From Pseudoalteromonas rubra (GTDB taxonomy: Bacteria; Pseudomonadota; Gammaproteobacteria; Enterobacterales; Alteromonadaceae), in contig NZ_CP045429.1 of the NCBI RefSeq assembly GCF_005886805.2, positions 2,760,501-2,824,500 on the forward strand: a DNA stretch of 64,000 nucleotides, in the 5' to 3' direction. This document shows positions 1 to 64,000 of this stretch, piece after piece (position 1 is the first letter of the stretch; each line of letters starts with the position of its first letter). A model generated the notes under the pieces. That model was not told the DNA's origin and ran no database searches. It was given only the letters and a program-made list of their open reading frames with translations. The translations under genes and the position numbers were made by a program.

Positions 1-142
1 GCAACACTGCACCATTCCAGCTATGTTGCTGCTTTGTCAGCGTTTCTACCTTGATCTGTTCAGTACTGTGCGCTTGCGCTGTACTGATGCTCGTGATACT
101 CACTAACCATAAAGCCGATAAGGAAAATACAGTGCTGTTCAT
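1..142 (-). CDS. 5' end of a secreted protein, probably cupin-like (partial, runs off left edge)
   Basis: An ATG at 140-142 on the minus strand opens a frame that stays open to the window edge (47 codons). The first 22 or so residues form a signal peptide: short N-terminus, hydrophobic core LSALWLVSIT, then a plausible cleavage after AQA. The mature start contains KVETLTKQQHSWNG, a style I associate with secreted cupin proteins of marine Gammaproteobacteria. That family call is an inference from only about 25 mature residues. It lies 48 bp downstream of the kinase gene on the same strand and could be co-transcribed with it. Confidence 0.55.
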   Translation of the reverse strand, partial: MNSTVFSLSALWLVSITSISTAQAHSTEQIKVETLTKQQHSWNGAVL

Positions 143-190
143 AGGTGATAATCCATAAGAGTTTTGCGTATCCTAAAACGTTAATGTGTT

Positions 191-1063
191 TTAATTGTGG
201 ATCTCTGTCGACGCTGCAATATCGCGCTGTGGCGACAGTTGTAAATGGACATCACACTGAGCGGGTAAAGTTTCCAGCCCCCATTGTGTCAGACGCTGAA
301 AAAAATGGACAAAGTGTGCAACCTCTTGTTGCGACATACGGCGGGACTGTGCGCCAGACAAGCTAAGTTTCTGCTCTTGCTCAAAGCGCCAGCGGGCAAC
401 ATGAGAGAAACACCCTGCGTCGAGGAATATGAGCTTATCCACCTGTCTAAACAGGCTCTGATAGTCCGCTTTGAGAAATTGATTGACGGCATGCCGATAA
501 CGCCCATCCGGATCCCGGCTTTGTTCCAACTGATTGACAGGACAGCTTAGCTGCTCAGCTGACTGTGCTTCAACCCCAAGACACCAGCCTTCCAGGATCA
601 GCACATCCAAAGTGCGGGTATGCGTCCACAGTTCAGATGCAAACGGCTCATCCATGGATTTGTCGAATCGGGGTAATATGAGCGGCTGCCGGGCACGGAA
701 TCGCGTCAGAACCTCTTCGGCCAGTGCGGTGTTATGCGTACCAGGTACTCCTCGGGTTTGAAACAAGGGATGAATATCAGCGGCACGCTTTGCGCGCTCC
801 GACCGGCTCAGATAGAAGTCATCCAAAGACACGCTGTCAGCACGCAACCCGCGCTGTGTCAGGTCAGCCTTTAAATACTCTGCCAGTGTCGATTTGCCGC
901 TGCCCTGAGACCCACTAATCCCCAGACATAAAGGCGCCGGATGTGCTACCTGTTGTGCTAGCCAGCGTGTGACAGGAGACAGCGACTGAATGTAGTCTAC
1001 AGTTAATCCGTGGTTGCAACAAAATTGGCGCTGCCAGGGCGCTATAACACAGGAGTCATTCAT
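191..1063 (-). CDS. P-loop kinase, D-glycerate 3-kinase-like
   Basis: This 290-residue cytoplasmic protein has a Walker A motif GSQGSGKST at about residue 50, followed by SLDDFYLS, which fits the Walker B/substrate loop of the PRK/uridine-kinase-like superfamily. The segment HPLFQTRGVPGTHN and the later LILEGWCLG match the plant GLYK / yeast Tda10-type glycerate 3-kinase family, which phosphorylates D-glycerate to 3-phosphoglycerate. Substrate specificity cannot be read from sequence alone; another small metabolite is possible. The start codon is 4 bp downstream of the stop of the response-regulator gene, so it is probably the last or second-last gene of that transcription unit. Confidence 0.75.
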   Translation of the reverse strand: MNDSCVIAPWQRQFCCNHGLTVDYIQSLSPVTRWLAQQVAHPAPLCLGISGSQGSGKSTLAEYLKADLTQRGLRADSVSLDDFYLSRSERAKRAADIHPLFQTRGVPGTHNTALAEEVLTRFRARQPLILPRFDKSMDEPFASELWTHTRTLDVLILEGWCLGVEAQSAEQLSCPVNQLEQSRDPDGRYRHAVNQFLKADYQSLFRQVDKLIFLDAGCFSHVARWRFEQEQKLSLSGAQSRRMSQQEVAHFVHFFQRLTQWGLETLPAQCDVHLQLSPQRDIAASTEIHN

Positions 1064-1067
1064 TGAA

Positions 1068-1742
1068 TTATGAATTGTCGGTCAATTCATATTTATAACC
1101 TGCGCCATAAATAGAGTGGATGAACTCGCTGTTCGGGGACAATTGGGACAACTTTTTGCGAATTTTTTTGATATGACTGTCTATCGTACGATCACTGACG
1201 ATGCGGTCATCATCGTATATATTGTCCATCAAACGCGAACGGTTATAAATACGTCCGGGATGTGCTACCAGAGTTTGCAACAACACAAATTCCACCTGTG
1301 TCAGTTCCACAGAATTGTTTTGGTAAGTTACAAACAAGGTGTTTTCATCAAGCAGCAGCTGCTCTGACTGTGGTGCACTGGCACCCACCCGGCGCAAGAT
1401 GGCTTTGACCCGTGCCACAACCTCTCGTGGGCTGTAAGGTTTGCACACGTAATCATCGGCTCCCACTTCAAGACCAAGCAAGCGATCTATCTCTTCAACT
1501 TTGGCGGTCGTCATGATAATGGGCACCATAGAGTTGCGCCGAACTTCCCGACAGATAACAATGCCATCGACATTAGGTAACATCAAATCGAGCAATATGA
1601 TATCTGGCTCAAAGTTCTCAACAGCGGCTAACGCCTGGGCGCCATCATGGACCATCTGTAATTCATAGCCCGCCTGAGTGACGTACTTGCCCAAAATAGC
1701 CGCAAGCTTTTTCTCGTCTTCTATGATCAGTACTTTTTGCAT
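1068..1742 (-). CDS. baeR-like: OmpR/BaeR-family response regulator
   Basis: The 224-residue protein has an N-terminal receiver domain with acidic pocket EDE (residues 8-10), phospho-acceptor Asp in LLDLMLP (about residue 52) and the conserved Lys in CKPYSP (about 101). A winged-helix DNA-binding domain follows, ending in HSIYGAGYKYEL. It is the partner of the sensor kinase whose gene ends about 70 bp upstream on the same strand. The closest well-known pair by architecture is BaeRS of the envelope stress response, but the inducing signal here is unknown. The downstream kinase-like gene is separated by only 4 bp and may be part of its operon. Confidence 0.85.
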   Translation of the reverse strand: MQKVLIIEDEKKLAAILGKYVTQAGYELQMVHDGAQALAAVENFEPDIILLDLMLPNVDGIVICREVRRNSMVPIIMTTAKVEEIDRLLGLEVGADDYVCKPYSPREVVARVKAILRRVGASAPQSEQLLLDENTLFVTYQNNSVELTQVEFVLLQTLVAHPGRIYNRSRLMDNIYDDDRIVSDRTIDSHIKKIRKKLSQLSPNSEFIHSIYGAGYKYELTDNS

Positions 1743-1815
1743 CTTAGGCGCTCACTTTCACCTTGGGTCTTCTCCTCCCCAAAATTAAGTGAAATCGCTT
1801 GAATTTACAACCCTT

Positions 1816-3414
1816 TTAAGAAAACCGCATCACCACAGCTAAACCACCAAGTTCACTTTCGCGAGCCTTAATCGTGCCATTATGCGCCTGCACGATACTG
1901 GTACAGATTGCCAACCCCAGGCCTGAACCACCCGAGGCGCGATCTCTGGACTGTTTTACTCGATATAATCGATCGAACAACTTGTCTAGCAGCTCGGGTT
2001 CTACCCCGGGCGAGCTATCCTGCCAGACTATCTCAATTTGCTCCCCATGTTGTTCGATCGTGACCAGTATTCGGCCTGGATTGTCCTGATCAGAATCGGT
2101 ATAACGCAAGGTGTTTTGCATCAGGTTACCGAATAGTTGTGCCATGCGTCTGTCATCACAGTCCATCAAACTCTGCGTGTTTCCTTTCAGCTGATATTCA
2201 AAATGACGATTGGCAAGCTGTGCCTGATGATTGCCAAAGGTTTGCTCGACCAGCTCGCCCAGACAATGTGGTGCCATTTGATAGCTTAACGAGCCTCTGT
2301 CAGACATGGATAACTGGTGCAAATCATCCACTAACTGAGTCAGCCGGCCAATCTCCTCGTGTAACGACTGCAACTGCGCGGGAGCCGTTTCTATCACACC
2401 ATCGATCATGCCTTCTAATTCGGCTTTGAATACAGCGATTGGCGTGCGCAATTCATGAGAAATATCGGCGATCCACTGTTGTCTGGCTTGCTGGTTTTCT
2501 CGCAAGGTCTCAGACAGGGTGTTCAGATCCCGGGCGAGCATGCCCAACTCATCGTTACTATCCGTGTTTAAATTACTCTGATAATCACCGCTTGCCAGGT
2601 TTTGTGCTGCACGCCGTAATGCCAGCACAGGGGCAACCAGATAATGACTAAACGGAATGGCCAATAAGCTCGACGCAATCAAAGCGGTGATAGCGATGTA
2701 CATAAACCAATTTTTTTGACGCTCGGCAAATAAGCTATCGAACCGGTTGCTAACCACCAGACCGTCCTCAAGCCCTACATACCCAAGCAAAGGCGCACCG
2801 GCCTTGTCATACTGATGAACAGGGACCCAAAGAGTAGTTCTGGTTGTTGTAAGCGAGCCAATCACTTGCTCACCGGCCGCATTTTTATACACCAGACGAC
2901 CGCCCATACTATCTGAGCGTCCTCTGGGAGGTCTACGCTTTTGATGAGGGTGGGCACCGCGCTCGCCTCTGGGTGGGCGATCAGCGTCGGGCTTTGGACG
3001 TCTGTCGGTTTGATACTGCGCCTTAGTGCCCTGCTCATTACGCATGCCACGACCATCCCGACCCGGCTCAGGTCCCCGCTCAGATCTGCGCGGCCGCTGC
3101 ATGGAGGGGCTGTCGTAACTGTCATAAGAAGGAGTCGCAGCGGGCGAAGTGGCACTTCGCGCGTTTCCTCGTAGTTCGCTTACCAGCTGATGCCAGGCCG
3201 GATGGCGAGTAAACACCCACTCCTCGCCATAACGTGCGTAATTATCGCGAATAGAAGGCATTAAAGCGACCAAGCGGGCACGGCTATTTTGCTGAATATA
3301 GTCCTGGAAGCTCTTTTCAAAAGCAGTCTGATTAGCAAAGTAGATCGCCATGATCAATACGGTGTTGACCAACAGCAAAATAGCCAGCAGCTTGTGCCGT
3401 ATTGTCAGTTTCAT
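1816..3414 (-). CDS. baeS-like: BaeS-like sensor histidine kinase with Arg/Pro-rich periplasmic insert
   Basis: This membrane histidine kinase has a first TM helix near residues 8-26, a periplasmic region, a second TM around residues 235-255 (YIAITALIASSLLAI), a HAMP domain, H-box DISHELRTPIAVF, N-box LMQNTLRYTDS and G-box GGSGLGLAI. The ATG at 3414 (MKLTIRHK) is preferred over an upstream in-frame start because the TM helix begins right after it. The periplasmic part contains an unusual stretch of roughly 85 residues rich in Arg, Pro, Gly and Asp (about residues 84-170), absent from E. coli BaeS. It sits directly upstream of its response regulator in the same operon. Confidence 0.85.
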   Translation of the reverse strand: MKLTIRHKLLAILLLVNTVLIMAIYFANQTAFEKSFQDYIQQNSRARLVALMPSIRDNYARYGEEWVFTRHPAWHQLVSELRGNARSATSPAATPSYDSYDSPSMQRPRRSERGPEPGRDGRGMRNEQGTKAQYQTDRRPKPDADRPPRGERGAHPHQKRRPPRGRSDSMGGRLVYKNAAGEQVIGSLTTTRTTLWVPVHQYDKAGAPLLGYVGLEDGLVVSNRFDSLFAERQKNWFMYIAITALIASSLLAIPFSHYLVAPVLALRRAAQNLASGDYQSNLNTDSNDELGMLARDLNTLSETLRENQQARQQWIADISHELRTPIAVFKAELEGMIDGVIETAPAQLQSLHEEIGRLTQLVDDLHQLSMSDRGSLSYQMAPHCLGELVEQTFGNHQAQLANRHFEYQLKGNTQSLMDCDDRRMAQLFGNLMQNTLRYTDSDQDNPGRILVTIEQHGEQIEIVWQDSSPGVEPELLDKLFDRLYRVKQSRDRASGGSGLGLAICTSIVQAHNGTIKARESELGGLAVVMRFS

Positions 3415-3452
3415 GATGTAGCTACCCCTGTGAACGGAATTCAAAACATGGC

Positions 3453-3614
3453 ATACCAATTGTACTTAATACCAGGTCAATTTGAAGGAGCAAATATGAC
3501 GCTAACGGTGTTAAAGATTTCTTATTTAGAACAACTAAATAGCAAGATTCTTGGCTGGTTACCGACCCTATTTTCTCGCCTCAAAATAGAACGCTTAATT
3601 AAGCCAATTGGTAT
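3453..3614. repeat. MITE-like palindromic-ended repeat
   Basis: A 162-bp block upstream of the sensor kinase is bounded by ATACCAATTG (3453-3462) and its exact inverted copy CAATTGGTAT (3605-3614). Inside is only a short frame with no similarity I recognise. Terminal palindromes with this sequence around AT-rich filler resemble small non-autonomous repeats common in Pseudoalteromonas-type genomes; that link is from general knowledge and no second copy is visible in this window. Confidence 0.5.
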
Positions 3615-3768
3615 AAGACCCGATGCTAGTCAGTATGTAAGGTTAATGTGCAAATAGTGTGGAAGTAGTGACAAAATTTACCAAAGCAGGAACACGCTCA
3701 TGCAACTGCTCTGTGTGAGTGGCCCACCAAAAGTCAGGCGAGCCGGGTTTCTAACTCAAGTAGGATGA

Positions 3769-4062
3769 CTAATTAAACTGCACAATTTCCAGCCCAAGCA
3801 TATAGCCTTCACCTTCGCTGTTATTACCACACCGGATAACTTTAACATGTGCGTTGAGAGGAGGAACCGATCCACCATGGCTGTCAATAAACACATCCAG
3901 CATTTCATTGATCTCCAGGGGTTCCTCAACAATGATTGATAATCCCGTGGCACTTAAGTCGTGGCAGGTACCGTGCAGTTTATGCCCCGAGGACAACACG
4001 GTTAACTGTGCCTGGGTATTGACCATCATGCGCATAAAGCGCCGTTTATCCTCATGTATCAT
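3769..4062 (-). CDS. PilZ-domain protein
   Basis: The 97-residue protein begins MIHEDKRRFMR, carrying the RxxxR-type cyclic-di-GMP binding signature of PilZ domains. A DLSATGLSI segment (about residues 39-47) matches the second PilZ motif (D/NxSxxG). PilZ proteins bind c-di-GMP and modulate motility or surface behaviour. The ATG at 4062 is chosen over a GTG 12 bp upstream because GGAG lies at good spacing. It follows the stand-alone receiver gene on the same strand with about 40 bp between, suggesting one signalling operon. Confidence 0.85.
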   Translation of the reverse strand: MIHEDKRRFMRMMVNTQAQLTVLSSGHKLHGTCHDLSATGLSIIVEEPLEINEMLDVFIDSHGGSVPPLNAHVKVIRCGNNSEGEGYMLGLEIVQFN

Positions 4063-4104
4063 GGCGTGCTCCACTCTTTGTTATCATTGCTTGCCTGCAA
4101 AAAA

Positions 4105-4482
4105 TTACCTTGGAATAATTTGCACCATATTTTTTATTTTCTCTGATAAAGATTGCATGGAAAAGGGCTTAACCACATAGGCATCGCAGCCAGCATCAAA
4201 GCCCGCCTGTTTCTCCTGCTCCGACTCCAGGCCCGACACCATGAGCACGGGAATATCACGAGTTTCAGGCGTATTTTTCAACATCCGACAAGTATCATAC
4301 CCATCCAGCCCAGGCATACATACATCGAGCAGGATCACATCTGGCGGATCGGCAATCGCATTCGACAGGCAGCTCTTGCCCGATTCAGCATAGCTAAACT
4401 TAAATGCGTCTGACAAAGCCATTGAAAGCATCTCAAAATTGAAATACTCGTCGTCAACCACTAGCACATGCGGCGTTTTCAT
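4105..4482 (-). CDS. Stand-alone receiver-domain response regulator
   Basis: A single CheY-like receiver domain of about 125 residues: acidic residues DDE near the N-terminus, phospho-acceptor Asp in LLDVCMPGLDGYD and the conserved Lys in VKPFSM. No output domain follows. The start MKTPHVLVVDDE at 4482 is preferred because GGGGAG lies 5-10 nt upstream; longer in-frame starts at 4503 and 4533 lack a better site. It precedes the PilZ gene and may act with it in a c-di-GMP-linked or phosphorelay pathway; partner kinases are not in the window. Confidence 0.8.
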   Translation of the reverse strand: MKTPHVLVVDDEYFNFEMLSMALSDAFKFSYAESGKSCLSNAIADPPDVILLDVCMPGLDGYDTCRMLKNTPETRDIPVLMVSGLESEQEKQAGFDAGCDAYVVKPFSMQSLSEKIKNMVQIIPR

Positions 4483-4590
4483 CCTGCTCCCCTGTGTGGA
4501 CATAGTCAATGCCGCTTCCTTTTCACAATCCAAAAATAGTTTCCTCTTAATAAGGTAATTGCCCTAATGCAAATTGCAAGTCAAAACACA

Positions 4591-7500
4591 CTATTCGATC
4601 TCATTTAACGCATTGGTGATCCGTTTTGCCGAAATTGGATAAGGTGTTCCTAGTGTTTGAGCAAACAATGACACTCGAAGTTCCTGTTGCATCCAGAAAA
4701 TCTCATCAAGTGTTGTTGGCATCGGGATCCCTTTTGGCTGTTTGTTACACTTATCGGTATAGGCAGCCGCCACTTTTTCAAGCTCCAGAACACATAAACG
4801 GTCCCGGTTAGGGTCAACAGGCAGCTTCTCCAGACGCTTTTCAATGGCTTTCATATAACGCAGCAAATCTGGCAGTTTATGCGCCCCATGCTGACTAACG
4901 AATCCTTTAAAAATCAGGCTCTCAAGCTGAGATTTAATATCACCATGCGCCGTGATCATGGTCAAATCCACACGTCCCTTCATACGCTTATTGATACCAT
5001 GTGCAATGCTCAGCACCTGCTCAACCGCAGATGCGATTTCCACCACTTTATCGCCAAGTTCTGCCCGGACATGTTCTTTGGCTTGTTCAAAGTCCTGCTC
5101 TGAACGAATCGCACTATAGTCACCCAACAAGGCATCAATCCCCGCTGCGGTACAATCATCAATCAGATCATTAATTTTACCGAACGGATTGAAGTAAAGC
5201 CCCAGTTTGGCTTTATTGGGTAAATGCTGTTGCAAATACTTCACCGGCGAGGGCACATTCAACATTACCAGTCGGCGTAAACCAAGACGATGTGCCTGCT
5301 GCGCCTTCTGAGGGTGATCAAACAAACTGATTGACGTACTTTGCTTGTTATCCACCAACGCAGGGAATGCTTTTATCTCATACCCTCCCTGCTTCTTGGT
5401 GTACTCCCTGGGCAAGTCACCAAACGACCACTCAGTGAGCCCTTCCTGCTCAATGCCCTTTTCAGCAACTTTAGACAGCGTTTGTGTTACTTTGCCTTGT
5501 AACTTGGCTTTGAGCACATCCAGATCATAGCCATGAGCAATGACCTTGTTATGTTCGTCAAGCACCTGGAACTGCATTTTTAAATGAGACTCCAGTGCGC
5601 CTAAATCAAATGCTTGTGCGTCAACTTTGACACCCGTCATACGCAATAAACGATTGGCCAACGCCTCCAGAAAACCCCCTTGCATCGGCTCAATCGCAGC
5701 CAGCACTGCATCAGCATAGTTAGGTGCAGGAACAAAATTACGTCGCAGGCTTTTTGGCAGGCTCTTAATCAATGAGCAGATCAATTCATGGCGCAGTGCC
5801 GGGATGTGCCAGTCAAAGCCCTCAGAGGCGACCTGGTTGAGCAATGGCAGGGGTATATTTACCGTTACACCATCAACCGGCTGACCCGGTTCAAAGTGGT
5901 AGCTCAATGGCAACATCAGGTTACCCTGCTGCCATACATCGGGATAATCTAGCGCCGTAATATGCGACGCTTCGTGCTGCATCAAGGCATCCCGGTCCAT
6001 GTGTAAAAATCGTTTATCGGCTTTTTTCTTGTCTTTCCACCAGTGATTGAAGGCAGCACGATTATTAACATCAGCCGGGATGCGCGCTTCATAAAAGGCC
6101 TGCATCATATGCTCATCAACCAGAATATCACGGCGTCGGGCTTTGTTTTCCAGATCCTGAATGTCTTCAATCAAGGCCTGATTGTGCTGTAAAAAGGCTT
6201 CGTTTTGCCCCAGTTGCTGGGCGACCAGCGCTTCTTTGATGAATAATTCACGACACAGAACGGGTTCAATCTGACTGTACACAGTGCGCTTTTTACCCAC
6301 TATGATCAATCCATACAGGGTTTGCTGTTCAAATGCGATGACACAGCCCTGTTTCTTTTCCCAGTGTGGTTCACTGTAACTACGCTTAACCAGGTGCTCC
6401 GCCAATGGTGCAACCCAGTTCACGTCAATCTTGGCGTTAATACGGGCGTACAGTTTACTGGTTTCCACCAATTCCGCTGCCATCACCCATTTGGGGCTCT
6501 TTTTAAACAGACCTGACCCCGGGAAAATATGAAACTGGCTGTTACGGGCACCCTTGTAGAATTTCTTCTCGTCTTTTTGACCAATGTGACTCAGCATCCC
6601 GCTCAATAACGCCTGGTGAATGGCCTCAAAGCTCGCCTCATTACCAGACGCCTTTAATCCCATCTCAGTGCAGACTGTGGTTAGCTGGTAAACAATGTCC
6701 TGCCACTCTCTCACCCGCATATAGGCCAAAAAGTCCTTCTGACACTGCTTTCTGAACTGGCTACGACTCAGCGCCTCTTGCAGCTCTTCCAGATACTGCC
6801 ACAAGTTAAGAAACGCCATGAAATCCGAATCAGCATCTTCGAACCGACCATGTTTTTCATCCGCTGCGCCACGCTTTTCCTGCGGTCGCTCTCTGGGGTC
6901 CTGAATAGACAAAGCAGCTGCAATAATGATCACTTCTCGTAGCGCCCCTAAAGGTGCGGCAGCCAGGACCATACGCGCGAGGCGAGGATCGATAGGTAAA
7001 CGGCTCAGTTTACGGCCGGTCTGAGTCAATGAGGTTTGTTCACGTCTGGCAGCAGGCTTAACCGCCCCCAGCTCTTCGAGCAAACTGACACCGTCTGTGA
7101 TGTTGCGGTTATCTGGTGCCTGAACAAAAGGGAAGCGCTTAATGTCGCCCAGACCCAGCGCTAACATTTGCAAAATGACCGATGCCAGGTTAGTGCGCAG
7201 GATCTCAGGATCTGTGAATTCAGGGCGACCCAGGAAATCTTCCTCTGAATACAAACGGATACACACCCCCGCAGCAACCCGGCCGCATCGACCCATACGC
7301 TGATTTGCACTGGCCTGAGAGACGGCCTCGATAGGTAGCCTCTGTACTTTGGTTCGGTAACTATAGCGGCTGATCCGCGCAGTACCCGGATCGATAACGT
7401 AGCGGATCCCGGGTACCGTCAGAGACGTTTCTGCAACGTTGGTTGAAAGTACAATACGGCGGTGGCTATGCGCGGCAAAAATACGATTCTGCTCCGCATT

Positions 7501-8475
7501 CGACAGGCGAGCATACAAAGGTAATATCTCAACCCCTTTGAGATTGCGCTTGCTCAATGCATCCGCAGTATCGCGGATTTCCCGCTCGCCATTCATAAAA
7601 ATCAGAATATCACCGGGACCCTCAGCGCACAGCTCGTCAACAGCATCGAAAATGCCCTGTAATTGATCGTTTTCAGCTTCGCTTTCATCGCCACTGGCGT
7701 CAATCACCGGTCGGTAGCGCACTTCTACCGGATAAGTACGTCCCGAGACTTCTATGATTGGTGCGTTATTAAAGTGCTTGGAAAAACGCTCCGGATCAAT
7801 GGTTGCTGAGGTGATGATCACTTTCAGATCGGGCCGTTTAGGGAGCAGGTTTTTCAGGTAACCGAGGATAAAGTCAATGTTCAGACTGCGTTCGTGGGCT
7901 TCATCGATAATAATTGTGTCGTACTGATTCAGATATCTGTCTTGCTGGATTTCAGCCAGCAAAATACCATCGGTCATCAATTTAATATAACTTTTGTCAG
8001 AAACCTGATCGCTAAAGCGGATCTTAAAACCCACTTCCTGACCAAGCTCACAATTAAGCTCTTCAGCAATACGGTTGGACACGCTACGTGCAGCCAGACG
8101 ACGAGGCTGAGTGTGGCCAATATAGCCATCGACGCCACGACCCAGCTCCAGACAAATTTTAGGTAACTGAGTGGTTTTACCTGAGCCAGTCTCACCCGCC
8201 ACTATGACGACCTGGTTTTCAGCAATGGCTTTTTTAATATCGTCTTTTTTCTGACTGACAGGCAGTGATTCGGGGTATTGCACACTCGGCAGGCCAGCCA
8301 GGCGCTTTACTCTGAGCGTTTGGCTGTGCGCTATGTCACGCGTTATCTGTGTGATTACCTTTTGCTGTTTCGCTTCATCTTTTATTTTTTTGACGCCCTG
8401 AAGACGCTTTTTAAAGAGAAACTGATCCTTTTTGAGGCAATCCGCTATGTTCGAATACAACGACTGCAAATCCAC
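4591..8475 (-). CDS. hrpA: ATP-dependent RNA helicase HrpA
   Basis: About 1294 residues, the usual length for HrpA. It has Walker A GETGSGKTTQ, the DEAH box (IIIDEAHERS), motif SAT, the QRMGRCGR motif VI, then HA2, OB-fold and the long C-terminal DUF3418-type region. DEAH helicases of this family unwind RNA and act on stalled ribosomes and fimbrial mRNA processing in E. coli. The most upstream frame opening is a weak TTG at 8520; a GTG at 8475 with AAGGTG upstream fits the family N-terminus (VDLQSLYSNI) better. It stands alone, with a 110-bp gap to the next gene downstream. Confidence 0.93.
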   Translation of the reverse strand: MDLQSLYSNIADCLKKDQFLFKKRLQGVKKIKDEAKQQKVITQITRDIAHSQTLRVKRLAGLPSVQYPESLPVSQKKDDIKKAIAENQVVIVAGETGSGKTTQLPKICLELGRGVDGYIGHTQPRRLAARSVSNRIAEELNCELGQEVGFKIRFSDQVSDKSYIKLMTDGILLAEIQQDRYLNQYDTIIIDEAHERSLNIDFILGYLKNLLPKRPDLKVIITSATIDPERFSKHFNNAPIIEVSGRTYPVEVRYRPVIDASGDESEAENDQLQGIFDAVDELCAEGPGDILIFMNGEREIRDTADALSKRNLKGVEILPLYARLSNAEQNRIFAAHSHRRIVLSTNVAETSLTVPGIRYVIDPGTARISRYSYRTKVQRLPIEAVSQASANQRMGRCGRVAAGVCIRLYSEEDFLGRPEFTDPEILRTNLASVILQMLALGLGDIKRFPFVQAPDNRNITDGVSLLEELGAVKPAARREQTSLTQTGRKLSRLPIDPRLARMVLAAAPLGALREVIIIAAALSIQDPRERPQEKRGAADEKHGRFEDADSDFMAFLNLWQYLEELQEALSRSQFRKQCQKDFLAYMRVREWQDIVYQLTTVCTEMGLKASGNEASFEAIHQALLSGMLSHIGQKDEKKFYKGARNSQFHIFPGSGLFKKSPKWVMAAELVETSKLYARINAKIDVNWVAPLAEHLVKRSYSEPHWEKKQGCVIAFEQQTLYGLIIVGKKRTVYSQIEPVLCRELFIKEALVAQQLGQNEAFLQHNQALIEDIQDLENKARRRDILVDEHMMQAFYEARIPADVNNRAAFNHWWKDKKKADKRFLHMDRDALMQHEASHITALDYPDVWQQGNLMLPLSYHFEPGQPVDGVTVNIPLPLLNQVASEGFDWHIPALRHELICSLIKSLPKSLRRNFVPAPNYADAVLAAIEPMQGGFLEALANRLLRMTGVKVDAQAFDLGALESHLKMQFQVLDEHNKVIAHGYDLDVLKAKLQGKVTQTLSKVAEKGIEQEGLTEWSFGDLPREYTKKQGGYEIKAFPALVDNKQSTSISLFDHPQKAQQAHRLGLRRLVMLNVPSPVKYLQQHLPNKAKLGLYFNPFGKINDLIDDCTAAGIDALLGDYSAIRSEQDFEQAKEHVRAELGDKVVEIASAVEQVLSIAHGINKRMKGRVDLTMITAHGDIKSQLESLIFKGFVSQHGAHKLPDLLRYMKAIEKRLEKLPVDPNRDRLCVLELEKVAAAYTDKCNKQPKGIPMPTTLDEIFWMQQELRVSLFAQTLGTPYPISAKRITNALNEIE

Positions 8476-8639
8476 TACACGACACCTTGTTACTGAGAAA
8501 ATCGTCGCGTAGTCTAGCAAAAAGCATGAGTACAGCCCAGTCCCTTTGACAGGGGCTGCGCACTAAATACCGACAGGCAGGCTTAACCTGGTAAACTCTA
8601 TGTGACACGCTTGCCGGTATACTGAGGCCTGATCAGCGC

Positions 8640-9068
8640 TTAAACAAAGCGATTGCCCGACTCATAGGTATCATGAAGGTGCTTGTCAATTGCATACAGC
8701 ACATTAGTCCGGCTGATCACCCCTACCAAACGGCAATCGTCATCGCACACGGGATATAATTTGGGTTTATCGGCCGTCATTCTGTCAGCCAGCTTCAAAA
8801 TGCTGTCGTTCGGGCTAACACACAAAGGTTCGGTATTCATCACATCAGCCACGATACTGTGTGATTCGTTCTGATAAGTAGCTTCGAGCATAGTGCGAAT
8901 ACAGTCCTGCTCAGACAGAAATCCCACGACGTGTTGCATGTCATCAATCACGGGGCCTCCGGCCTGACCACTTTGTAGTAACTTTTCCACTGCCGATTCG
9001 ATGCGCATGTCCGCTTTAAAGGTAACCGGACGATGATTAAGATAGTCTGCTACTTTGACAGATTGCAT
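8640..9068 (-). CDS. CBS-domain pair protein
   Basis: The 142-residue protein consists of two tandem CBS domains (about residues 8-60 and 73-130). Typical features are GGPVIDDMQHVVGFLSEQD in the first and PVCDDDCRLVGVISRTN in the second. CBS pairs bind adenine nucleotides or similar ligands and regulate partner proteins. No fused effector domain is present and no partner is evident next to it, so its target is unknown. Confidence 0.85.
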   Translation of the reverse strand: MQSVKVADYLNHRPVTFKADMRIESAVEKLLQSGQAGGPVIDDMQHVVGFLSEQDCIRTMLEATYQNESHSIVADVMNTEPLCVSPNDSILKLADRMTADKPKLYPVCDDDCRLVGVISRTNVLYAIDKHLHDTYESGNRFV

Positions 9069-9165
9069 ATTTCATTCCCCTAAAAAAACACCAGCTTCAT
9101 ATTAAATAGTAGCTGGCGTTACAAAAATTGCCCAAGTTTACAGGCCTTAAGCACATTAATTAGGG

Positions 9166-10206
9166 TTACTTTGTGTCGTCAAAAATACCGACATAGGTAG
9201 GCTGTGTGTTAGATTTGCTGGCGCGATACATCCCTTTGGTATTAAATGGCATGCTGATATTGCCCTCGGCATCTAAAATGATCACTCCGCCGGTGCCGCC
9301 AGCTTTAAGCATTGGGCCAAAAATAACATCCTGTCCCGCTTGTGCCACTGTTTTTCCCTGATATTGTACCCGCGCACAGATATCCGCCGCGACGTTATAA
9401 CGAATAAAATACTCACCATGTCCGGTCGCAGAGACTGCGCACGAATCGTTATCCGCGAATGTACCTGCGCCAATGATCGGTGAATCACCGATACGACCGA
9501 ATCGTTTCGCCGTCATGCCACCTGTAGAGGTGCCTGCCGCTAGATTGCCCTGTTTGTCGAGGGCAACGGCCCCCACAGTGCCCATCTTATAGTGCAGTGG
9601 TAACTGTTGATGCAGTGCCTGATAATCCTTAGTCCCCTGCTCTGCCTGCTCCAATTTCTTTCGCGCTTTTTGCCAGGCCTCATAGCGATGAGGTGTATCA
9701 AAATAATCCTTATTGGCGAACGCAATCCCTTCACGCTTTGCAAACTCTTGTGCACCTTCGCCACTCAGCATCACGTGCACCGACTTTTCCATGACTGCTC
9801 TGGCTAACTCAATGGGATTTTTTATCAGCGTCACTCCGGAAATTGCGCCAGCCTGGCGATCCCGGCCATCCATAATTGACGCATCCAGCTCATGCGTGCC
9901 GTCATAGGTATATACCGCGCCTTTTCCGGCGTTAAAAAATGGGGAATTTTCCAGCACCTTAATTGCGGTCGTAATTGCATCCAGGCTCTCCCCGCCTTGT
10001 TCCAAAACCGCATACCCTTGCTCAACAGCTGATTGCAAAGTTTGTCGGTAAGCCTGCTCCTGCTCTGGCGTAAATTTGGCACGCTCAATTGTACCTGCAC
10101 CACCATGGATTGCGATAGCAATGGGTGAATGAGCTGGAGCTGAAAAAACGGGATATGCTGCGCTTAATGCAGCAAGTAAAGATGAAGTAACTATTAAACG
10201 GCGCAT
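9166..10206 (-). CDS. Secreted isoaspartyl peptidase / L-asparaginase (type III, Ntn hydrolase)
   Basis: The protein has a signal peptide (MRRLIVTSSLLAALSAAYPVF, cleavage near FSA) followed by AIAIHGGAGTI, the N-terminal signature of plant-type asparaginases. The autoprocessing nucleophile Thr is in MGTVGAVALD, and GTSTGGMTAKRFGRIGDSP is the substrate loop. These enzymes self-cleave into alpha and beta chains and hydrolyse isoaspartyl dipeptides or asparagine. The ATG at 10206 is chosen because the longer opening adds residues before a clear signal peptide. It lies downstream of sapC after an apparent terminator, so co-transcription is doubtful. Confidence 0.9.
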   Translation of the reverse strand: MRRLIVTSSLLAALSAAYPVFSAPAHSPIAIAIHGGAGTIERAKFTPEQEQAYRQTLQSAVEQGYAVLEQGGESLDAITTAIKVLENSPFFNAGKGAVYTYDGTHELDASIMDGRDRQAGAISGVTLIKNPIELARAVMEKSVHVMLSGEGAQEFAKREGIAFANKDYFDTPHRYEAWQKARKKLEQAEQGTKDYQALHQQLPLHYKMGTVGAVALDKQGNLAAGTSTGGMTAKRFGRIGDSPIIGAGTFADNDSCAVSATGHGEYFIRYNVAADICARVQYQGKTVAQAGQDVIFGPMLKAGGTGGVIILDAEGNISMPFNTKGMYRASKSNTQPTYVGIFDDTK

Positions 10207-10280
10207 GTCGAATTCCTGTTGTTCTTTTATTGTTGAACTAAGGTGCCGGATATAAATTCTTGTTACAAAAAAAAGCGATA

Positions 10281-10304
10281 AAAAAAGCGCCCTTAAGGCG
10301 CTTT
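10281..10304 (-). terminator. Rho-independent terminator after sapC
   Basis: On the minus strand AAAGCGCC, loop TTAA and GGCGCTTT-type arm (GGGCGCTTTTTTT) form a tight GC hairpin followed by a run of T, 25 bp past the sapC stop. Confidence 0.8.
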
Positions 10305-10329
10305 CTTGCAATTCATAGTCACTCGTGAC

Positions 10330-11040
10330 TTAGCTTGCCTGACGCTTTGCTTTCAGACGTGCCAGACGACCAACCTGATGCGTAGAAGTCAGGAAAGAGA
10401 AAATCGGTGCCAGATAGCCACGCTTACGCAGCTCAAGATAAGCTTCGTCGCTCAGTTCGTTCAGCTTACGCTCGTCTACCAGGTAGATACCGTTGATGTC
10501 TTTCTTTTCACCAGCGATTTCAACCGTCAGAGTCTGTTGTACCAGCAGATCTTTCTCTGCCAGATATTGTGTGAACGCTTCAGTAACGCGAGAGAACTCG
10601 ATGAAGTTAACCAGCGCTTCTTTACGACGCTCAAGGTACTCAGTTTCTTTGCCGTCTTCGAACAAAGCATTGCCTTCTTCTTCACCTACCAGCGGGCTCG
10701 CTTCATCAATCACGATGCCGTACTGATCTTGCTCTGGGTGCTTAACCAGACCAAATGGGTAACGAGATGCAGCCAGAGGTGCGATACCCGCAGTCCACTC
10801 GCCATCTTGTACAAACAGGTTTTCACCTGGCTCAAGACCAAATAAAGCAACTGCCTGATATTGACCGCTCTCTGTGTTCTTAACAAATGCCATCGGGAAT
10901 TCTGTTGCAACACGTGCAAACTCGTGTGCAACGACCGGGATCAAGTGCTGAGATTTTAAAAATTCTACATTGATGCCATTTTTTACTTTAGTGTTGGCAT
11001 GTTTCTCGTTGTGTAAAGGCTGCACTTGTTGCTCCGCCAT
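10330..11040 (-). CDS. sapC-like: SapC family protein
   Basis: The 236-residue protein matches the SapC family seen in Caulobacter S-layer loci and widely beside TonB receptors in Alteromonadales: LIPVVAHEFARVATEFPMAFVKN near residues 33-55, FPFGLVKHP-like segment and a C-terminal WLAPIFSFLTS-like block (YLAPIFSFLTSTHQ). The biochemical role is not established. The ATG at 11040 has GGAG upstream at good spacing. It follows the tryptophan halogenase gene with about 85 bp between and is likely co-transcribed; together with the receptor they resemble glycan or amino-acid uptake clusters. Confidence 0.88.
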   Translation of the reverse strand: MAEQQVQPLHNEKHANTKVKNGINVEFLKSQHLIPVVAHEFARVATEFPMAFVKNTESGQYQAVALFGLEPGENLFVQDGEWTAGIAPLAASRYPFGLVKHPEQDQYGIVIDEASPLVGEEEGNALFEDGKETEYLERRKEALVNFIEFSRVTEAFTQYLAEKDLLVQQTLTVEIAGEKKDINGIYLVDERKLNELSDEAYLELRKRGYLAPIFSFLTSTHQVGRLARLKAKRQAS

Positions 11041-11126
11041 AATACTGCTCCGTTTTATCATAAAGTTGTTATTTATATGCGTCCAAGGCTATAGCTTTTC
11101 AAGGTAAAAGAAAAGAAATATTGTGG

Positions 11127-12668
11127 TTAAATTCTTTGAAAGCCATATCTTGCTGCTTTTGCAACCAAGTCGCTGTGCGTCTCTAACATTGCTCCAGCTT
11201 TTTGTTGCTGCTGGGCCACCAGCTTCAGCATAGCTTCCTGTTGTGACAGTTTTTGTGGCGACGGGTAATTGCATTGACTGGGATAATTCATGCCATACAA
11301 CACGTACAGATGATTCTCCAATCTGAACACATCCAGACTACTGACAAAATCATACTCATTAGGAATGTCACTACGCCATAATGCCAGTTTATGTTGCAGT
11401 GATTCCGGGATCGTTTCTGGCAAGCGGTTCATACGCCAAAACTCACTATCGTCACGATTAGAAATGCAGTAATGAAGTTTAATAAAGTCAACGATTGACT
11501 GCCAGACATGTGTCATGTGCTGATTAAACTGCTGTGCAATGGCGGGGATTTCCTGACGTTCACCAGGGAGGCGCTTTGACAACATTCTGGCTGCCAAATC
11601 AAACACTAACAACCCTGTCGCTTCAAGTGGTTCAACGAAGCCCTGGGACAGCCCAATACCAATACAGTTTTTCACCCAGGCTTGCGCTCGATAACCCACC
11701 TGCATTTTAATCAGCCGAGATTCGACGGTGTCTTCTGGCTTTCCGAGATAAGCAGATAGGTCGCGATGCGCCTGTTCATGGCTCGTAAACTGATCGCTAT
11801 ACACATGACCAACCCCCTTACGGGTTTGAAGACCAATGTCCCAAATCCAGCCAGCCTGCTGAGCGGTTGAAATAGTATAAGGCGGCACCTCATGCTCATT
11901 CTCATAAGGGACTTGCGTCACCACAGCATGATTGGCAAAGAGGACGTCACTCTTATCAATAAACGGGGTATTAAGCGCTTTGCCAAGCAATAAAGACTGG
12001 AAACCACTGCAATCAATAAACAAGTCGCCTTCAAGCAACCCGCCTTGTTTCAGCTGTAATCCAGATATGGACCCATCCAGTGCGAGCTTGACCGATTCTA
12101 CCTCATCCAGCACGTGGTTAACCTGACGGTTTTTAATCGCATGCTCTGACAGCAATGCCGAAAACTTGCCAGCATCCAAGTGAAAAGCATAGTTAATCAT
12201 GCGCTCATATTCGGCATTCGTGATCAGCTTAGGCGCTTTGTTTTCGAGTGCGATATGGGCCTGAATGGAAACACTTTGGTCAAAGCGAGCCCTGGCCTCT
12301 GGCAGTTGATGCAACCAGTAAGGCAACAGATTAACCCCGTTAACATTTGGGTCGTCAAATGGATGAAAATAGCAATGGGGTTGTCCGTTAACTGGCTTAT
12401 TCCAGCCAACAAAATGAATGCCATTTTTAAACGTAGCATCGCACAGGCGAAACATGTCCGACTCACGGATGCCAAACTTCTTCAGGCTATCGACAATCAC
12501 CGGGACAGTCCCCTCTCCGACACCAATCGTCGGAATGTCAGGAGACTCTACTAATGTAATACTCACATCCTCGGACGCATCTGCGGCCAAATGATTGGCA
12601 GCCAGCCAACCCGCTGTGCCACCACCGACAATGACGATACGCTTAATTTTGGTTTCTGCATTTTGCAC
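11127..12668 (-). CDS. Flavin-dependent tryptophan halogenase family protein
   Basis: 513 residues, family length. It has the FAD-binding motif GGGTAGW (about residues 15-21), the WxWxI-type halogenase motif in AGWIWDIGLQTR, and a Lys in ATFKNGIHFVGW at the position of the catalytic Lys of PrnA-type enzymes. GLSQGFVEPLEATG is the conserved late block. Members next to TonB receptors and SapC are common in Alteromonadales and Caulobacterales; most have unknown substrates and halogenation is unproven. The start is a GTG with GAGGTG upstream. It is the first gene after the receptor gene, beyond a terminator. Confidence 0.88.
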   Translation of the reverse strand: MQNAETKIKRIVIVGGGTAGWLAANHLAADASEDVSITLVESPDIPTIGVGEGTVPVIVDSLKKFGIRESDMFRLCDATFKNGIHFVGWNKPVNGQPHCYFHPFDDPNVNGVNLLPYWLHQLPEARARFDQSVSIQAHIALENKAPKLITNAEYERMINYAFHLDAGKFSALLSEHAIKNRQVNHVLDEVESVKLALDGSISGLQLKQGGLLEGDLFIDCSGFQSLLLGKALNTPFIDKSDVLFANHAVVTQVPYENEHEVPPYTISTAQQAGWIWDIGLQTRKGVGHVYSDQFTSHEQAHRDLSAYLGKPEDTVESRLIKMQVGYRAQAWVKNCIGIGLSQGFVEPLEATGLLVFDLAARMLSKRLPGERQEIPAIAQQFNQHMTHVWQSIVDFIKLHYCISNRDDSEFWRMNRLPETIPESLQHKLALWRSDIPNEYDFVSSLDVFRLENHLYVLYGMNYPSQCNYPSPQKLSQQEAMLKLVAQQQQKAGAMLETHSDLVAKAARYGFQRI

Positions 12669-12767
12669 AATTCACCTCACAACCACTGTAAAGACCACCA
12701 CGGACAGGCATGCCACTATTGATACATACAAACTACACCTGTCTCGATCTTGCCATAAAACGGGCAT

Positions 12768-12800
12768 AAAAAAGCCCCACTATTTAAGCAGGGCTTTTCC
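12768..12800 (-). terminator. Terminator after TonB receptor gene
   Basis: On the minus strand AAAAGCCCTGC and a GGGGCTTTTTT arm form a hairpin with a T run, 12-45 bp past the receptor stop codon. Confidence 0.75.
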
Positions 12801-12811
12801 AAACAACAAAA

Positions 12812-15511
12812 TTAGAAACGTAAGTTTGCACCCAGTGCAATCTTGCGCTCACCTACATAGCTCCATGCAGGGAAGTTGTGTTTCGTTTCTTCTTTCAACA
12901 GACCGTCAGAGCCAGAGATACCGATCTGGTAGCTGTCTTCTTCAAGAATGTTTACAACTTCAAGCGTCAGGCTGATATTGTCGTTCACCTGGTAGTTACC
13001 AGTGAAGTCCAAAGTACCGAAGTCCATGTGCTCACGTGAAGAGTAGAAACCCGTTTCACGGATCATGAACTCAGAACGCCAGTTATAAGCAAGACGAGCA
13101 CCGAAGTCATCATTCTCATAGTAACCAACCAGGTTAACTGTGTGGTCAGAACTGTCTGAGAAACGGCCAATACGGTCGTCGAAGTTTGTTTCTTCAGATG
13201 AGCTGTCTGCATACGTGTAGTTAACAATCGCACCGAAGCCGTTGTCAAACGCGTGTTGAAGCTGAAGCTCAAGACCGATTACGTCACCACCGTCACCATT
13301 CACACGGTTAACGATGTTCCACACGTCACAGTTACATGCCGGGTCATTAATACCGATAGACTGATTTGGCGTGGTTGATGACGTTACGAATGTCTCGATG
13401 TCCTTGTAGAAGAACGTCGCACTTGCGAAGTTGCTGTCACCGTAATAGTACTCGTAAGACACGTCCAACTGAGTTGCTTTGAACGGCTCAAGACCTGGGT
13501 TACCAGTTACTTCTTGCTGGTCATTCGGGTTTTCATTGTCGTAACCACTCAGGCTAGAACGTGCAAACACATCCTGGTAGTTAGGGCGACTGATAACCTG
13601 CGCGATTGAACCTCTCAGGATAGTGTCTTCATCCAGGTCATACGCGATATTGAAGCTTGGCAGGATATCTGAGTAATCCGCTTCTTTGTTAGACAGTGTC
13701 TTAGATTTCAGTGCATTACCGCCGTAGAAGTTACCTGAATCTGTGATACCTGTCACAGTGATGTCTGAACCATAGTAGTCACTGTTTACATCTGTAGAGA
13801 TATAACGTAGACCGAAGTTACCACGGTAGTTTTCACCGCTGAAATCAGCCATTACGTAAAACGCAAAGTTCTCTTCTTCAAGCGCGGCATAACCACTGCG
13901 GTCACGAACATATTCACTGAAGTTCTGCGCAGTATGGTTGAACATCGCGTCCAGGTGTGGACCAGGGATAGTGATGTATTCAAAACCCGCTTCGTTTACA
14001 CCGTTACCATATAGTTGAGCAGGTGCGATATCAGCAATGTCCGCAATTACGCTAGTTGGGTTATTTGGATCACTTAGCACCGGCGTACCATCTGCATTAC
14101 GCTGAATGTTTGCCAGGCCTTTAAAGTTGTCTTCTTCAACCTTGTGGTTAGTGAAACGAGCACCAACGTGAACAGCAGTGATGATGTCATGATCAAGCAT
14201 AAACTTAGTATCAAGTTGTGCGTACGTTTCTTCATCCGTATTCGGCTGATTACGTACTGCCCATGCTGCTACGCCCGGGCTACCCTCATTCCAGTGACCA
14301 ACGCGATAATCATTTTCTTTCAGCTGGATCTTAATACGCTTGCCCGTCATGTCTATCATGCCGTAGCGATCTTCATGAGAGCCAATCAAACCACCATAGT
14401 TTGTTTGTGCTTCTGTACCACCCGTTGCTTCTGAACGACCGATACGACCTGAAATTTCGAACGTGTCACGTTTGAATTCAAAGCCAAAATCAACCGTTTC
14501 AGATTCCATCGTTGCACGACGTGCAAAGGCTTGTAGCCAAGACGGGTTATCTGTTGGCGTTGCCGCTGTTGCTTCAGACAACATACATACGCCATCCGGG
14601 TTTTCGCCCAAGCAGTTTGCGCCAGCCTGGAAAATCCATAAGCTACTGTTGTTGTTGTTCGCTTCTAACTCTAGGTTCATGTAAGTCAGATCGAATGACA
14701 GTTCATCATTTGGCGCGTACTGGAACGCTACGTTAGTTGCTGTTCTTTCACGCTCTTGCAGGAAGTAGTTAGCAGAAACTGCACCATTCCAGCCAGCAAG
14801 TGATTCGTTACCACGACGAACATAGTCAGTTTCCTGTACCGCTAATGCAGCAAGTACACCAAATGTTTCGTCATCGTTTTTATAGCTTGCAAGGCCACTG
14901 TAAGCAGGATCCCACTGCTCAGACTGGCTTGAATATACGCTCTTTACAGAAGCGAAAACGGTTCCGGAATCCAGGTCTAACGGCTTACGGGTTTTTACGT
15001 TAACCGTACCACCTACACCACCTTCAACAATATTTGCTTGTGAAGACTTATACACGTCGATACCTGAGATAAGTTCAGGTGGCAACAATGTGTAGTTGAA
15101 GCTTCGGTCAATTGCTTGCTCTGTGTACCAACCTGTTGAAGCAACGTTCTGACCATTCAGAGTTGTCAAAGTTAGCTGGCTAGACGCACCACGAATAGAT
15201 ACTTGCTGGCCCTGACCAAACTGACGGCTAACAGCTACGCCTGGGATACGACCCAGTGCTTCACCTACGTCACTGTCTGGAAACTTACCGATATCTTCTG
15301 CTGATACCGCATCTACAACGCTGGTTGCAAATCGTTTAGTATTAACTGCTTCGGCCAATGAACGGCGGATACCGCGCACTTCAATGACTTCAACGTTTTC
15401 TTGAACGCCAGTCTGGTTATCTTCAGCAAACGCCACGCCTGTCACACCCGTACTTAGGATGAGGCCAACCTTAGCTGCCAGTAAGCTTTTTTTAAAATTA
15501 TTAGCTAACAC
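12812..15511 (-). CDS. TonB-dependent receptor (large, plug plus 22-strand barrel)
   Basis: 899 residues with a signal peptide (FAEDNQ after GVAFA), a TonB-box-like segment EVIEVRGIRRSL, plug domain motifs (DAVSAEDIGKFPDSDVGEAL, GRIPGVAVSR, SIRGASSQLT) and a terminal beta strand ending in LGANLRF. These outer-membrane gates import large substrates using TonB energy; the LGRIPGV type beside tryptophan halogenase and SapC is usually linked to carbohydrate or peptide uptake. GTG start with GGGGAA upstream. Two identical LacI-type palindromes lie 56 and 374 bp upstream of the start and are the likely control sites. Confidence 0.92.
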   Translation of the reverse strand: MLANNFKKSLLAAKVGLILSTGVTGVAFAEDNQTGVQENVEVIEVRGIRRSLAEAVNTKRFATSVVDAVSAEDIGKFPDSDVGEALGRIPGVAVSRQFGQGQQVSIRGASSQLTLTTLNGQNVASTGWYTEQAIDRSFNYTLLPPELISGIDVYKSSQANIVEGGVGGTVNVKTRKPLDLDSGTVFASVKSVYSSQSEQWDPAYSGLASYKNDDETFGVLAALAVQETDYVRRGNESLAGWNGAVSANYFLQERERTATNVAFQYAPNDELSFDLTYMNLELEANNNNSSLWIFQAGANCLGENPDGVCMLSEATAATPTDNPSWLQAFARRATMESETVDFGFEFKRDTFEISGRIGRSEATGGTEAQTNYGGLIGSHEDRYGMIDMTGKRIKIQLKENDYRVGHWNEGSPGVAAWAVRNQPNTDEETYAQLDTKFMLDHDIITAVHVGARFTNHKVEEDNFKGLANIQRNADGTPVLSDPNNPTSVIADIADIAPAQLYGNGVNEAGFEYITIPGPHLDAMFNHTAQNFSEYVRDRSGYAALEEENFAFYVMADFSGENYRGNFGLRYISTDVNSDYYGSDITVTGITDSGNFYGGNALKSKTLSNKEADYSDILPSFNIAYDLDEDTILRGSIAQVISRPNYQDVFARSSLSGYDNENPNDQQEVTGNPGLEPFKATQLDVSYEYYYGDSNFASATFFYKDIETFVTSSTTPNQSIGINDPACNCDVWNIVNRVNGDGGDVIGLELQLQHAFDNGFGAIVNYTYADSSSEETNFDDRIGRFSDSSDHTVNLVGYYENDDFGARLAYNWRSEFMIRETGFYSSREHMDFGTLDFTGNYQVNDNISLTLEVVNILEEDSYQIGISGSDGLLKEETKHNFPAWSYVGERKIALGANLRF

Positions 15512-15565
15512 AGGATTCCCCTTGAATCATTTTGTTGGTTTTTAAATCACTTCTGCCCAGTGATG

Positions 15566-15581
15566 ATGACAACGCTGTCAT
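15566..15581. promoter_or_regulatory. Putative LacI-family operator, copy 1
   Basis: ATGACAACGCTGTCAT is a near-perfect palindrome with a central CG, the arrangement expected for LacI-family operators. It lies 55 bp upstream of the TonB receptor start. An identical 16-mer occurs at 15884-15899. Confidence 0.55.
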
Positions 15582-15599
15582 CTAATAACAAACCATACA

Positions 15600-16205
15600 C
15601 CCAAAATTACAGATTCGCTACATCTTTTTTTGTGGCTTACATAAGATTTTTTCAACAAAATCCTAAGCCACTGAAATAGATAGAATAAATAATTTTGTGG
15701 TTATAGTTTGTTACAAACGAGAAGAATATATCACAAGCTATGCACTTTTTAACAGCAGTTGCGATGAGTTATGTAGAAGAATTGGACCTAATTAATAAAC
15801 TAATCTAATTTAGGCAAGTTGTGCTGTCTGATTATTCCATAAACGTTCGGGCAGAAGCGGATTCAAGGTGATAATAGATCTCAATGACAACGCTGTCATT
15901 TTATCTTTTTCATCATTACTTTGTCCAGTATATTTGTGTGACAAATTTGCGAAGAAGCCTTTAAACTCGGTGTTGTAGGGCATTTCATCACTGCAAAACA
16001 AGTACTTAAACTGAGTAACGGGAATGAAAATTTGTCACTACCCTTTCTTTTTAATTTAGATATGCATCATCGCCAATTAAATGATGTGGCTCATGTAGCG
16101 CTTTCACAGAGGAATGTGCCTTGATTACAAACGGGCAGACGTGCTTAAAACAAATGAGCAATGTACCACCCTATTTGATTCGCTTCCTGCACTGTGCCAT
16201 TAAGG
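15600..16205. other. Intergenic region between receptor and htpG
   Basis: Apart from the second palindrome I see no gene I can support. A 63-codon minus-strand frame (15810-16001) lacks a ribosome-binding site and spans the palindrome, so I regard it as chance. Confidence 0.5.
15884..15899. promoter_or_regulatory. Putative LacI-family operator, copy 2
   Basis: This is an exact second copy of ATGACAACGCTGTCAT, 318 bp from the first. It may serve as an auxiliary operator for looping, as seen with some LacI-family repressors; the spacing is near 30 helical turns. No LacI gene is in the window. Confidence 0.5.
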
Positions 16206-16210
16206 GCAAC

Positions 16211-16242
16211 AAAAAAGCCCGGTCGAATTACTCGCCGGGCTT
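16211..16242 (-). terminator. Terminator after htpG
   Basis: On the minus strand GAAGCCCGG and CCGGGCTTTTTT form a six-base-pair GC stem with a 12-nt loop and a T run, about 30 bp past the htpG stop. Confidence 0.8.
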
Positions 16243-16270
16243 CTCAAAACACAATAATAACTGCGTTGAA

Positions 16271-18187
16271 TTATTTACTCAGATCAAGCATTAGCTTATT
16301 CAGACGAGCAACGAACCCTGCCGGGTCTTTCAGACTGCCGCGCTCTGCAAGCAATGCCTGATCTAACAGTACCTCTGACCATTGAGCAAACTTATCTTCA
16401 TCCTGCTCAACGTTCAGATGTTTAACCAGTTGATGCTCCGGGTTAAGTTCAAAAATTGGCTTAGACTCAGGTGCAGACTGACCAATTGATTCCATCAGCT
16501 TTTGCATTTGTGAGCTCATGTCGTGGTCATCAACAACCACACAAGCCGGAGAATCTGTCAGACGGTGCGTAAAGCGTACTTCTTTTACTTTATCACCCAG
16601 CGCTTCTTTGATGCGCTCAACCAAACCTTCTACCTGCTTCTCGCTCTCTTCCTGCGCTTTTTTACTTTCTTCGTCTTCCATATCACCCAGGTCTAAATCA
16701 CCACGAGTAATTGACTGGAATGATTTCTCAGCAAACTCTGTCAGGTGGCTCATCATCCACTCGTCAACGCGATCTGACAGCAACAGTACTTCAATGCCTT
16801 TCTTACGGAAGATCTCAAGGTGCGGTGAGCTCTTCGCAGCTTCAAAGCTGTCTGCCACCACGTAGTAAATTTTGTCCTGACCTTCAGTCATACGCTCGAT
16901 ATACTGCTCCAGTGATACATTTTGCACACTCTCGTCAGTATGTGTCGAGCTGAAACGCAGTAGTTTAGCAATCGCTTCTTTATTTGCTGCATCTTCAGCC
17001 GGGCCTTCTTTGATAACCTGGCCGAACTCATTCCAGAAAGTCTGGTAGTCTTCTGCTTTATTCTTACCCATGCGATCAAGCATCTTTAGGATACGTGATG
17101 TACAGCCCTTACGGATTGCCTGAGTAACTTTGTTGTCTTGCAAGATTTCACGAGATACGTTCAGTGGAAGATCGTTAGAATCCAACAGACCTTTTACAAA
17201 ACGCAGATAGCTTGGCATAAACTGCTCAGCGTCATCCATAATGAATACACGTTGTACGTACAACTTCAGACCTGTCTGACGGTCACGGTTCCACATGTCG
17301 AAAGGTGCTTTTTTAGGAATGTACAGCAAGCTGGTGTATTCCGTTTTACCTTCTACTTTGTTGTGTGCCCAGGTCAGTGGTTCTTCCCAGTCATGGCCAA
17401 CATGCTTATAAAACTCTTTATATTCTTCTTCGCTAATCTCAGACTTATCACGCGTCCATAACGCCGTAGCACGGTTTATCCCTTCCCATTCACCAGGCTG
17501 AGCTTCAATTTTCTCGCCGTCCGGCCCTTCAGATTCAGGTACTGGCGCTTTGAACATTTCAACCGGGATAGAGATATGATCAGAATACTTAGTCACGATT
17601 GAACGCAGGCGGAAGTCATCGGCAAACTCCAGCTCTTCATCACGCAGGTGCAAAATAATTTCTGTACCACGCTCTGCTTTTTCGATATCTGCCAGCGTGT
17701 ATTCACCCTCGCCTTTTGACTGCCATTCAACAGCCTGCACTTCACCCGCTTTGCGCGTACGCACTGTCACTTCGTCGGCAACGATAAACGCTGAGTAGAA
17801 ACCCACACCAAATTGACCGATCAACTGAGAGTCTTTTGCCTCATCACCGGTCAGGTTTTTAAAGAACTCAGCAGTGCCTGACTTTGCAATGGTACCCAAA
17901 GAGCTGATCACTTCGTCGCGGGTCATACCAATACCATTGTCAGAAATGGTCACTGTTTTTGCGTCTTTGTCGGCGCTGATACGTACACGCAGATCGGCGT
18001 CCCCTTCATACAGGTCACCGTTTTGCAGCGCTAAGAAACGCAGCTTATCAGCGGCATCCGACGCATTGGATACCAGCTCACGTAAAAAGATCTCTTTGTT
18101 TGAGTATAAGCTGTGGATCATCAGCTGTAATAGTTGCTTAGTGTTGGCACTAAATGAATGATTTTCTTTGGTATTTTCGGTAGTCAT
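16271..18187 (-). CDS. htpG: Chaperone HtpG (Hsp90)
   Basis: 638 residues, typical of bacterial Hsp90. The N-terminal ATPase domain shows [20 protein letters not shown] and [11 protein letters not shown]; the middle domain has LNVSREILQ and the C-terminal dimerisation domain ends in [14 protein letters not shown]. It assists folding and remodelling in the cytosol with DnaK. ATG at 18187 (MTTENTKE) has GGGTG upstream. It lies 170 bp downstream of recR on the same strand, the gene order of the E. coli dnaX-ybaB-recR-htpG cluster. A sigma-32-like promoter lies upstream. Confidence 0.97.
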
Positions 18188-18260
18188 TTGGTACACCCTA
18201 ACTTATTTGGTACACAATAGTAGTACATAGTTAATCAGTTAACTTGCGTTATGCTGAGGT

Positions 18261-18288
18261 ATATTGTGCTGGGGAGATATTTTTCAAG
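18261..18288 (-). promoter_or_regulatory. Possible sigma-32 heat-shock promoter of htpG
   Basis: On the minus strand CTTGAAA (complement of 18282-18288) matches the sigma-32 -35 element and CACAATAT (complement of 18261-18268) sits about 13 nt downstream. The -10 match to CCCCATNT is weak, although CCCC occurs in the spacer. Confidence 0.4.
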
Positions 18289-18356
18289 AGTGATAAAGTA
18301 AAAAAATTGCGAATTGTATATATTCGGGGCAAGGAGAAAGCCCTTTCGGGCATTCA

Positions 18357-18956
18357 TTAAATCGCTTTTCTACCGCTAAACGCATGCATCAAAGTCATAC
18401 CATCGACGAGTTCCAGCTCACCACCAACAGGCATACCGTGTGCGATCCGCGAGGCCGTCACATTGTGTTGATGACACATTTCACCAATAAAATGAGCTGT
18501 GGCCTCTCCTTCAACCGTCGGATTGGTTGCCAGGATCACTTCATTGATGTTGCCATTGCTGAGCGTTTTTTCCAGAACATCCATACCAATTTCGTTTGGA
18601 CCAATCCCATCTAACGGTGACAAGTGCCCCATCAAAACAAAATACAACCCCTGGTACTGACCAGTTTGTTCAATTGCCAGTACATCACTCGGGGATTCAA
18701 CCACACATAACAACCCAGTATCCTGACGTTTAACGTTGCTGCAGATATCACATACCGGAGTTTCTGAAAATGTTCGGCAAGACTCACAATGACCAATCTT
18801 ATCCATCGCCTGTAACAGACTCTGGCCTAACTGAGTGCCGCCACTACGGTCTCTTTCAAGCAGATGAAAGGCGATCCTTTGTGCTGATTTAGGTCCAATG
18901 CCGGGTAAACAACGCAAGGCTTCAACCAAAGCGGAAAGTGAGGGAGATAATTGCAT
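18357..18956 (-). CDS. recR: Recombination mediator RecR
   Basis: 199 residues, usual length. Helix-hairpin-helix [18 protein letters not shown] at the N-terminus, zinc finger [16 protein letters not shown], then Toprim [16 protein letters not shown] and the C-terminal [12 protein letters not shown] block. RecR works with RecO (and RecF) to load RecA on SSB-coated gaps. In E. coli recR directly follows ybaB; here ybaB lies about 35 kb away at 54267-54593 on the same strand. Confidence 0.97.
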
Positions 18957-19155
18957 AATAAAGCGTTCTTAAATTTGCTGACAGCGTTGCACAATGGTAA
19001 CCAGACACTCGATGACATAACACCAGTACGACGGCTATCTATGACACTGTTCATTGTCGTTCAATGGCAGCCATCTTACTATGCCTGGCACAGTAGCGAC
19101 AAGCCTAAGATAAATCACGAATTAGGTATCACAGCATGTTAGGTAAAAAGAAAAA

Positions 19156-19206
19156 GGCGGGCAATCGGAGAAGATTGGATCTCATGGGTAAGAGTGAATA
19201 CCCGCC
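19156..19206 (-). terminator. Possible terminator after mlaC-like gene
   Basis: GGCGGG (19156-19161) and CCCGCC (19201-19206) can pair around a 39-nt loop, with a T-rich tract following on the minus strand. Confidence 0.35.
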
Positions 19207-19241
19207 TGAAGGACGCAAATTGTCTCTTTAGTTCGTGCCAA

Positions 19242-19853
19242 TTAACTCTTAGCCACCAGCTCTTTGCTTACCTGATCGATACCGACTTCGCTGATCCGCG
19301 ACGTAATTTCTTTTTGCTTTGCGCTAAGCAATGAGATGCTCTCAGCAACCAGATCATAGACCTGCCACTCTCCGGCTTTGTTTTTACGAAACTTGAATAC
19401 AATGTCGATGGTTGGGGCATTGGGCTCAACTATCTCAGACTTAACTGAGGCAAATTTACTGTCGGCACTGACAACCGGTTCAATAAAATTAACCTGCTGA
19501 CCTTTATAGCTCATCAGCGCATTTGCATACGTGTTTGCCAGATACTGCTCGACGGCATCGATAAACGTCACCGCCTGCTCGCGCTTTATCTCACGGACAT
19601 GTTTACCCAACAACTTAAAAGACACATATTTAATGTCGATATGCGGCATTAACTGTTCCCGTACCAATTTTTTCAGCTCAGCTTTCTTGTGCGCTTCTTC
19701 CAGGGTATTTAGCTTGCTGATATCCACAAACAGTTGATCACCAACCGACTTGATCAAGCCATAAGGATCGCTTTGTGTATCCGTCGCAGCAACGCTTTGT
19801 AGGCTGCCAAACGCCAGCAATGCCACCAGCATAAGTTGCAGTAGTTTTTTCAT
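19242..19853 (-). CDS. MlaC/Ttg2D-like periplasmic phospholipid-binding protein
   Basis: The 203-residue protein has a signal peptide (MKKLLQLMLVALLAFGSLQS, cleavage near VAA) and the MlaC family layout: DPYGLIKSVGDQLF, HIDIKYVSFKLLGKH, a FIDAVEQYLANTYANAL helix and VDIVFKFRKNKAGEWQVYDLVAESISLL near the end. MlaC shuttles phospholipids between outer and inner membrane with MlaFEDB. No mlaDEFB genes are nearby, so this is an orphan copy here. It is divergent from the PagL-like gene, and the shared intergenic region holds two T-N11-A palindromes. Confidence 0.85.
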   Translation of the reverse strand: MKKLLQLMLVALLAFGSLQSVAATDTQSDPYGLIKSVGDQLFVDISKLNTLEEAHKKAELKKLVREQLMPHIDIKYVSFKLLGKHVREIKREQAVTFIDAVEQYLANTYANALMSYKGQQVNFIEPVVSADSKFASVKSEIVEPNAPTIDIVFKFRKNKAGEWQVYDLVAESISLLSAKQKEITSRISEVGIDQVSKELVAKS

Positions 19854-19934
19854 GATCCGCTCCATTCTATGTTAATGAAGCTAGTTTAGCGCTAACTTTG
19901 CAGATGAAAAACACACAAATCAGCACCATATTAG

Positions 19935-19947
19935 TGCCACTTTGGCA
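19935..19947. promoter_or_regulatory. T-N11-A palindrome (putative LysR-type site), copy 1
   Basis: TGCCA-CTT-TGGCA is a perfect inverted repeat in TTAG...TCAATT context, between mlaC-like and pagL-like genes. The same pattern occurs at 19990 and at 41052 in the RND/lysR intergenic region. Confidence 0.5.
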
Positions 19948-19989
19948 TCAATTGAATTTTCTATTAAAATCAAACACCTAGTTTTTTGG

Positions 19990-20002
19990 TGTCAAAAAGG
20001 CA
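19990..20002. promoter_or_regulatory. T-N11-A palindrome (putative LysR-type site), copy 2
   Basis: TGTCA-AAA-AGGCA with flanks TTGG and TCAATT matches copy 1 with small changes. The two are 55 bp centre to centre, between five and six helical turns. Confidence 0.45.
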
Positions 20003-20088
20003 TCAATTAGTTTCTATTTAATGCCTTTTTAAAAGCAATGGACATCCAGACAATAGGGATATTCAATTATATTGGGTTTGATTTCATT

Positions 20089-20613
20089 ATGATCAGAGCA
20101 ATCCTATTTCTGCTGTCACTGCTTACTATTATTACTGCACCTGTATACGCGCAGCAGCATGGCTATGCCGTTCACTACATTCATGGCGAAGGCAGTGTCG
20201 ACGGGATCAAATTAGCTTACCAATATCATCCGGAACTGGACTTACCACAAGCCTGGCGTCACTTTGATGTACACTTCGAAAGCAGTATCAACTTCTGGCA
20301 GTATGGGGAAGAGAACCATCATGATGGCAATTTTGTCCTGGCGGTTTCCCCGGTGATCAGCTATCCATTCACGACCTTTAACGGTCACCCGGTGGCTCTA
20401 GAATTTGGCATTGGCCTGGCCTTACTGGATGATACCCAGTTTGCAGGTAAAGACGTCAGTACCCACTACCAGTTTGAAGACAGATTAGGGCTGGTATATC
20501 AGATGGACGAGGCCAATATTGCTATCCGCTATATGCATTACTCCAATGCAGGATTTAAAAGCCCCAACCCCGGGCTGGATTTTCTCTCCTTGTCCTACTC
20601 AGCGTATTTTTAA
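20089..20613 (+). CDS. PagL-like lipid A 3-O-deacylase (acyloxyacyl hydrolase family)
   Basis: About 174 residues with a signal peptide (MIRAILFLLSLLTIITAPVYA) and a small outer-membrane barrel. The conserved C-terminal block RYMHYSNAGFKSPNPGLDF carries the His-Ser pair of PagL catalytic residues (H-x-S-N), and the last residues SLSYSAYF form a beta strand ending in Phe as in outer-membrane proteins. PagL removes the 3-O acyl chain of lipid A. An in-frame ATG at 20038 would lengthen the N-terminus by 17 residues; neither start has a strong ribosome site. The upstream palindromes suggest regulation. Confidence 0.8.
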   Translation: MIRAILFLLSLLTIITAPVYAQQHGYAVHYIHGEGSVDGIKLAYQYHPELDLPQAWRHFDVHFESSINFWQYGEENHHDGNFVLAVSPVISYPFTTFNGHPVALEFGIGLALLDDTQFAGKDVSTHYQFEDRLGLVYQMDEANIAIRYMHYSNAGFKSPNPGLDFLSLSYSAYF

Positions 20614-20919
20614 GCAAATTTTGCCCGGGCTTACACTGCTCGCCGAGCTGTAACTCAAATAGCGAATATGGGATGGTTCAATCAGCTAATCCCTACGAAG
20701 AAAAGTCGCTACGAATTAACTTTGGCAACCAGGGTTAGTTACCACTGACCCGAACGTGCCTTCTGGTTCCCCATATTAGAGCCAGCCAACCTTGACAAAC
20801 AGGCAGTTTATTCTAACCTCCAAAGATTAGAGTAAGTTAGTTGCTGACCATGTCATATCAGCGTTTTGATAGAGAAACACGTCATTGGCGCACTACAATC
20901 AGTAGGGTCAGGGAGACTT

Positions 20920-23283
20920 ATGACCAGTAAACTCCCCGGCCAAACGTCAACAGCGTTCTTGCTATCATCCATTCTACTCATCAGTTCGCACAGCGCAGCA
21001 CAAGATGATGAACTTGATACACTAATGGAGCTGAGCTTAGAAGACTTGCTCGATGTCACCGTGTCATCCGCATCCGGTATTGAAGAAACACTGCGTGATG
21101 CTCCTGCGGCTATGGTGATCATTACCGCAGCAGATATCAGGCAACGCGGTTATACCAGCATTGATGAAGTGATCCTTGATCTTCCCGGGTTTGATAGCAC
21201 AGTCACCAATGGTAATGGTGGCGTTATCACCTATCAGCGCGGCTATCGTACCCCGCTCACCCAGCGCACGTTAATGCTGGTCAATGGTATAGTCGATAAT
21301 CACTTGTGGTATCACGAAGCCACCTTGTCAAAAAATTATCCATTGTCGAATATAGCGCGGATAGAAGTGCTGTATGGCCCGGTAGGTGCAGTGTACGGCC
21401 CCAATGCATTTCTGGGGATCATAAACCTGGTTACGTCCAATGCCCAAGAGACACATGAGAGTAATGATTTTTTTAAAGTGAATATTCAGTCTGGCAGCTA
21501 TGACACACAAAGTGTTGATATTGCCGCGGGCGGCAACCATAGCAACCTGACCTATAATCTGTCAGCTAAATACTACTCGAGTGACGAAGCCGACATAGAT
21601 GATCTGGCGCCTTGGGGGTTTGTCAGTAACGAACTATTGAGCAACCGCGATATCTGGGGACCTGTCATCTATGACACTGCCCTGTCCGCTAATTGCGAGG
21701 CGGATGGCTGTCCCCACAGCTCTAAATACAATGAGTTTGGTGCCTATCACGACCCACAACGGGAATGGGGCATTCTTGCCGATGTAGGGTTCAAAAACCT
21801 GACCTTAGGGATCATAGAATGGGATATGCGCCATGGCTGGGGTCCGCAATATCCTCATGACAGAGCGCAGCCAGCGGCGCAGTGGTATCGAAACTCTGAA
21901 CAATATTACCTGCGACACACAGGCGCAATTAAAAATAACTTACAAGTAAATACTCTACTGCTGAGCAGAAAAAGTGGCAATGGCGGTTACTGGGTCGAAT
22001 CCTTCCCCGGCTCTACCGCTTTGACCGGTCCGGATGTGGTATCAACACTGACCATTTCACACTGGCGAACAAGTAATAAGAGCTGGCTGTTTAAGCAAGA
22101 CTACGAGTTTGATTACTCTGAGCAGTTAAAGCTCAGCGGCGGCATTAAATTTGAGGATAAAGAACTCACCAAAGCTTACGACGCCTGCGGTTATTTTCCC
22201 GAAACCTTTTGCTCATCAGATACGCCTGAGACCGCCGGTGACGGGGTTGCGAGCAATAGGGACAGCACCATCAACATTCAGCCAGATACACTCAGTCGGA
22301 TGCCAGACGAAAACCTCGCCAGTCTGACCGACAGAGGCGCATACATTCAGGCCATCTGGAATATCAATGACTGGCGGGTCAACGCCGGTGTAAGATACGA
22401 CAAAAATAGTCTGTACGGCAGTACCACTAACCCCAGAGCTTCCGCAATTTATTTTCTCTCAGATAAATCAACCCTTAAGATGCTGTACGGCACGGCTTTT
22501 CAGGAACCAGCCCCGATACAACTGTGGGGAGGCTGGAGCGGCCGCTCTGCCAACCCAGACCTGAAACCAGAAAAAGCCGAGAATTTTGAGTTCATCTATA
22601 TGTATCAGCAGGACAACTGGCTGCATGACCTATCCTTGTTTACCGCCAGATACGACGACGTTGTGAAAGAAGAAGCAGAAAACGCCGGAAAGCGCAGCAC
22701 CTATGGGCTGGAATATCGAGGTAAATTTGAGTTCAGTAACTTTATCCCAGGCGCTGCCAATATCTCCGGTTATCTGTATTACACCCATACAAAAACCAAA
22801 AGCAGTGTCAGTTACGACCACACACTGGATCTGTGGGTTGGTCAGGGGATAGAAAATTGTCAGAACATCGCCCAGAGCCACACACTATCTTACGACCCTT
22901 GCCAGGATATGGATGCAGAGCTGGGAGATATAGCCCCACACAAAGTTAGTGCCGGGCTAAATGTACCAATCAATGAAGCACTCAATGTCAACGTCAGAGC
23001 CAACTGGGTTTCAAGTAAACCGCTGTACTTGAGAAATACACTGCGCGCTAAAGACAGAAAAAATGACGCCTATTTAACACTAGATGCCAACATCATTTAT
23101 CGGTACGAATCGATTGAAGTCGCGTTTAAGGTAAAAAATCTCTTTAATGAAATCTATTACCATTCCGGCGCAGAAGCCGCCGCAAGTGGCGATGATTTTG
23201 AGCAGCGTTCGCAAGGCTGGGCCAACTCCCTGATCCCTCAGCCCAAACGCAGCTTTATGCTATCTGTGAGTATGCAGTTTTAG
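20920..23283 (+). CDS. TonB-dependent receptor (second)
   Basis: 787 residues from ATG 20920, which has GGGAG upstream. After a signal peptide ending HSAAQ the sequence reads DELDTLMELSLEDLLDVTVSSASG, a motif typical of receptors with an N-terminal MSLEELL-type start, then plug features (IRQRGYTSIDEVI, RTLMLVNGIV, RIEVLYGPVGAVYGPNAFLGIINLVT) and a barrel ending in RSFMLSVSMQF. The plug resembles colicin I/vitamin B12 or haem-type receptors more than the halogenase-associated receptor. The substrate is not evident; no Fur box is visible upstream. Confidence 0.9.
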   Translation: MTSKLPGQTSTAFLLSSILLISSHSAAQDDELDTLMELSLEDLLDVTVSSASGIEETLRDAPAAMVIITAADIRQRGYTSIDEVILDLPGFDSTVTNGNGGVITYQRGYRTPLTQRTLMLVNGIVDNHLWYHEATLSKNYPLSNIARIEVLYGPVGAVYGPNAFLGIINLVTSNAQETHESNDFFKVNIQSGSYDTQSVDIAAGGNHSNLTYNLSAKYYSSDEADIDDLAPWGFVSNELLSNRDIWGPVIYDTALSANCEADGCPHSSKYNEFGAYHDPQREWGILADVGFKNLTLGIIEWDMRHGWGPQYPHDRAQPAAQWYRNSEQYYLRHTGAIKNNLQVNTLLLSRKSGNGGYWVESFPGSTALTGPDVVSTLTISHWRTSNKSWLFKQDYEFDYSEQLKLSGGIKFEDKELTKAYDACGYFPETFCSSDTPETAGDGVASNRDSTINIQPDTLSRMPDENLASLTDRGAYIQAIWNINDWRVNAGVRYDKNSLYGSTTNPRASAIYFLSDKSTLKMLYGTAFQEPAPIQLWGGWSGRSANPDLKPEKAENFEFIYMYQQDNWLHDLSLFTARYDDVVKEEAENAGKRSTYGLEYRGKFEFSNFIPGAANISGYLYYTHTKTKSSVSYDHTLDLWVGQGIENCQNIAQSHTLSYDPCQDMDAELGDIAPHKVSAGLNVPINEALNVNVRANWVSSKPLYLRNTLRAKDRKNDAYLTLDANIIYRYESIEVAFKVKNLFNEIYYHSGAEAAASGDDFEQRSQGWANSLIPQPKRSFMLSVSMQF

Positions 23284-23484
23284 TTAACGCCTGAGATCAA
23301 AAATCTGTCTAACCAACGGTTTTACTACAACACGCGGTCCCAGCCCCCTTTTGCACGAAACTACTATTAGCCTTATTGAGTAAATACAACAAAGAATGTG
23401 CTATGCGTATACACTATTTAAGGAGCATTAAGTACTGATGCAACTCCACCCCCCAAAACGGTACAGCCCGTCAAATTTCAAAGG

Positions 23485-23695
23485 TACCCACCAGTAAATT
23501 CACAAAACAAAATAAACTTGCTCGTCTAGCCAAAATTCAGATTTCGGGTGGGTGTACATACAAACATGATTTAGCAATCTGATTGTTAGTCTAAACCTCT
23601 CGCAGATCACCTTCGGCTAGGTATCTAAAGCCTAATGGCTATTCGAGACTATAAGCGTAGACTTCGTTGCAAAAGTACGCCATGTTTAGGAGGAA
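23485..23695. repeat. Degenerate repeat block, copy 1
   Basis: Shares GTAAATTCACA (near 23494) and GTTGCAAAAGTACGCCAT (near 23667) with the block at about 29300-29645. The 3' part GTAGAC...TACGCC also aligns with about 28450-28560. The origin is unknown; copies abut IS10-like fragments. Confidence 0.5.
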
Positions 23696-23699
23696 TGTC

Positions 23700-23835
23700 G
23701 CTTATTTTGCACTCGGCACCTAGACTCGGCTAAGGGGTAATACGACGAAGCAGTTATGTTATGGCAGAGAAGCAATTGCACAGGGCTATACGTACATACA
23801 AACGCTTAGGAGGCTTCGGTTATGAGGCCCCCCAG
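23700..23835 (+). mobile_element. IS10-like element, right-end remnant
   Basis: The segment aligns with the last ~135 bp of the larger copy at 32787-34096: CGACGAAGCAGTTATGTTATG matches the transposase 3' end and the end reads TATGAGGCCCCCCAG, finishing at 23835. The rest of the element is missing. Confidence 0.6.
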
Positions 23836-23950
23836 CGCTATGATAATCGCCAGACTTTTCTGGGTTATTTGCCTGCGCAGAGTAAGCAAAAACAGTACAG
23901 TAAAATTTCCCAATTAGTCAGCTTATTAGCTATAGATTAATACAGACTAA

Positions 23951-24658
23951 TTATTTTGGTTCATTGATAATAGTTAGTATAGGCCTTTCGTTAATTGCTG
24001 TGTACTTTTGGATTGTTAAAGTATCAACAGATTTCTTCAAAAAAGATTTAAAATTCAATAAATCATTTTTTTCTACTGCCTTTTTTATATTTTCACTGTC
24101 ATGCTTAAATTTATAAACGATCCAGTTATAATTATGTAGAACTTGTTCTTTTGTTTTCACATCAGTAACTTTAAAATTTAGCCATCCGTATAGCCCTGAT
24201 TGAGAAACTAGGTTTGTACTTGCCTCTACATCTGTGATGTACACTTCAACTAACAAAACTTCACCTTTTTCTTTTAAATCAGCCAAAATTTTATTTTTTA
24301 TTTCTTCATTCTCTTTGGATTTCTGAGGCGACATGATGTATTTTTTCACCTCAGATGAATCGATGAAATTTGAAACCTCTACTGCATTAAAGCCATTTTC
24401 ATTAAAGTAGTTACTTAGATAGGGACTCATGTCCCGCTCTAGATCCCAAACGCCCGAAAATTCAGAGCCTTTACGATCTTCATGCAAAAAACCCTCTTCC
24501 GTATAATTTATTTTGTATTCTGGAACATAATACAGAACAACTAAAGAAGTATCTTTCTCAAGAACAGGAGTATCCAAAAGGTTAGTTTTAGCTGTAGATG
24601 CACAACCACTTAATATTGTAAAAATAAAAACCGTTGACAATACTTTAAGAAAGCTCAC
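23951..24658 (-). CDS. Predicted lipoprotein, unknown function (cassette gene)
   Basis: The 235-residue protein has a lipoprotein signal (FIFTILSGCAS, lipobox LSGC at residues 16-19). The body is rich in Lys, Glu and Asn, with DLERDMSPYLSNYFNENGFNAVEV and a KGEVLLVEVYITDV segment, suggesting a mixed alpha/beta periplasmic domain. I do not recognise the family. The GTG start overlaps the stop of the upstream lipoprotein gene by 4 nt, so the two are translationally coupled and probably function together. Its base composition is AT-rich compared with the flanking core genes, as expected for integron cassettes. Confidence 0.7.
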   Translation of the reverse strand: MSFLKVLSTVFIFTILSGCASTAKTNLLDTPVLEKDTSLVVLYYVPEYKINYTEEGFLHEDRKGSEFSGVWDLERDMSPYLSNYFNENGFNAVEVSNFIDSSEVKKYIMSPQKSKENEEIKNKILADLKEKGEVLLVEVYITDVEASTNLVSQSGLYGWLNFKVTDVKTKEQVLHNYNWIVYKFKHDSENIKKAVEKNDLLNFKSFLKKSVDTLTIQKYTAINERPILTIINEPK

Positions 24659-25020
24659 TTACTACCTCTTTCACATTTAATTACTATATTATTTTCGTTC
24701 ACGATACATGATAAATCGAAATTTTCCTTGGATTCAACGTCCCAAACGTTAGCTCCTGAAATATAATTACCATTACCCAGTGGTGTTGCCGTTGGAATAT
24801 ACACACGAGTAAAATCATTTCCATCTTTGTAGCCATACAATTTATAACTCTTTGACTCGGCTGTTCCCTCAATAATTTTCGACGGTAAACCGATCGACTC
24901 AACTAATTCAGCAACGGTTGTTTCACCGTATCTTACTTTTAAATTTGAATATTCGTTTGTATCAAACGAGCTGGAACAGCCCGAAATGGCTAGAAAGGTT
25001 AATATAGATAGGTACTTCAC
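24655..25020 (-). CDS. Small predicted lipoprotein, BamE/SmpA-like (cassette gene)
   Basis: A 121-residue protein with lipobox ISGC (Cys at residue 15). The segment LKVRYGETTVAELVESIGLPSKI resembles the start of SmpA/OmlA (BamE-like) folds, where a GxTxxEVxxxLGxP motif is typical; the rest is not diagnostic. It is followed with 4-nt overlap by a second lipoprotein gene. Upstream of the start, at about 25049-25057, AGCTAACGC looks like a cassette core half-site that is then interrupted by the left end of an IS10-like remnant. Confidence 0.7.
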   Translation of the reverse strand: MKYLSILTFLAISGCSSSFDTNEYSNLKVRYGETTVAELVESIGLPSKIIEGTAESKSYKLYGYKDGNDFTRVYIPTATPLGNGNYISGANVWDVESKENFDLSCIVNENNIVIKCERGSK

Positions 25021-25064
25021 TTTTCGATTTTCTCCTTAGATTGACAAATAGCTAACGCCTTGCT

Positions 25065-25362
25065 CTTAGGAGCCCCCCAGATATTTATATTTAAAATCAG
25101 TATGATGGACACTTACGGCTTTGTTGGATCGAATTTATTTCACCAAAAACCCACCAAATAACAACACATAAGTGATAACCCCAGTCTACACGATATGCCC
25201 AAAAAAAGCTGCCACCAAATTAATACTAGCCATCTTTTTTCATCGAAGATGGCAACTGAGATTTTGCTAGATAGCAATCAACTTTCATTTGCTGAGCCGG
25301 AGCGAAATATAAAGAGCCCTGTCACTGCCAAGCTCAATATCAAACGTATGGGCCGACCATGG
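25065..25362 (+). mobile_element. IS10-like element, left-end remnant
   Basis: Starts CTTAGGAGCCCCCCAG, equivalent to CTGAGGCCCCCCCAG of the larger copy, and aligns through the transposase N-terminal coding part (GATAGCAATCAACTTTCA, CGTATGGGCCGACC). The N-terminal transposase sequence is deleted in places and stops are present. The right part is missing. Confidence 0.65.
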
Positions 25363-25434
25363 AAAATGTAATCCACTTTTAAGTGGATGTCGCCTTTTTC
25401 TAGGGCGGGTTGTGCATACTTTTTACCCATCTTG

Positions 25435-25698
25435 TTATGTGTTTTTACGGCTTTGCTTTAATGCACCGAAAACTGCCACCAACAACATGGGTAGTACCGT
25501 GAAGTCTAGCACGAACGCTAACGGCCAAAATGCCTTGTATGGCCCAAACCACAATCCCAGAAACAATAAAATTGCACCAACATAGGGCACAAATGAAGTG
25601 CTACCATTTCTAAAAATAGCGGAGAAGTACGCATACCAATTACTGAGGCCTATAAAAGCACCCAGAATAATCAAACTTAGAAGGAGTAAGGAGTTCAT
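25435..25698 (-). CDS. Small membrane protein, unknown (cassette gene)
   Basis: 87 residues, almost all hydrophobic: three predicted TM helices around residues 3-20, 35-52 and 58-78, ending with a short basic tail KQSRKNT. No family recognised. The stop codon TAA lies inside GTTATGT (25434-25440 on the plus strand), which fits the outer half-site of an attC, so the gene is placed like a cassette gene. Confidence 0.6.
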   Translation of the reverse strand: MNSLLLLSLIILGAFIGLSNWYAYFSAIFRNGSTSFVPYVGAILLFLGLWFGPYKAFWPLAFVLDFTVLPMLLVAVFGALKQSRKNT

Positions 25699-25952
25699 TT
25701 AAATCTTCATTTTCAGACAAGACACATAGCGATCGCTTAGCCAACTCAAAATATCAGACTAAATTAGCAACAACAAAACGCAAGCCTTCTGTTTTACCCC
25801 TGTAGGTTGCAGCGCTTTTGATAGCCAAATTAGACCAAGTTTTTTTATTGATCTCTGACGCCACAACCATTCCCGTATAAGGCCCAATTACTAAACCGCT
25901 TACGCTGAGTACCTAAACAACTTTACTTTTTTAGGCGCCTGTTATGTACCAA

Positions 25953-26243
25953 TTACTCGGAGGTTTCAAACTCAAAGCCGCCTACCTTTTTGGCGACCAA
26001 GTTGTAAACCCAACAAAACAAGCGCTGCATAAAGTAAAACATAACCCCATAAAATACGGGTGCAAAAGCGAAAAATAAAAATGGAAAGTTTGGGATTTGT
26101 TCTCCATTGTTGGTCTTCATTTCTGGAGCCATTAAGAAGAAAAATATGGATATAAAGCTAAACGGCAACATTAAAATTGCTAACGTAATTGCGAACACTT
26201 TGCTTGTCTGATGACCAGATATATTTGTGATTTGAATTTTCAT
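25953..26243 (-). CDS. Small two-TM membrane protein, unknown (cassette gene)
   Basis: 96 residues with two TM helices (about 16-37 and 50-72), an extracytoplasmic loop MKTNNGEQIPNFP and a charged C-terminus. I do not recognise it. GTTATGT at 25941-25947, 6 bp past the stop, has the form of an attC outer half-site, but I cannot trace the matching inner half. Confidence 0.55.
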   Translation of the reverse strand: MKIQITNISGHQTSKVFAITLAILMLPFSFISIFFFLMAPEMKTNNGEQIPNFPFLFFAFAPVFYGVMFYFMQRLFCWVYNLVAKKVGGFEFETSE

Positions 26244-26385
26244 AGTAGCCTGTTTCCCCTTTGTATATGACGCCCGTACCTGAGAAACCTCAGATATTTG
26301 TGTTCCGAATCAATAACAGCATTGATTGCTCGAACAGGTAAACCTATACATTGCAATCTAGCATGCAGCTCTGATAATTGGCCTG

Positions 26386-26582
26386 TCATAAGAGACTGTT
26401 TATCTTTGCATACATAAAAAGATACGTAGCAAGCCATAATAATAAAATTACTAAAGCAAAGTAGCCAGCCTGCTCCTTTGAATTTTTGAAGGAAAAAACA
26501 AACCATATAAAACTAACCAGTATGCTAATTACGAAAAGAGGCAGTACATTGAAAGCAAAGGTTATAGCACAAGGTCCATCCC
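26386..26582 (-). pseudogene. C-terminal part of a membrane-protein cassette gene split by ISAs1
   Basis: On the minus strand, directly after the IS end, a frame reads GDGPCAITFAFNVLP, then LFVISILVSFIWFVF and a second hydrophobic helix LVILLLWLATYLFMY, stopping at 26386. There is no start codon on this side; the upstream part is found beyond the IS at 27799-27871. An overlapping 88-codon frame (26240-26506) is less hydrophobic and is probably a shadow. Confidence 0.6.
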
Positions 26583-27798
26583 CAGGGTGAGAGCATGAAA
26601 AATCATTTGCTATTCAGTACCTTTTCAAGGTAGCTCTCGCTTCTAGCTGCTTTCATTTGTTTGGCGCGCACGCCTTTTTGAAGGTCATTTCTTTTTCCAA
26701 TAAATTCAATGATATATGGCGTTTCCCAGCTAATACTTCTGCGCCACCATCTCGACGAATGCGACAACCATCTTCGTTCATAGCAACATCTAAACACCAA
26801 TGAAGACTATTCTCAATGTGCCAGTGAGCGCGAGCAGCTTGTGCCAATCTCTGTGCACTCAACTTTGCGGAGCTAATGTAGTAGCGGTACGTGAATTCAC
26901 CTTTCTTCTGATTATCTGGCTTTCGATAAGACACTATAACGCCAACAGTCCGAAGGTTCGGCCATCGGTGTGTTTCTGGAAGCTGAGTCATATCATGGCA
27001 TACCACTGCGGCCCTAAATTCTTCACGACCACGTTGATAGTCAACCTCGCTTAATAAAGTGTCTGACTCTATTTGCCGTGTCACTTCTGGCAGTAGAAAT
27101 TGCTGAACTTGTTCAAATAGACCACCTTGATTGGCCTTTAGCGCAAGCAAATAGTCAGCTTCTTTTTCCAAAATTTCCTGAGCAATGTCTTTTTGACAGC
27201 CCATCGCATCAACAGTGACCAAACAACTTTTGATTTCGAGCAGCTGAAGCAGTTCAGGGATGGCTGTTATTTCGTTGGACTTCGTGTCTGTTTTACACTG
27301 GCCTAAAGTCACCCCATTTTCGCAGGCAAAAGCACTTACCATGTGAATGGCATCTTTTCTATCTGACTGTTTAAATGAGCCTTTTAGTCTTCTCCCATCA
27401 ATGGCAACAACACTACCGTCGGTGAGTTCGCAACAATGTTGCATCCAACTAGAGAAGCAAGCCTGAAATTGTGCCATATCAATGCGGCTAACAACTCGCG
27501 CAATAGTATCGTGACGCGGTACACCATTAGTCAAAGGCACAAATTTACGCAACCAAGGGAGCCTATCATGGGCAAAATCTTCGACTTCTTCCCACCCTTG
27601 ACAGCCTGCAATCACAGCGCAGACGGTAAGAAATAAAATATCATTCAATTGATGCTTCACTTTACCTTGCTGGCACGGGTCATCAATGGTGGAGAAATAA
27701 TCGAACAATGTATTGGCTTGCATAAACTGGCTGCTTATTCTAAAAAGAATTATAAAATCATAAACTTATGTCAAGGTAAAGTTCGTGATCTTGCCCTG
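26583..27798 (-). mobile_element. ISAs1-family insertion sequence
   Basis: A 1216-bp element bounded by imperfect inverted repeats: CAGGGTGAGAGCATGAA at the left and CAGGGCAAGATCACGAA at the right (13 of 17 identical), ends typical of the ISAs1 family. It carries one transposase gene with a late frameshift. I see no convincing target duplication in the flanks. It interrupts a membrane-protein cassette gene. Confidence 0.8.
26603..27723 (-). pseudogene. ISAs1-family transposase, frameshifted near the C-terminus
   Basis: 356 residues are in one frame (27723 to 26653) with the family hallmarks DPCQQGKVKHQLNDIL, VVAIDGRRLKGS, and the late block HWHIENSLHWCLDVAMNEDGCRIR of the DDE domain. The reading frame then ends in ACAPNK, but the -1 frame continues as GVRAKQMKAARSESYLEKVLNSK, the expected C-terminus, stopping at 26603. 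The break is in a run of five A (minus strand near 26688). It is either a one-base deletion, leaving a truncated protein, or a weak slippage site. The catalytic core is intact. Confidence 0.8.
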
Positions 27799-27871
27799 CG
27801 TTTACAGAGACGATTGGAATTAAGGCTAAAGAAAACATAGAAATATTTTTCATTAATACTTTAATTAGCAT
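27799..27871 (-). pseudogene. N-terminal part of the membrane-protein gene split by ISAs1
   Basis: ATG at 27871 opens a frame MLIKVLMKNISMFSLALIP that runs into the IS end at 27798. It supplies the start and first hydrophobic segment missing from 26386-26582. The start is about 44 bp past the ACATAAC core site of the neighbouring attC, as expected for a cassette gene. Confidence 0.5.
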
Positions 27872-27914
27872 GCTGCCATCGCTGTCTTTGTCCTTTTAAC
27901 TCTACTTAGAGTAG

Positions 27915-28016
27915 ACATAACTCCAACTAAAACGGCCATTAATAGTCGCCAAAAATAAGTGCGCCCTTAAAGAAAGAAGCCAAGGGTATATTGTCCGATT
28001 GAATGTCTTGTTAAAA
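27915..28016 (-). repeat. attC recombination site (integron cassette)
   Basis: Bounded by ACATAAC (27915-27921) and GTTAAAA (28010-28016), about 102 bp, ending at the stop codon of the gene at 28017. Internal matches to the attC at 34452-34553 include AAACGGC, AATAG and TTGTCCG at equivalent positions. Orientation places the core site on the left, for leftward cassettes. Confidence 0.55.
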
Positions 28017-28343
28017 CTATTTGTCAGATACGGCGTAAATCAACTTACACACACCACTATCTGTAGTTCTTACCCAAATCGGATGTTCTGTTGTGTGAGC
28101 GGTTAGCAAAAGTGAATACACAGAGTCATAATTCTTAGAGCTCGGATCTAGTTTAATGTATCCATTACTACCAGCGTCACATGATAATTTTGACTCATCT
28201 CCAGAGGTGCTTATTGTCGTACCGCCATCAGACTCAACAACGATTCTTGTAACTTTAACCCCAGTACAACTCACACCACTACATGTAGCTAAAGCATTAC
28301 CTGAAAAAATTAATGGTAAAAGAAAACAAACACAATATCGCAT
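28017..28343 (-). CDS. Small secreted protein, family A (cassette gene)
   Basis: 108 residues with a signal peptide (MRYCVCFLLPLIFSGNALA) and a mature domain with four Cys. It contains GVKVTRIVVES, a single Cys in KLSCDAGSNGYIKLD, then YDSVYSLLLTAH, PIWVRTTDSGVC and a short tail. The pattern (G-x-I/V ... C ... D ... Y-S-x-L-L-x-A ... V-R-x-T ... C) recurs in the proteins at 29745 and 53048, so these are diverged relatives. Function unknown. Its stop codon abuts the attC at 27915-28016, placing it as an integron cassette gene. Confidence 0.7.
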   Translation of the reverse strand: MRYCVCFLLPLIFSGNALATCSGVSCTGVKVTRIVVESDGGTTISTSGDESKLSCDAGSNGYIKLDPSSKNYDSVYSLLLTAHTTEHPIWVRTTDSGVCKLIYAVSDK

Positions 28344-28694
28344 GCTAACTCCAAAGTTATGACAGCGTTTTAGCGTACATGCCGTTCAAACACCTGCCCC
28401 CAAACCATTCCACTCACAACAACAACCTATACCTTTGTAATATTTGATATCCGATTGGTTGCACTGCCTCTTCCTTGCTGTTCGCATATTCTATCCCCCT
28501 CAATCCTTTGAGTACTATTTGAATAAATGTAGACGGTGTAACTTCCATACGCCAGTTTAGGGTGGAGTTACATTGTCTTGTCAGCCGCCTTGTCTAAAAT
28601 CGACCTCAGCCTCATTGATAAGTGTAAAATACCCCTCATTATCTTCAAGTTGAAGCGATATTGAGATATAAACAGTTTCTCCGTCTTCAGGCTC
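28344..28694. other. Gene-free stretch with a degenerate repeat
   Basis: No supported gene. About 28450-28560 aligns with the 3' part of the repeat at 29300-29645 (TCTTCC, GCATA, TCTAT, CCTCAA, TTTGAG, GTAGAC, TACGCC in order). The GCTAACTCC near 28346 could be a degenerate core site. Confidence 0.4.
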
Positions 28695-29114
28695 TTAGTT
28701 AAAGCCGGCACCAATTGAGAAAGATAGCTTTTGATGTACTTCTTGTGATAGTAAATTTTGTGTTTTCTGGAAGTTATTGACTGCAAGTTCTGAAAGTCTG
28801 AATGTGTATTCTGTTTTTGCAGGTTCGGACGAAAAAAAGCCTTCTTGCGCAGCTATCTTATCCCGTTTTACAAGAATGAGTGGAAATGTAAAATTACTAT
28901 GCCCTCTTTCATTCACTAAACTGAGGCTTAGATTAATTTTTTCCATGTTTAACGTAAAAGGCTCTGACAACCAAATTTTCGAACGAATTTGCGAAGGGTT
29001 TAGCGCGGCAAAACTTTGTTCATCAAAGTTGCGATATTTAAGCATTGTCGAGATCGGAATGCTCGAGCAGCCAAACAAAAATAGTGCTACAAATACAAAA
29101 AAAAGCTTTTTCAT
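28695..29114 (-). CDS. Predicted lipoprotein, unknown function (cassette gene)
   Basis: From ATG 29114 the protein is 139 residues with lipobox LFGC (Cys at residue 17: VFVALFLFGCSS). The body contains SKIWLSEPFTLNMEKINLSLSLVNERGHSNFTFPLILVKRD, a beta-rich pattern, and ends in QKLSFSIGAGFN. I do not recognise the family. About 15 bp upstream of the start, TGATAACTAGCGG looks like a core site, interrupted 12 bp further by the left end of an IS10-like fragment. It is AT-rich like the other cassettes. Confidence 0.7.
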   Translation of the reverse strand: MKKLFFVFVALFLFGCSSIPISTMLKYRNFDEQSFAALNPSQIRSKIWLSEPFTLNMEKINLSLSLVNERGHSNFTFPLILVKRDKIAAQEGFFSSEPAKTEYTFRLSELAVNNFQKTQNLLSQEVHQKLSFSIGAGFN

Positions 29115-29147
29115 TATCTTTCCTTGATTGATAACTAGCGGCTTGTT

Positions 29148-29300
29148 CTGAGGCACCCCGATATATTCACTTTTCAATTCAATATAATAGCTGCACATGA
29201 CATTACTTTGTCTAATTTATTTCGCAAAAAATTCACCATATAGAAACCCCTGCGAGATACCACCATCCTATACGGTATACCTAGAAAAGCTGAATTTATC
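29148..29300 (+). mobile_element. IS10-like element, left-end remnant
   Basis: Begins CTGAGGCACCCCGATATATTCA, matching the left end of the copy at 32787 with several changes, and continues through TCCTATACGGTATACCTAG (IS equivalent TCCTACACGATATGCTCCG). It ends near 29300, where the degenerate repeat begins. Confidence 0.6.
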
Positions 29301-29645
29301 AGAGGCATCCACCCGTAAATTCACAGACCAATATAGACAGGGATAATATAGAAATGCAAGACAATTGGACCCTGCGCTCTTCTACTCTTCCAGTACACCC
29401 CGTGAATGCTCAATAACTTACCCTCGATCCAATCTCGCCGATATAAATATGACTCGCCTGTTACGCGGTCTGTGCCACACAAAAATGTCCAGCAAACACG
29501 CCGGGATATACAGTGATGATATCTAGTACCGGTTAAGCTAACCTGCTTCTTCCCTACAGTTGGCATAGTCTATTAGCCTCAACCCTTTGAGCACGTTCTA
29601 AGCGTAGACATCGTTGCAAAAGTACGCCATTTTTAGGAGGGTATC
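29300..29645. repeat. Degenerate repeat block, longest copy
   Basis: About 350 bp sharing its beginning (GTAAATTCACA) and end (GTAGAC, GTTGCAAAAGTACGCCAT, TTTAGGAGG) with 23485-23695, and its 3' part with 28450-28560. No coding potential that I can support. Confidence 0.5.
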
Positions 29646-29744
29646 GCCTGCTTTCCTCTGCATAAACATCCTATGTGTTAATGCTTCAACCAGCAGAAAA
29701 TAAAAGTGTGGCGAGTCTTTTTCCGCCGAGCTGGCCTGTTGTTT

Positions 29745-30083
29745 TTAGTTTGTAGTAATGTAAGCATGTCTCAAATCTTCTGAGGCAGTTGCCAGTGAAC
29801 AACTGCCGGTACCACCTAGTGTTATTTGTTGTTTACCTATTTGAGCTGCTAACAAGATTGATAGCATATTTTTGCCTTCAGGAGTCGTAGCATCAAAACT
29901 GAACTTCCATGATTGTGTACCACATGTTTGATTACTAACGTTCCCATTTACTTGAATTTGGCATAATGGAGAAACGTGCTTTGTATGGCAAACCACTTGT
30001 TTAATGGTACCCGTAAAACTTGCTCCAGCCAGTGAATGGAAAGACAATAAAATAAAAAGTGAAAAAAGTGACAGTTTTTTCAT
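29745..30083 (-). CDS. Small secreted protein, family A (cassette gene)
   Basis: 112 residues: signal peptide MKKLSLFSLFILLSFHSLAGA, then GTIKQVVCHTKHVSPLCQIQVNG, a CGTQSWKFSFD block, NMLSILLAAQIGK, and ITLGGTGSCSLA. The order of hydrophobic strand, central Cys, LLAA helix and C-terminal Cys is the same as in the proteins at 28017 and 53048, though identity is low. It is on the cassette strand; ATAACC 24 bp upstream of the start is a possible degraded core site. No function can be assigned. Confidence 0.7.
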   Translation of the reverse strand: MKKLSLFSLFILLSFHSLAGASFTGTIKQVVCHTKHVSPLCQIQVNGNVSNQTCGTQSWKFSFDATTPEGKNMLSILLAAQIGKQQITLGGTGSCSLATASEDLRHAYITTN

Positions 30084-30447
30084 TTGTACTCCCCAAAAAA
30101 TAATAACCTAATGGCTTTATATGGGCCAATTCCGGTCTCCAAAGCCATTCAAAACATAATTAAAAATAGTGTAACCCTAAAAATAAAAATATCCACCTCA
30201 TAGAATTTTTTTCAAAGGCATAGGCTGGCACATAGATACTTGAGCGTTCTCGCATCATCAAGACTGAACAGTGCCATAAAACATCAATAACATATGGTTA
30301 CCTGGATTTGAGCAACAAAACCAGATAACATTTGTACCTTTTAAAGATGCTATCCATATGAAAATTATGCGTCACTTTTCATTGTCGTCGCTAAATCATT
30401 GTCGGACGCTTGCTTCACTCACTTTAAAATAATAAGGGATATAGATT
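30084..30447. other. Divergent intergenic region
   Basis: 364 bp of AT-rich sequence between the leftward secreted-protein gene and the rightward pectate-lyase-like gene. It must hold both promoters; I find no clear operator or attC. Confidence 0.4.
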
Positions 30448-31917
30448 TTGAAACGCAGAGATTTTATAACTAGCGTAGCTGCGATTGCTGGTACAGGGGG
30501 AATACTAGGCTTAAAAGCCCATGCTACTGAGTTACAAACTGGTACCCGAGATACCTCTCAGATTGCAAATGTCATTGACTTTGGTGCAACAGGTGATGGC
30601 AAAACGAATGATACAGAAGCAATGAGAGCGGCACATGCAACCGGAAGGATTGTCTATTATCCCGCGGGTGAATATAGATTTACATCTCTTGAAATGCGAA
30701 CGGGTGGGATCATAGGTGAAGGCAAGAATACGATCCTCACCTGTACTGATTCTGGAGAGCAACACGCAATTACGCATACTCTTGAGGATCCTGACAGCGT
30801 ACTCATTAACGAAAGAGGCGCGCTGTTTAGAGATTTTTTACTTCGCTATGAAAATGAACAAAAAAATGGTACCGGTATTAACCTCATCCCATCAAAATTT
30901 TCTGATGGTAACCCAGTTGAAAATTATACTTCTTATATATCAAATGTAACTATACGAAATTTTTCAACCTGTATCAAAACGTCACTTGTTTCTTATATGA
31001 ATATTGAAAATTGCTATTTCGTCAACTTTCGAGATTTCGGTATTCACTCTGACATGAATAATGAAACATTTGCCGACAACGGTGATAATGGTTTTATAAA
31101 CAATTACTTTTTTACATCACCGAAATATTCGAATGCGATTTGTGTAAGATACAGAGCTGGCGGGCTTCGCTTTATTGGTAACAAAGTAAACGGTGGGTTA
31201 ATTGGTGTCGATATCAGTCCTAATCAAAGCTCTTCTGTCGTTTTAATTAATAGTAACAGTATAGAGAACCAAACAAATACAGGCATACGCTTTTTTGTTT
31301 ATCCTGAAGATACAGCTGCTCGGGAGTTTGGTCGAATCGTTATCGCCAACAATCAGCTTAATCTCGCCGCTACCGAAGGCTCCGCGATATCAATCAATTC
31401 GCAGGTAAACGACTTCAAACTAAACGACGTCAACATCACTGGAAATACGATTTATGCGGCCAGAACATCCGCAAACCTCATCGACTTACGAGGAGTTGAT
31501 CGCTTTAATGTGGTTGCTAACCAATGTTATGCGCACGCAGCGGCCTCCAGCGGAGTTTATGTCCATGCAAATTGCAGCAATGGTAATGTTGAAGCCAACT
31601 CAATTATGGGCACGGCTTTGGGAGAGGTAATTAACTACAGCGACACGGTGACGGTTAATGGCATTAAAGCAAAGGTTACGGAGCGTATTCTGCTACCAAC
31701 GCTTTTGGCAGGTGAGGTATATGAGGGACAAGTCAATATACAGCAAGCCGGCTTCAGCGATGAGTGTATTGTGTTATGGAATATTGATGGCCAGGGACTT
31801 GACCTAAAAGCTTGGGTTTCCAGCCCCGGACAAGTCAAATACCGAATTGCAAACTCAACAGCGAATGACTTTGCCTCAACTGAGGTCGCTCAAACATTTG
31901 TAATCAGGCGAGTTTAG
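30448..31917 (+). CDS. Tat-exported pectate-lyase-superfamily (right-handed beta-helix) protein
   Basis: 489 residues. The N-terminus KRRDFITSVAAIAGTGGIL is a twin-arginine signal. It is followed by NVIDFGATGDGKTNDTEAMR, the standard opening of the Pectate_lyase_3 beta-helix family (phage tailspike and GH28-like proteins), then repeated short beta-helix rungs with many Asn (for example NNYFFTSPKYSN and VLINSNSIENQ). A distinct C-terminal domain starts near residue 410. It probably binds or cleaves polysaccharide; no catalytic residues can be assigned. It uses a TTG start with AAGGG upstream and points against the cassette genes, suggesting separate acquisition. Confidence 0.75.
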   Translation: MKRRDFITSVAAIAGTGGILGLKAHATELQTGTRDTSQIANVIDFGATGDGKTNDTEAMRAAHATGRIVYYPAGEYRFTSLEMRTGGIIGEGKNTILTCTDSGEQHAITHTLEDPDSVLINERGALFRDFLLRYENEQKNGTGINLIPSKFSDGNPVENYTSYISNVTIRNFSTCIKTSLVSYMNIENCYFVNFRDFGIHSDMNNETFADNGDNGFINNYFFTSPKYSNAICVRYRAGGLRFIGNKVNGGLIGVDISPNQSSSVVLINSNSIENQTNTGIRFFVYPEDTAAREFGRIVIANNQLNLAATEGSAISINSQVNDFKLNDVNITGNTIYAARTSANLIDLRGVDRFNVVANQCYAHAAASSGVYVHANCSNGNVEANSIMGTALGEVINYSDTVTVNGIKAKVTERILLPTLLAGEVYEGQVNIQQAGFSDECIVLWNIDGQGLDLKAWVSSPGQVKYRIANSTANDFASTEVAQTFVIRRV

Positions 31918-31929
31918 TCCCCTGAAAGG

Positions 31930-31958
31930 CGTCACCCAAAATCACTTTGGGTGGCTTT
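31930..31958 (+). terminator. Terminator after the beta-helix gene
   Basis: CACCCAAA, loop of five, TTTGGGTG form an 8-bp stem 13 bp after the stop codon; the following tract is only moderately T-rich. Confidence 0.6.
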
Positions 31959-32021
31959 AGTTCCTGTCAGCTTGGGTGGGTATCATCCAGGTTGTTTTTT
32001 CAGGTCAATAAAAAACCACCA

Positions 32022-32741
32022 TCAGCGCTTTACCTCATACCAATTCTTGTCGAGATATTCTTTTTCACCTCCGAGTATGGCTCTCTTTACACGGCACGGA
32101 TTACCGAATATACGAACAAAATGCCAATCTCCGAATTCGTCAAATTTTCTGCAGGACGTTGTAATTGACTCGTTTGAAATAATTTTGTGCTGTTTTCCAG
32201 ATTTACGCCCATGCAATTTCAGCCTGTGCAAAAAATCCACATCTTCTGCTATATGCCGTTGCTCATCGAACCCCCCAATTGCATCGAAGTCCGTCTTTCG
32301 GAACCAATACATACCAAAAGAGAGGCCAAGGAAAAAAGCAGGCACTAACATCATACCGTAGCCTACTGCTATTCCAGGAGACAACCTTTCTGGCTTAATG
32401 CGTATACCGCCACCTATACAATTTGGAGATTTCGCATGCTGATATATTGTGTTTAGAACTCCTTTGGACATCCAACTATCGGCATCAATCGTCACAATCC
32501 AATCTGACGTAGCATACGCTACGCCAGTATTTTTTATTGATGATAGATTCTTTGAATCATCTGCAACTACGATAGCCCCAAACGATTTTGCTATTTCGCC
32601 TGTCTTATCAGTGCACCTGTTTAAGACAACGATTGTTTCGACCTCCATTTCCTGAGGAATAAGCTGATCCTTGATTGATGACAGACACCGAGCGATATAA
32701 CTTTCTTCGTTGTGGGCTGGAATAACTACACTGATTTTCAT
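32022..32741 (-). CDS. Family 2 glycosyltransferase (cassette gene)
   Basis: 239 residues with the GT-A fold opening SVVIPAHNEESYIARCLSSI, the DxD-like WIVTIDADSW motif (about residue 87), and IGGFDEQRHIAEDVDFLHRL with the ED(V/L) acid. This matches short GT2 enzymes that transfer sugars to polysaccharide or lipid carriers in the cytoplasm. There is no membrane anchor beyond a hydrophobic stretch VGYGMMLVPAFFLGLSFGM. The start is about 31 bp left of a GTATAAC core half-site, placing it as an integron cassette; no other sugar-pathway genes accompany it. Confidence 0.8.
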   Translation of the reverse strand: MKISVVIPAHNEESYIARCLSSIKDQLIPQEMEVETIVVLNRCTDKTGEIAKSFGAIVVADDSKNLSSIKNTGVAYATSDWIVTIDADSWMSKGVLNTIYQHAKSPNCIGGGIRIKPERLSPGIAVGYGMMLVPAFFLGLSFGMYWFRKTDFDAIGGFDEQRHIAEDVDFLHRLKLHGRKSGKQHKIISNESITTSCRKFDEFGDWHFVRIFGNPCRVKRAILGGEKEYLDKNWYEVKR

Positions 32742-32771
32742 TTCATGCTACTCCCTATGATGCTCTTACAT

Positions 32772-32786
32772 GTATAACGCTTTAAT
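32772..32786 (-). repeat. Left part of an attC split by an IS10-like element
   Basis: GTATAACGC directly precedes the IS left end at 32787. Joined to the sequence after the IS (34097 on) it recreates an attC start like ACATAACGC...AAACGGC of the intact site at 34452. Confidence 0.5.
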
Positions 32787-34096
32787 CTGAGGCCCCCCCA
32801 GATATTCATATTAAAAAGCAGTGAGATGGACGCGAACGACATCGTATGAACTAATTTGTTTGGCCAAAAACCAAATAAACAACCACACCATGCGTGATAC
32901 TTCCATCCTACACGATATGCTCCGAAAAAAAATGCCTAAATTTCATACTCTGCATCTTGATCGATTAACGCTGGCAACTGAAACATTGCTCGATAGCAAT
33001 CAACTTTCACGCACCAAGATGGGCCGAAATATGAAGGGCCCTGCCGCTGCCAAGCACAACATTAAACGTATGGACCGACTGCTTGGCAACACCGCTATGC
33101 ATAACGATCGACTTGCTATTTACCGTTTCCATGCGCGCCTGATATGTGACGCTAACCCCATGCCTATTTTGCTGGTCGGCTGGGCCGATGTGCGCGAACA
33201 ACTGCGGCTGATGACTTTGCGAGCTTCCGTCAGCATTCAAGGACGCTTAATGATAGTGTATGAGCGCATCTCCTAAATCCCATCAGCTGTTCCTTGATGA
33301 ACTTGCCATTATCCTTCCATAGAGGGCCTGCCTGATAAATGTATTCCACTCATCGTGACCGATGCTGGCTATCGAAACACCTGGTTTCGACAGGTCAATA
33401 AAAAAGGTTGGTTCTGGCTGGGGCGGGTGTGTGGCAAAGTCACTTATCAGCATAAAAACAGCGAAGATTGGCATGTAAATCAGGCACTTTATCCATCCGC
33501 CACTCCCCGTGGACGTTACATTGGAGAGGTAAAACTTGGCCGAAAAAACCCTATCAACTGCCACCTTCATTTATATAAAGCCAAACAAAAAGGCCGTACT
33601 GATAAACGCTCTTCAAAAGCTGGCAGGCATCATACCGCACAAAAAAGTTATCGAACTGGCAGTAAGGAGCCCTGGCTATTAGCCACTAACCTGCCCGCTG
33701 ACTTATTCAAACCCAAACGTGTAGTCTCACTTTACGCCAAGCGCATGCAAATCGAAGAAAGCTTTCGAGACCTGAAAAGCCCCCAATACAGTATGGGCCT
33801 GAGACATAGTAAAAGTCGATGCCCCAACCGGCTCGATATACTGTTATTACTCTCTTTGCTGGCGACCATTATTCTCTGGTGGATCGGCCTGTATGCTCAG
33901 CACTCAAATTGGCAACGAAAGTTTCAGGCAAATACCATCAGAGATCGTGCTGTGCTGTCGATTGTCAGGCTTGGCAAAGAGGTCTGGCGACGAAGCGATT
34001 ATGTTATGACGGGGAAGCAACTACTCTGGGCTATACGCGAATACGTGCGCTTGATACATCGGCTTGGGAGGCCTCAATTATGAGGGGATCCCCCAG
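32787..34096 (+). mobile_element. IS10-like (IS4 family) insertion sequence, nearly full length
   Basis: 1310 bp. The right terminus read inward is CTGGGGGATCCCCTCATAATT, matching the IS10 end CTGATGAATCCCCTAATGATT at most positions; the left terminus is CTGAGGCCCCCCCAGATATT. The flanking 9-mers CGCTTTAAT and CGCCGCAAA are only similar, so no clean target duplication remains. The transposase is frameshifted, so this copy cannot move on its own. Confidence 0.75.
32890..34083 (+). pseudogene. IS10-like transposase pseudogene
   Basis: The N-terminal part (MRDTSILHDMLRKKMPK ... ASVSIQGRLMIVYERIS) and the C-terminal part (VTDAGYRNTWFRQVNKKGWFWL ... RMQIEESFRDLKSPQYSMGLRHS) match IS10 transposase throughout. 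Between them, near 33270-33345, the frame changes twice: KSHQLFLDELAIILP is in a second frame and about nine residues equivalent to FPLSEQCSK are missing. The DDE residues and YREK-like signature (YAKRMQIEE) survive, but no continuous protein can be made. Confidence 0.8.
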
Positions 34097-34195
34097 CGCC
34101 GCAAATAAACGGCAAAAATTAGTTGGCTAAAATTTGTGAGGTACGAACAAGGCCAACTGATTTTTGTCCGCACTTTTTTATTTGCTTTGTTATGT
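34097..34195 (-). repeat. Right part of the attC split by the IS10-like element
   Basis: CGCCGCAAATAAACGGC, AGTTGGCT/GGCCAACT arms, TTGTCCG and terminal GTTATGT (34189-34195) match the attC at 34452-34553 in order. It lies immediately after the stop of the gene at 34200. Confidence 0.6.
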
Positions 34196-34199
34196 GGCT

Positions 34200-34442
34200 T
34201 TACTTCCTAGTTGTTGGATCTGTTAACACCAAATTTTTAAAGTAGCTGATAGCCTCGTTAATATCTTGGAATGATTTATGATTCATCTTTTGTCCGCGTT
34301 CATAGTAAAACACCTCAATCTCACTTTGAGCATCGTATATACAATAACCTTCTAACATTGGTAGTTCATCGATGCCAACAATGCTTTTGTAAACTTTTTT
34401 CTGAACTAGATACTTCTTCAGAGCGACTAATTCTTCACGCAT
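34200..34442 (-). CDS. Small cytoplasmic protein, unknown (cassette gene)
   Basis: 80 residues, no signal or TM helix. Segments such as MLEGYCIYDAQSEIEVFYYERGQK and FQDINEAISYFKNLVL resemble single-domain immunity-type proteins that are frequent in integron cassettes, but this is a style resemblance only. The start is 9 bp left of the ACATAAC core of the next attC and the stop is 4 bp from the GTTATGT half-site, the classic tight packing of a one-gene cassette. Confidence 0.65.
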   Translation of the reverse strand: MREELVALKKYLVQKKVYKSIVGIDELPMLEGYCIYDAQSEIEVFYYERGQKMNHKSFQDINEAISYFKNLVLTDPTTRK

Positions 34443-34451
34443 TCAATTGCC

Positions 34452-34553
34452 ACATAACGCTGCCATAAACGGCATAAAATAGCTGGCTAAACTTAGCGAC
34501 GAAGGAGCACAAGCCAGCTGTTTTGTGTCCACGGTTTTATGGCCTTGTTAGGT
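34452..34553 (-). repeat. attC recombination site (best preserved)
   Basis: Bounded by ACATAAC (34452-34458) and GTTAGGT (34547-34553). Inner arms pair: GCCATAAAC with GTTTTATGGC (one bulge) and AGCTGGCT with AGCCAGCT (perfect). The 102-bp length and imperfect stem fit attC structure. It sits between the cassette genes at 34200 and 34571. Confidence 0.75.
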
Positions 34554-34570
34554 GAACTTATTTGTATTGG

Positions 34571-34957
34571 CTAGAATTCAACTCTAATTCCATACTTTTC
34601 TTCACAAGACTCGATGATTTCTACCATGTCTTGCATGCCAGATATAACTGTTTCTGAAGGCCTGGGAGGACCATTTTTAAGCATTTCTTCCATGTTTCCC
34701 ATTACTGAATTTGCTAGTTTGGCATATTCACTTAGTGCATTGCTAAACTCTGAATACTTCGCAGGCTCCCATTTCTCTTGAGCTATTTTTGCGGTGCATT
34801 TACATAGCTTTTCTAGTTTTTCATATTCATCTTCATTGGTAGGCGCAATTAAGAACTGTAGGTTCTGTGAAACACTCTCTAACTCACTCAAGTTAACTTC
34901 CTTAGCATTCAAAATTGGGGATAACAGCATAATAATTATTAAAGTAATAGTTTTCAT
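34571..34957 (-). CDS. Small secreted protein, unknown (first cassette gene)
   Basis: From ATG 34957 the protein has 128 residues, with signal peptide MKTITLIIIMLLSPILNA and a helical mature part with three Cys (LCKCTAK and ESCEEKYG). LEKLCKCTAKIAQEKWEPAKYSEFSNALSEYAKLAN suggests a helical bundle. I do not recognise the family. It is the cassette closest to the integrase relic, with the core site ACCTAAC (34973-34979) 16 bp upstream of the start and its attC directly downstream. If any integron promoter is active, this gene would be the first expressed. Confidence 0.65.
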   Translation of the reverse strand: MKTITLIIIMLLSPILNAKEVNLSELESVSQNLQFLIAPTNEDEYEKLEKLCKCTAKIAQEKWEPAKYSEFSNALSEYAKLANSVMGNMEEMLKNGPPRPSETVISGMQDMVEIIESCEEKYGIRVEF

Positions 34958-34972
34958 TGGTATCTCATGTTC

Positions 34973-35200
34973 ACCTAACAATTTATTCTACTCCAAAATG
35001 TCGGAACATAAACCGACAAAACGGACTGTATTACATACCCACATAGTCCCACGGAACAAATTCAAAGTAAACAATCGGTTGCAACCTGTCAAAACACACT
35101 GGTGCAAAAATTGGACAAAACGGCGTGTAATAATATTATTGGACAATAGCCAAAAAAACTGTACATAAATCCAGTGTCAACTTTGCCAAATGGAGCGTCC
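34973..35200. other. attI-side junction and integrase upstream region
   Basis: ACCTAAC at 34973-34979 (GTTAGGT on the cassette strand) is a perfect core site and marks the junction between attI and the first cassette. The next 220 bp up to the intI start should contain the rest of attI, the cassette promoter and the intI promoter; I cannot define these elements individually. Confidence 0.55.
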
Positions 35201-35413
35201 ATGACATCACCTTTCCTGCTCATGCTGCAAAAACAAATGTGCCTAAAGCGTTACGCCAAACGCACCATTGAAGCGTATTTAAAATAGATTGCCGCATTTA
35301 TCCGCATTAATGATATGCGACACCATACAACTATGGAGGATAGCGAAATTGAACTATTTCTTAACCACTTGGTAAATTGCCAGAATGTTGCTCAGGGAAC
35401 GCAAGCACACATT
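35201..35413 (+). pseudogene. intI: Integron integrase relic (N-terminal ~70 codons, in-frame stop)
   Basis: From ATG 35201 the translation reads ...LKRYAKRTIEAYLK, stop, IAAFIRIND, MRHHTTM, SEIELFLNHLV and VAQGTQA. This aligns with the N-terminal domain of IntI proteins (VchIntIA RYYAKKTIEAYLHW; IntI1 WVRAFIRFHGVRHPATL). Codon 29 is TAG where Trp is conserved, a single-base change. The homology ends after GTQA, about residue 70 of about 320; the catalytic domain with the RHRY residues is gone. It is divergent from the cassettes, as intI should be. Confidence 0.8.
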
Positions 35414-35444
35414 AAAAAGCCCGACTAAACTAGCCGGGCTTTGT
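35413..35444 (-). terminator. Terminator after the oxidoreductase gene
   Basis: AAAGCCCGGCTAG and CCGGGCTTT-type arms (AAAAAGCCCG at 35414-35423, CGGGCTTTG at 35435-35443) form a hairpin with A/T runs on both sides; it may work in both directions and abuts the intI relic. Confidence 0.7.
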
Positions 35445-35467
35445 TAACTCATAAATATCGTGTCAGT

Positions 35468-36475
35468 TTAATCGCGGGTAATGCGGATCACCGGGCGTTG
35501 CTGGCAAGTTTTCCCTAGCAAACAACTTAGCGCATCGCGGACGGTGTCAACACTAAAGTCGAGCAATTTAACCTCAGGTGCCTTGATGCGGCCATTGCTT
35601 ACATCATCAAGCAGCTGACGGCCCATAAAGCACAAATGCTGCTGGGCACACAGGCTGTTGGCCATCCAGGCGCCAGCGACTGAGACCACCCCAATATTGG
35701 GCGCTTTCTCAAAAAGTAGTTCTTCCGGAATAGTGCCAAAGCCATTCAGACAAGCGATCCGACCACAGAATCTCAGATGACGCAGATCATTCAAGAAGGA
35801 GTCGCCGCCTTGTGTATTCAGGATACAGTCAAAACCACCTGGCCCCATTTCTCGCTTGATCTGTTCGCACACCGACTCAGATTCGCAATCGAATACCCAG
35901 TCTGCACCAAGTTTATTCAGTCTCTTGTGGTGTTCTTTCTGTGCAAAAGCAAACACCTGAGCACCGCGCTGTTTGGCATATTGCACTGCAAAGTGAGCTA
36001 CGGCACCCTGCGCGCTGTTTATGGCCAGTGAGTCACCGTCCTGCACCTGCATTTTATCCAGTGCCAGCAAAGCTGCCATCCCCGCATTGGGTAAAGACAC
36101 TGCCACTTCGCCGCTCATGCCATCCGGTACTTCCGACACGGCGTGGCTGGGTACAACTGCGTACTCTTTGAGCATCCCCTGCTCTGCCAGACTGGCATTA
36201 AACAACACCCGACTGCCTTTAGGCGGAAATACCCCTTTAGCAGCTGAGACCACAGTTCCGACGGCATCCAGTCCCAAAACGTGAGGATACTGCCACTGGC
36301 AAAATCCGTCTTTTGCCATCCGTGCATCCAGGTGATTCAGTGCCACATAATCAATGGCAACCAGTAACTCGTTGTCTCCCGGCACTGGCATAGCGTGCTC
36401 TGCCATCGCTAAGTCAAACTCGGCGCCACATTGACGCAGTTCCAGCGCTCGCATGGTGGATTTTTCGACTGACAT
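35468..36475 (-). CDS. MDR-family zinc-independent alcohol dehydrogenase / quinone oxidoreductase-like
   Basis: About 335 residues. GroES-like N-terminal domain (DYVALNHLDARMAKDG, YPHVLGLDAVGTVV) and a Rossmann domain with LAINSAQGAVAHFAVQYAKQRGAQVFAF, equivalent to the AxxGGVG nucleotide-binding loop of quinone oxidoreductases. The usual zinc ligands are missing, so NADPH-dependent reduction of quinones or enals is likely. ATG 36475 (MSVEKSTMRALEL) has GGAG upstream; a 9-residue longer start is less likely. It stands alone beside the integron's integrase end. Confidence 0.85.
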   Translation of the reverse strand: MSVEKSTMRALELRQCGAEFDLAMAEHAMPVPGDNELLVAIDYVALNHLDARMAKDGFCQWQYPHVLGLDAVGTVVSAAKGVFPPKGSRVLFNASLAEQGMLKEYAVVPSHAVSEVPDGMSGEVAVSLPNAGMAALLALDKMQVQDGDSLAINSAQGAVAHFAVQYAKQRGAQVFAFAQKEHHKRLNKLGADWVFDCESESVCEQIKREMGPGGFDCILNTQGGDSFLNDLRHLRFCGRIACLNGFGTIPEELLFEKAPNIGVVSVAGAWMANSLCAQQHLCFMGRQLLDDVSNGRIKAPEVKLLDFSVDTVRDALSCLLGKTCQQRPVIRITRD

Positions 36476-36629
36476 GAGTGGTTTTCTCCGCTTTTCGGCC
36501 ATTTTGAGGCCTGACTGCCCATAATTTTAACTTTCCGATTATGGGCAAAACTTCGCAATTGTTGCTATTAAACCATCTTGGTCTCTGTCAAACAACTCAA
36601 TGTTGTGACAGGTGTTTAAATCCTGTTAA

Positions 36630-39600
36630 CTACTCTTTCTCTATAACAGGCTCGTTCGCACTGTCCTTTGAGCTATCGTTTAAGGTGACTAGACGGTAGA
36701 AGACAGGCGTAAATAGTAAGCCAAATACCGTAACTCCAATCATCCCGAAGAACACTGCATTACCCATTGCCTGACGCATCTCTGCACCTGCCCCTGACGC
36801 CAGTACCAGAGGGACTACACCAGCTGTGAACGCAATTGAGGTCATCAGGATAGGACGCAGTCGTAAGCGACACGCCTCCATGATGGCTTCCAGATGGGTA
36901 GCCCCGGTTTTATGCTTGTCGCGGGCAAACTCAACCATCAGAATCGCGTTCTTCGAGGCCAATGCCACCAATACAATCAGCGCAATCTGGGTGAAGATAT
37001 TATTGTCACCACCAAGCATGTAGACACCCGCCAGTGCAGAGAATATCGTCATTGGCACTATCAAGATGATGGCAAGCGGTAAACGCAGACTCTCATATTG
37101 TGCAGCCAGTACCATGAAGACCAACACCACAACCAGAGGGAACACATAAACCATGGTATTGCCCGCCAGGATCTGCTGGTAGGTTACCTCAGTCCACTCA
37201 TAACTGATCCCTTCCGGTAAGCTCTCGGCCAGTACAGATTCAATCGCTTCTTTGGCCTGATCTGAGCTGTAACCCGGCGCTGGACTGCCGTTTAGTTCAG
37301 CCGTCATATAACCGTTATAGTGCATTACCCGATCCGGACCTGTGGTGGGTGTCACCGTAACTACCGAGCCCAGCGGTACCATATTGCCAGCGGCATTGCG
37401 TACCTTCAGGTTGTTGATCTGTGACTGTTTGGCGCGAAACTCAGCGTCGGCCTGTGCTTTTACCTGATAGGTACGACCAAACAGGTTAAAGTCATTCACA
37501 TACACAGAGCCAAGATAAACCTGTAGCGCACTGAACACTTCATCCAGCGGAATACCTTGTAGTAGTGCCTGCTCACGGTCAACGTTAATGTCCATCTGTG
37601 GTACCTGGATACGGAAGCTGGAGTACAGACCCGTCAGTGCCGGATGTTGCTGAGCCTGACCAATGGTACCCTGCAGCGCCGCAAACAAGGCTTCGAACCC
37701 TTTATTACCTCTGTCCTGAAGCTGCAGCTTAAAGCCACCTGTGGTACCCAGGCCAAGAATTGGCGGCGGCGGGAAGACCGCAACAAAAGCCTCATCAATT
37801 TCAGCAAAACGCATATTCAGTTGCATCGCAATCGCATGGGCCGAGAGGCTGGGATCCTGACGCTCCGAGAAATCAGCCAGTGGCGTAAACACGATGCCGC
37901 TGTTGGTACTGTTAGTAAAACCATTTACCGACAGACCCGGGAATGCCACAGTATGGGCAACACCTGGTACTTCCAGCGCAATCGCCTGCATTTGTCTGAC
38001 AACGGCTTCTGTTCTGTCCAGACTGGCAGCATCTGGCAGTTGTGCCACCGCAACCAAATATTGCTTATCCTGCTGAGGAATAAAGCCACCCGGCACTGAA
38101 TTAAACAAGCCAACCGTTGACCCCACCAGGCCTAAGTAAACCACACCCACGACAACACTCATGCGGATCAGTTTTTGTACCAGCTTCTCGTAACCTTGTG
38201 CACCTTTGTCGAACATGCGATTGAACGGTTTGAACAACCAGGCACCAAACAGTTTGTCCAGTACACGAGTCAGACCATCTTTAGGCGCATCATGCGACTT
38301 CAACAACAAGGCTGAAAGCGCAGGCGACAAGGTCAGTGAGTTAAAGGCAGAGATCAAGGTTGAGATCGTGATGGTCAGAGCAAACTGCTTGTAGAACTGA
38401 CCCGACAGTCCGGTAATGAATGCCGTCGGAATAAAGACCGCACACAGTACAAAGGCAATCGCGATAATTGGACCGGTTACTTCGGTCATGGCAATTTTAG
38501 TTGCCTCGAACGGACTGTATCCGTCAGCAATATTACGCTCTACGTTTTCAACCACTACAATGGCGTCGTCCACAACAATACCGATGGCCAGTACCAGACC
38601 AAACAATGACAGCGTATTAATAGACACGCCCAGCATCTGCATTACGGCGAAGGTACCAATCAGTGACACCGGCACAGCAATTAATGGGATGATTGACGCA
38701 CGCCAGGTTTGCAAAAATACCACCACAACCACAACAACCAGCAGGATGGCTTCTAGCAAGGTCTGAATAACCGCATCAATTGAGCCGCGCACGAATACAG
38801 TCGGGTCATAGGCAATTTCGTAGGTCATGCCCGTCGGGAAGTCTTTAGACAGACGTGCCATTGTCGCACGTACGTTATCTGACAAGGCAATGGCATTAGA
38901 GCCCGGGCGCTGGAAGACAGGCATGGCCAGCGCAGGCTGATTGTCCAGCATGGCGCGTAGCGCATAGTTTTCCTGACCCAGTTCAACGCGGGCAATATCC
39001 TTTAAGCGTGTGATCTGGCCCTGCTCGCCCACTTTAATGATCACTTCTTCGAATTCATCAATCTGAGTTAAGCGACCTTTTACGTTTAACAATACCTGAA
39101 ACTGGTTTTCATCCGGTGAAGGTTGAGCCCCCAGAGAGCCTGCTGCTACCTGTTGGTTTTGCGCACGTAATGCACTGATCACATCACCTGCTGTCAAGTT
39201 GCGGGCAGCCAGCGCATCGGGGTTTAACCACACACGCATAGAGTATTTAGCACCACCAAATAGTTGCAGATCGCCCACTTCTGGCAAACGCTTCAGCTCA
39301 TCTTTAATATAGATATCCGCATAGTTGGCCATGTAAGAGGTATCCTGCTGACCATCTGGAGAAACCAAGTGGACCACCAACGCCAGGTTAGGTGATGACT
39401 TTTGTGCTGTCACACCCAGCCGCTGAACTTCCTGCGGCAGGCGAGGCAAGGCGTTATTCACGCGGTTTTGCACCTGAACTTGTGCCTGGTCCAGATCGGT
39501 ACCCAAGGCAAACGTCACAGTCAAAGTTAAACGACCATCGCTGGTTGCCTGAGATGAATGATACAACATGTTTTCGAGGCCATTCAGTTCTTGCTCAAGG

Positions 39601-39797
39601 GGCGTTGCAACAGTCTGACCAATAACTTTGGGGTTTGCGCCCGGGTAGCTGGCATTCACCACAACCGTGGGTGGCACTACTTCCGGATACTCACTGACCG
39701 GCAACTGAAACAGTGAAATAGCACCGGTGATCACAAACACCAGCGAGAGCATGGCCGCAAAAATCGGCCTGCTGATAAAAAAGTGAGAAAAGTTCAT
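36630..39797 (-). CDS. RND multidrug efflux transporter (HAE1 family)
   Basis: 1055 residues, normal for AcrB/MexF-like pumps. The start MNFSHFFISRPIFAAMLSLVFVITG is the first TM helix, followed by the porter domain, the TM4 proton relay GIVVDDAIVVVENVERN with paired Asp, the second half motif (KNAILMVEFARD) and twelve TM helices in total. It pumps drugs or other amphiphiles from inner membrane and periplasm through an outer-membrane channel. The gene is 9 bp downstream of the membrane fusion gene in one operon; no TolC-like gene is nearby. A LysR gene is divergent. Confidence 0.95.
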   Translation of the reverse strand: MNFSHFFISRPIFAAMLSLVFVITGAISLFQLPVSEYPEVVPPTVVVNASYPGANPKVIGQTVATPLEQELNGLENMLYHSSQATSDGRLTLTVTFALGTDLDQAQVQVQNRVNNALPRLPQEVQRLGVTAQKSSPNLALVVHLVSPDGQQDTSYMANYADIYIKDELKRLPEVGDLQLFGGAKYSMRVWLNPDALAARNLTAGDVISALRAQNQQVAAGSLGAQPSPDENQFQVLLNVKGRLTQIDEFEEVIIKVGEQGQITRLKDIARVELGQENYALRAMLDNQPALAMPVFQRPGSNAIALSDNVRATMARLSKDFPTGMTYEIAYDPTVFVRGSIDAVIQTLLEAILLVVVVVVVFLQTWRASIIPLIAVPVSLIGTFAVMQMLGVSINTLSLFGLVLAIGIVVDDAIVVVENVERNIADGYSPFEATKIAMTEVTGPIIAIAFVLCAVFIPTAFITGLSGQFYKQFALTITISTLISAFNSLTLSPALSALLLKSHDAPKDGLTRVLDKLFGAWLFKPFNRMFDKGAQGYEKLVQKLIRMSVVVGVVYLGLVGSTVGLFNSVPGGFIPQQDKQYLVAVAQLPDAASLDRTEAVVRQMQAIALEVPGVAHTVAFPGLSVNGFTNSTNSGIVFTPLADFSERQDPSLSAHAIAMQLNMRFAEIDEAFVAVFPPPPILGLGTTGGFKLQLQDRGNKGFEALFAALQGTIGQAQQHPALTGLYSSFRIQVPQMDINVDREQALLQGIPLDEVFSALQVYLGSVYVNDFNLFGRTYQVKAQADAEFRAKQSQINNLKVRNAAGNMVPLGSVVTVTPTTGPDRVMHYNGYMTAELNGSPAPGYSSDQAKEAIESVLAESLPEGISYEWTEVTYQQILAGNTMVYVFPLVVVLVFMVLAAQYESLRLPLAIILIVPMTIFSALAGVYMLGGDNNIFTQIALIVLVALASKNAILMVEFARDKHKTGATHLEAIMEACRLRLRPILMTSIAFTAGVVPLVLASGAGAEMRQAMGNAVFFGMIGVTVFGLLFTPVFYRLVTLNDSSKDSANEPVIEKE

Positions 39798-39806
39798 AAT
39801 GGCCTC

Positions 39807-40970
39807 TTAGTTTGCAGCGCTGAGCTGAATGTCGCGCTGTGCAATCACAAGACGGGTGTCATCCAGGTTGAGCGTGACCATATTTGGCGTAATTGGCATA
39901 CCCGGGCCGACACGAGCAGGGCCATTGGCCGCCACTTTATCCCCATCTTCCAGGCCTGATTTAATCGCGCGGAATGCACCATAGCGCTCGCCCAACTCCA
40001 CCAGGCGATATTGCAAGGTGTTGTTAGCATCAACGGTCAACACAAAGCGGTTTTTCAGATCAGTGCCAATGGCACGCTCAGGCACTAACGGCATTGTTGT
40101 CGCATCGGCGGCGCCTAAAGAAATTCGAGCAAACGCACCCGGCTTAAGACCATGCTGCTGCGCGTCAAATACTGCGCGAACACCTAACGTACCGGTATTC
40201 GGGTTAATTTCATTGTCGATAAAATCGACCACGCCAGGTACAGATGCGCCACCATTAATACGCTGCAATTGCACCGTGACCGCATCGGTAGCATCAACAC
40301 CGGCAAATTTGTCGCTCCAGGTGCGTTCGTCCACATCAAAATAAGCATAGATCTGCTGATCTGACACTATGGTTGCCAGTGTGGTTTCGCCCGCACTCAC
40401 ATAGTTACCTTTGGTCACGATAGCACGAGATACAACCCCGCTGATCGGCGCTTCAACCTGACTAAACTCCAGATCCAGACGCGCTTTTTTCAGTTGCGCC
40501 GCAATGGCATCACGATTAGCTTGTGCCTGACGCAATGTCGCCGCACGCTGCTCAGCCAGCTCGGTTGACATGGCTTTCTCAGCCACCAGCTGCTTAGCAC
40601 GACGCGCTTCACTTTTGGCCTGCATCAGGGCTGCATCGGCACTCACCAGTTGTGCATTCAGGGTTTCAACCTGCACCTCAAACGGACGAGGATCGAGTCT
40701 GAACAGGATCTGACCTTTCTCAATCCGCTCACCTTCTTTGAATGTCATCTGCTCCACCTGGCCAGACACACGCGGCTTAAGCACAACCCGCTCTGGTGCC
40801 TGCAAACGCGTAGTAAAGGTATGCCAGGACTGGACCGGCGCCATTTTGACCTGTGCCACATCAATGGTCAGTGGCGGTGGCTGCTGCCCTTCCTGTGCGC
40901 TTGGCTGACTACAACCACTAAGCACTAAAGCAAGTGCGACCGCACTGAGTGTATAGCTAATTTTATTCAT
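39807..40970 (-). CDS. RND efflux periplasmic adaptor (membrane fusion protein)
   Basis: 387 residues. Lipoprotein signal with lipobox LSGC (Cys at residue 20). Barrel-sandwich hybrid (VVLKPRVSGQVEQMTFKEGERIEKGQILFRLDPRPFEVQV), alpha-hairpin (about 100-165), the returning lipoyl half (EAPISGVVSRAIVTKGNYVSAG) and a membrane-proximal domain. It couples the RND pump to an outer-membrane channel. It is first in the operon with the pump and divergent from lysR, with a T-N11-A palindrome in the shared 129-bp gap. Confidence 0.93.
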   Translation of the reverse strand: MNKISYTLSAVALALVLSGCSQPSAQEGQQPPPLTIDVAQVKMAPVQSWHTFTTRLQAPERVVLKPRVSGQVEQMTFKEGERIEKGQILFRLDPRPFEVQVETLNAQLVSADAALMQAKSEARRAKQLVAEKAMSTELAEQRAATLRQAQANRDAIAAQLKKARLDLEFSQVEAPISGVVSRAIVTKGNYVSAGETTLATIVSDQQIYAYFDVDERTWSDKFAGVDATDAVTVQLQRINGGASVPGVVDFIDNEINPNTGTLGVRAVFDAQQHGLKPGAFARISLGAADATTMPLVPERAIGTDLKNRFVLTVDANNTLQYRLVELGERYGAFRAIKSGLEDGDKVAANGPARVGPGMPITPNMVTLNLDDTRLVIAQRDIQLSAAN

Positions 40971-41051
40971 GACATTCTCCGACAGTATGAGTTGATATGA
41001 TGGTACGAAGAATTACCGTGAAGAAAAATGGTAGTTTTTTAAAAACATTAG

Positions 41052-41064
41052 TGCCAGAATGGCA
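41052..41064. promoter_or_regulatory. T-N11-A palindrome (putative LysR-type site), copy 3
   Basis: TGCCA-GAA-TGGCA, a perfect inverted repeat with the T-N11-A spacing typical of LysR sites, lies 36 bp upstream of the lysR start and 82 bp upstream of the adaptor start. Flanks TTAG and CCAATA match the copies at 19935 and 19990. Confidence 0.55.
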
Positions 41065-41099
41065 CCAATAAACTTTTCTTTGTGTTAAAAGGACAGATT

Positions 41100-42053
41100 A
41101 TGGATACCACCAGCCGCTTGATTATGTTGCTCGAAGTTGTTGAGCAGGGGTCATTTTCTAAGGCCGCTGAACTGAGAAATATAGACCGTTCAGTGATCTC
41201 CAAACAAATAGGCAAGCTCGAAGAAGAGCTGGGGGTTCGACTACTGAATCGCACCACCCGATCCTTTTCCCTGACTGCGGCCGGTGCTGAAATGGTAAAA
41301 AAGGCAGCAGATCTGCGCTTGTTATTGCAAGATACCGTGCAACTGGCTGAAAACTATCACCAGGAGCCCAGAGGGTTATTGCGCATTACCGCATCGAGTT
41401 ATATTGGCCAACATTACCTGATGCCAGTCATCAACGACTTCCAGAAGCGCTTTCCTCAGGTCAGTGTTGAGATACGCATGGATGATCGGGTCGTTGATAT
41501 GATCTCTGAAGGGTATGATCTGGCCTTTAGGGTCGGTGAGCCACGTGACTCGTCTCTGGTTGCCCGCAAGATAGCCCGAAACAAAATGCTGATCCTGGCA
41601 ACACAGCGCTTTATCGACACCTATGGCGAGCCCAAAACCATGGCCGATCTGGCCGACTTACCTGCGGCTTCCTACAGCAGCTCCCATTTGCGTTTTGAGT
41701 CCATCAGTTACATAGATGAAAATGGCAAGCCTCAGGAACAGCCCATTACACCCGTGTTTCGCTCCAATGATGCCGAAGCTCTGATGTCCAAAGTGTTATC
41801 ACATACCGCATTTTTTACCGCACCGGCCTTCTTTTTTGCCGATGGCGTCGATACCGATCAGCTGGTTCCGATGCTGACGCATGTCAATTTGCCCGACTAC
41901 AGCGCAGTGTATGCAGTCTATCCACACCGGGATCTACCCGTCAGAACCCGATTATTTTTGGATGCTGCACGGCACTATATCGGCGAGCATAAGCCGCGCT
42001 GGGAGCTGAATATTCCCGGTATTGATCAGCTTTATCAAGCTAACAATAAATAA
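41100..42053 (+). CDS. LysR-family transcriptional regulator
   Basis: 317 residues. N-terminal winged helix (LIMLLEVVEQGSFSKAAELRNIDRSVISKQIGKLEEELGVRLLNRTTRSFSLTAAG in outline) and a LysR substrate-binding domain beginning GLLRITASSYIGQHYLMPVI. It belongs to the CrgA/AaeR-like subgroup by its PRGLLRI start. ATG 41100 has AAAGGA upstream. Divergent placement next to the RND operon is the usual arrangement for a local regulator. It may also bind the similar palindromes upstream of the mlaC- and pagL-like genes. Confidence 0.9.
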   Translation: MDTTSRLIMLLEVVEQGSFSKAAELRNIDRSVISKQIGKLEEELGVRLLNRTTRSFSLTAAGAEMVKKAADLRLLLQDTVQLAENYHQEPRGLLRITASSYIGQHYLMPVINDFQKRFPQVSVEIRMDDRVVDMISEGYDLAFRVGEPRDSSLVARKIARNKMLILATQRFIDTYGEPKTMADLADLPAASYSSSHLRFESISYIDENGKPQEQPITPVFRSNDAEALMSKVLSHTAFFTAPAFFFADGVDTDQLVPMLTHVNLPDYSAVYAVYPHRDLPVRTRLFLDAARHYIGEHKPRWELNIPGIDQLYQANNK

Positions 42054-42430
42054 TTGCACTGTATGGGTATATTTATACTCATACAAAATATTCAATAATG
42101 ACAACGATAAAATAGCAGTCATAATGACATTCTGTGGGCTATGAAGCGCAAAAACTCGAGGGAAAGAGCGTTTTTCAGGTTTAACTCAACTCCACGTACA
42201 TCAATAATGTTATTTCACAAAGAGTCACACATACACACCATTAAAACCTAGAAAGCCTTTATTTTTCATATAAATACAGTTTAAAACAGGATGTTTTCCG
42301 AGATGTTAACACCCAAACTAAAGTCATTTGTTAGCCATATATATGGCACACAGATGCCATGAATTCTTAGCCTCTTTGTCTTTTTTGGTTTCTATAGTAC
42401 TGCCCCTGAAACAATTACAGAGTCAGGATT
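42054..42430. other. Intergenic region upstream of the CpdB-like gene
   Basis: 377 bp, AT-rich. I see no gene, terminator hairpin with T run or recognisable operator; it probably holds the promoter of the nucleotidase gene. Confidence 0.4.
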
Positions 42431-44617
42431 ATGAAATTAAAATTACTAACACTTGCAATGCTTTGCGGCAGTGCCGCTTTACTCACTGGTTGTTCTGATA
42501 ATGACAATGAGGTGCCAATCAAACCGCCGGTTAAAGAGCAGCAAACGGACGATGATAAGCAGCCTGTAGATGACAAGCAGCCAACTGACGACGACAAGCA
42601 ACCGACAGATGACGATAAACCAACAGACGACGATAAGCCAACAGACGACGATAAGCCAACGGATGACGATAAACAGCCTGATGAGCCCGTGATTGCTGAA
42701 GGTACACTGCTTGAGCTGCGCATCATGGAAACCACTGATCTGCATGCTAACCTAATGAACTTCAACTACTTCTCGAACAAAGCAGATGACAAAGTCGGTC
42801 TGGTCAAAACCGCAACTCTGATCCGCCAGGCGCGTGAGGCAGTTAATAATTCTGTATTAGTTGACAATGGTGACCTGATCCAGGGCAGCCCGCTTGGTGA
42901 CTATATGGCAAAAGTCAAAGGCCTTGAAGAAGGTGATGTACATCCCATTTATGAGGCGATGAACACGCTGGATTACGACGTAGCGAATATCGGTAACCAT
43001 GAGTTTAACTTTGGTCTGGAGTTTTTGGACGAAGCCATCGACGACGCCAAGTTCCCGTATATCTCTGCCAACGTATTTAAGGATGACGGTGACGATGACC
43101 CAAGCAACGATGTACCACTTTTCACTCCGTATCTTATCAAAGAGAAGCAAGTCATTGATAAAAACGGTGACACACAAACGCTGAAAATCGGTTACATCGG
43201 TTTTGTTCCACCTCAGATCATGCAGTGGGACAAAGCTAACCTGGAAGGTCAGGTTATTGCCAAAGACATCGTCGATATGGCCAATCACTATGTGCCTAAG
43301 ATGAAAGAAGAAGGCGCGGATATCATCATTGCTATTCCTCACTCTGGACTGGAAACGGCTGAGAAGAAACCTCTGGCTGAGAATGCCAGCTACTACCTGT
43401 CAAAAGTCGACGGCATTGACGCCATCATGTTTGGCCATGCCCATGCTAATTTCCCGGGTTCGCGCTATGCCGGCCTTGAAGAACATGGTGTCGACAATGA
43501 GAAAGGCACCATCAATGGCGTAGCTGCCGTGATGCCTGGTTTTTGGGGTAATAACCTAGGTATCATAGACATGACGTTAGAATACGGTGCAGATGGGTGG
43601 CAGGTAAAAGACTCTCAGTCTACGCTGCAACCGATCTCTATCACCAACCCAGATCGCACCGTCACGTCTTTAGCAGTTAACGATGCTCAGGTCGAAAACG
43701 CGTCAATGACCGCACATGAAGAAACCAAAACCTGGGTAAACGAGCCGTTTGCTAAGATTGCTGATGAGGTCAACAGCTATTTCGCACTCGTTAACGACGA
43801 TCCGTCAATTCAAATTGTTACCGATGCTCAACTTTGGTATACGCAAACAATTGTCAAAGGGACTGAACTGGACGGTCTACCTGTGTTATCGGCAGGCGCG
43901 CCGTTCAGAGCAGGACGTGGTGGCCCAGACGACTTTACAGCGGTCGATAAAGGAGACATTGCTTATCGTAACGTAGCCGACCTGTATATATACCCAAATG
44001 TACTGAAAGTTCTTAAACTCAATGGTGCTGAAGTTAAGCAATGGCTGGAAATGTCAGCGGGTCAGTTTAACCAAATCATGCCAAACAGTGAAGATGTTCA
44101 GGTTCTGGTTAATACCGACTTCCCTTCTTATAACTTTGATGTGCTGGATGGCGTGGGCTATCAAATTGATGTGACCGAGCCTGCTCGATACGACACCAAA
44201 GGCAATAAAGTCTCTGATGGTAACCGCATTAAAGCCCTCACCTACCAGGGCGAATTGGTAACGGATGAACAGGTGTTCCTGGTTGCAACGAATAACTATC
44301 GTGCATCAGGTGGCGGTAACTTCCCGGGGATCTCAGGAGAGAAAATTGTAGTTGATTCTCCTAACGAAAACCGTCAGGTCGTCGCCGACTACATTGCACT
44401 ACAGTCAAATAAAAATCCGGAAACCGGCATGGATCCAAGCGCGGATGGTAACTGGTCATTCGCACCGGTAGAGGGTGCAAACGTGGTATTTTACAGCTCT
44501 CCGTCGGATAAAGCTGCCGTATTCAGTGCTCGCTTTGCCCATATCACACCTTTGAACAAAACCACTGATGATGGTTTTGCAATCTATCAAATCGACCTGA
44601 CTCAGTCTGCTGACTGA
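42431..44617 (+). CDS. CpdB-like 2',3'-cyclic nucleotide phosphodiesterase / 5'-nucleotidase lipoprotein
   Basis: 728 residues. Lipoprotein signal with lipobox LTGC (Cys 21), then a linker of six-residue PTDDDK-type repeats (about residues 40-85). The metallophosphatase domain shows TTDLHANL, NGDLIQGSPLGDY, IGNHEFNFG, IPHSG and FGHAHANFPG; the C-terminal nucleotidase domain has RASGGGNFPG. It would dephosphorylate nucleotides outside the cytoplasm for phosphate and nucleoside uptake. It is usually a soluble periplasmic enzyme; the lipid anchor with an acidic repeat tether is unusual. A terminator follows. Confidence 0.9.
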   Translation: MKLKLLTLAMLCGSAALLTGCSDNDNEVPIKPPVKEQQTDDDKQPVDDKQPTDDDKQPTDDDKPTDDDKPTDDDKPTDDDKQPDEPVIAEGTLLELRIMETTDLHANLMNFNYFSNKADDKVGLVKTATLIRQAREAVNNSVLVDNGDLIQGSPLGDYMAKVKGLEEGDVHPIYEAMNTLDYDVANIGNHEFNFGLEFLDEAIDDAKFPYISANVFKDDGDDDPSNDVPLFTPYLIKEKQVIDKNGDTQTLKIGYIGFVPPQIMQWDKANLEGQVIAKDIVDMANHYVPKMKEEGADIIIAIPHSGLETAEKKPLAENASYYLSKVDGIDAIMFGHAHANFPGSRYAGLEEHGVDNEKGTINGVAAVMPGFWGNNLGIIDMTLEYGADGWQVKDSQSTLQPISITNPDRTVTSLAVNDAQVENASMTAHEETKTWVNEPFAKIADEVNSYFALVNDDPSIQIVTDAQLWYTQTIVKGTELDGLPVLSAGAPFRAGRGGPDDFTAVDKGDIAYRNVADLYIYPNVLKVLKLNGAEVKQWLEMSAGQFNQIMPNSEDVQVLVNTDFPSYNFDVLDGVGYQIDVTEPARYDTKGNKVSDGNRIKALTYQGELVTDEQVFLVATNNYRASGGGNFPGISGEKIVVDSPNENRQVVADYIALQSNKNPETGMDPSADGNWSFAPVEGANVVFYSSPSDKAAVFSARFAHITPLNKTTDDGFAIYQIDLTQSAD
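42540..42680 (+). repeat. Tandem 18-bp coding repeats (PTDDDK)
   Basis: Direct repeats of the unit CCAACAGACGACGATAAG with small changes encode an acidic linker in the nucleotidase lipoprotein. The last three units are almost identical, so copy number could vary by slippage. Confidence 0.75.
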
Positions 44618-44640
44618 ATTTCAGAGCGATAAACAAATTA

Positions 44641-44666
44641 AAAGCCACGCATTTGCGTGGCTTTTA
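44641..44666 (+). terminator. Terminator after the CpdB-like gene
   Basis: AAAGCCACGC, loop ATTT, GCGTGGCTTTT forms a strong hairpin ending in T. Confidence 0.85.
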
Positions 44667-44875
44667 TATCGCGCCGTAATCACAGGCAGTATGCGGCAAT
44701 TTCATATCAACCTGCTGAACTGAACGCGCAATTTTGAGGCCAAAGGATTGTGTGCTTGCCAGGGAAACTTGGCTATTCAGCGAGCTTAACTTAGTTCGCA
44801 ATCGGTTTACGTACTGAGTTAATGCGCTCATTTAGCAAAGGTAGTCAGGCAGGTTGATATTCACAACGGGAATTG

Positions 44876-47062
44876 ATGATGAAACTATCTAAACTCACAG
44901 TTTTAGGCCTTGGTGTAACGCTTGCGCTTAGCGCAACCGCTTTGCAAGCTGCAACACCGTATAACTGGAATAACACCGCACCGGTCAAAGTGCCGAGTGC
45001 ACAACAAAGTAATGGCAAAACCGTTCTGTTCGACGTCTCGCACGGCGGCGTTGAAGGTAATGCCGACTGGGTTATCGACGGCGCATTTTCTGACTTCGCC
45101 GACGCGCTTGTCGCTGAAGGTTACCGCGTTGAGGAATATCGCGGCGTCGATTTGAATAACGATGGTAAAATTCGCTTTTTTGATGACCGCAGTTTCTCAA
45201 CTCAGGCAAACGAAGCCATCATTACTTATGATGCTATCAAACATGCTGACGTGTTTGTCCTGGCAGAAACCAACCGCCCATTTACCCTGGCAGAGCAACA
45301 GGCGCTGGAAACCTTCGTAGCCGCGGGTAAAGGTATTTTCTTTATCGCCGACCATTATGATGCGGATCGCAACCTCAATACCTGGGATGCGACTGAAGTC
45401 TTCAACGGTTACAACCGCTCTGATCTGAGCAAGTACAATATGGGTGGCGCTTATGGTGACTGGCGTAACCCTAAAAGCGCACAACAAGGCTGGTTAGTCG
45501 AAAACTTCGGTATTCGTTTTCGCTTCAACGGAGTTGACTACAAGCAAGGCGTCAGCGGTGTTGAGCCGGCTTATCAGACCGAAGGTCTGACACAAGGTGT
45601 CGCGCCTATCCTAATGGCTGCTGGTGCAACCCTGGCTATCGTCGACGGCCAAAAAGCCAAAGGACTGGTTTACTTTGCTGAAACCGATAATCCGACTAAG
45701 TGGCGACATGCGAAAGACTCAGGTTTGTATTTTGGTGGAGAAGCTGAAGGCCCTTATGTAGCAATCGCTAAATCAGGCGCTGGTAAAGCAGCCTTCATTG
45801 GTGACTCTTCACCAATTGAAGATGCAACACCTAAGTATCGTCGTCAGGACAATGGCAACACTAAGAAGACTTATCCAGGCTGGACAGATCCGGGCCACGC
45901 ATCCGTACTGTCAATTAACATCGTCAACTGGCTGGCTACGCCAGAGAGTTATACCCATTTTGATGGTGCCAATGGCCGCACACCAGGTCGCGTAACACCA
46001 GTGCCGATGACCTCAGAGGAGATGTTCGATCCTAACAATGGCCAGCCCTGGAGCAACCCAAGCAATGGCTTCAACCCATGGGATACTGATACCTATAAAG
46101 ACAACTCTTTCAATGCACCTTATGGCCAGGGCCAGGTAGACCCAGATCCTGATCCGGATCCTGATCCGACACCTGGTACTGCGGTCTCCGTTGCTGACGC
46201 TTTGGCAGCGACAACCGGTACTGAGTTAGTCGTTCAAGGTAAAGTGACTGACGCCGTCAATGGTATCTATGGCCTGTTACTGACTGACTTAAATAACCCG
46301 GCTGTCAGCATCAATGTCAAATTAGAGTCTAATCAACGTGCCGACTTCAACCCGCAATTGAACCCTGAAATTCTGGGTAAAACCTTGTTGGTAACCGGTA
46401 AGCGTAACAGCTACATGGGTGAACCAGGGATCCGTTACGTCACGGATTTGGTTATCGCACCAAGCGCACTGTCCGTCTCTCAGGCGCTGGCCACCGCGCA
46501 GGGTGAAACCATCACGTTAACCGGTAAGGTCAAAGCACCGCTGAACAGCATCTATGCTCTGGTCCTGTCAGACTTGTCTGACGACAGCACCACCATCAAC
46601 ATCAAGCTTGAGTCAAGCCAGCGCGCCGAATTCAGCCCACAGCTGAACCCGAGCATTCTGGATGAGACTTTAGTGATCACCGGTAAGCGCGACTCGTACA
46701 TGAGCCAGCCGGGGATCCGCAACGTCTCTGAAATTGCCAAGGCGTCGTCGACTTCACCAGATCCGGATCCAAATCTGGATTTGACCGTCAGCGAAGTACT
46801 GGCAAAAAGCAATGGCACACCCGTTGTTGTGGCCGGTACCATAACTTCTGCCATCAACAACATTTATGCCCTGGAACTGAGCGATCCAAACGCGCCAGGT
46901 AACAAGCTGTATATCAAGTTGGAATCATCACAGCGCGCGACATACAGCCCTCAGCTAAACCCTTCTCTATTGGGCAAAAAGCTGCGTGTAACCGGTGTTA
47001 AAAATGACTATATGAGCCAGCCGGGTGTACGTAACGTCACCGCACTGACTCTACTAGACTAA
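44876..47062 (+). CDS. Large secreted protein: unknown N-terminal domain plus three DUF6359/YhcR-type OB-fold repeats
   Basis: About 728 residues with a signal peptide ending in TALQA. The first ~365 residues have a GldG/ThuA-like alpha/beta pattern (TVLFDVSHGG, DVFVLAETNRPF, GKGIFFIADHYDADR). After an Asp-Pro linker (DPDPDPDPDP) come three ~95-residue repeats, each with G-K-V/T, INxIYALxLSD, KLESxQRAxFxPQLNP, LxVTGKRxxYMxxPGIR. This repeat is found in Gram-positive and marine extracellular nucleases such as YhcR. No catalytic residues are evident. Neighbouring the CpdB-like enzyme, it may bind or process extracellular nucleic acid. Confidence 0.75.
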   Translation: MMKLSKLTVLGLGVTLALSATALQAATPYNWNNTAPVKVPSAQQSNGKTVLFDVSHGGVEGNADWVIDGAFSDFADALVAEGYRVEEYRGVDLNNDGKIRFFDDRSFSTQANEAIITYDAIKHADVFVLAETNRPFTLAEQQALETFVAAGKGIFFIADHYDADRNLNTWDATEVFNGYNRSDLSKYNMGGAYGDWRNPKSAQQGWLVENFGIRFRFNGVDYKQGVSGVEPAYQTEGLTQGVAPILMAAGATLAIVDGQKAKGLVYFAETDNPTKWRHAKDSGLYFGGEAEGPYVAIAKSGAGKAAFIGDSSPIEDATPKYRRQDNGNTKKTYPGWTDPGHASVLSINIVNWLATPESYTHFDGANGRTPGRVTPVPMTSEEMFDPNNGQPWSNPSNGFNPWDTDTYKDNSFNAPYGQGQVDPDPDPDPDPTPGTAVSVADALAATTGTELVVQGKVTDAVNGIYGLLLTDLNNPAVSINVKLESNQRADFNPQLNPEILGKTLLVTGKRNSYMGEPGIRYVTDLVIAPSALSVSQALATAQGETITLTGKVKAPLNSIYALVLSDLSDDSTTINIKLESSQRAEFSPQLNPSILDETLVITGKRDSYMSQPGIRNVSEIAKASSTSPDPDPNLDLTVSEVLAKSNGTPVVVAGTITSAINNIYALELSDPNAPGNKLYIKLESSQRATYSPQLNPSLLGKKLRVTGVKNDYMSQPGVRNVTALTLLD

Positions 47063-47080
47063 ACCAACGGGATTAAAGTC

Positions 47081-47107
47081 AGGCGACGCATTGCGCGTCG
47101 CCTTTTT
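47081..47107. terminator. Bidirectional terminator
   Basis: GGCGACGC, ATTGC loop, GCGTCGCC then TTTTT lies between convergent genes ending at 47062 (plus) and 47110 (minus). Confidence 0.85.
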
Positions 47108-47109
47108 CA

Positions 47110-47949
47110 TTAGTCTTCCGCTGCAAGTGATTGAATGTCCTCAATCAGCTCTTCTAACTCTGATATTAAACGTTTTTTCTGTTTATCACTGAGACTTTGA
47201 TACACATCCAGTAAATACTGATGGTTGGCTTTGCTATTTTGCTCATTGGCCAGGTTGAGCTGCTCAGAGCGGAATACCTCAGGTGCCATCAGCAACTCGG
47301 ACAACCTCGCCTTAAATGCATCTCCACGCTCAGGCTGAGCAAACAAGGCTCTGAGCTCCGCCTGATAATGCGCACGATAGTCTGACCATAAATCTGAGGT
47401 ACTGACCAGTTGCCCATATAACTGCTCAATACGACTTTCCTGCTCAGCAGACAGTCTGCCTATCCAGCGCTTAAGGTTCTTGTTGCGCTCTTTTAGCCAA
47501 CGCTTGTACTTTTTCTGCTCAGAACGCTTTGCCCTTTTCTCTGCCCGCTCAGCTTCTCCTTCAGCAATTTCATCAAATAATTCACTGGCCTGTTCTTCAC
47601 TGAGCATCGGGGCCATTTCGACCAGATCTGGCACCACTTTGTTGCGCAGGCGATGCCAATGCTCAAGCATCTGTGTGCGGTGGTAACCAATGCGCTCCAA
47701 CGTAATTTTGTCATTTTCTATATCTGATTTCAGCATAGTGAGCTGCTCGGCATACCGTGTCAGCTCTTGTGACTTATGCCAGTCCAGCCAGACAAGCAAA
47801 CGCTCGTCAAACTGTGCTTCCTGTTCATCGGTAAGCGAAATGTAGTCATCAAGATACCAATAGCTCAGCCAGTCAGCATTTTTATAGATAAATTTAGTTG
47901 AACAGCCGGTCATCGTCAGCAATGCCAGCACCAGAAAGAACTTTCTCAT
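47110..47949 (-). CDS. DUF6279 family lipoprotein
   Basis: 279 residues from ATG 47949. Lipobox MTGC (Cys 16), then STKFIYKNADWLSYWYLDDYISLTDEQEAQFD, the typical beginning of DUF6279 proteins of Alteromonadales and Vibrionales. The rest is strongly helical and charged (a KR/E-rich coiled-coil around residues 145-185). Function unknown; an anchored periplasmic helical protein is likely. Confidence 0.85.
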   Translation of the reverse strand: MRKFFLVLALLTMTGCSTKFIYKNADWLSYWYLDDYISLTDEQEAQFDERLLVWLDWHKSQELTRYAEQLTMLKSDIENDKITLERIGYHRTQMLEHWHRLRNKVVPDLVEMAPMLSEEQASELFDEIAEGEAERAEKRAKRSEQKKYKRWLKERNKNLKRWIGRLSAEQESRIEQLYGQLVSTSDLWSDYRAHYQAELRALFAQPERGDAFKARLSELLMAPEVFRSEQLNLANEQNSKANHQYLLDVYQSLSDKQKKRLISELEELIEDIQSLAAED

Positions 47950-48164
47950 CGTCGTATCCATAGTCTGTGTTATTAGTCTCTTTAGTTAATACGGAATTCG
48001 ACAAAAAGTGGACTAAAAAAGTGTCTGTAAATATTTCGTTCGTTACAAACTCCGGCCAACCTCAAAATCTAATAATAAGCCGATTATCGCAAAATCTGAG
48101 CCCTGCCCCGCACGATAGCTTACCTGCATACTGATACCCAGAAGACAATACACGAGGAACACTT

Positions 48165-48752
48165 ATGAGCCACTGGAATGATGAAGATGCCATCAGCTAC
48201 GACAACAAATGGGGGGAACTGGCGTTCCACCAGCAGATCCCTGAACTTGCAGGCGTACAATCTGATTTCAATATTATCGAACTGGGTTGCGGTGGCGGGT
48301 ATCTGAGCTTATGCCTGGCACAGGCTGCTGTAAACGTACGTGTAACAGCTTTGGATCCAACCCCTAAAATGATTGCTTTGGCGCAGGCGCGGCAACGCAA
48401 AACAAACCTTTCACACGCTCAATTACAGTTTTTTGAAGCCGGTGCAGAGGCACTGGATGTCAGTGCAGACACTCAGGACCTAGTGATCGCTGCATTTTCT
48501 GTCCACCACTGGCAAAGCCCGGAGCAAGCTATGACACTGATTTACGGCGCACTTAAGCCCGGCGGTAAGATCTGGTTATGCGAGGATCTGAATGCACCTA
48601 CCGAAGGAAATACAGAGGTGCACACTGAATTGAAGACACTTAACGGCGTTAAAGGACTGCTGCAACACACTGGTTTTACCCAGCTATCACATAAAGTCCA
48701 TCGCAGTCATGAAGGTGAATTTCTGATAATTGAAGCACTTAAGCCGTCATAA
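48165..48752 (+). CDS. Class I SAM-dependent methyltransferase
   Basis: 195 residues. Motif I IIELGCGGGYLSLCLAQ (about residues 38-54), motif II ALDPTPKMIALAQ, and QDLVIAAFSVHHWQSPEQAM typical of the UbiE/Methyltransf_11 group. The substrate is unknown. The opening YDNKWGELAFHQQIPELAG is like small-molecule methyltransferases. It is a single gene with its own terminator. Confidence 0.85.
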   Translation: MSHWNDEDAISYDNKWGELAFHQQIPELAGVQSDFNIIELGCGGGYLSLCLAQAAVNVRVTALDPTPKMIALAQARQRKTNLSHAQLQFFEAGAEALDVSADTQDLVIAAFSVHHWQSPEQAMTLIYGALKPGGKIWLCEDLNAPTEGNTEVHTELKTLNGVKGLLQHTGFTQLSHKVHRSHEGEFLIIEALKPS

Positions 48753-48766
48753 AACAGCTAAACAAA

Positions 48767-48790
48767 GCGCCCGGCTTTATGTCCGGGCGA
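48767..48790. terminator. Terminator between convergent genes
   Basis: CGCCCGG, CTTTATGT-type loop, CCGGGCG: a 7-bp GC stem between the methyltransferase and the leftward membrane-protein gene. T runs are weak. Confidence 0.6.
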
Positions 48791-48796
48791 CTATCA

Positions 48797-49402
48797 TTAC
48801 ATCAGTACCAGAGAAAAGACACTCAGCCAGATCAATTGAGTCCAGTAGGACAAGCGTTGATACAAACCCGCACCGTGCTTAACCTGAAACGCCTTGACCA
48901 GTTTGGCCGTGAAAAACATCGAAATTAAGACTATCAGGATAGAAAAAACACGAAACCAGGGAGAAACCAGTTCAGAGCTCGGGCTAATAGCCACAAAGAC
49001 CGGGGCCAGTAATAAGGTTAACATTACGACCGAGCCGGCAGTAGAATGGATCAAACAGTGGCGGCTGGGGGTTGGTGTATAAGGGTCTTTATCCATTGGA
49101 AAATAACCTGCAATCCAGGTACCAATGCCATGAAAAACAATCAGCATCCCGGTAATGTAAAACGCGATACTGACCTCAGGTAACTGTGTGACATGCCAGC
49201 CAAAAATCACAAACATCACGCTCAATGGGTAATTATTAATCCAGGGCGATAGCTTTTGAGTTGGGCTTCCGGCGGCCCCCAGTTCACTACAAAATTGATT
49301 AAAATGATCATAGTTTGGATAAAATCGACCCGCTATATAAACACCGCATGTTATCCACACGGTTGCGACCAGGCCTAATAACGCTGCAAAATATTCAAAC
49401 AT
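48797..49402 (-). CDS. DUF998-like six-TM membrane protein
   Basis: 201 residues with about six hydrophobic helices. FYPNYDHFNQFCSELGAAGSPTQ between TM1 and TM2 is the hallmark of DUF998-type proteins (YxHxxxxxSELG). Function is unknown. It is unlinked to neighbours, ending within 50 bp of the convergent methyltransferase gene. Confidence 0.75.
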   Translation of the reverse strand: MFEYFAALLGLVATVWITCGVYIAGRFYPNYDHFNQFCSELGAAGSPTQKLSPWINNYPLSVMFVIFGWHVTQLPEVSIAFYITGMLIVFHGIGTWIAGYFPMDKDPYTPTPSRHCLIHSTAGSVVMLTLLLAPVFVAISPSSELVSPWFRVFSILIVLISMFFTAKLVKAFQVKHGAGLYQRLSYWTQLIWLSVFSLVLM

Positions 49403-49785
49403 CTGCTTGCTCCTTGTTTCAGGTAAAGCTGTAGATGACGGTTAAACGCTTTTTTTATTGTTCTGCACCAATATAAAAAACAACTTGTATACTAAGTGCT
49501 AATACAATGTACCCATTAACGACTCAAATTGCAAAAGAATGGGCTACACAACGCAACCGACGATACCATGTCCAGGATATAAAAATTCACGAAACAAAAT
49601 AAAATATTTAAAAATCAGTTAGTTAAAAAACACCATTGATATAAGAGGGTTTTTTAGATAGTGAAAAGTTGGACAAAAACAAAGCAAAAAACATATTATT
49701 AATTTTGTTCACATTTAATGATCTTAAGTTACAAGGTGAGTCACTATCTGTGGAAGGATCAAAATATTATATGAAGGAAACTAAC
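49403..49785. other. AT-rich intergenic region
   Basis: No supported gene or structured element other than the promoter and ribosome site of the small secreted protein. An in-frame 5' extension (49669-49785) lacks coding character. Confidence 0.4.
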
Positions 49786-50016
49786 ATGCAAAAACTTATT
49801 ACGCTGACTGCTATTGCAGCCTGTCTGATCTCACTTAGCAGCACAGCTCTGGCAAAGGGCAGCAACCCCGGAGATTTCCGTTACTATCACTTTCAGTGCC
49901 TGGACAGCAACCAGGTTCAACTTTGGTTCAGGATTTCACAGACTTATAACCCAACATTTGCCACCAGCTGTGAAAACGATGGCGGCAGGCTCAAAGTCAC
50001 CAAAGTGTTTTGGTAG
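49786..50016 (+). CDS. Small secreted protein, unknown
   Basis: 76 residues. Signal peptide MQKLITLTAIAACLISLSSTALA, mature part of about 53 residues with two Cys (FQCLDSNQ and TSCENDGG) likely forming one disulfide. GAAGGA is 9 nt upstream. No family recognised; it is not clearly related to the family A proteins elsewhere in the window. Confidence 0.65.
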   Translation: MQKLITLTAIAACLISLSSTALAKGSNPGDFRYYHFQCLDSNQVQLWFRISQTYNPTFATSCENDGGRLKVTKVFW

Positions 50017-50099
50017 ACAAAACAAAAGGATCTATTAAGTCATAATGGCCATGCCAATGGCCACTTCCAGCATTCTGAAGAACATTTCGGCATTAAACT

Positions 50100-50399
50100 G
50101 ATCTCACTTTTTCTTGCATTCACGAAAAAGTGCCAATACACTGTGCCCGTTCGAAAGACAAACGAATACTTATTATCCAATTTATATCAATCAACCGCAG
50201 AGGAGAAAAAATATGACTAACACATCACGTTCCTTTGCAGGTCTTGTCCGCTAATTAGCTGAAAGCGACTTAACTCTTGTTAGCTTTCTGACAAAGCTAT
50301 TACCCGGTCTCGCCATTGTGAACAGGCGAGTAAATAGATCTGCCAATTCGTTTTACACTAAAAATTATAGTGCTCTTTTATGAGCAAGGAATTGGTATT
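50100..50399 (+). promoter_or_regulatory. Structured leader of the rtcB2-prfH operon
   Basis: Between the small secreted gene and rtcB2. It contains a 13-codon ORF with strong ribosome site, two mutually exclusive hairpins (GAAAGC 50261-50266 with GCTTTC 50283-50288, or AGCTTT 50282-50287 with AAAGCT 50293-50298), a CTCGCC/GGCGAG hairpin (50309-50330) and a weak CACTA/TAGTG hairpin (50356-50372) followed by CTCTTTT. The layout resembles an attenuator; function is inferred. Confidence 0.45.
50213..50254 (+). CDS. Possible 13-residue leader peptide
   Basis: ATG at 50213 after AGAGGAGAAAAAAT gives MTNTSRSFAGLVR then TAA. The ribosome site is the best in the region, better than that of rtcB2, yet the frame is only 13 codons. 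Hairpins start within 10 nt of the stop. It could sense ribosome state; no homolog is known to me. Confidence 0.45.
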   Translation: MTNTSRSFAGLVR

Positions 50400-51560
50400 A
50401 TGGGCAGATCCGTCCAACAAATTACACCCAACGTCAGCCTGATCGCGTCTGAAGAGACCTGGATCGAAGGTCTGGCAATTCAACAACTTAAAAAAACATC
50501 AGAATTGGCTGGTATGCAACAGGTTGCCGGTATGCCGGACTTACACCCGGGCAGAGGGTACCCGATTGGTGCGGCATTTTTTACCACAGGTCAGATATAC
50601 CCTGCTCTGGTCGGCAACGACATCGGTTGTGGTATGTCTCTTTGGCAAACATCAATGAAAACATCAAAAGTGCATTTGGATAAGTTAGTCAAAAAATTTA
50701 TCCATGTCGAATGCCCACTTGATGAAAGCTGGCACGACTATGTTGCAGAGCGCAAACAAGCAAAGCAAATAGCAAACAACCAGTTTGATCATGCTCTGGG
50801 CACAATTGGTGGAGGTAACCACTTCGCTGAGTTTCAGTCTATTGACAAGATCTACGATAAGACAACCATTACTGAATTAGGACTGGACAAGCGCAGCTTG
50901 CAACTCTTGGTACATTCAGGCTCACGAGGGCTTGGGCAATCAATTTTGGCCGATCATGTCTCCAGATTCAACCACGCAGGGCTGACCCATTCAGATAAAG
51001 CATTTGAAGCGTACCTGACCAGGCACGATGAAGCACTGCGCTGGGCTGAACTGAACCGTGAATTAATTGCACTTCGATTTCTCGACGCAATTCGTACCAA
51101 AGGCACATGCGTTCTGGATATAAACCACAACCTGATGTCACCCAAAACACTGGCTGGCGTTGAAGGCTGGTTACATCGTAAAGGGGCAACCCCAAGTGAT
51201 CGTGGGTGCGTAATGATCCCAGGTTCGCGCGGCGATTACAGTTACCTGGTTAAACCTAAAAACACTACTGAACCACATCTCAGCTTATGTTCACTGGCAC
51301 ATGGCGCTGGCAGAAAATGGAAACGGGGCGAATGTCAGGGACGCCTGAGTCACAAATACAAGCGCGATGATTTATATCGCACAGAGCTGGGCAGCCGAGT
51401 GATCTGTGGTAACAAAGAACTACTTTATGATGAAGCGCCACAAGCGTACAAAAAGTGTGAAACCGTAATTGCTGATATGGAGGACGCAGGTCTCATTGAC
51501 GTTGTTGCCCGCTTTAAACCGGTATTGACCTTTAAAACCAATGGAGACTGTAGCGGATGA
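50400..51560 (+). CDS. rtcB2: RtcB2-type RNA ligase (release-factor-H-coupled)
   Basis: 386 residues, shorter than canonical RtcB (about 408) and matching the RtcB2 group encoded with prfH. Motifs: [28 protein letters not shown] (Mn ligand Cys), [24 protein letters not shown], and the guanylylated His in [10 protein letters not shown]. RtcB enzymes join 2',3'-cyclic phosphate and 5'-OH ends. RtcB2 with PrfH is reported to religate 16S rRNA cut in the decoding centre. ATG 50400 has AAGGAA upstream. It overlaps prfH by 4 nt. Confidence 0.9.
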
Positions 51561-52186
51561 TTTTATTGCAACTTTCTTCAGGACAAGGCCCGGCTGAATG
51601 CTGTCGGGCTGTGGCCCTGGCAGTAAGTCATATCACGCGACAATGCCATAAAGCGGGTGTCGGGCTAACTGTGATTGAAACGACCTTCTCCGACAACAAG
51701 GAGGGATACAAATCCATTTTACTCAGATTATATTCTGCAGATGATGATGCCATGGCTACACAACTTGCACACCAGTGGCAAGGCTCAATGCTGTGGGTAT
51801 GCCAGAGTCCCTACCGGCCACGACATAAGCGCAAAAACTGGTTTTTTAGCGGCGCGGTTACAGAAGTAGATGAACATACAATGAGTAAAGAAATCACCTT
51901 TCAGCGCTGCCGGGCTTCGGGTGCAGGTGGCCAGCATGTTAACACCACAGATTCTGCTGTCAGGGCAACGCATACCCAGACAGGGATCTGCGTAAGAGCA
52001 GAAAGTGAGCGCAGTCAGCACGCCAATAAACGCATAGCCATCGCCCTCATATTCAACAAACTGGAGGCGATGAAATCCCAGCAACGACATGATCAGGCCA
52101 AAATGCGCTGGCAGCAACACCAGACACTTGAAAGAGGTGCGCCAAAGCGCACCTTCACAGGTGAACAGTTTAAGGAAAAACGATGA
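51557..52186 (+). CDS. prfH: Peptide chain release factor homolog PrfH
   Basis: 209 residues. The class-I release factor GGQ motif is in [21 protein letters not shown], but the stop-codon-recognition domain of RF1/RF2 is absent or replaced, as in PrfH. The C-terminus ends [13 protein letters not shown]. PrfH releases the peptide from ribosomes whose decoding centre has been cleaved, so that RtcB2 can repair the rRNA (published for the PrfH-RtcB2 pair). Start and stop both overlap neighbours (ATGA junctions), implying coupled translation of three genes. Confidence 0.9.
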
Positions 52187-52449
52187 CCAAATGTCGCCTG
52201 GGATGCAACTCACATCCAAAAGGATTTAGAGAAATCACCCGTCAACTCGGATCGCAATACGGTGCTCTAATCACACTCGTTGCATTTCAGCAAACAGAAG
52301 CCAACAACAAAAACAGCCGCCATTCCGTGCCAAGTGATGTGCTTAAATCGCAAGTCGACAGACTTCAGTGGCCAGCCAGATCTGAAGGGCACCGCATGTT
52401 GGTCATTGGAAATCAGGGGGTCGAGCTAAGCAGAACCGGGCGCTTTTAA
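52183..52449 (+). CDS. Unknown third gene of the rtcB2-prfH operon
   Basis: 88 residues, starting at ATGA that overlaps the prfH stop. The protein has two Cys near its start ([24 protein letters not shown]), a hydrophobic strand ALITLVAF, a polar middle and a [31 protein letters not shown] end. It has no signal or TM segment. I do not recognise it. The tight coupling suggests a role linked to ribosome rescue, for example a regulator or RNA-binding accessory; that is inference. Codon style matches its neighbours. Confidence 0.6.
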
Positions 52450-52585
52450 ACTTAAGCGCTAAGCCTCATTGCCAGAAACGGTGACTCAGCAAACTATCCT
52501 ACCCTATCACTTAGTCTCGCAATTAAATTCAACAAGCGTGTTGATTAACAAACACCAACACGCTTGTTGAAATCACATGTCGAAT

Positions 52586-52888
52586 TCAAGCCGGTCTGTC
52601 ATAGCCAGCAATAATCGTCGTATGCGCAACTGATGCGTCGAAGTACCGTGCTTTGACTTGTAAATAATCCTCATCAGAAAAAAAACGCTCGGACGCCTCT
52701 TTACTTGGAAAGTGAATAGTGAAAACCCGGTTAATCGGTTCATTGGTCTCGGATCTGAGGACTTCACTGACAACTAAATCGTATCCAAACCCGCCATGAT
52801 ATAGACTTAAAATAGGCTTCATCGCTGCACGGTACTGCGCATATACCGCATTATCCGATACGGCTAACCCGACTAAATATTCATACAC
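52586..52888 (-). CDS. DUF1330 family protein
   Basis: 100 residues with the DUF1330 ferredoxin-like pattern: YEYLVGLAVSDNAVYAQYRAAMKPIL, GGFGYDLVVSEVLR, INRVFTIHFPSKEASERFFSDEDYLQVKARYFD in outline. These small dimeric alpha/beta proteins are related to dabb/EthD folds; function unknown. It converges on the rtcB2 operon. Confidence 0.8.
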   Translation of the reverse strand: MYEYLVGLAVSDNAVYAQYRAAMKPILSLYHGGFGYDLVVSEVLRSETNEPINRVFTIHFPSKEASERFFSDEDYLQVKARYFDASVAHTTIIAGYDRPA

Positions 52889-53047
52889 CTCTATCTTTCC
52901 TTTCCGATCCAGGAGAATTAATTGTTTCCAATTGCTCAGCAGTTCACTTCACTGCTACCTAAGCCAAACCCAAGTGACGACATATTAATGAAACTGCTAT
53001 CGATTAAGCGCCCTGACCAAGAGGCCTTCGCTTGGCACCTTTTAAAT

Positions 53048-53371
53048 TTAATGTGCAGACCAGTTGAGTAAAGTCGGACGGTCGCCACTACAAGTTTCAT
53101 CCGTGATACGCATAGACACTGATTTATTAGCCATCCATATAGCCAGGAGTGCCGAATACTGTGTTGCCCCAGGCTCTTTCGAAGTGTCAATCGCAACAAC
53201 ATTTCCCGGGTGTCCACATCCTTTGGAAGTATGAGATTTATCTATACTGATCGTAAATTGATTGCCATAGAACTCGATAATTTGAATCTTCGCACCACTC
53301 ACCTGGCTTATTCCTGCTTGAGAAAACATTGAAGCCATGGCCAGAGCGCTCATCAGGAGATATTTTTTCAT
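53048..53371 (-). CDS. Small secreted protein, family A (third member)
   Basis: 107 residues. Signal peptide MKKYLLMSALAMASMFSQA, then GAKIQIIEFYGNQFTISID, a Cys in KGCGHPGNVVAID, TQYSALLAIWMANKSVSMRITDETCSG and a short tail ending LLNWSAH. The motif order is the same as in proteins at 28017 and 29745 in the integron (Y-S-x-L-L, then V-x-x-R-x-T, then C), but this one is outside the integron. Function unknown. One disulfide between the two mature Cys is likely. Confidence 0.7.
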   Translation of the reverse strand: MKKYLLMSALAMASMFSQAGISQVSGAKIQIIEFYGNQFTISIDKSHTSKGCGHPGNVVAIDTSKEPGATQYSALLAIWMANKSVSMRITDETCSGDRPTLLNWSAH

Positions 53372-53596
53372 GATCTTTCTCTAAAGTTATATCGATTTAT
53401 AAAATTTCAGACAGTTGTAAGCCTCTCACACAGGCCGAACGTATATTCCTACAAAGTACAATTGCCTACAACCCGAATGAGCACGACCTATATCAGTACA
53501 ACTTTCACACGAAAATCCGAAATGGGCCAATATATAACGCTAACCTGCTTAAAGGATCACAGCATATCCAGCACCCAAGCTTACCAAGATTTCAGC

Positions 53597-54178
53597 CTAT
53601 TCGACTTCCCCCTTAGTGCGCTTTGTCTTTACCAAATAGGCAACACTCAATCCACTGATAAAACCAAAAACATGGCTTGAACTGCTCGTTTGTGCAGAAA
53701 AATCAAACAGGGTCGCTAAAAAGCTGATGTTGGCGTAATAAGTGAGTATCAATAAAGCGATAAAACTCACAATACCCAGCACATTGCGATTAAATACAGC
53801 TGCGCCAAGTAATAGACCAAAATAGCCCATAACCACGCCCGATGCACCAATATGATTACCTGAGCCTGCGAAAAGCCAGACGAGCAACCCTGTCGTAACA
53901 ACAATAAACAAGGTTGCCCTTTTAAAGTTAGGCAACCTAGCAGCCAGATATCCACTGATGGATAAGCCTACCAGATTGCTCGCCAAATGGCCCCAACTAC
54001 CATGGATAAAAGGCGCAGTAAACACGCCGCCCAAATGATTTACACTCAGTGGGATCATACCAAAACGCGCGACAGGTAACCCAAAGACACTGCCTAACAA
54101 GTGTACTACAATCATCAAAACCATCGCGTAAACGACCCAAATAAAATTGGGCGGTAAAACCAATGCACGCTTACTCAT
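53597..54178 (-). CDS. Rhomboid family intramembrane serine protease
   Basis: 193 residues, about six TM helices. HGSWGHLASNLVGL is the conserved HxxxHxxxN of TM2; the catalytic Ser is in HIGASGVVMGYFG (GxSG) and the catalytic His in SSSSHVFGFISGL. It cleaves TM substrates in the inner membrane. The short length and TM count are like rhombosortase or GlpG-like minimal rhomboids, but no GlyGly-CTERM partner is seen in the window. It lies just downstream of ybaB, past a terminator, in the same orientation. Confidence 0.85.
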   Translation of the reverse strand: MSKRALVLPPNFIWVVYAMVLMIVVHLLGSVFGLPVARFGMIPLSVNHLGGVFTAPFIHGSWGHLASNLVGLSISGYLAARLPNFKRATLFIVVTTGLLVWLFAGSGNHIGASGVVMGYFGLLLGAAVFNRNVLGIVSFIALLILTYYANISFLATLFDFSAQTSSSSHVFGFISGLSVAYLVKTKRTKGEVE

Positions 54179-54223
54179 TTTTACCCTTATTATTTTGGTA
54201 TCAAGATTTGCTAAATCTGAGGC

Positions 54224-54254
54224 AAAAAAATAGCGCCATCAGGCGCTATTTTTC
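54224..54254 (-). terminator. Terminator after ybaB
   Basis: On the minus strand AAAAATAGCGCCTGATGGCGCTATTTTTTT forms a clean hairpin with A and T runs, 13 bp past ybaB. It ends the apt-dnaX-ybaB unit here, where recR would normally follow. Confidence 0.85.
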
Positions 54255-54266
54255 TTTTACTTTCAA

Positions 54267-54593
54267 TTAGAAAGGCATTTTGAATCCCGGAGGCATCTGC
54301 ATGCCGCCGGTGACTTCTGACATGCGCTTCTGCGACTCTTCGCCTACGCGGCGTACAGCGTCATTTACCGCAGCTGCAAGCAGGTCTTCGATCATGTCTT
54401 TGTCATCTTCCATTAGGCTTTCGTCGATCTCTACACGGCGCACATTGTGGCTGCCGAGCATAGTGACTTTAACCAGGCCTGCACCTGCTTCACCAACCAC
54501 TTCAAGGTTTTTAATCTCTTCCTGGGCTTTTTCCATGCGCTCTTGCATTTGCTGCGCCTGCTTCATGATATTGCCCATTCCACCTTTAAACAT
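54267..54593 (-). CDS. ybaB: Nucleoid-associated protein YbaB/EbfC
   Basis: 108 residues, usual length. [32 protein letters not shown] in outline is the conserved N-terminal helix, followed by [29 protein letters not shown] and the C-terminal [13 protein letters not shown]. It binds DNA as a dimer. It is 67 bp downstream of dnaX; recR, its usual next neighbour, is displaced to 18357-18956. Confidence 0.96.
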
Positions 54594-54660
54594 ACTCTGC
54601 TCTCTTACACTTCAAAAATTAAAATTCTATGGGATACAAGATAAGGGCTTACTCGCGCAA

Positions 54661-57153
54661 TTACAATGCCCTTACCGACTTTTCATCGACCGAGGCCTCA
54701 AACTCACGGGCAAAGGCCTGGATCACGGGATCGTGATTAACCGCATCGACCGCCTGAAGATATCTCTGCTGATCAATATCCTGCTGGATCAAAAACGGGG
54801 TGTCAGTTACCACGTCAACAAATTCGATATTCAACTCGACCGGTGTATTTAGTCGCTCAGTCAGACTTTCATGCAGTTTTTCTCTGAGCATGCTGGAGTC
54901 CAGATGCTGCTGGCTTTGCTCCACTTGCAATGTACAGTGCTGATCCCGACGATGAAACATAGCATGCAGTGCAAATTGTCTTACCCGACCGCCGAGCTGC
55001 ATTTGTTCAATCATCTGGGCCCAGTCATCTTTTTGATGGGCGAATTTAATATCGCTGATCGGGCTGACAAAATTTTCAGGTGCAGGTATATCCAGCGTAC
55101 CTTCCTGTGATTCCTGCTCGTCTGGAGCCTGTGGTGCTAATTGCTCAAGCAACTCAGGTGCCAGCTTACTCTCGTCCTTCTTAAAGCGCTCAGCCATATC
55201 TGGCTTCTTCGCTTTACGAACCGAGGCAACAGGCTGAAAACTTTGCTGCGGCTGCGCTTGCTGAGACACCTGCTCTCGCATCTGGGTTTCTGCAGGCCCA
55301 CTTTGCATAGGCTCTGCTGACGTTGGCGGGAAGTGTCTGCCTGATGCAACAGCGCCGGACTCAGGTCCAGCTCCCTGCTGTGGCTCAGACTTTTTTCCTT
55401 CGTCCTCTCCTCCCAACAACTTACCCGCACCGGAAATTTGCCGGTTTTGTAATATCCGGGCAATCGCCGACTGCGCCTGTTGCTGCTTTTGTGCCAGTTG
55501 CTGAACCGGTGTGTGCTCCGGTTGTTGACCCTGCTCCGGTTGCTGATGCGCAGGCATTGGCTGAGACTGAGGCTCGCTCTGGTACTGCTCATACCCCTGA
55601 GATTCGGCCTGAGCCATAATGTCCTGGTATTGTTGCTCAATCGAAGCATCGCCCGGCAGCGGCTGAGGTGCTGAAGGCGGAGTCTGTTTCGGAGCTGCAC
55701 CTTCATCCTGAATAACTGGTGCCACTCGCTCTGGCCTGGCCTGCGGTACCGGAACCTGGTGCGCGGGGACATCCGCTTGGTGAGCAGTAACTGGTCCATC
55801 ATTTTGTTGCACCTGTGCAGGCGGAGCACTCTGATGCGTTAGCGGTGCGCCTGGCTGTGCAGCCACCTCCGCAGTCTTTTGCGGTGCAGGTTGCGGATCT
55901 GGCGTTACCACCGGACTTTGCGTTGTTGCACTATGATGTTCAGGGGCAGATACAGAGGTTTGAGCCTGTGGGCCACGTGGCTTTGCACTCAGCATGTCTC
56001 TGAGCTTGCCAACCTTTCCCGGATCCTTTGCCGCTGCGGCTGGCACTGAGCCAGTCGGCTGGCTAAAGTCAGCCTGTTCAAATGCCAGCAACCTCAGCAT
56101 GATCATTTCGAAGCCCAGCTTAGGCTCAGGTGCCCAGCTCAGATCTTTTTTCCCGGCCAACAATAACTGATACATAAACTGCGTGTTTTGCGGCGTTAAC
56201 TGCTGTGCCAATGTCTTCACCTGCTCAGCCTCAAACTGACCAAAATTGGCCGCCTGAGGTACCAACTGAGTTAACTGAACCAGATGCAGTAAACTAATTA
56301 AATCGTCCAGCACGCTGGTGAAATTACCATTTTTCAGGGCAATGTCGGCAACTTCTGCCAACAAGGCTTCTCCGTCTTGTGACAATACAGCAGCCATCAG
56401 CAACACGGCATGACTGCTGTCCATCAGGCCAAGCATTTGCTGTACTGCTGGTAAAGTCAGCTCGCCATTGGTTTGCGCAATCGCCTGATCGGTCAGGCTG
56501 AGTGCATCACGCATACTACCGTCTGCGGCTTTAGCCAGCACTTCTAACGCGGGCTCTTCAAAATTGACAGATTCCTGAGGCAGAATTTGCGACAATTGCG
56601 TTACTATCTGGCTCTGTGCCATAGCATTGAGGTTAAACTGCAAACAGCGCGATAAGATGGTGATCGGTAATTTTTGCGGATCTGTCGTCGCCAGCAGAAA
56701 CTTAACATGCTCAGGTGGCTCTTCCAGGGTTTTCAGCAAAGCATTAAAACTGTGCTTGGACAACATGTGCACTTCATCGATCAGATACACTTTGTAGCGA
56801 CCCCGAGTCGGTGCATATTGTACGTTGTCCAGAATTTCTCTCGTGTCTTCAACTTTTGTGCGCGATGCGGCATCTATCTCGATAAGGTCAATGAACTTAC
56901 CGGCTTCTATCTCTTCACACGCACTACATTGACCACACGGTGTGGAAGTGATCCCCACCTCACAATTCAGGCTCTTGGCGAAGATCCTGGCAATGGTCGT
57001 TTTACCCACTCCACGAGTACCTGTGAACAGATAGGCATGATGCAAACGTTGCTCATTCAATGCATTAATGAGCGCCTGTTTAACATGCTCCTGCCCCATC
57101 ATCTCGTGGAACGACTGTGGACGCCATTTACGCGCCAGAACCTGATAACTCAT
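54661..57153 (-). CDS. dnaX: DNA polymerase III subunit tau (and gamma by frameshift)
   Basis: 830 residues. AAA+ clamp loader core: Walker A GTRGVGKTT, zinc finger CEVGITSTPCGQCSACEE, Walker B LIDEVHMLS, sensor motif LLATTDPQKLP. Domain IV-V at the C-terminus contacts DnaB helicase and the polymerase. The linker (about residues 375-660) is very long and rich in Gln and Pro. Within it lies a -1 frameshift module at 55349-55413 predicted to give a ~588-residue gamma form. Preceded by apt and followed by ybaB in the conserved order. Confidence 0.96.
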   Translation of the reverse strand: MSYQVLARKWRPQSFHEMMGQEHVKQALINALNEQRLHHAYLFTGTRGVGKTTIARIFAKSLNCEVGITSTPCGQCSACEEIEAGKFIDLIEIDAASRTKVEDTREILDNVQYAPTRGRYKVYLIDEVHMLSKHSFNALLKTLEEPPEHVKFLLATTDPQKLPITILSRCLQFNLNAMAQSQIVTQLSQILPQESVNFEEPALEVLAKAADGSMRDALSLTDQAIAQTNGELTLPAVQQMLGLMDSSHAVLLMAAVLSQDGEALLAEVADIALKNGNFTSVLDDLISLLHLVQLTQLVPQAANFGQFEAEQVKTLAQQLTPQNTQFMYQLLLAGKKDLSWAPEPKLGFEMIMLRLLAFEQADFSQPTGSVPAAAAKDPGKVGKLRDMLSAKPRGPQAQTSVSAPEHHSATTQSPVVTPDPQPAPQKTAEVAAQPGAPLTHQSAPPAQVQQNDGPVTAHQADVPAHQVPVPQARPERVAPVIQDEGAAPKQTPPSAPQPLPGDASIEQQYQDIMAQAESQGYEQYQSEPQSQPMPAHQQPEQGQQPEHTPVQQLAQKQQQAQSAIARILQNRQISGAGKLLGGEDEGKKSEPQQGAGPESGAVASGRHFPPTSAEPMQSGPAETQMREQVSQQAQPQQSFQPVASVRKAKKPDMAERFKKDESKLAPELLEQLAPQAPDEQESQEGTLDIPAPENFVSPISDIKFAHQKDDWAQMIEQMQLGGRVRQFALHAMFHRRDQHCTLQVEQSQQHLDSSMLREKLHESLTERLNTPVELNIEFVDVVTDTPFLIQQDIDQQRYLQAVDAVNHDPVIQAFAREFEASVDEKSVRAL
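55349..55413 (-). promoter_or_regulatory. dnaX programmed -1 ribosomal frameshift module
   Basis: On the minus strand, in order: a Shine-Dalgarno-like GGGAGGAG ~10 nt before the slip site, the slippery heptamer A-AAA-AAG in frame (complement of 55390-55396), a TGA in the -1 frame two codons later (55385-55387), and after an 8-nt spacer a hairpin with outer stem ACAGC/GCTGT and inner stem GCTGGAC/GTCCGGC with a CTGA loop (55349-55381). These are the same three elements as in E. coli dnaX. Confidence 0.8.
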
Positions 57154-57159
57154 CGTGCG

Positions 57160-57705
57160 TTACTCGCCGTCAAACTCGACCAGTTTAAGCACTTTAATGC
57201 CCATGTCTGCAACGCGCTTCTCACCGCCCAGTTCTGGCAATGAAATTACAAAGGCGGCGTCTGTCGCTTTACCACCAAGACGCTCAACCAGTTTAGCGGT
57301 CGCTTCAATGGTACCACCGGTTGCCAGTAAATCATCAACCAATAGAACTTTATCGCCCTGTTCGACAGCATCAGTATGCAGCTCTAATACATCTTCACCA
57401 TACTCAAGCTGATAAGATTGGCTAATCACTTCGCGCGGTAACTTGCCAGGCTTACGTACCGGAATAAAAGGCAAACCCAATTCATAAGCCAACGGCGCAC
57501 CAAAGATAAAGCCACGAGACTCAGTACCAATAATCTTGGTAAAGCCCTGATCTTTGTATGCTTCAACCAGGCAATCCATCGTTGCTTTGAATGCTGCCGG
57601 GTTAGCCAACAAGGTCGTCACATCACGGAACATGATCCCTTCTTTCGGGTAGTTAGGAACCGTTGCGATGCTGTCTTTAATCAGTGACAAATTTGCTTGT
57701 GTCAT
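57160..57705 (-). CDS. apt: Adenine phosphoribosyltransferase
   Basis: 181 residues. [52 protein letters not shown] and the PRPP loop [17 protein letters not shown] identify Apt, which makes AMP from adenine and PRPP. ATG 57705 (MTQANLSL) fits the family; an upstream in-frame start adds ten residues. The gene ends 7 bp before dnaX, matching the apt-dnaX order of gammaproteobacteria. Confidence 0.97.
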
Positions 57706-57816
57706 AATCGAATGCTTAATAAGTTTTAATATCAAAGAGCTCGATTATAACAAGAAAGCAATGACATGAAATGCCAGGAGGCAGGATTTTGCGATAATTT
57801 CGCAATGTTCGGATAG

Positions 57817-57850
57817 AAAAAAACCACCCAATCGACAGGTGGCTTTTTAA
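57817..57850 (-). terminator. Terminator after the 40-residue membrane peptide gene
   Basis: On the minus strand AAAAAGCCACC, loop TGTCGATT, GGGTGGTTTTTT forms a hairpin with flanking A and T runs. Confidence 0.8.
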
Positions 57851-57870
57851 CTCTAGGTTCTATGTAGCGA

Positions 57871-57993
57871 TTAAGCGCTCAGTGCAGTCGCCCAGCCTAG
57901 AATTGCATTCAGGCAACCAATGCCAGCAAATACAGCGATAAAAGCCAGGAAATACTTCGCGTTGAACGGATCTTTGAAATCACCTTTAGACAT
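57871..57993 (-). CDS. 40-residue single-TM membrane peptide, unknown
   Basis: ATG at 57993 gives MSKGDFKDPFNAKYFLAFIA followed by a hydrophobic run (VFAGIGCLNAILGWATALSA). One TM helix covers roughly residues 15-36, with a charged N-terminal tail likely cytoplasmic. AAGGTG lies 7 nt upstream and a strong terminator follows, so it has all the signals of a real gene. I do not recognise it. It lies between hvfC and apt on the same strand. Confidence 0.65.
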   Translation of the reverse strand: MSKGDFKDPFNAKYFLAFIAVFAGIGCLNAILGWATALSA

Positions 57994-58140
57994 ATTACAC
58001 CTTTATTTATTAAGCGCTGGGTGAGCAAGCAGCCTGAAGAGGGCAAAACTGCCCGGGATCAGCCGCCTGTCCTGCACTCAGCATAAGCACGACAAAACGG
58101 CGCCCATAATAATCGAACTTAACAAACTGATAAAGGGGAA

Positions 58141-58887
58141 TTATGCTTTTTTATCGACCAATATACCAAGGCGAACAAACTGACTGAGCGTCTGGATCGC
58201 ACCATTGATCAGGGTCTCTTTGTCAAATTGGCTAAATTGCTCGGCCAGATGTGCGGCCAACGCGCCTATGGTTATCCCGGGGTTAACAACAATGTTTTGG
58301 ATCAACAATGCCGTCATTGGATTAGTTTCGATAAATTGTACGTCAAATGCCCTATCGCGATAAACGATAAAGCAATGAGGGCCTGAGGTACTTTGAGGCT
58401 GATAGTCACAAGTTATCTGATGCACCGGATACTGATAACTTACACTCCGTGCAGCTTGCGCCAGATGAAGCCCCGATTGTTCAGACAAAGGCAGCGGTAT
58501 TGGCAACTCCGCTTCGGCTTCCTGTACAATAGCCACTTCCAACTCAGTCCACTCATAATGGGCCAGTTCGAGCATAAAAGGCGGATCAGCAGGTGTGGGT
58601 GTATACTCCTCTTGCAGAAAGCCCAAAAACTCCCGACTGATCTCCAAAAAGTAGGGAGACAGGCAGTCATGCTGACTAAAAAACGCCCGCACCAGAGTTA
58701 ACCAAGTTTGTTCATCATATAGGCTTTTCAGCACCGGAAATGTGGAGGCGACAAACCCTTCAATATTATTAAAAAATAGCTCGCGATAAACTTGCATCCG
58801 CCTGTCTTCAATACCCTTCGGCGCGGGATATTTGATCGGATTTTTAATGTGGGCCATAAAATCGGCCTGGATTTGCTGAAATGACAT
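58141..58887 (-). CDS. hvfC: DUF2063 (HvfC/BufC-type) partner protein of an MNIO enzyme
   Basis: 248 residues. FQQIQADFMAHIKNP, then RRMQVYRELFFNNIEGFVASTFPVL is the DUF2063 'putative DNA-binding' N-terminal domain, which in fact acts as the precursor-recognition partner of DUF692 enzymes in RiPP pathways (HvfC, MbnC, BufC). The start overlaps the hvfB stop (TGATG), so the two are co-translated and probably form a heterodimer. Confidence 0.88.
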   Translation of the reverse strand: MSFQQIQADFMAHIKNPIKYPAPKGIEDRRMQVYRELFFNNIEGFVASTFPVLKSLYDEQTWLTLVRAFFSQHDCLSPYFLEISREFLGFLQEEYTPTPADPPFMLELAHYEWTELEVAIVQEAEAELPIPLPLSEQSGLHLAQAARSVSYQYPVHQITCDYQPQSTSGPHCFIVYRDRAFDVQFIETNPMTALLIQNIVVNPGITIGALAAHLAEQFSQFDKETLINGAIQTLSQFVRLGILVDKKA

Positions 58888-59723
58888 CAAGCGATCCCTC
58901 TTTGTGATTTATCCAGACGCTGTACAGCATGGATCTGATCCACCTCATCCAATAACTGAGGCATCGGCGGAATGTTGAAGTCTCGTTCAAGCAAAGTCGG
59001 AAACACACCATGTATGCGATACGCCTCCTGCAACAGCTGCCAGACAGGGTCGCACACTGCATCGCCATGCGTATCGACCAGCAGGTCTTCAGCCTCAACA
59101 TAATGACCAGCTATGTGGCCATATGCAATGCGCTCACTGGGCATTGCCGCAAGAAACGCGTTGGCATCATAACCATGATTAATTGAGTTGACGTAAATAT
59201 TGTTCACATCCAGCAGCAAATCACAATCGGCCTCTTCCAATACCGCCAGGGTAAAGTTCAGCTCCGATAATTGCTGACCAGGCGCAGCGTAATAGGAAAC
59301 GTTTTCTACCGCGATGCGACGCTCCAGGCGTGCTTGTACTTCCCGGATCCTTGCTGCGGTGTGCATTACAGCTTCTTCAGTGAAAGGGATCGGCATCAAA
59401 TCGTACATGTGCCCGTCCCCTGAACAATAGCTCAAGTGCTCGCTATAGCACCGTATGTTATGCTGGCTAAAAAAGGTTTTCAGATTACTGACAAACTCGG
59501 TATCAAGCGGTGCTGGTGATCCGAGTGATAATGACAAACCATGACAGACAAATGGGTGCCGGGCCGTTAACTCTGAAAACTGAGCAGCGTATTTGCCACC
59601 GAGCGTCATCCAGTTTTCGGGGGCGACTTCGTAATAGTCTACCTGCGGAGGCGGTACAGCCAGAATGTCATCCAGCATTTCACGCCTCAGGCCCATGCCA
59701 ACCATACCAAACGGTTTATTCAT
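58887..59723 (-). CDS. hvfB: DUF692 multinuclear iron oxygenase (HvfB/BufB-type, MNIO)
   Basis: 278 residues from ATG 59723 (AGGAG upstream). TIM-barrel DUF692 family with metal ligands in FVCHGLSLSLGSP (His), CYSEHLSYCSGDGHMYDLMPIPF (Glu, His), RIAVENVSYYA (Glu), LLLDVNNIYVNSINHG (Asp, Asn, His) and YGHIAGHY (His), LVDTHGDAV. The related HvfB of Haemophilus converts Cys in EGKCG motifs to oxazolone/thioamide groups that bind copper. Its likely substrate is encoded directly upstream. Confidence 0.92.
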   Translation of the reverse strand: MNKPFGMVGMGLRREMLDDILAVPPPQVDYYEVAPENWMTLGGKYAAQFSELTARHPFVCHGLSLSLGSPAPLDTEFVSNLKTFFSQHNIRCYSEHLSYCSGDGHMYDLMPIPFTEEAVMHTAARIREVQARLERRIAVENVSYYAAPGQQLSELNFTLAVLEEADCDLLLDVNNIYVNSINHGYDANAFLAAMPSERIAYGHIAGHYVEAEDLLVDTHGDAVCDPVWQLLQEAYRIHGVFPTLLERDFNIPPMPQLLDEVDQIHAVQRLDKSQRGIA

Positions 59724-59748
59724 TATCACTCCTTAGCCTAATCACTGA

Positions 59749-60081
59749 TTATGCGTGGCCACCGCACTTGCCTTCACCACACTTACCTTCTTTTTTGGTT
59801 TTGCCACCACATTTACCTTCGCCGCATTTACCTTCTTTTTTACCTTTGGCATCGCCGCCACATTTACCTTCGCCGCATTTGCCTTCTTTTTTACCTTTAG
59901 CATCGCCGCCACATTTGCCTTCGCCGCATTTACCTTCACCTGCGTCTAACTGATAACCAGCCGTCATCTGCTCAAAGCTAAATGGATTAGCAGCAGCCTC
60001 TGGTGCGCTAAATGTAGCCGCAGTAACGACAGCGGCACCTAATGTCATTGCAAGTGTGTTAGTTTTCTTTACTGATTTCAT
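59749..60081 (-). CDS. hvfA: Bufferin-type RiPP precursor (HvfA-like) with eight EGKCG motifs
   Basis: 110 residues. An N-terminal signal-like segment (TNTLAMTLGAAVVTAATFSAPEAAA) then NPFSFEQMTAGYQLDAG and a low-complexity core with four pairs of EGKCG separated by DAKGKK-type spacers, eight motifs in total. EGKCG is the substrate motif of HvfB-type enzymes, giving copper-binding oxazolone/thioamide groups in a periplasmic peptide (published for HvfABC). It is first in the operon hvfA-hvfB-hvfC. No DoxX-type hvfD gene follows, which many such operons have. Confidence 0.9.
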   Translation of the reverse strand: MKSVKKTNTLAMTLGAAVVTAATFSAPEAAANPFSFEQMTAGYQLDAGEGKCGEGKCGGDAKGKKEGKCGEGKCGGDAKGKKEGKCGEGKCGGKTKKEGKCGEGKCGGHA

Positions 60082-60246
60082 GTTGTTCTCTCTCAATCGG
60101 TAGCAATAAAAAATGGATGATTCGCTTAGTAGACCACGGACTGAAGATATTTATTTCAGCATTTGAGAAATTTTTATCTCCATTTCCCTATTAATAATCT
60201 GCTCCTCTCGTATAGAATAGCGCGAATTTTTTCTGGTGCGGTAATA

Positions 60247-61239
60247 ATGAAGCTATTTTTGGCCCCGATGGAGGGCGTTGTCGATTTTAAAATGCGTGAA
60301 CTGCTCACCGATCTTGGTGGGTTCGATATGTGTGTCACTGAGTTTATTCGTGTTGTAGACCTGACACTGCCGCGCCGTGTCTTTGTGCGTTACTGTCCTG
60401 AGCTGCTCAATGGCGGGTTAACCCGCGCAGGCACGCCTGTGCGTATTCAACTGCTTGGCCAGGTGCCACAGGCGTTGGCCGCTAATGCCAGAAAAGCTGT
60501 AAAGCTGGGCTCTCACGGTGTTGATCTTAATTTTGGGTGTCCAGCTAAGACGGTCAACAAGAGTAAAGGTGGCGCAGTACTGCTCAAAGAGCCTGAGCAA
60601 ATATATCAAATCATTCGCGCTGTTCGCGAAGCAGTACCGCAAGAGCACGAAGTCAGTGCCAAAATTCGACTTGGCTTTGACGACGATGCAAACAGCACAG
60701 AGATTGTCGACGCCGTACAAAGCGCAGGCGCATCCAGCCTGGTGATCCACGCCCGCACCAAACGTGATGGCTATAAACCACCGGCCTACTGGGAGAAAAT
60801 TCCTCCGCTTCTGGAAAGGCTGACAATTCCTGTTGTCGCCAATGGCGAAATCTGGCAAGTAGAGGATGCAATTCGTTGCCAGCAGCGCAGCGCCTGCGAC
60901 AATCTGATGTTAGGCCGGGGCGCATTGGCCACCCCAGATCTGGCAGCCAAGATAAAAGCACACATCGAAGGACGAGACTACCGTCCACTTGAGTGGCAGG
61001 AAGTGGTTTATCACATATTACATTCCTCAATGCATCAGGACCCTGAGGTAGGTGAAAAGTACTTTTCATCACGCACCAAGCAGTGGCTAGGTTACTTAAA
61101 GTTACAATACCCTCAGGCTCATACCTTATTCGATGAGATAAAACGTCTGAAAAGCAAAGATGACGTGGTAACCGTGCTGGATAAATACGCAAAGTCCCCG
61201 CTGATTGATTCAAATCATAACAATGAGCCGACTGCCTAA
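60247..61239 (+). CDS. dusC: tRNA-dihydrouridine(16) synthase DusC
   Basis: 330 residues from ATG 60247 (MKLFLAPMEGVVDFKMREL). FMN-barrel features: LAPMEGV, HGVDLNFGCPAKTVNKSKGGAVLL with the catalytic Cys, VSAKIRLGFDD, VIHARTKRDGY and VANGEIW, LMLGRGAL. The APMEGV start and DMCVTEFIRV identify the DusC subgroup, which reduces U16 of tRNA. It precedes a DksA-like zinc-finger gene on the same strand by 35 bp. Confidence 0.93.
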   Translation: MKLFLAPMEGVVDFKMRELLTDLGGFDMCVTEFIRVVDLTLPRRVFVRYCPELLNGGLTRAGTPVRIQLLGQVPQALAANARKAVKLGSHGVDLNFGCPAKTVNKSKGGAVLLKEPEQIYQIIRAVREAVPQEHEVSAKIRLGFDDDANSTEIVDAVQSAGASSLVIHARTKRDGYKPPAYWEKIPPLLERLTIPVVANGEIWQVEDAIRCQQRSACDNLMLGRGALATPDLAAKIKAHIEGRDYRPLEWQEVVYHILHSSMHQDPEVGEKYFSSRTKQWLGYLKLQYPQAHTLFDEIKRLKSKDDVVTVLDKYAKSPLIDSNHNNEPTA

Positions 61240-61274
61240 TAGATAATGGATGCTCAGAAAAGGAGAAGAGCGCC

Positions 61275-61628
61275 ATGAATGAGAATTTAAAGAATCACTA
61301 TCAGGTAAAACTGCAGGCTGAGCTCGACCAGATCCGACACGAGTTTCTTGCGGATTTAAAACAAGCCAGTAACCATGCGACCGAGGCGTTGATCAGCACA
61401 TTACAGTCAGCGCCACCACACGAATGGGTCGATATCGCAACAGACAGGATCTGTCCGGGTCAATTTCCGAACTTTGAACGCTTGGTCAAAGTAGAAGCCG
61501 CAATTTGCCAGATGGACATAGGCCAGTTTGGCTACTGCTGTGACTGTGAGAAGAAAATTGAAGACACCCTGCTCGCCGTTGACCCGGCCGCACAAAGGTG
61601 CCTTGAATGCCTGGCTAAGCAGAAGTAA
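61275..61628 (+). CDS. DksA/TraR-type C4 zinc-finger protein
   Basis: 117 residues. Long helical N-terminal coiled-coil (YQVKLQAELDQIRHEFLADLKQ), then the C4 finger CCDC...CLEC near the C-terminus with Cys pairs spaced CxxC-x(17)-CxxC. Such proteins bind the RNA polymerase secondary channel or act as relatives of DksA. A DksA-like acidic tip is not obvious, so a regulatory activity is uncertain. GGAGAAG precedes the start. Its 3' end overlaps the convergent DUF3080 gene by 14 bp. Confidence 0.8.
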   Translation: MNENLKNHYQVKLQAELDQIRHEFLADLKQASNHATEALISTLQSAPPHEWVDIATDRICPGQFPNFERLVKVEAAICQMDIGQFGYCCDCEKKIEDTLLAVDPAAQRCLECLAKQK

Positions 61629-62643
61629 CTTGGTTTAACAACACAAAACTGGTTGCAGGAAAGAAAAGGATATTCTTCAGCAAAACAAAGGCCTGGTCTT
61701 CATTCAGCGCTAACCTAGACTGCAGTGCCAACAGAGCTTGTTTCTGCGACCACGCAAAGTAATGCACCCCCAAATCCACTTCCATCATGACTGCGGCGAA
61801 TTGAAGTTCGCCTTTGGTCCACTTGGTATCACACTGACTGACAGTTTGGCGCAAAGATACGAATTGGTCCCGCCAGTTTAAACCCGCAACTTTATCGCAC
61901 TTAGCCAGCAGCTGATGTACCAAAGGATCACTTGCCTTGTAATTCACCCGTACCATAACGTCCCTGGTATCATTCGTTACACTCTGTAATTTACTAAACA
62001 AGGATTCAGGTGCACTCACAGAGCCACCATAGAAATTGAGCTTGCTCTGATACCACTCTTTGCCGTTCGGCAGCTGGTACATCCCCAGAGACGACCTGAC
62101 CCGATAACTTTCCAAATACTCCGCCAGCTGCTGCGCAGCTTGTGATTGTCTGGTTACCTCAGGCGTAAGATGTTCAAGCAACTGATTTCTCTCTAACCGG
62201 TTAAGCACAATTTTACTTTCCCGGGCTTCGCTCAGACGTGACTCTACATATCCGTACCAGGTATCCAGTTGAGACGACAACACACCACGCTCTTGTGCAA
62301 CCTTGGGGAGATTAATATGTACCGGCCAGGGTAAAAAGCGTTCAGGGTATCTCTGCTGTATGCTCAGATACTGACTTTCCTGAGCTGCTATTTCCGTAAA
62401 ACTACTCAAGTCTGCGCGCTGTAAAAGATCGTGACGTTTTTTCAGATAAAGTTCTGTAAAAGGTAATCCGGCAAGGTCATTCTCAGGTAAACCCTGCGAC
62501 TGACTTACAGATGAAAACCAATTAAGTTGCCTGAGCTGCGCCGACAACTCTGTGTAAGGGAGGTTTACTTGCGGCTCAGTGCAGCCGCCAATCATAGTTA
62601 GCAGCACAAGTGCTGAGGACACATAATGCCGAGAGGTTTTCAT
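61615..62643 (-). CDS. DUF3080 family lipoprotein
   Basis: 342 residues. Lipobox IGGC (Cys 21) and the DUF3080 core including FLPWPVHINLPKVAQERGVLSSQLDTWYGYVESRL and SSLGMYQLPNGKEWYQSKLNFYGGS in outline. The family is found in Vibrio, Shewanella and Pseudoalteromonas with no assigned role. The YxLPxGxxWYxxxL pattern faintly recalls DUF885-type peptidases. It converges with the zinc-finger gene. Confidence 0.8.
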   Translation of the reverse strand: MKTSRHYVSSALVLLTMIGGCTEPQVNLPYTELSAQLRQLNWFSSVSQSQGLPENDLAGLPFTELYLKKRHDLLQRADLSSFTEIAAQESQYLSIQQRYPERFLPWPVHINLPKVAQERGVLSSQLDTWYGYVESRLSEARESKIVLNRLERNQLLEHLTPEVTRQSQAAQQLAEYLESYRVRSSLGMYQLPNGKEWYQSKLNFYGGSVSAPESLFSKLQSVTNDTRDVMVRVNYKASDPLVHQLLAKCDKVAGLNWRDQFVSLRQTVSQCDTKWTKGELQFAAVMMEVDLGVHYFAWSQKQALLALQSRLALNEDQAFVLLKNILFFPATSFVLLNQVTSA

Positions 62644-62813
62644 GTCGGTTTATCCACTTTGTTTCACGTTGCAGATATGCACTAGGCACAGCTGATCCCA
62701 ATCGGGTTAGATTATAACAAAGATGAGGAGAGATTTTAGTACTTAAATCAGCGTACTAAGCTCGAATATATCACTGTGGATGACAGCGTTAGGTGAGCTG
62801 GGGCTATAAAAGC

Positions 62814-62838
62814 AAAAAGCCCCTTGCGGGGCTTTTTC
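62814..62838 (-). terminator. Terminator after the TPR gene
   Basis: AAAAAGCCCC, loop TTGC, GGGGCTTTTT: strong hairpin directly after the TPR stop, symmetric enough to work both ways. Confidence 0.85.
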
Positions 62839-62841
62839 GAC

Positions 62842-64000
62842 TTAAAGGCTGATGCCTTTACGCTGTGCTTTCTCTTTAATGAAAGAGGCCCAGCTGCGAG
62901 CAAATTTACGTGTTCTAGGATCTTCCTGAGCCTTAACAATCGCAGTATATGCTTGCTTATACTTTTCCTGATACAGGTAAGCTTCCGCCAAGTCTGAGTA
63001 GATTGTGCCTTTTTTCTCAGAACCCAGTTCCAACGCTTTGTTCAAACGAACAACGGCTGCGCTGTACTGCTGATCCTGAAGTAACAAGCTACCAGCTTTG
63101 CGGTATAACTCAGCATCTTCGTCAAACTTTGCAGCTTCTTCATAGTACTTAGCAGCATCGCTGATGTGCTTAGCCTGATGATAGTAGCTGGCAACAGCCG
63201 TCACGTTTTGCTTAGTGCGCTTAACCTTCTCCTCTTTGACCGACTTTTCCATCACCTTAGCGGCTTTGTATGGAATTTCGTTCAATGAGTAGTAGCTGCT
63301 CAGAATTTTATAATGGTTTTCTTTTTCAAAATAACCATTTTTATAAGCCACTTCCATCACGGTTTGACCTTTTTTGTAGTCTTCCGTTTGCATATAGAAG
63401 GAGCCCAACTGAGTCCACATTTTCGGGTCTTCAGGGAACAGTTTCACCAGCTCTTCAGCCACCTTTACGGCGTTTTTGAACTGCTTAAGCTCAAAGTAAG
63501 AACCAATTTTAAGCATATAGAATGACTTATTTGGTTCTTCTTTGTTTAGCGCAATTGCCTGGTCCGCCGGCTCAATCACATCTCTGAACTGCTTGAGTTC
63601 ATAGTTTGCCTGAGCAATACGGCCATACACTTTAGCATCTAGCTCGCCAGTGAAATCCATCCAGTCGTAGTAAGCTTTCTTGGCACCGTCGTATTGCTCA
63701 GTACCAATCAGAAGGTCACCTAACAACTTAATTAGATCGCCTTGATCTTTAAAGTTCAGCACATCTGGCGCAATCGCCTGACGGATGTACTTGATTGCTG
63801 TTTGATACTCTTCTTTCTGAGCATACAAGTTACCCAGGTAACGGTTTACCGTAGCGCGGTCGAAGTCGTCAGACGCGTCGATTTCAAGCAATAATGCAAT
63901 CGCTTCATCAACTTTGTCTTCGTTATACAAGTCAAACGCTTTGATAACCTTTTTACCAACTCGCTCACCCATAACCTTAGTTTTGGCATTTTTGCGCGCT
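62842..64000 (-). CDS. TPR-repeat protein (partial, start lies beyond the right edge)
   Basis: The frame is open to the window edge; codons upstream of an internal ATG at 63972 read RKNAKTKV, so the true start is outside. The rest is built of TPR-like helical pairs (about residues 20-340), for example VNRYLGNLYAQKEEYQTAIKYIRQAI and YSDLAEAYLYQEKYKQAYTAIVKA. It ends SWASFIKEKAQRKGISL. Proteins of this sort sit at the end of TonB2-ExbB-ExbD operons in Vibrio and Alteromonadales (TtpC-associated TPR); the needed neighbours are outside the window, so that link is inference. Confidence 0.75.
   Translation of the reverse strand, partial: ARKNAKTKVMGERVGKKVIKAFDLYNEDKVDEAIALLLEIDASDDFDRATVNRYLGNLYAQKEEYQTAIKYIRQAIAPDVLNFKDQGDLIKLLGDLLIGTEQYDGAKKAYYDWMDFTGELDAKVYGRIAQANYELKQFRDVIEPADQAIALNKEEPNKSFYMLKIGSYFELKQFKNAVKVAEELVKLFPEDPKMWTQLGSFYMQTEDYKKGQTVMEVAYKNGYFEKENHYKILSSYYSLNEIPYKAAKVMEKSVKEEKVKRTKQNVTAVASYYHQAKHISDAAKYYEEAAKFDEDAELYRKAGSLLLQDQQYSAAVVRLNKALELGSEKKGTIYSDLAEAYLYQEKYKQAYTAIVKAQEDPRTRKFARSWASFIKEKAQRKGISL

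Follow-up and report, generated by a model that had tools for sequence, protein, structure and literature searches.

An integron remnant in Pseudoalteromonas rubra with attC sites split by IS10-group elements

Integron remnants and elements that insert at attC

Clusters of attC sites lacking an integrase (CALINs) are described as common in Shewanella (PMC9229058). Two kinds of mobile element are described as inserting at attC: the IS1111-attC group of the IS110 family, which targets one end of the site (PMC11187229, PMC12444791) and whose IS1111/IS110 relatives encode a DEDD transposase (PMC11187229), and the group IIC-attC introns (PMC9229058, PMC8876359). Elements of the IS1202 family target another recombination site, pdif, at a fixed distance, in one orientation and with a 5-bp duplication (PMC10132070).

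The locus described here lies in a window of 64,000 bp of the Pseudoalteromonas rubra chromosome (NZ_CP045429.1). It resembles integron remnants and CALINs in its attC sites, its small leftward cassettes mostly of unknown function and its broken intI, but it differs from them in retaining a stub of intI and the core on the attI side and in having several attC sites split by one kind of IS. This element shares attC targeting with the IS1111-attC group, here at the R' core in 30 of 38 copies; unlike that DEDD group, it has an IS4-family DDE transposase and 9-bp duplications. It also inserts at attC as the group IIC-attC introns do, but with a DNA transposase in place of a ribozyme retroelement, and the window gave no Rfam match. 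The fixed distance from a tyrosine-recombinase core, the single orientation and the short duplication recall the IS1202/pdif elements, from which it differs in IS family, recombination site and duplication length. With IS10/ISVsa5 (IS4 family, IS10 group) it has 49-51% transposase identity and a 9-bp duplication in common. IS10 ends read CTGA..ATCCCC, and the present ends share this sequence. Our literature search for attC-targeting elements returned IS1111-attC elements and group IIC-attC introns, and none of the IS10 type; to our knowledge, homing of IS10 on attC is not known.

The integron remnant and its cassettes

The window region of 23.7-35.4 kb is a chromosomal integron remnant comprising a truncated intI, its core on the attI side and attC-bearing cassettes (Table 1). 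Taken by itself, it is an ordinary integron remnant. It occupies a TonB receptor / alcohol dehydrogenase locus common to species of the P. rubra group. The first-pass annotation had proposed a decayed chromosomal integron with persisting cassettes, and both checks it named, an attC model and an IntI profile, agree with this proposal. The integrase gene is represented by an N-terminal relic only, which is clearly IntI: profile TIGR02249 matched at 35213-35407 (+) over model positions 1-65, and residues 1-69 are 80% identical to IntI of relatives G033 and G044, including an intact IntI in a relative. The relic is cut short ahead of the dehydrogenase gene's terminator. Three intI copies were found in the host genome, the truncated window copy included, and all of them are broken. 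The perfect attI-side core that had been reported was also present.

Sites were scored with a covariance model (R1) trained on nine attCs, all from outside the window, whose seeds came from a regular-expression search; the window was scanned with filters off. Detection of attC by core pairing and folding had been dropped because of excessive noise. All three sites proposed earlier were matched by R1, at 83.9, 66.4 and 23.0 bits. The next rows scored 15.9 bits (the first site on the opposite strand) and 13.7 bits (background, the best unrelated match). The array comprises three R1 matches, the third weak, plus two split sites. On the genome scale, attC 3 has an E value of 0.45 and is not significant alone; it is favoured because it directly abuts the stop of ORF 28017-28343. 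The site described as split by an IS is indeed divided by an element occupying 32787-34096, and a second split attC, overlooked earlier, has its R'' core at 25439 and its R' core at 25053-25059. The reported tight spacing between genes and attC sites, 9 bp (34442/34452) and 4 bp (34195/34200), was borne out. The gene row is leftward, as had been stated, except for one gene pointing rightward (30448-31917), which had been overlooked, and several genes have no recognisable attC. A PADLOC defence search of ten cassette ORFs returned a single weak match (E 0.0082), between the glycosyltransferase and a type I specificity subunit. The lipoprotein-like ORF at 28695-29114 has an 80% identical relative adjoining another such IS in Alteromonas indica (L139).

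Table 1. Features of the integron remnant, in window coordinates.
Position	Strand	Feature	Evidence or remark
23722..23835	+	IS10-group right-end relic	66.4% over IS 1199-1317, E 3e-10
23951..25020	-	pair of overlapping lipoprotein-like ORFs (121 aa, 235 aa)	ORF listing, Pfam search
25051..25440	-	second split attC	IS10-group relic 25065-25357 between R' core and R''
25435..25698	-	small membrane ORF, 87 aa	partly kept in G061 (92% over 64 aa)
25953..26243	-	small membrane ORF, 96 aa	kept in G061 (93.8% aa)
26268..26315	+	TGACGC core-like site, then IS10-group left-end scrap from 26280	weak
26653..27723	-	ISAs1-family transposase	NF033564 408 bits, cut-off 70
27915..28016	-	attC 3, degenerate	R1 23.0 bits, E 0.0048 (window)
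28017..28343	-	ORF, 108 aa, secreted-looking	ORF listing, Pfam search
28695..29114	-	lipoprotein-like ORF, 139 aa	ORF listing
29148..29288	+	IS10-group left-end relic	74.6% over IS 1-142, E 1.6e-23
29745..30083	-	ORF, 112 aa, secreted-looking, without recognised attC	ORF listing, Pfam search
30448..31917	+	pectate-lyase-like gene, opposite to cassettes	Pfam PF12708 E 1.1e-9
32022..32741	-	glycosyltransferase family 2 ORF, 239 aa	Pfam PF00535 E 6.6e-23
32772..32786	-	R' core side of split attC 2	TAACGC + 6 nt on + strand
32787..34096	+	IS10-group (IS4 family) element of 1310 bp with broken transposase frame	DDE_Tnp_1
34097..34195	-	attC 2, hairpin part, separated from R' core by IS	R1 66.4 bits, E 1.3e-14 (34091-34190)
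34200..34442	-	cassette 2 ORF, 80 aa	no Pfam family above its cut-off
34452..34553	-	attC 1, whole	R1 83.9 bits, E 2.8e-19
34571..34957	-	cassette 1 ORF, 128 aa, secreted-looking	no Pfam family above its cut-off
34973..34979	-	attI-side core GTTAGGT	sequence
35201..35407	+	intI relic of 69 N-terminal residues with one in-frame TAG	TIGR02249 E 6.7e-16

In the comparison suggested earlier, none of eight close relatives was found to have an intact intI at this locus. G044 carries the same truncated relic, and window positions 34976-36600, the dehydrogenase included, align with it at 88.9% DNA identity. In G087, the dehydrogenase adjoins a scrap of 20 aa from another type of IntI. No intI was seen at the dehydrogenase locus of the other six, among which the contigs of G036, G083 and G041 stop 1.5 to 7.4 kb away. 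The stretch of two small membrane ORFs (window 25468-26275) is present in G061 at 88.4% identity, against 91.6-91.8% in its flanks. Since the relic is common to one related species and the two-ORF stretch to another, the decay is old.

Target, orientation and duplication of the IS10-group elements

The element within attC 2 is 86.5% identical to a copy in genome G059 that encodes a 403-aa transposase. That transposase is of the IS4 DDE type (NF033591, 374.6 bits, cut-off 152), and the window copy, whose target duplication is 5/9, matches DDE_Tnp_1. A sequence-based search for solved structures of the transposase returned none. Four further IS ends had been overlooked: left ends at 25065, 26280 and 29148 and a right end at 23835. 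The left end at 29148 is preceded by TAACTAGCGG, with two mismatches to the core motif; the piece at 26280 shows 75.7% identity over IS 1-37 (E 0.13 by itself); and the right-end relic is followed by CGCTATGAT, past which no attC was recognised. The first-pass annotation had the array frozen between IS elements; the IS10-type elements sit inside attC sites and are a likely cause of the freezing, not its frame.

In total, 56 of 79 IS loci were examined, and the survey comprised the 38 copies with both ends mapped (11 from Pseudoalteromonas and 27 from elsewhere), one-ended loci being left out together with two duplicates (L129 and L130, of L060 and L062) and three loci whose left end was not recognised (L149, L161, and L180). 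IS copy counts are lower bounds, with at most three candidates scored per genome. The R' core motif TAACGC, with at most one mismatch, was abutted by 30 of the 38 copies, against a chance rate of 0.56% per position (1170 of 210504 null positions). These attC-type copies share a single orientation in 29 of 30 cases, L209 being reversed, and an R'' core lies 60-115 nt further on in 25/30, compared with 0/8 of the other copies. The five without R'' are from Alteromonas lipotrueiana, Aliagarivorans, Shewanella algidipiscicola (one copy), Oceanisphaera, and Agarivorans (one copy), and the targets of some of them may not be true attCs. R1 matched 13 of 19 foreign attC-type loci (E <= 0.01) and none of the 8 non-attC-type loci at E <= 0.1. 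In the host genome, at least 10 of 11 IS stretches have an R1 match within 3 kb, and stretch 2488010 lies 11 kb from any match listed; these attC counts are lower bounds, from 150 of 696 candidates scored. Among the one-ended loci, 11 of the 15 with a recognised left end carry the motif by manual reading. In a fixed register, 20 of 29 unique Pseudoalteromonas left ends pass; of the remainder, the host's own 2595838 and L221 are seemingly mis-registered (by eye), L209 is reversed and six fail. The preference is leaky, with 8/38 copies not at attC, and near-identical Shewanella elements occur both in attC (L131 and L137) and outside it (L160).

Duplications of 9/9 or 8/9 were found in 19 of the 38 copies. 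They are perfect in nine attC-type copies, each of which has the TAA^C bond, the one that IntI cuts, as an edge of its duplication. Core and IS are separated by 6 nt that vary among copies. Mismatched duplications were observed in 18 of 30 attC copies and in one of eight copies elsewhere, an excess that suggests recombination in arrays. Several accounts were set aside. Strict orientation is ruled out by L209, reversed with a perfect duplication; slow decay behind all mismatched duplications was rejected for L209 and L210, which are 99.85% identical, one with a perfect duplication and the other with 5/9. The TAACGCY heptamer is unlikely as the sole target, being found bare outside arrays 282 times per Mb (34 in 120500 bases). 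Movement of the IS with its attached attC as a unit was rejected, since the IS-attached attC of the window shares 97% identity with the IS-free attC at L211:648-752 and is, in comparison with 28 hand-picked IS-free attCs, no closer to other IS-attached ones. Marine Gammaproteobacteria of 12 genera have such elements at attC-type sites, Oceanisphaera (no R'' core) being the least sure. In the transposase tree, from which L161, L176, L178, L180, and L194 (<250 aa) were left out, the clade is supported at 90/81, below the starred level. Parts, positions, enrichment, orientation and duplications were observed directly, in genome sequences and not in transposition events.

Possible routes of decay and their meaning

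Very probably, the integron decayed through loss of IntI combined with splitting of its attC sites by an attC-preferring IS10-group clade. One route would be the loss of IntI itself, truncated in the window and broken in the two other genomic copies. The other would be insertion by this IS4-family clade, nearly always in one orientation and with a 9-bp duplication anchored on one side at TAA^C of the R' core, each insertion separating the R' core from the hairpin. A site so parted should cease recombining, and the neighbouring cassettes would thereby become fixed. Recognition of attC by the transposase itself, and inactivation of the site by the insertion, are our inferences.

Alternatively, a loose IS10-like 9-bp preference may let copies land widely, those in attC surviving since spacers of an idle array are harmless. 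IS10 follows the target rule NGCTNAGCN, similar to CGCCNNNNN, and the copies outside attC fit such landing; this account is nevertheless improbable, as it predicts copies over all spacer positions, while one bond and one orientation are found and TAACGCY is frequent outside arrays. Slightly less credit is given to spread mainly via IntI, the IS being carried with an adjacent cassette and its end serving as a makeshift core. The excess of mismatched duplications, one of them in a copy nearly identical to a perfectly duplicated one, the R1 matches to hairpins with an IS end in the R' place, and the same lipoprotein cassette behind such an IS in A. indica all favour it. However, the sequence between core and IS differs among copies, the nine perfect duplications represent real transposition into attC, and recombination among copies of the IS accounts for the mismatches as well; moreover, the A. 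indica IS looks like a separate insertion because its ends differ. That no integron exists, only a chance row of small genes and inverted repeats, would accord with the weak third attC, the genes without recognisable attC and the one opposite gene, but it is contradicted by the independent attC model matches and the intI relic and has almost no likelihood left.

Beyond splitting by an attC-preferring clade, a bolder joint reading, rather unlikely as a whole, is that this widespread clade exploits the scissile bond of the integron itself. One IS end may undergo strand transfer at the phosphodiester that IntI cuts (TAA^C, attC bottom strand), the transposase may recognise attC in its folded form or after cutting by IntI, and IntI may then move the IS together with cassettes, the inserted end acting as a makeshift core. 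If true, integron arrays would both feed IS10-group elements and be killed by them. How arrays lose mobility yet retain their cassettes is an open question, to which attC splitting at the crossover bond offers a direct, testable route. If confirmed, this clade would add to the known kinds of attC-targeting element, with a DDE transposase whose target is unusual and biased in orientation.

Integron relic and its relatives

The first-pass annotation had proposed an attI-side core site, three attC sites and an integrase gene relic, and all of these are present. The attC covariance model R1 was built from nine aligned attCs of two other arrays of the same genome, with no window attCs included; the consensus fold of these seeds has 22 pairs, 13 of them with double changes. 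Within the window, R1 recovered the three proposed sites, with a weak match at the third, and gave no other match of note. The whole genome (5.94 Mb in two contigs, the window being C1:2760501-2824500) gave at least 49 matches down to E 10 (150 of 696 candidates scored), at least 29 of them in a large cassette array that also holds at least three IS10-group relics. Further attC clusters have no listed intI nearby; the clusters on contig C1 lie on the plus strand below 1.7 Mb (except for one weak match at 889435) and on the minus strand above 2.4 Mb.

The relic was matched by the integron-integrase model TIGR02249 in a profile search. Over residues 1-69 it is 80% identical both to the intact 325-aa IntI of relative G033 (locus L119) and to the 295-aa copy, about 30 residues short, of relative G044 (L123), designated type B, and only 36-39% identical to the other type, designated A (L118 and L121). 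The type-A gene heading the large array, 95-98% identical to those of relatives, is broken after residue 222 by an insert of about 160 nt. This insert is one copy of a repeat, about 162 bp long, whose two ends are TACCAATTT and AAATTGGTA. Because a second copy, 86% identical, lies in the window, the insert looks like a small mobile element. The type-B gene shifts frame twice, and none of the three intI copies in this assembly is intact.

Coordinates of the features discussed (window numbering unless a contig or locus is named)
Feature	Position	Remark
intI relic	35201-35407 (+)	TIGR02249 match 35213-35407, E 6.7e-16
Type-A intI	C1:2625675-2626779	head of large array
Type-B intI	C1:1273625-1274554
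Large cassette array	C1:2587476-2624897
Further attC clusters	C1:1181234-1184888; C1:1657966-1659204; C2:1028017-1028963
~162-bp repeat, insert copy	L009 10326-10487	about C1:2626325-2626486
~162-bp repeat, second copy	3453-3614
IS10-group element	32787-34096 (+)	inside a split attC
IS10-group left ends	25065; 26280; 29148; 32787	at attC places
Lipoprotein cassette	28698-29114	Alteromonas indica: L139 1948-2364
Pectate-lyase-like gene	30448-31917	TTG start; opposite to cassettes within the row
Other repeat	29410-29645	scrap 23652-23693
Region retained in G044	34976-36600	attI side and relic
ORFs retained in G061	25468-26275	two ORFs
Type-A IntI scrap, G087	L111 18132-18194	20 aa

An intact intI at the same locus in related strains had also been suggested as a check; none was found beside the alcohol dehydrogenase gene adjoining the relic in eight close relatives, where that gene is 96-98% identical. 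The distance from the TonB receptor to the dehydrogenase is 12.2 kb here versus 3.3 to 8.5 kb in G061, G044, G059 and G033; the two lie on separate contigs in G041, G036 and G083, and no close TonB receptor was found in G087. Since G044 keeps the attI side and relic (88.9%) and G061 keeps two ORFs (88.4%, its flanks 91.6-91.8%), the intI truncation and at least these ORFs are older than the species splits. In G087 the scrap of type-A IntI adjoins this dehydrogenase as well; one place may therefore have been occupied by two IntI types in different species.

Among the tested cargo ORFs, Pfam named a pectate-lyase-like protein and a family-2 glycosyltransferase, the latter as previously claimed. 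Eight of ten cassette ORFs had no Pfam family or none passing its cut-off, a 96-aa ORF outside those eight had only rows below cut-off, and no convincing defence gene was found among the ORFs tested. The repeat at 29410-29645 has seven more genome copies at 71-77%, one overlapping an ORF of 323 aa whose match to an IS200-like transposase is weak and below cut-off.

attC preference of the IS10-group element

The element in the window has the ends CTGAGG... and ...CCCCCAG, and a near-intact copy in G059 encodes an IS4-family transposase; identity to IS10A and ISVsa5 is 49-51%. A DNA search of the own genome returned 11 matching stretches, all on the same strand, ten of them within 3 kb of an R1 match (the exception, at 2488010, is 11 kb off). 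On the IS strand the attC R' core reads TAACGC, and this motif is found in register ahead of five of the six left ends displayed, a seventh row beginning within the element. Other genomes of the genus have the same pattern, with R1 matches touching IS right ends.

Named genomes were scanned by transposase similarity, attC not being considered; 56 of 79 loci were examined, and 38 copies with both ends mapped, Pseudoalteromonas copies included, formed the test set. Of these, 30 carry TAACGC with at most one mismatch in register, 29 sharing one orientation and a single copy being reversed; the rate expected by chance, measured on the same DNA, is 1170/210504 positions. An R'' core lay 60-115 nt past the other IS end in 25/30 of these attC-type copies versus 0/8 others, and R1 attCs occurred at 13/19 foreign attC-type loci versus 0/8 other loci. 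In a tree of 37 transposases, all 26 attC-type rows fell within one group of 31 (five not attC; support 90/81, below the starred level), and the attC label needed six changes, with none of 500 shuffles as good. Because of this clustering, the attC preference, as judged from these sequences, follows a lineage, leakily.

The lipoprotein cassette is 80% identical in amino acids to that of A. indica. In each of the two genera an IS10-group left end sited in an attC precedes it, 34 bp from the cassette's start; the IS ends differ, and these therefore look like separate insertions. In contrast to a Shewanella survey reporting no IS interrupting attC (PMC9229058), the copy in Shewanella marisflavi (L131) occupies an attC-type site and is flanked by a perfect duplication. 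The attC-targeting elements named in the accessible literature are IS1111-attC elements and group IIC-attC introns; an IS10-type one was not reported in the mostly open-access literature searched.

Insertion geometry and effect on the array

In all nine attC-type copies with perfect 9-bp duplications, the 9-mer starts directly after TAA (on the other strand in the reversed copy). On the RYYYAAC-bearing strand, this edge coincides with the bond cut by IntI. The IS10-like target rule is NGCTNAGCN; the edge match may mean that this rule happens to fit the core site by chance, or that the site is really used. At least eight of nine duplication letters match in 12/30 attC-type copies versus 7/8 others. 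A pair of copies in G061 shares 99.85% identity, yet the duplication is perfect in one and 5/9 in the other, which makes recombination in the array the likely cause of the mismatches; a bolder alternative is that IntI uses the IS end as a core. For the V. cholerae integron, homologous recombination between IS copies is on record (PMC11023631).

An IS sitting between the hairpin and the R' core should make the attC cease working. IS10-group left ends occupy four of the six recognisable attC places in the window (the 26280 scrap is weak and 29148 is two letters off the motif), and an array frozen by these elements together with IntI loss therefore fits. The relic of an integron is thus genuine but of an ordinary sort, and what deserves follow-up is the attC-homing IS10 lineage.
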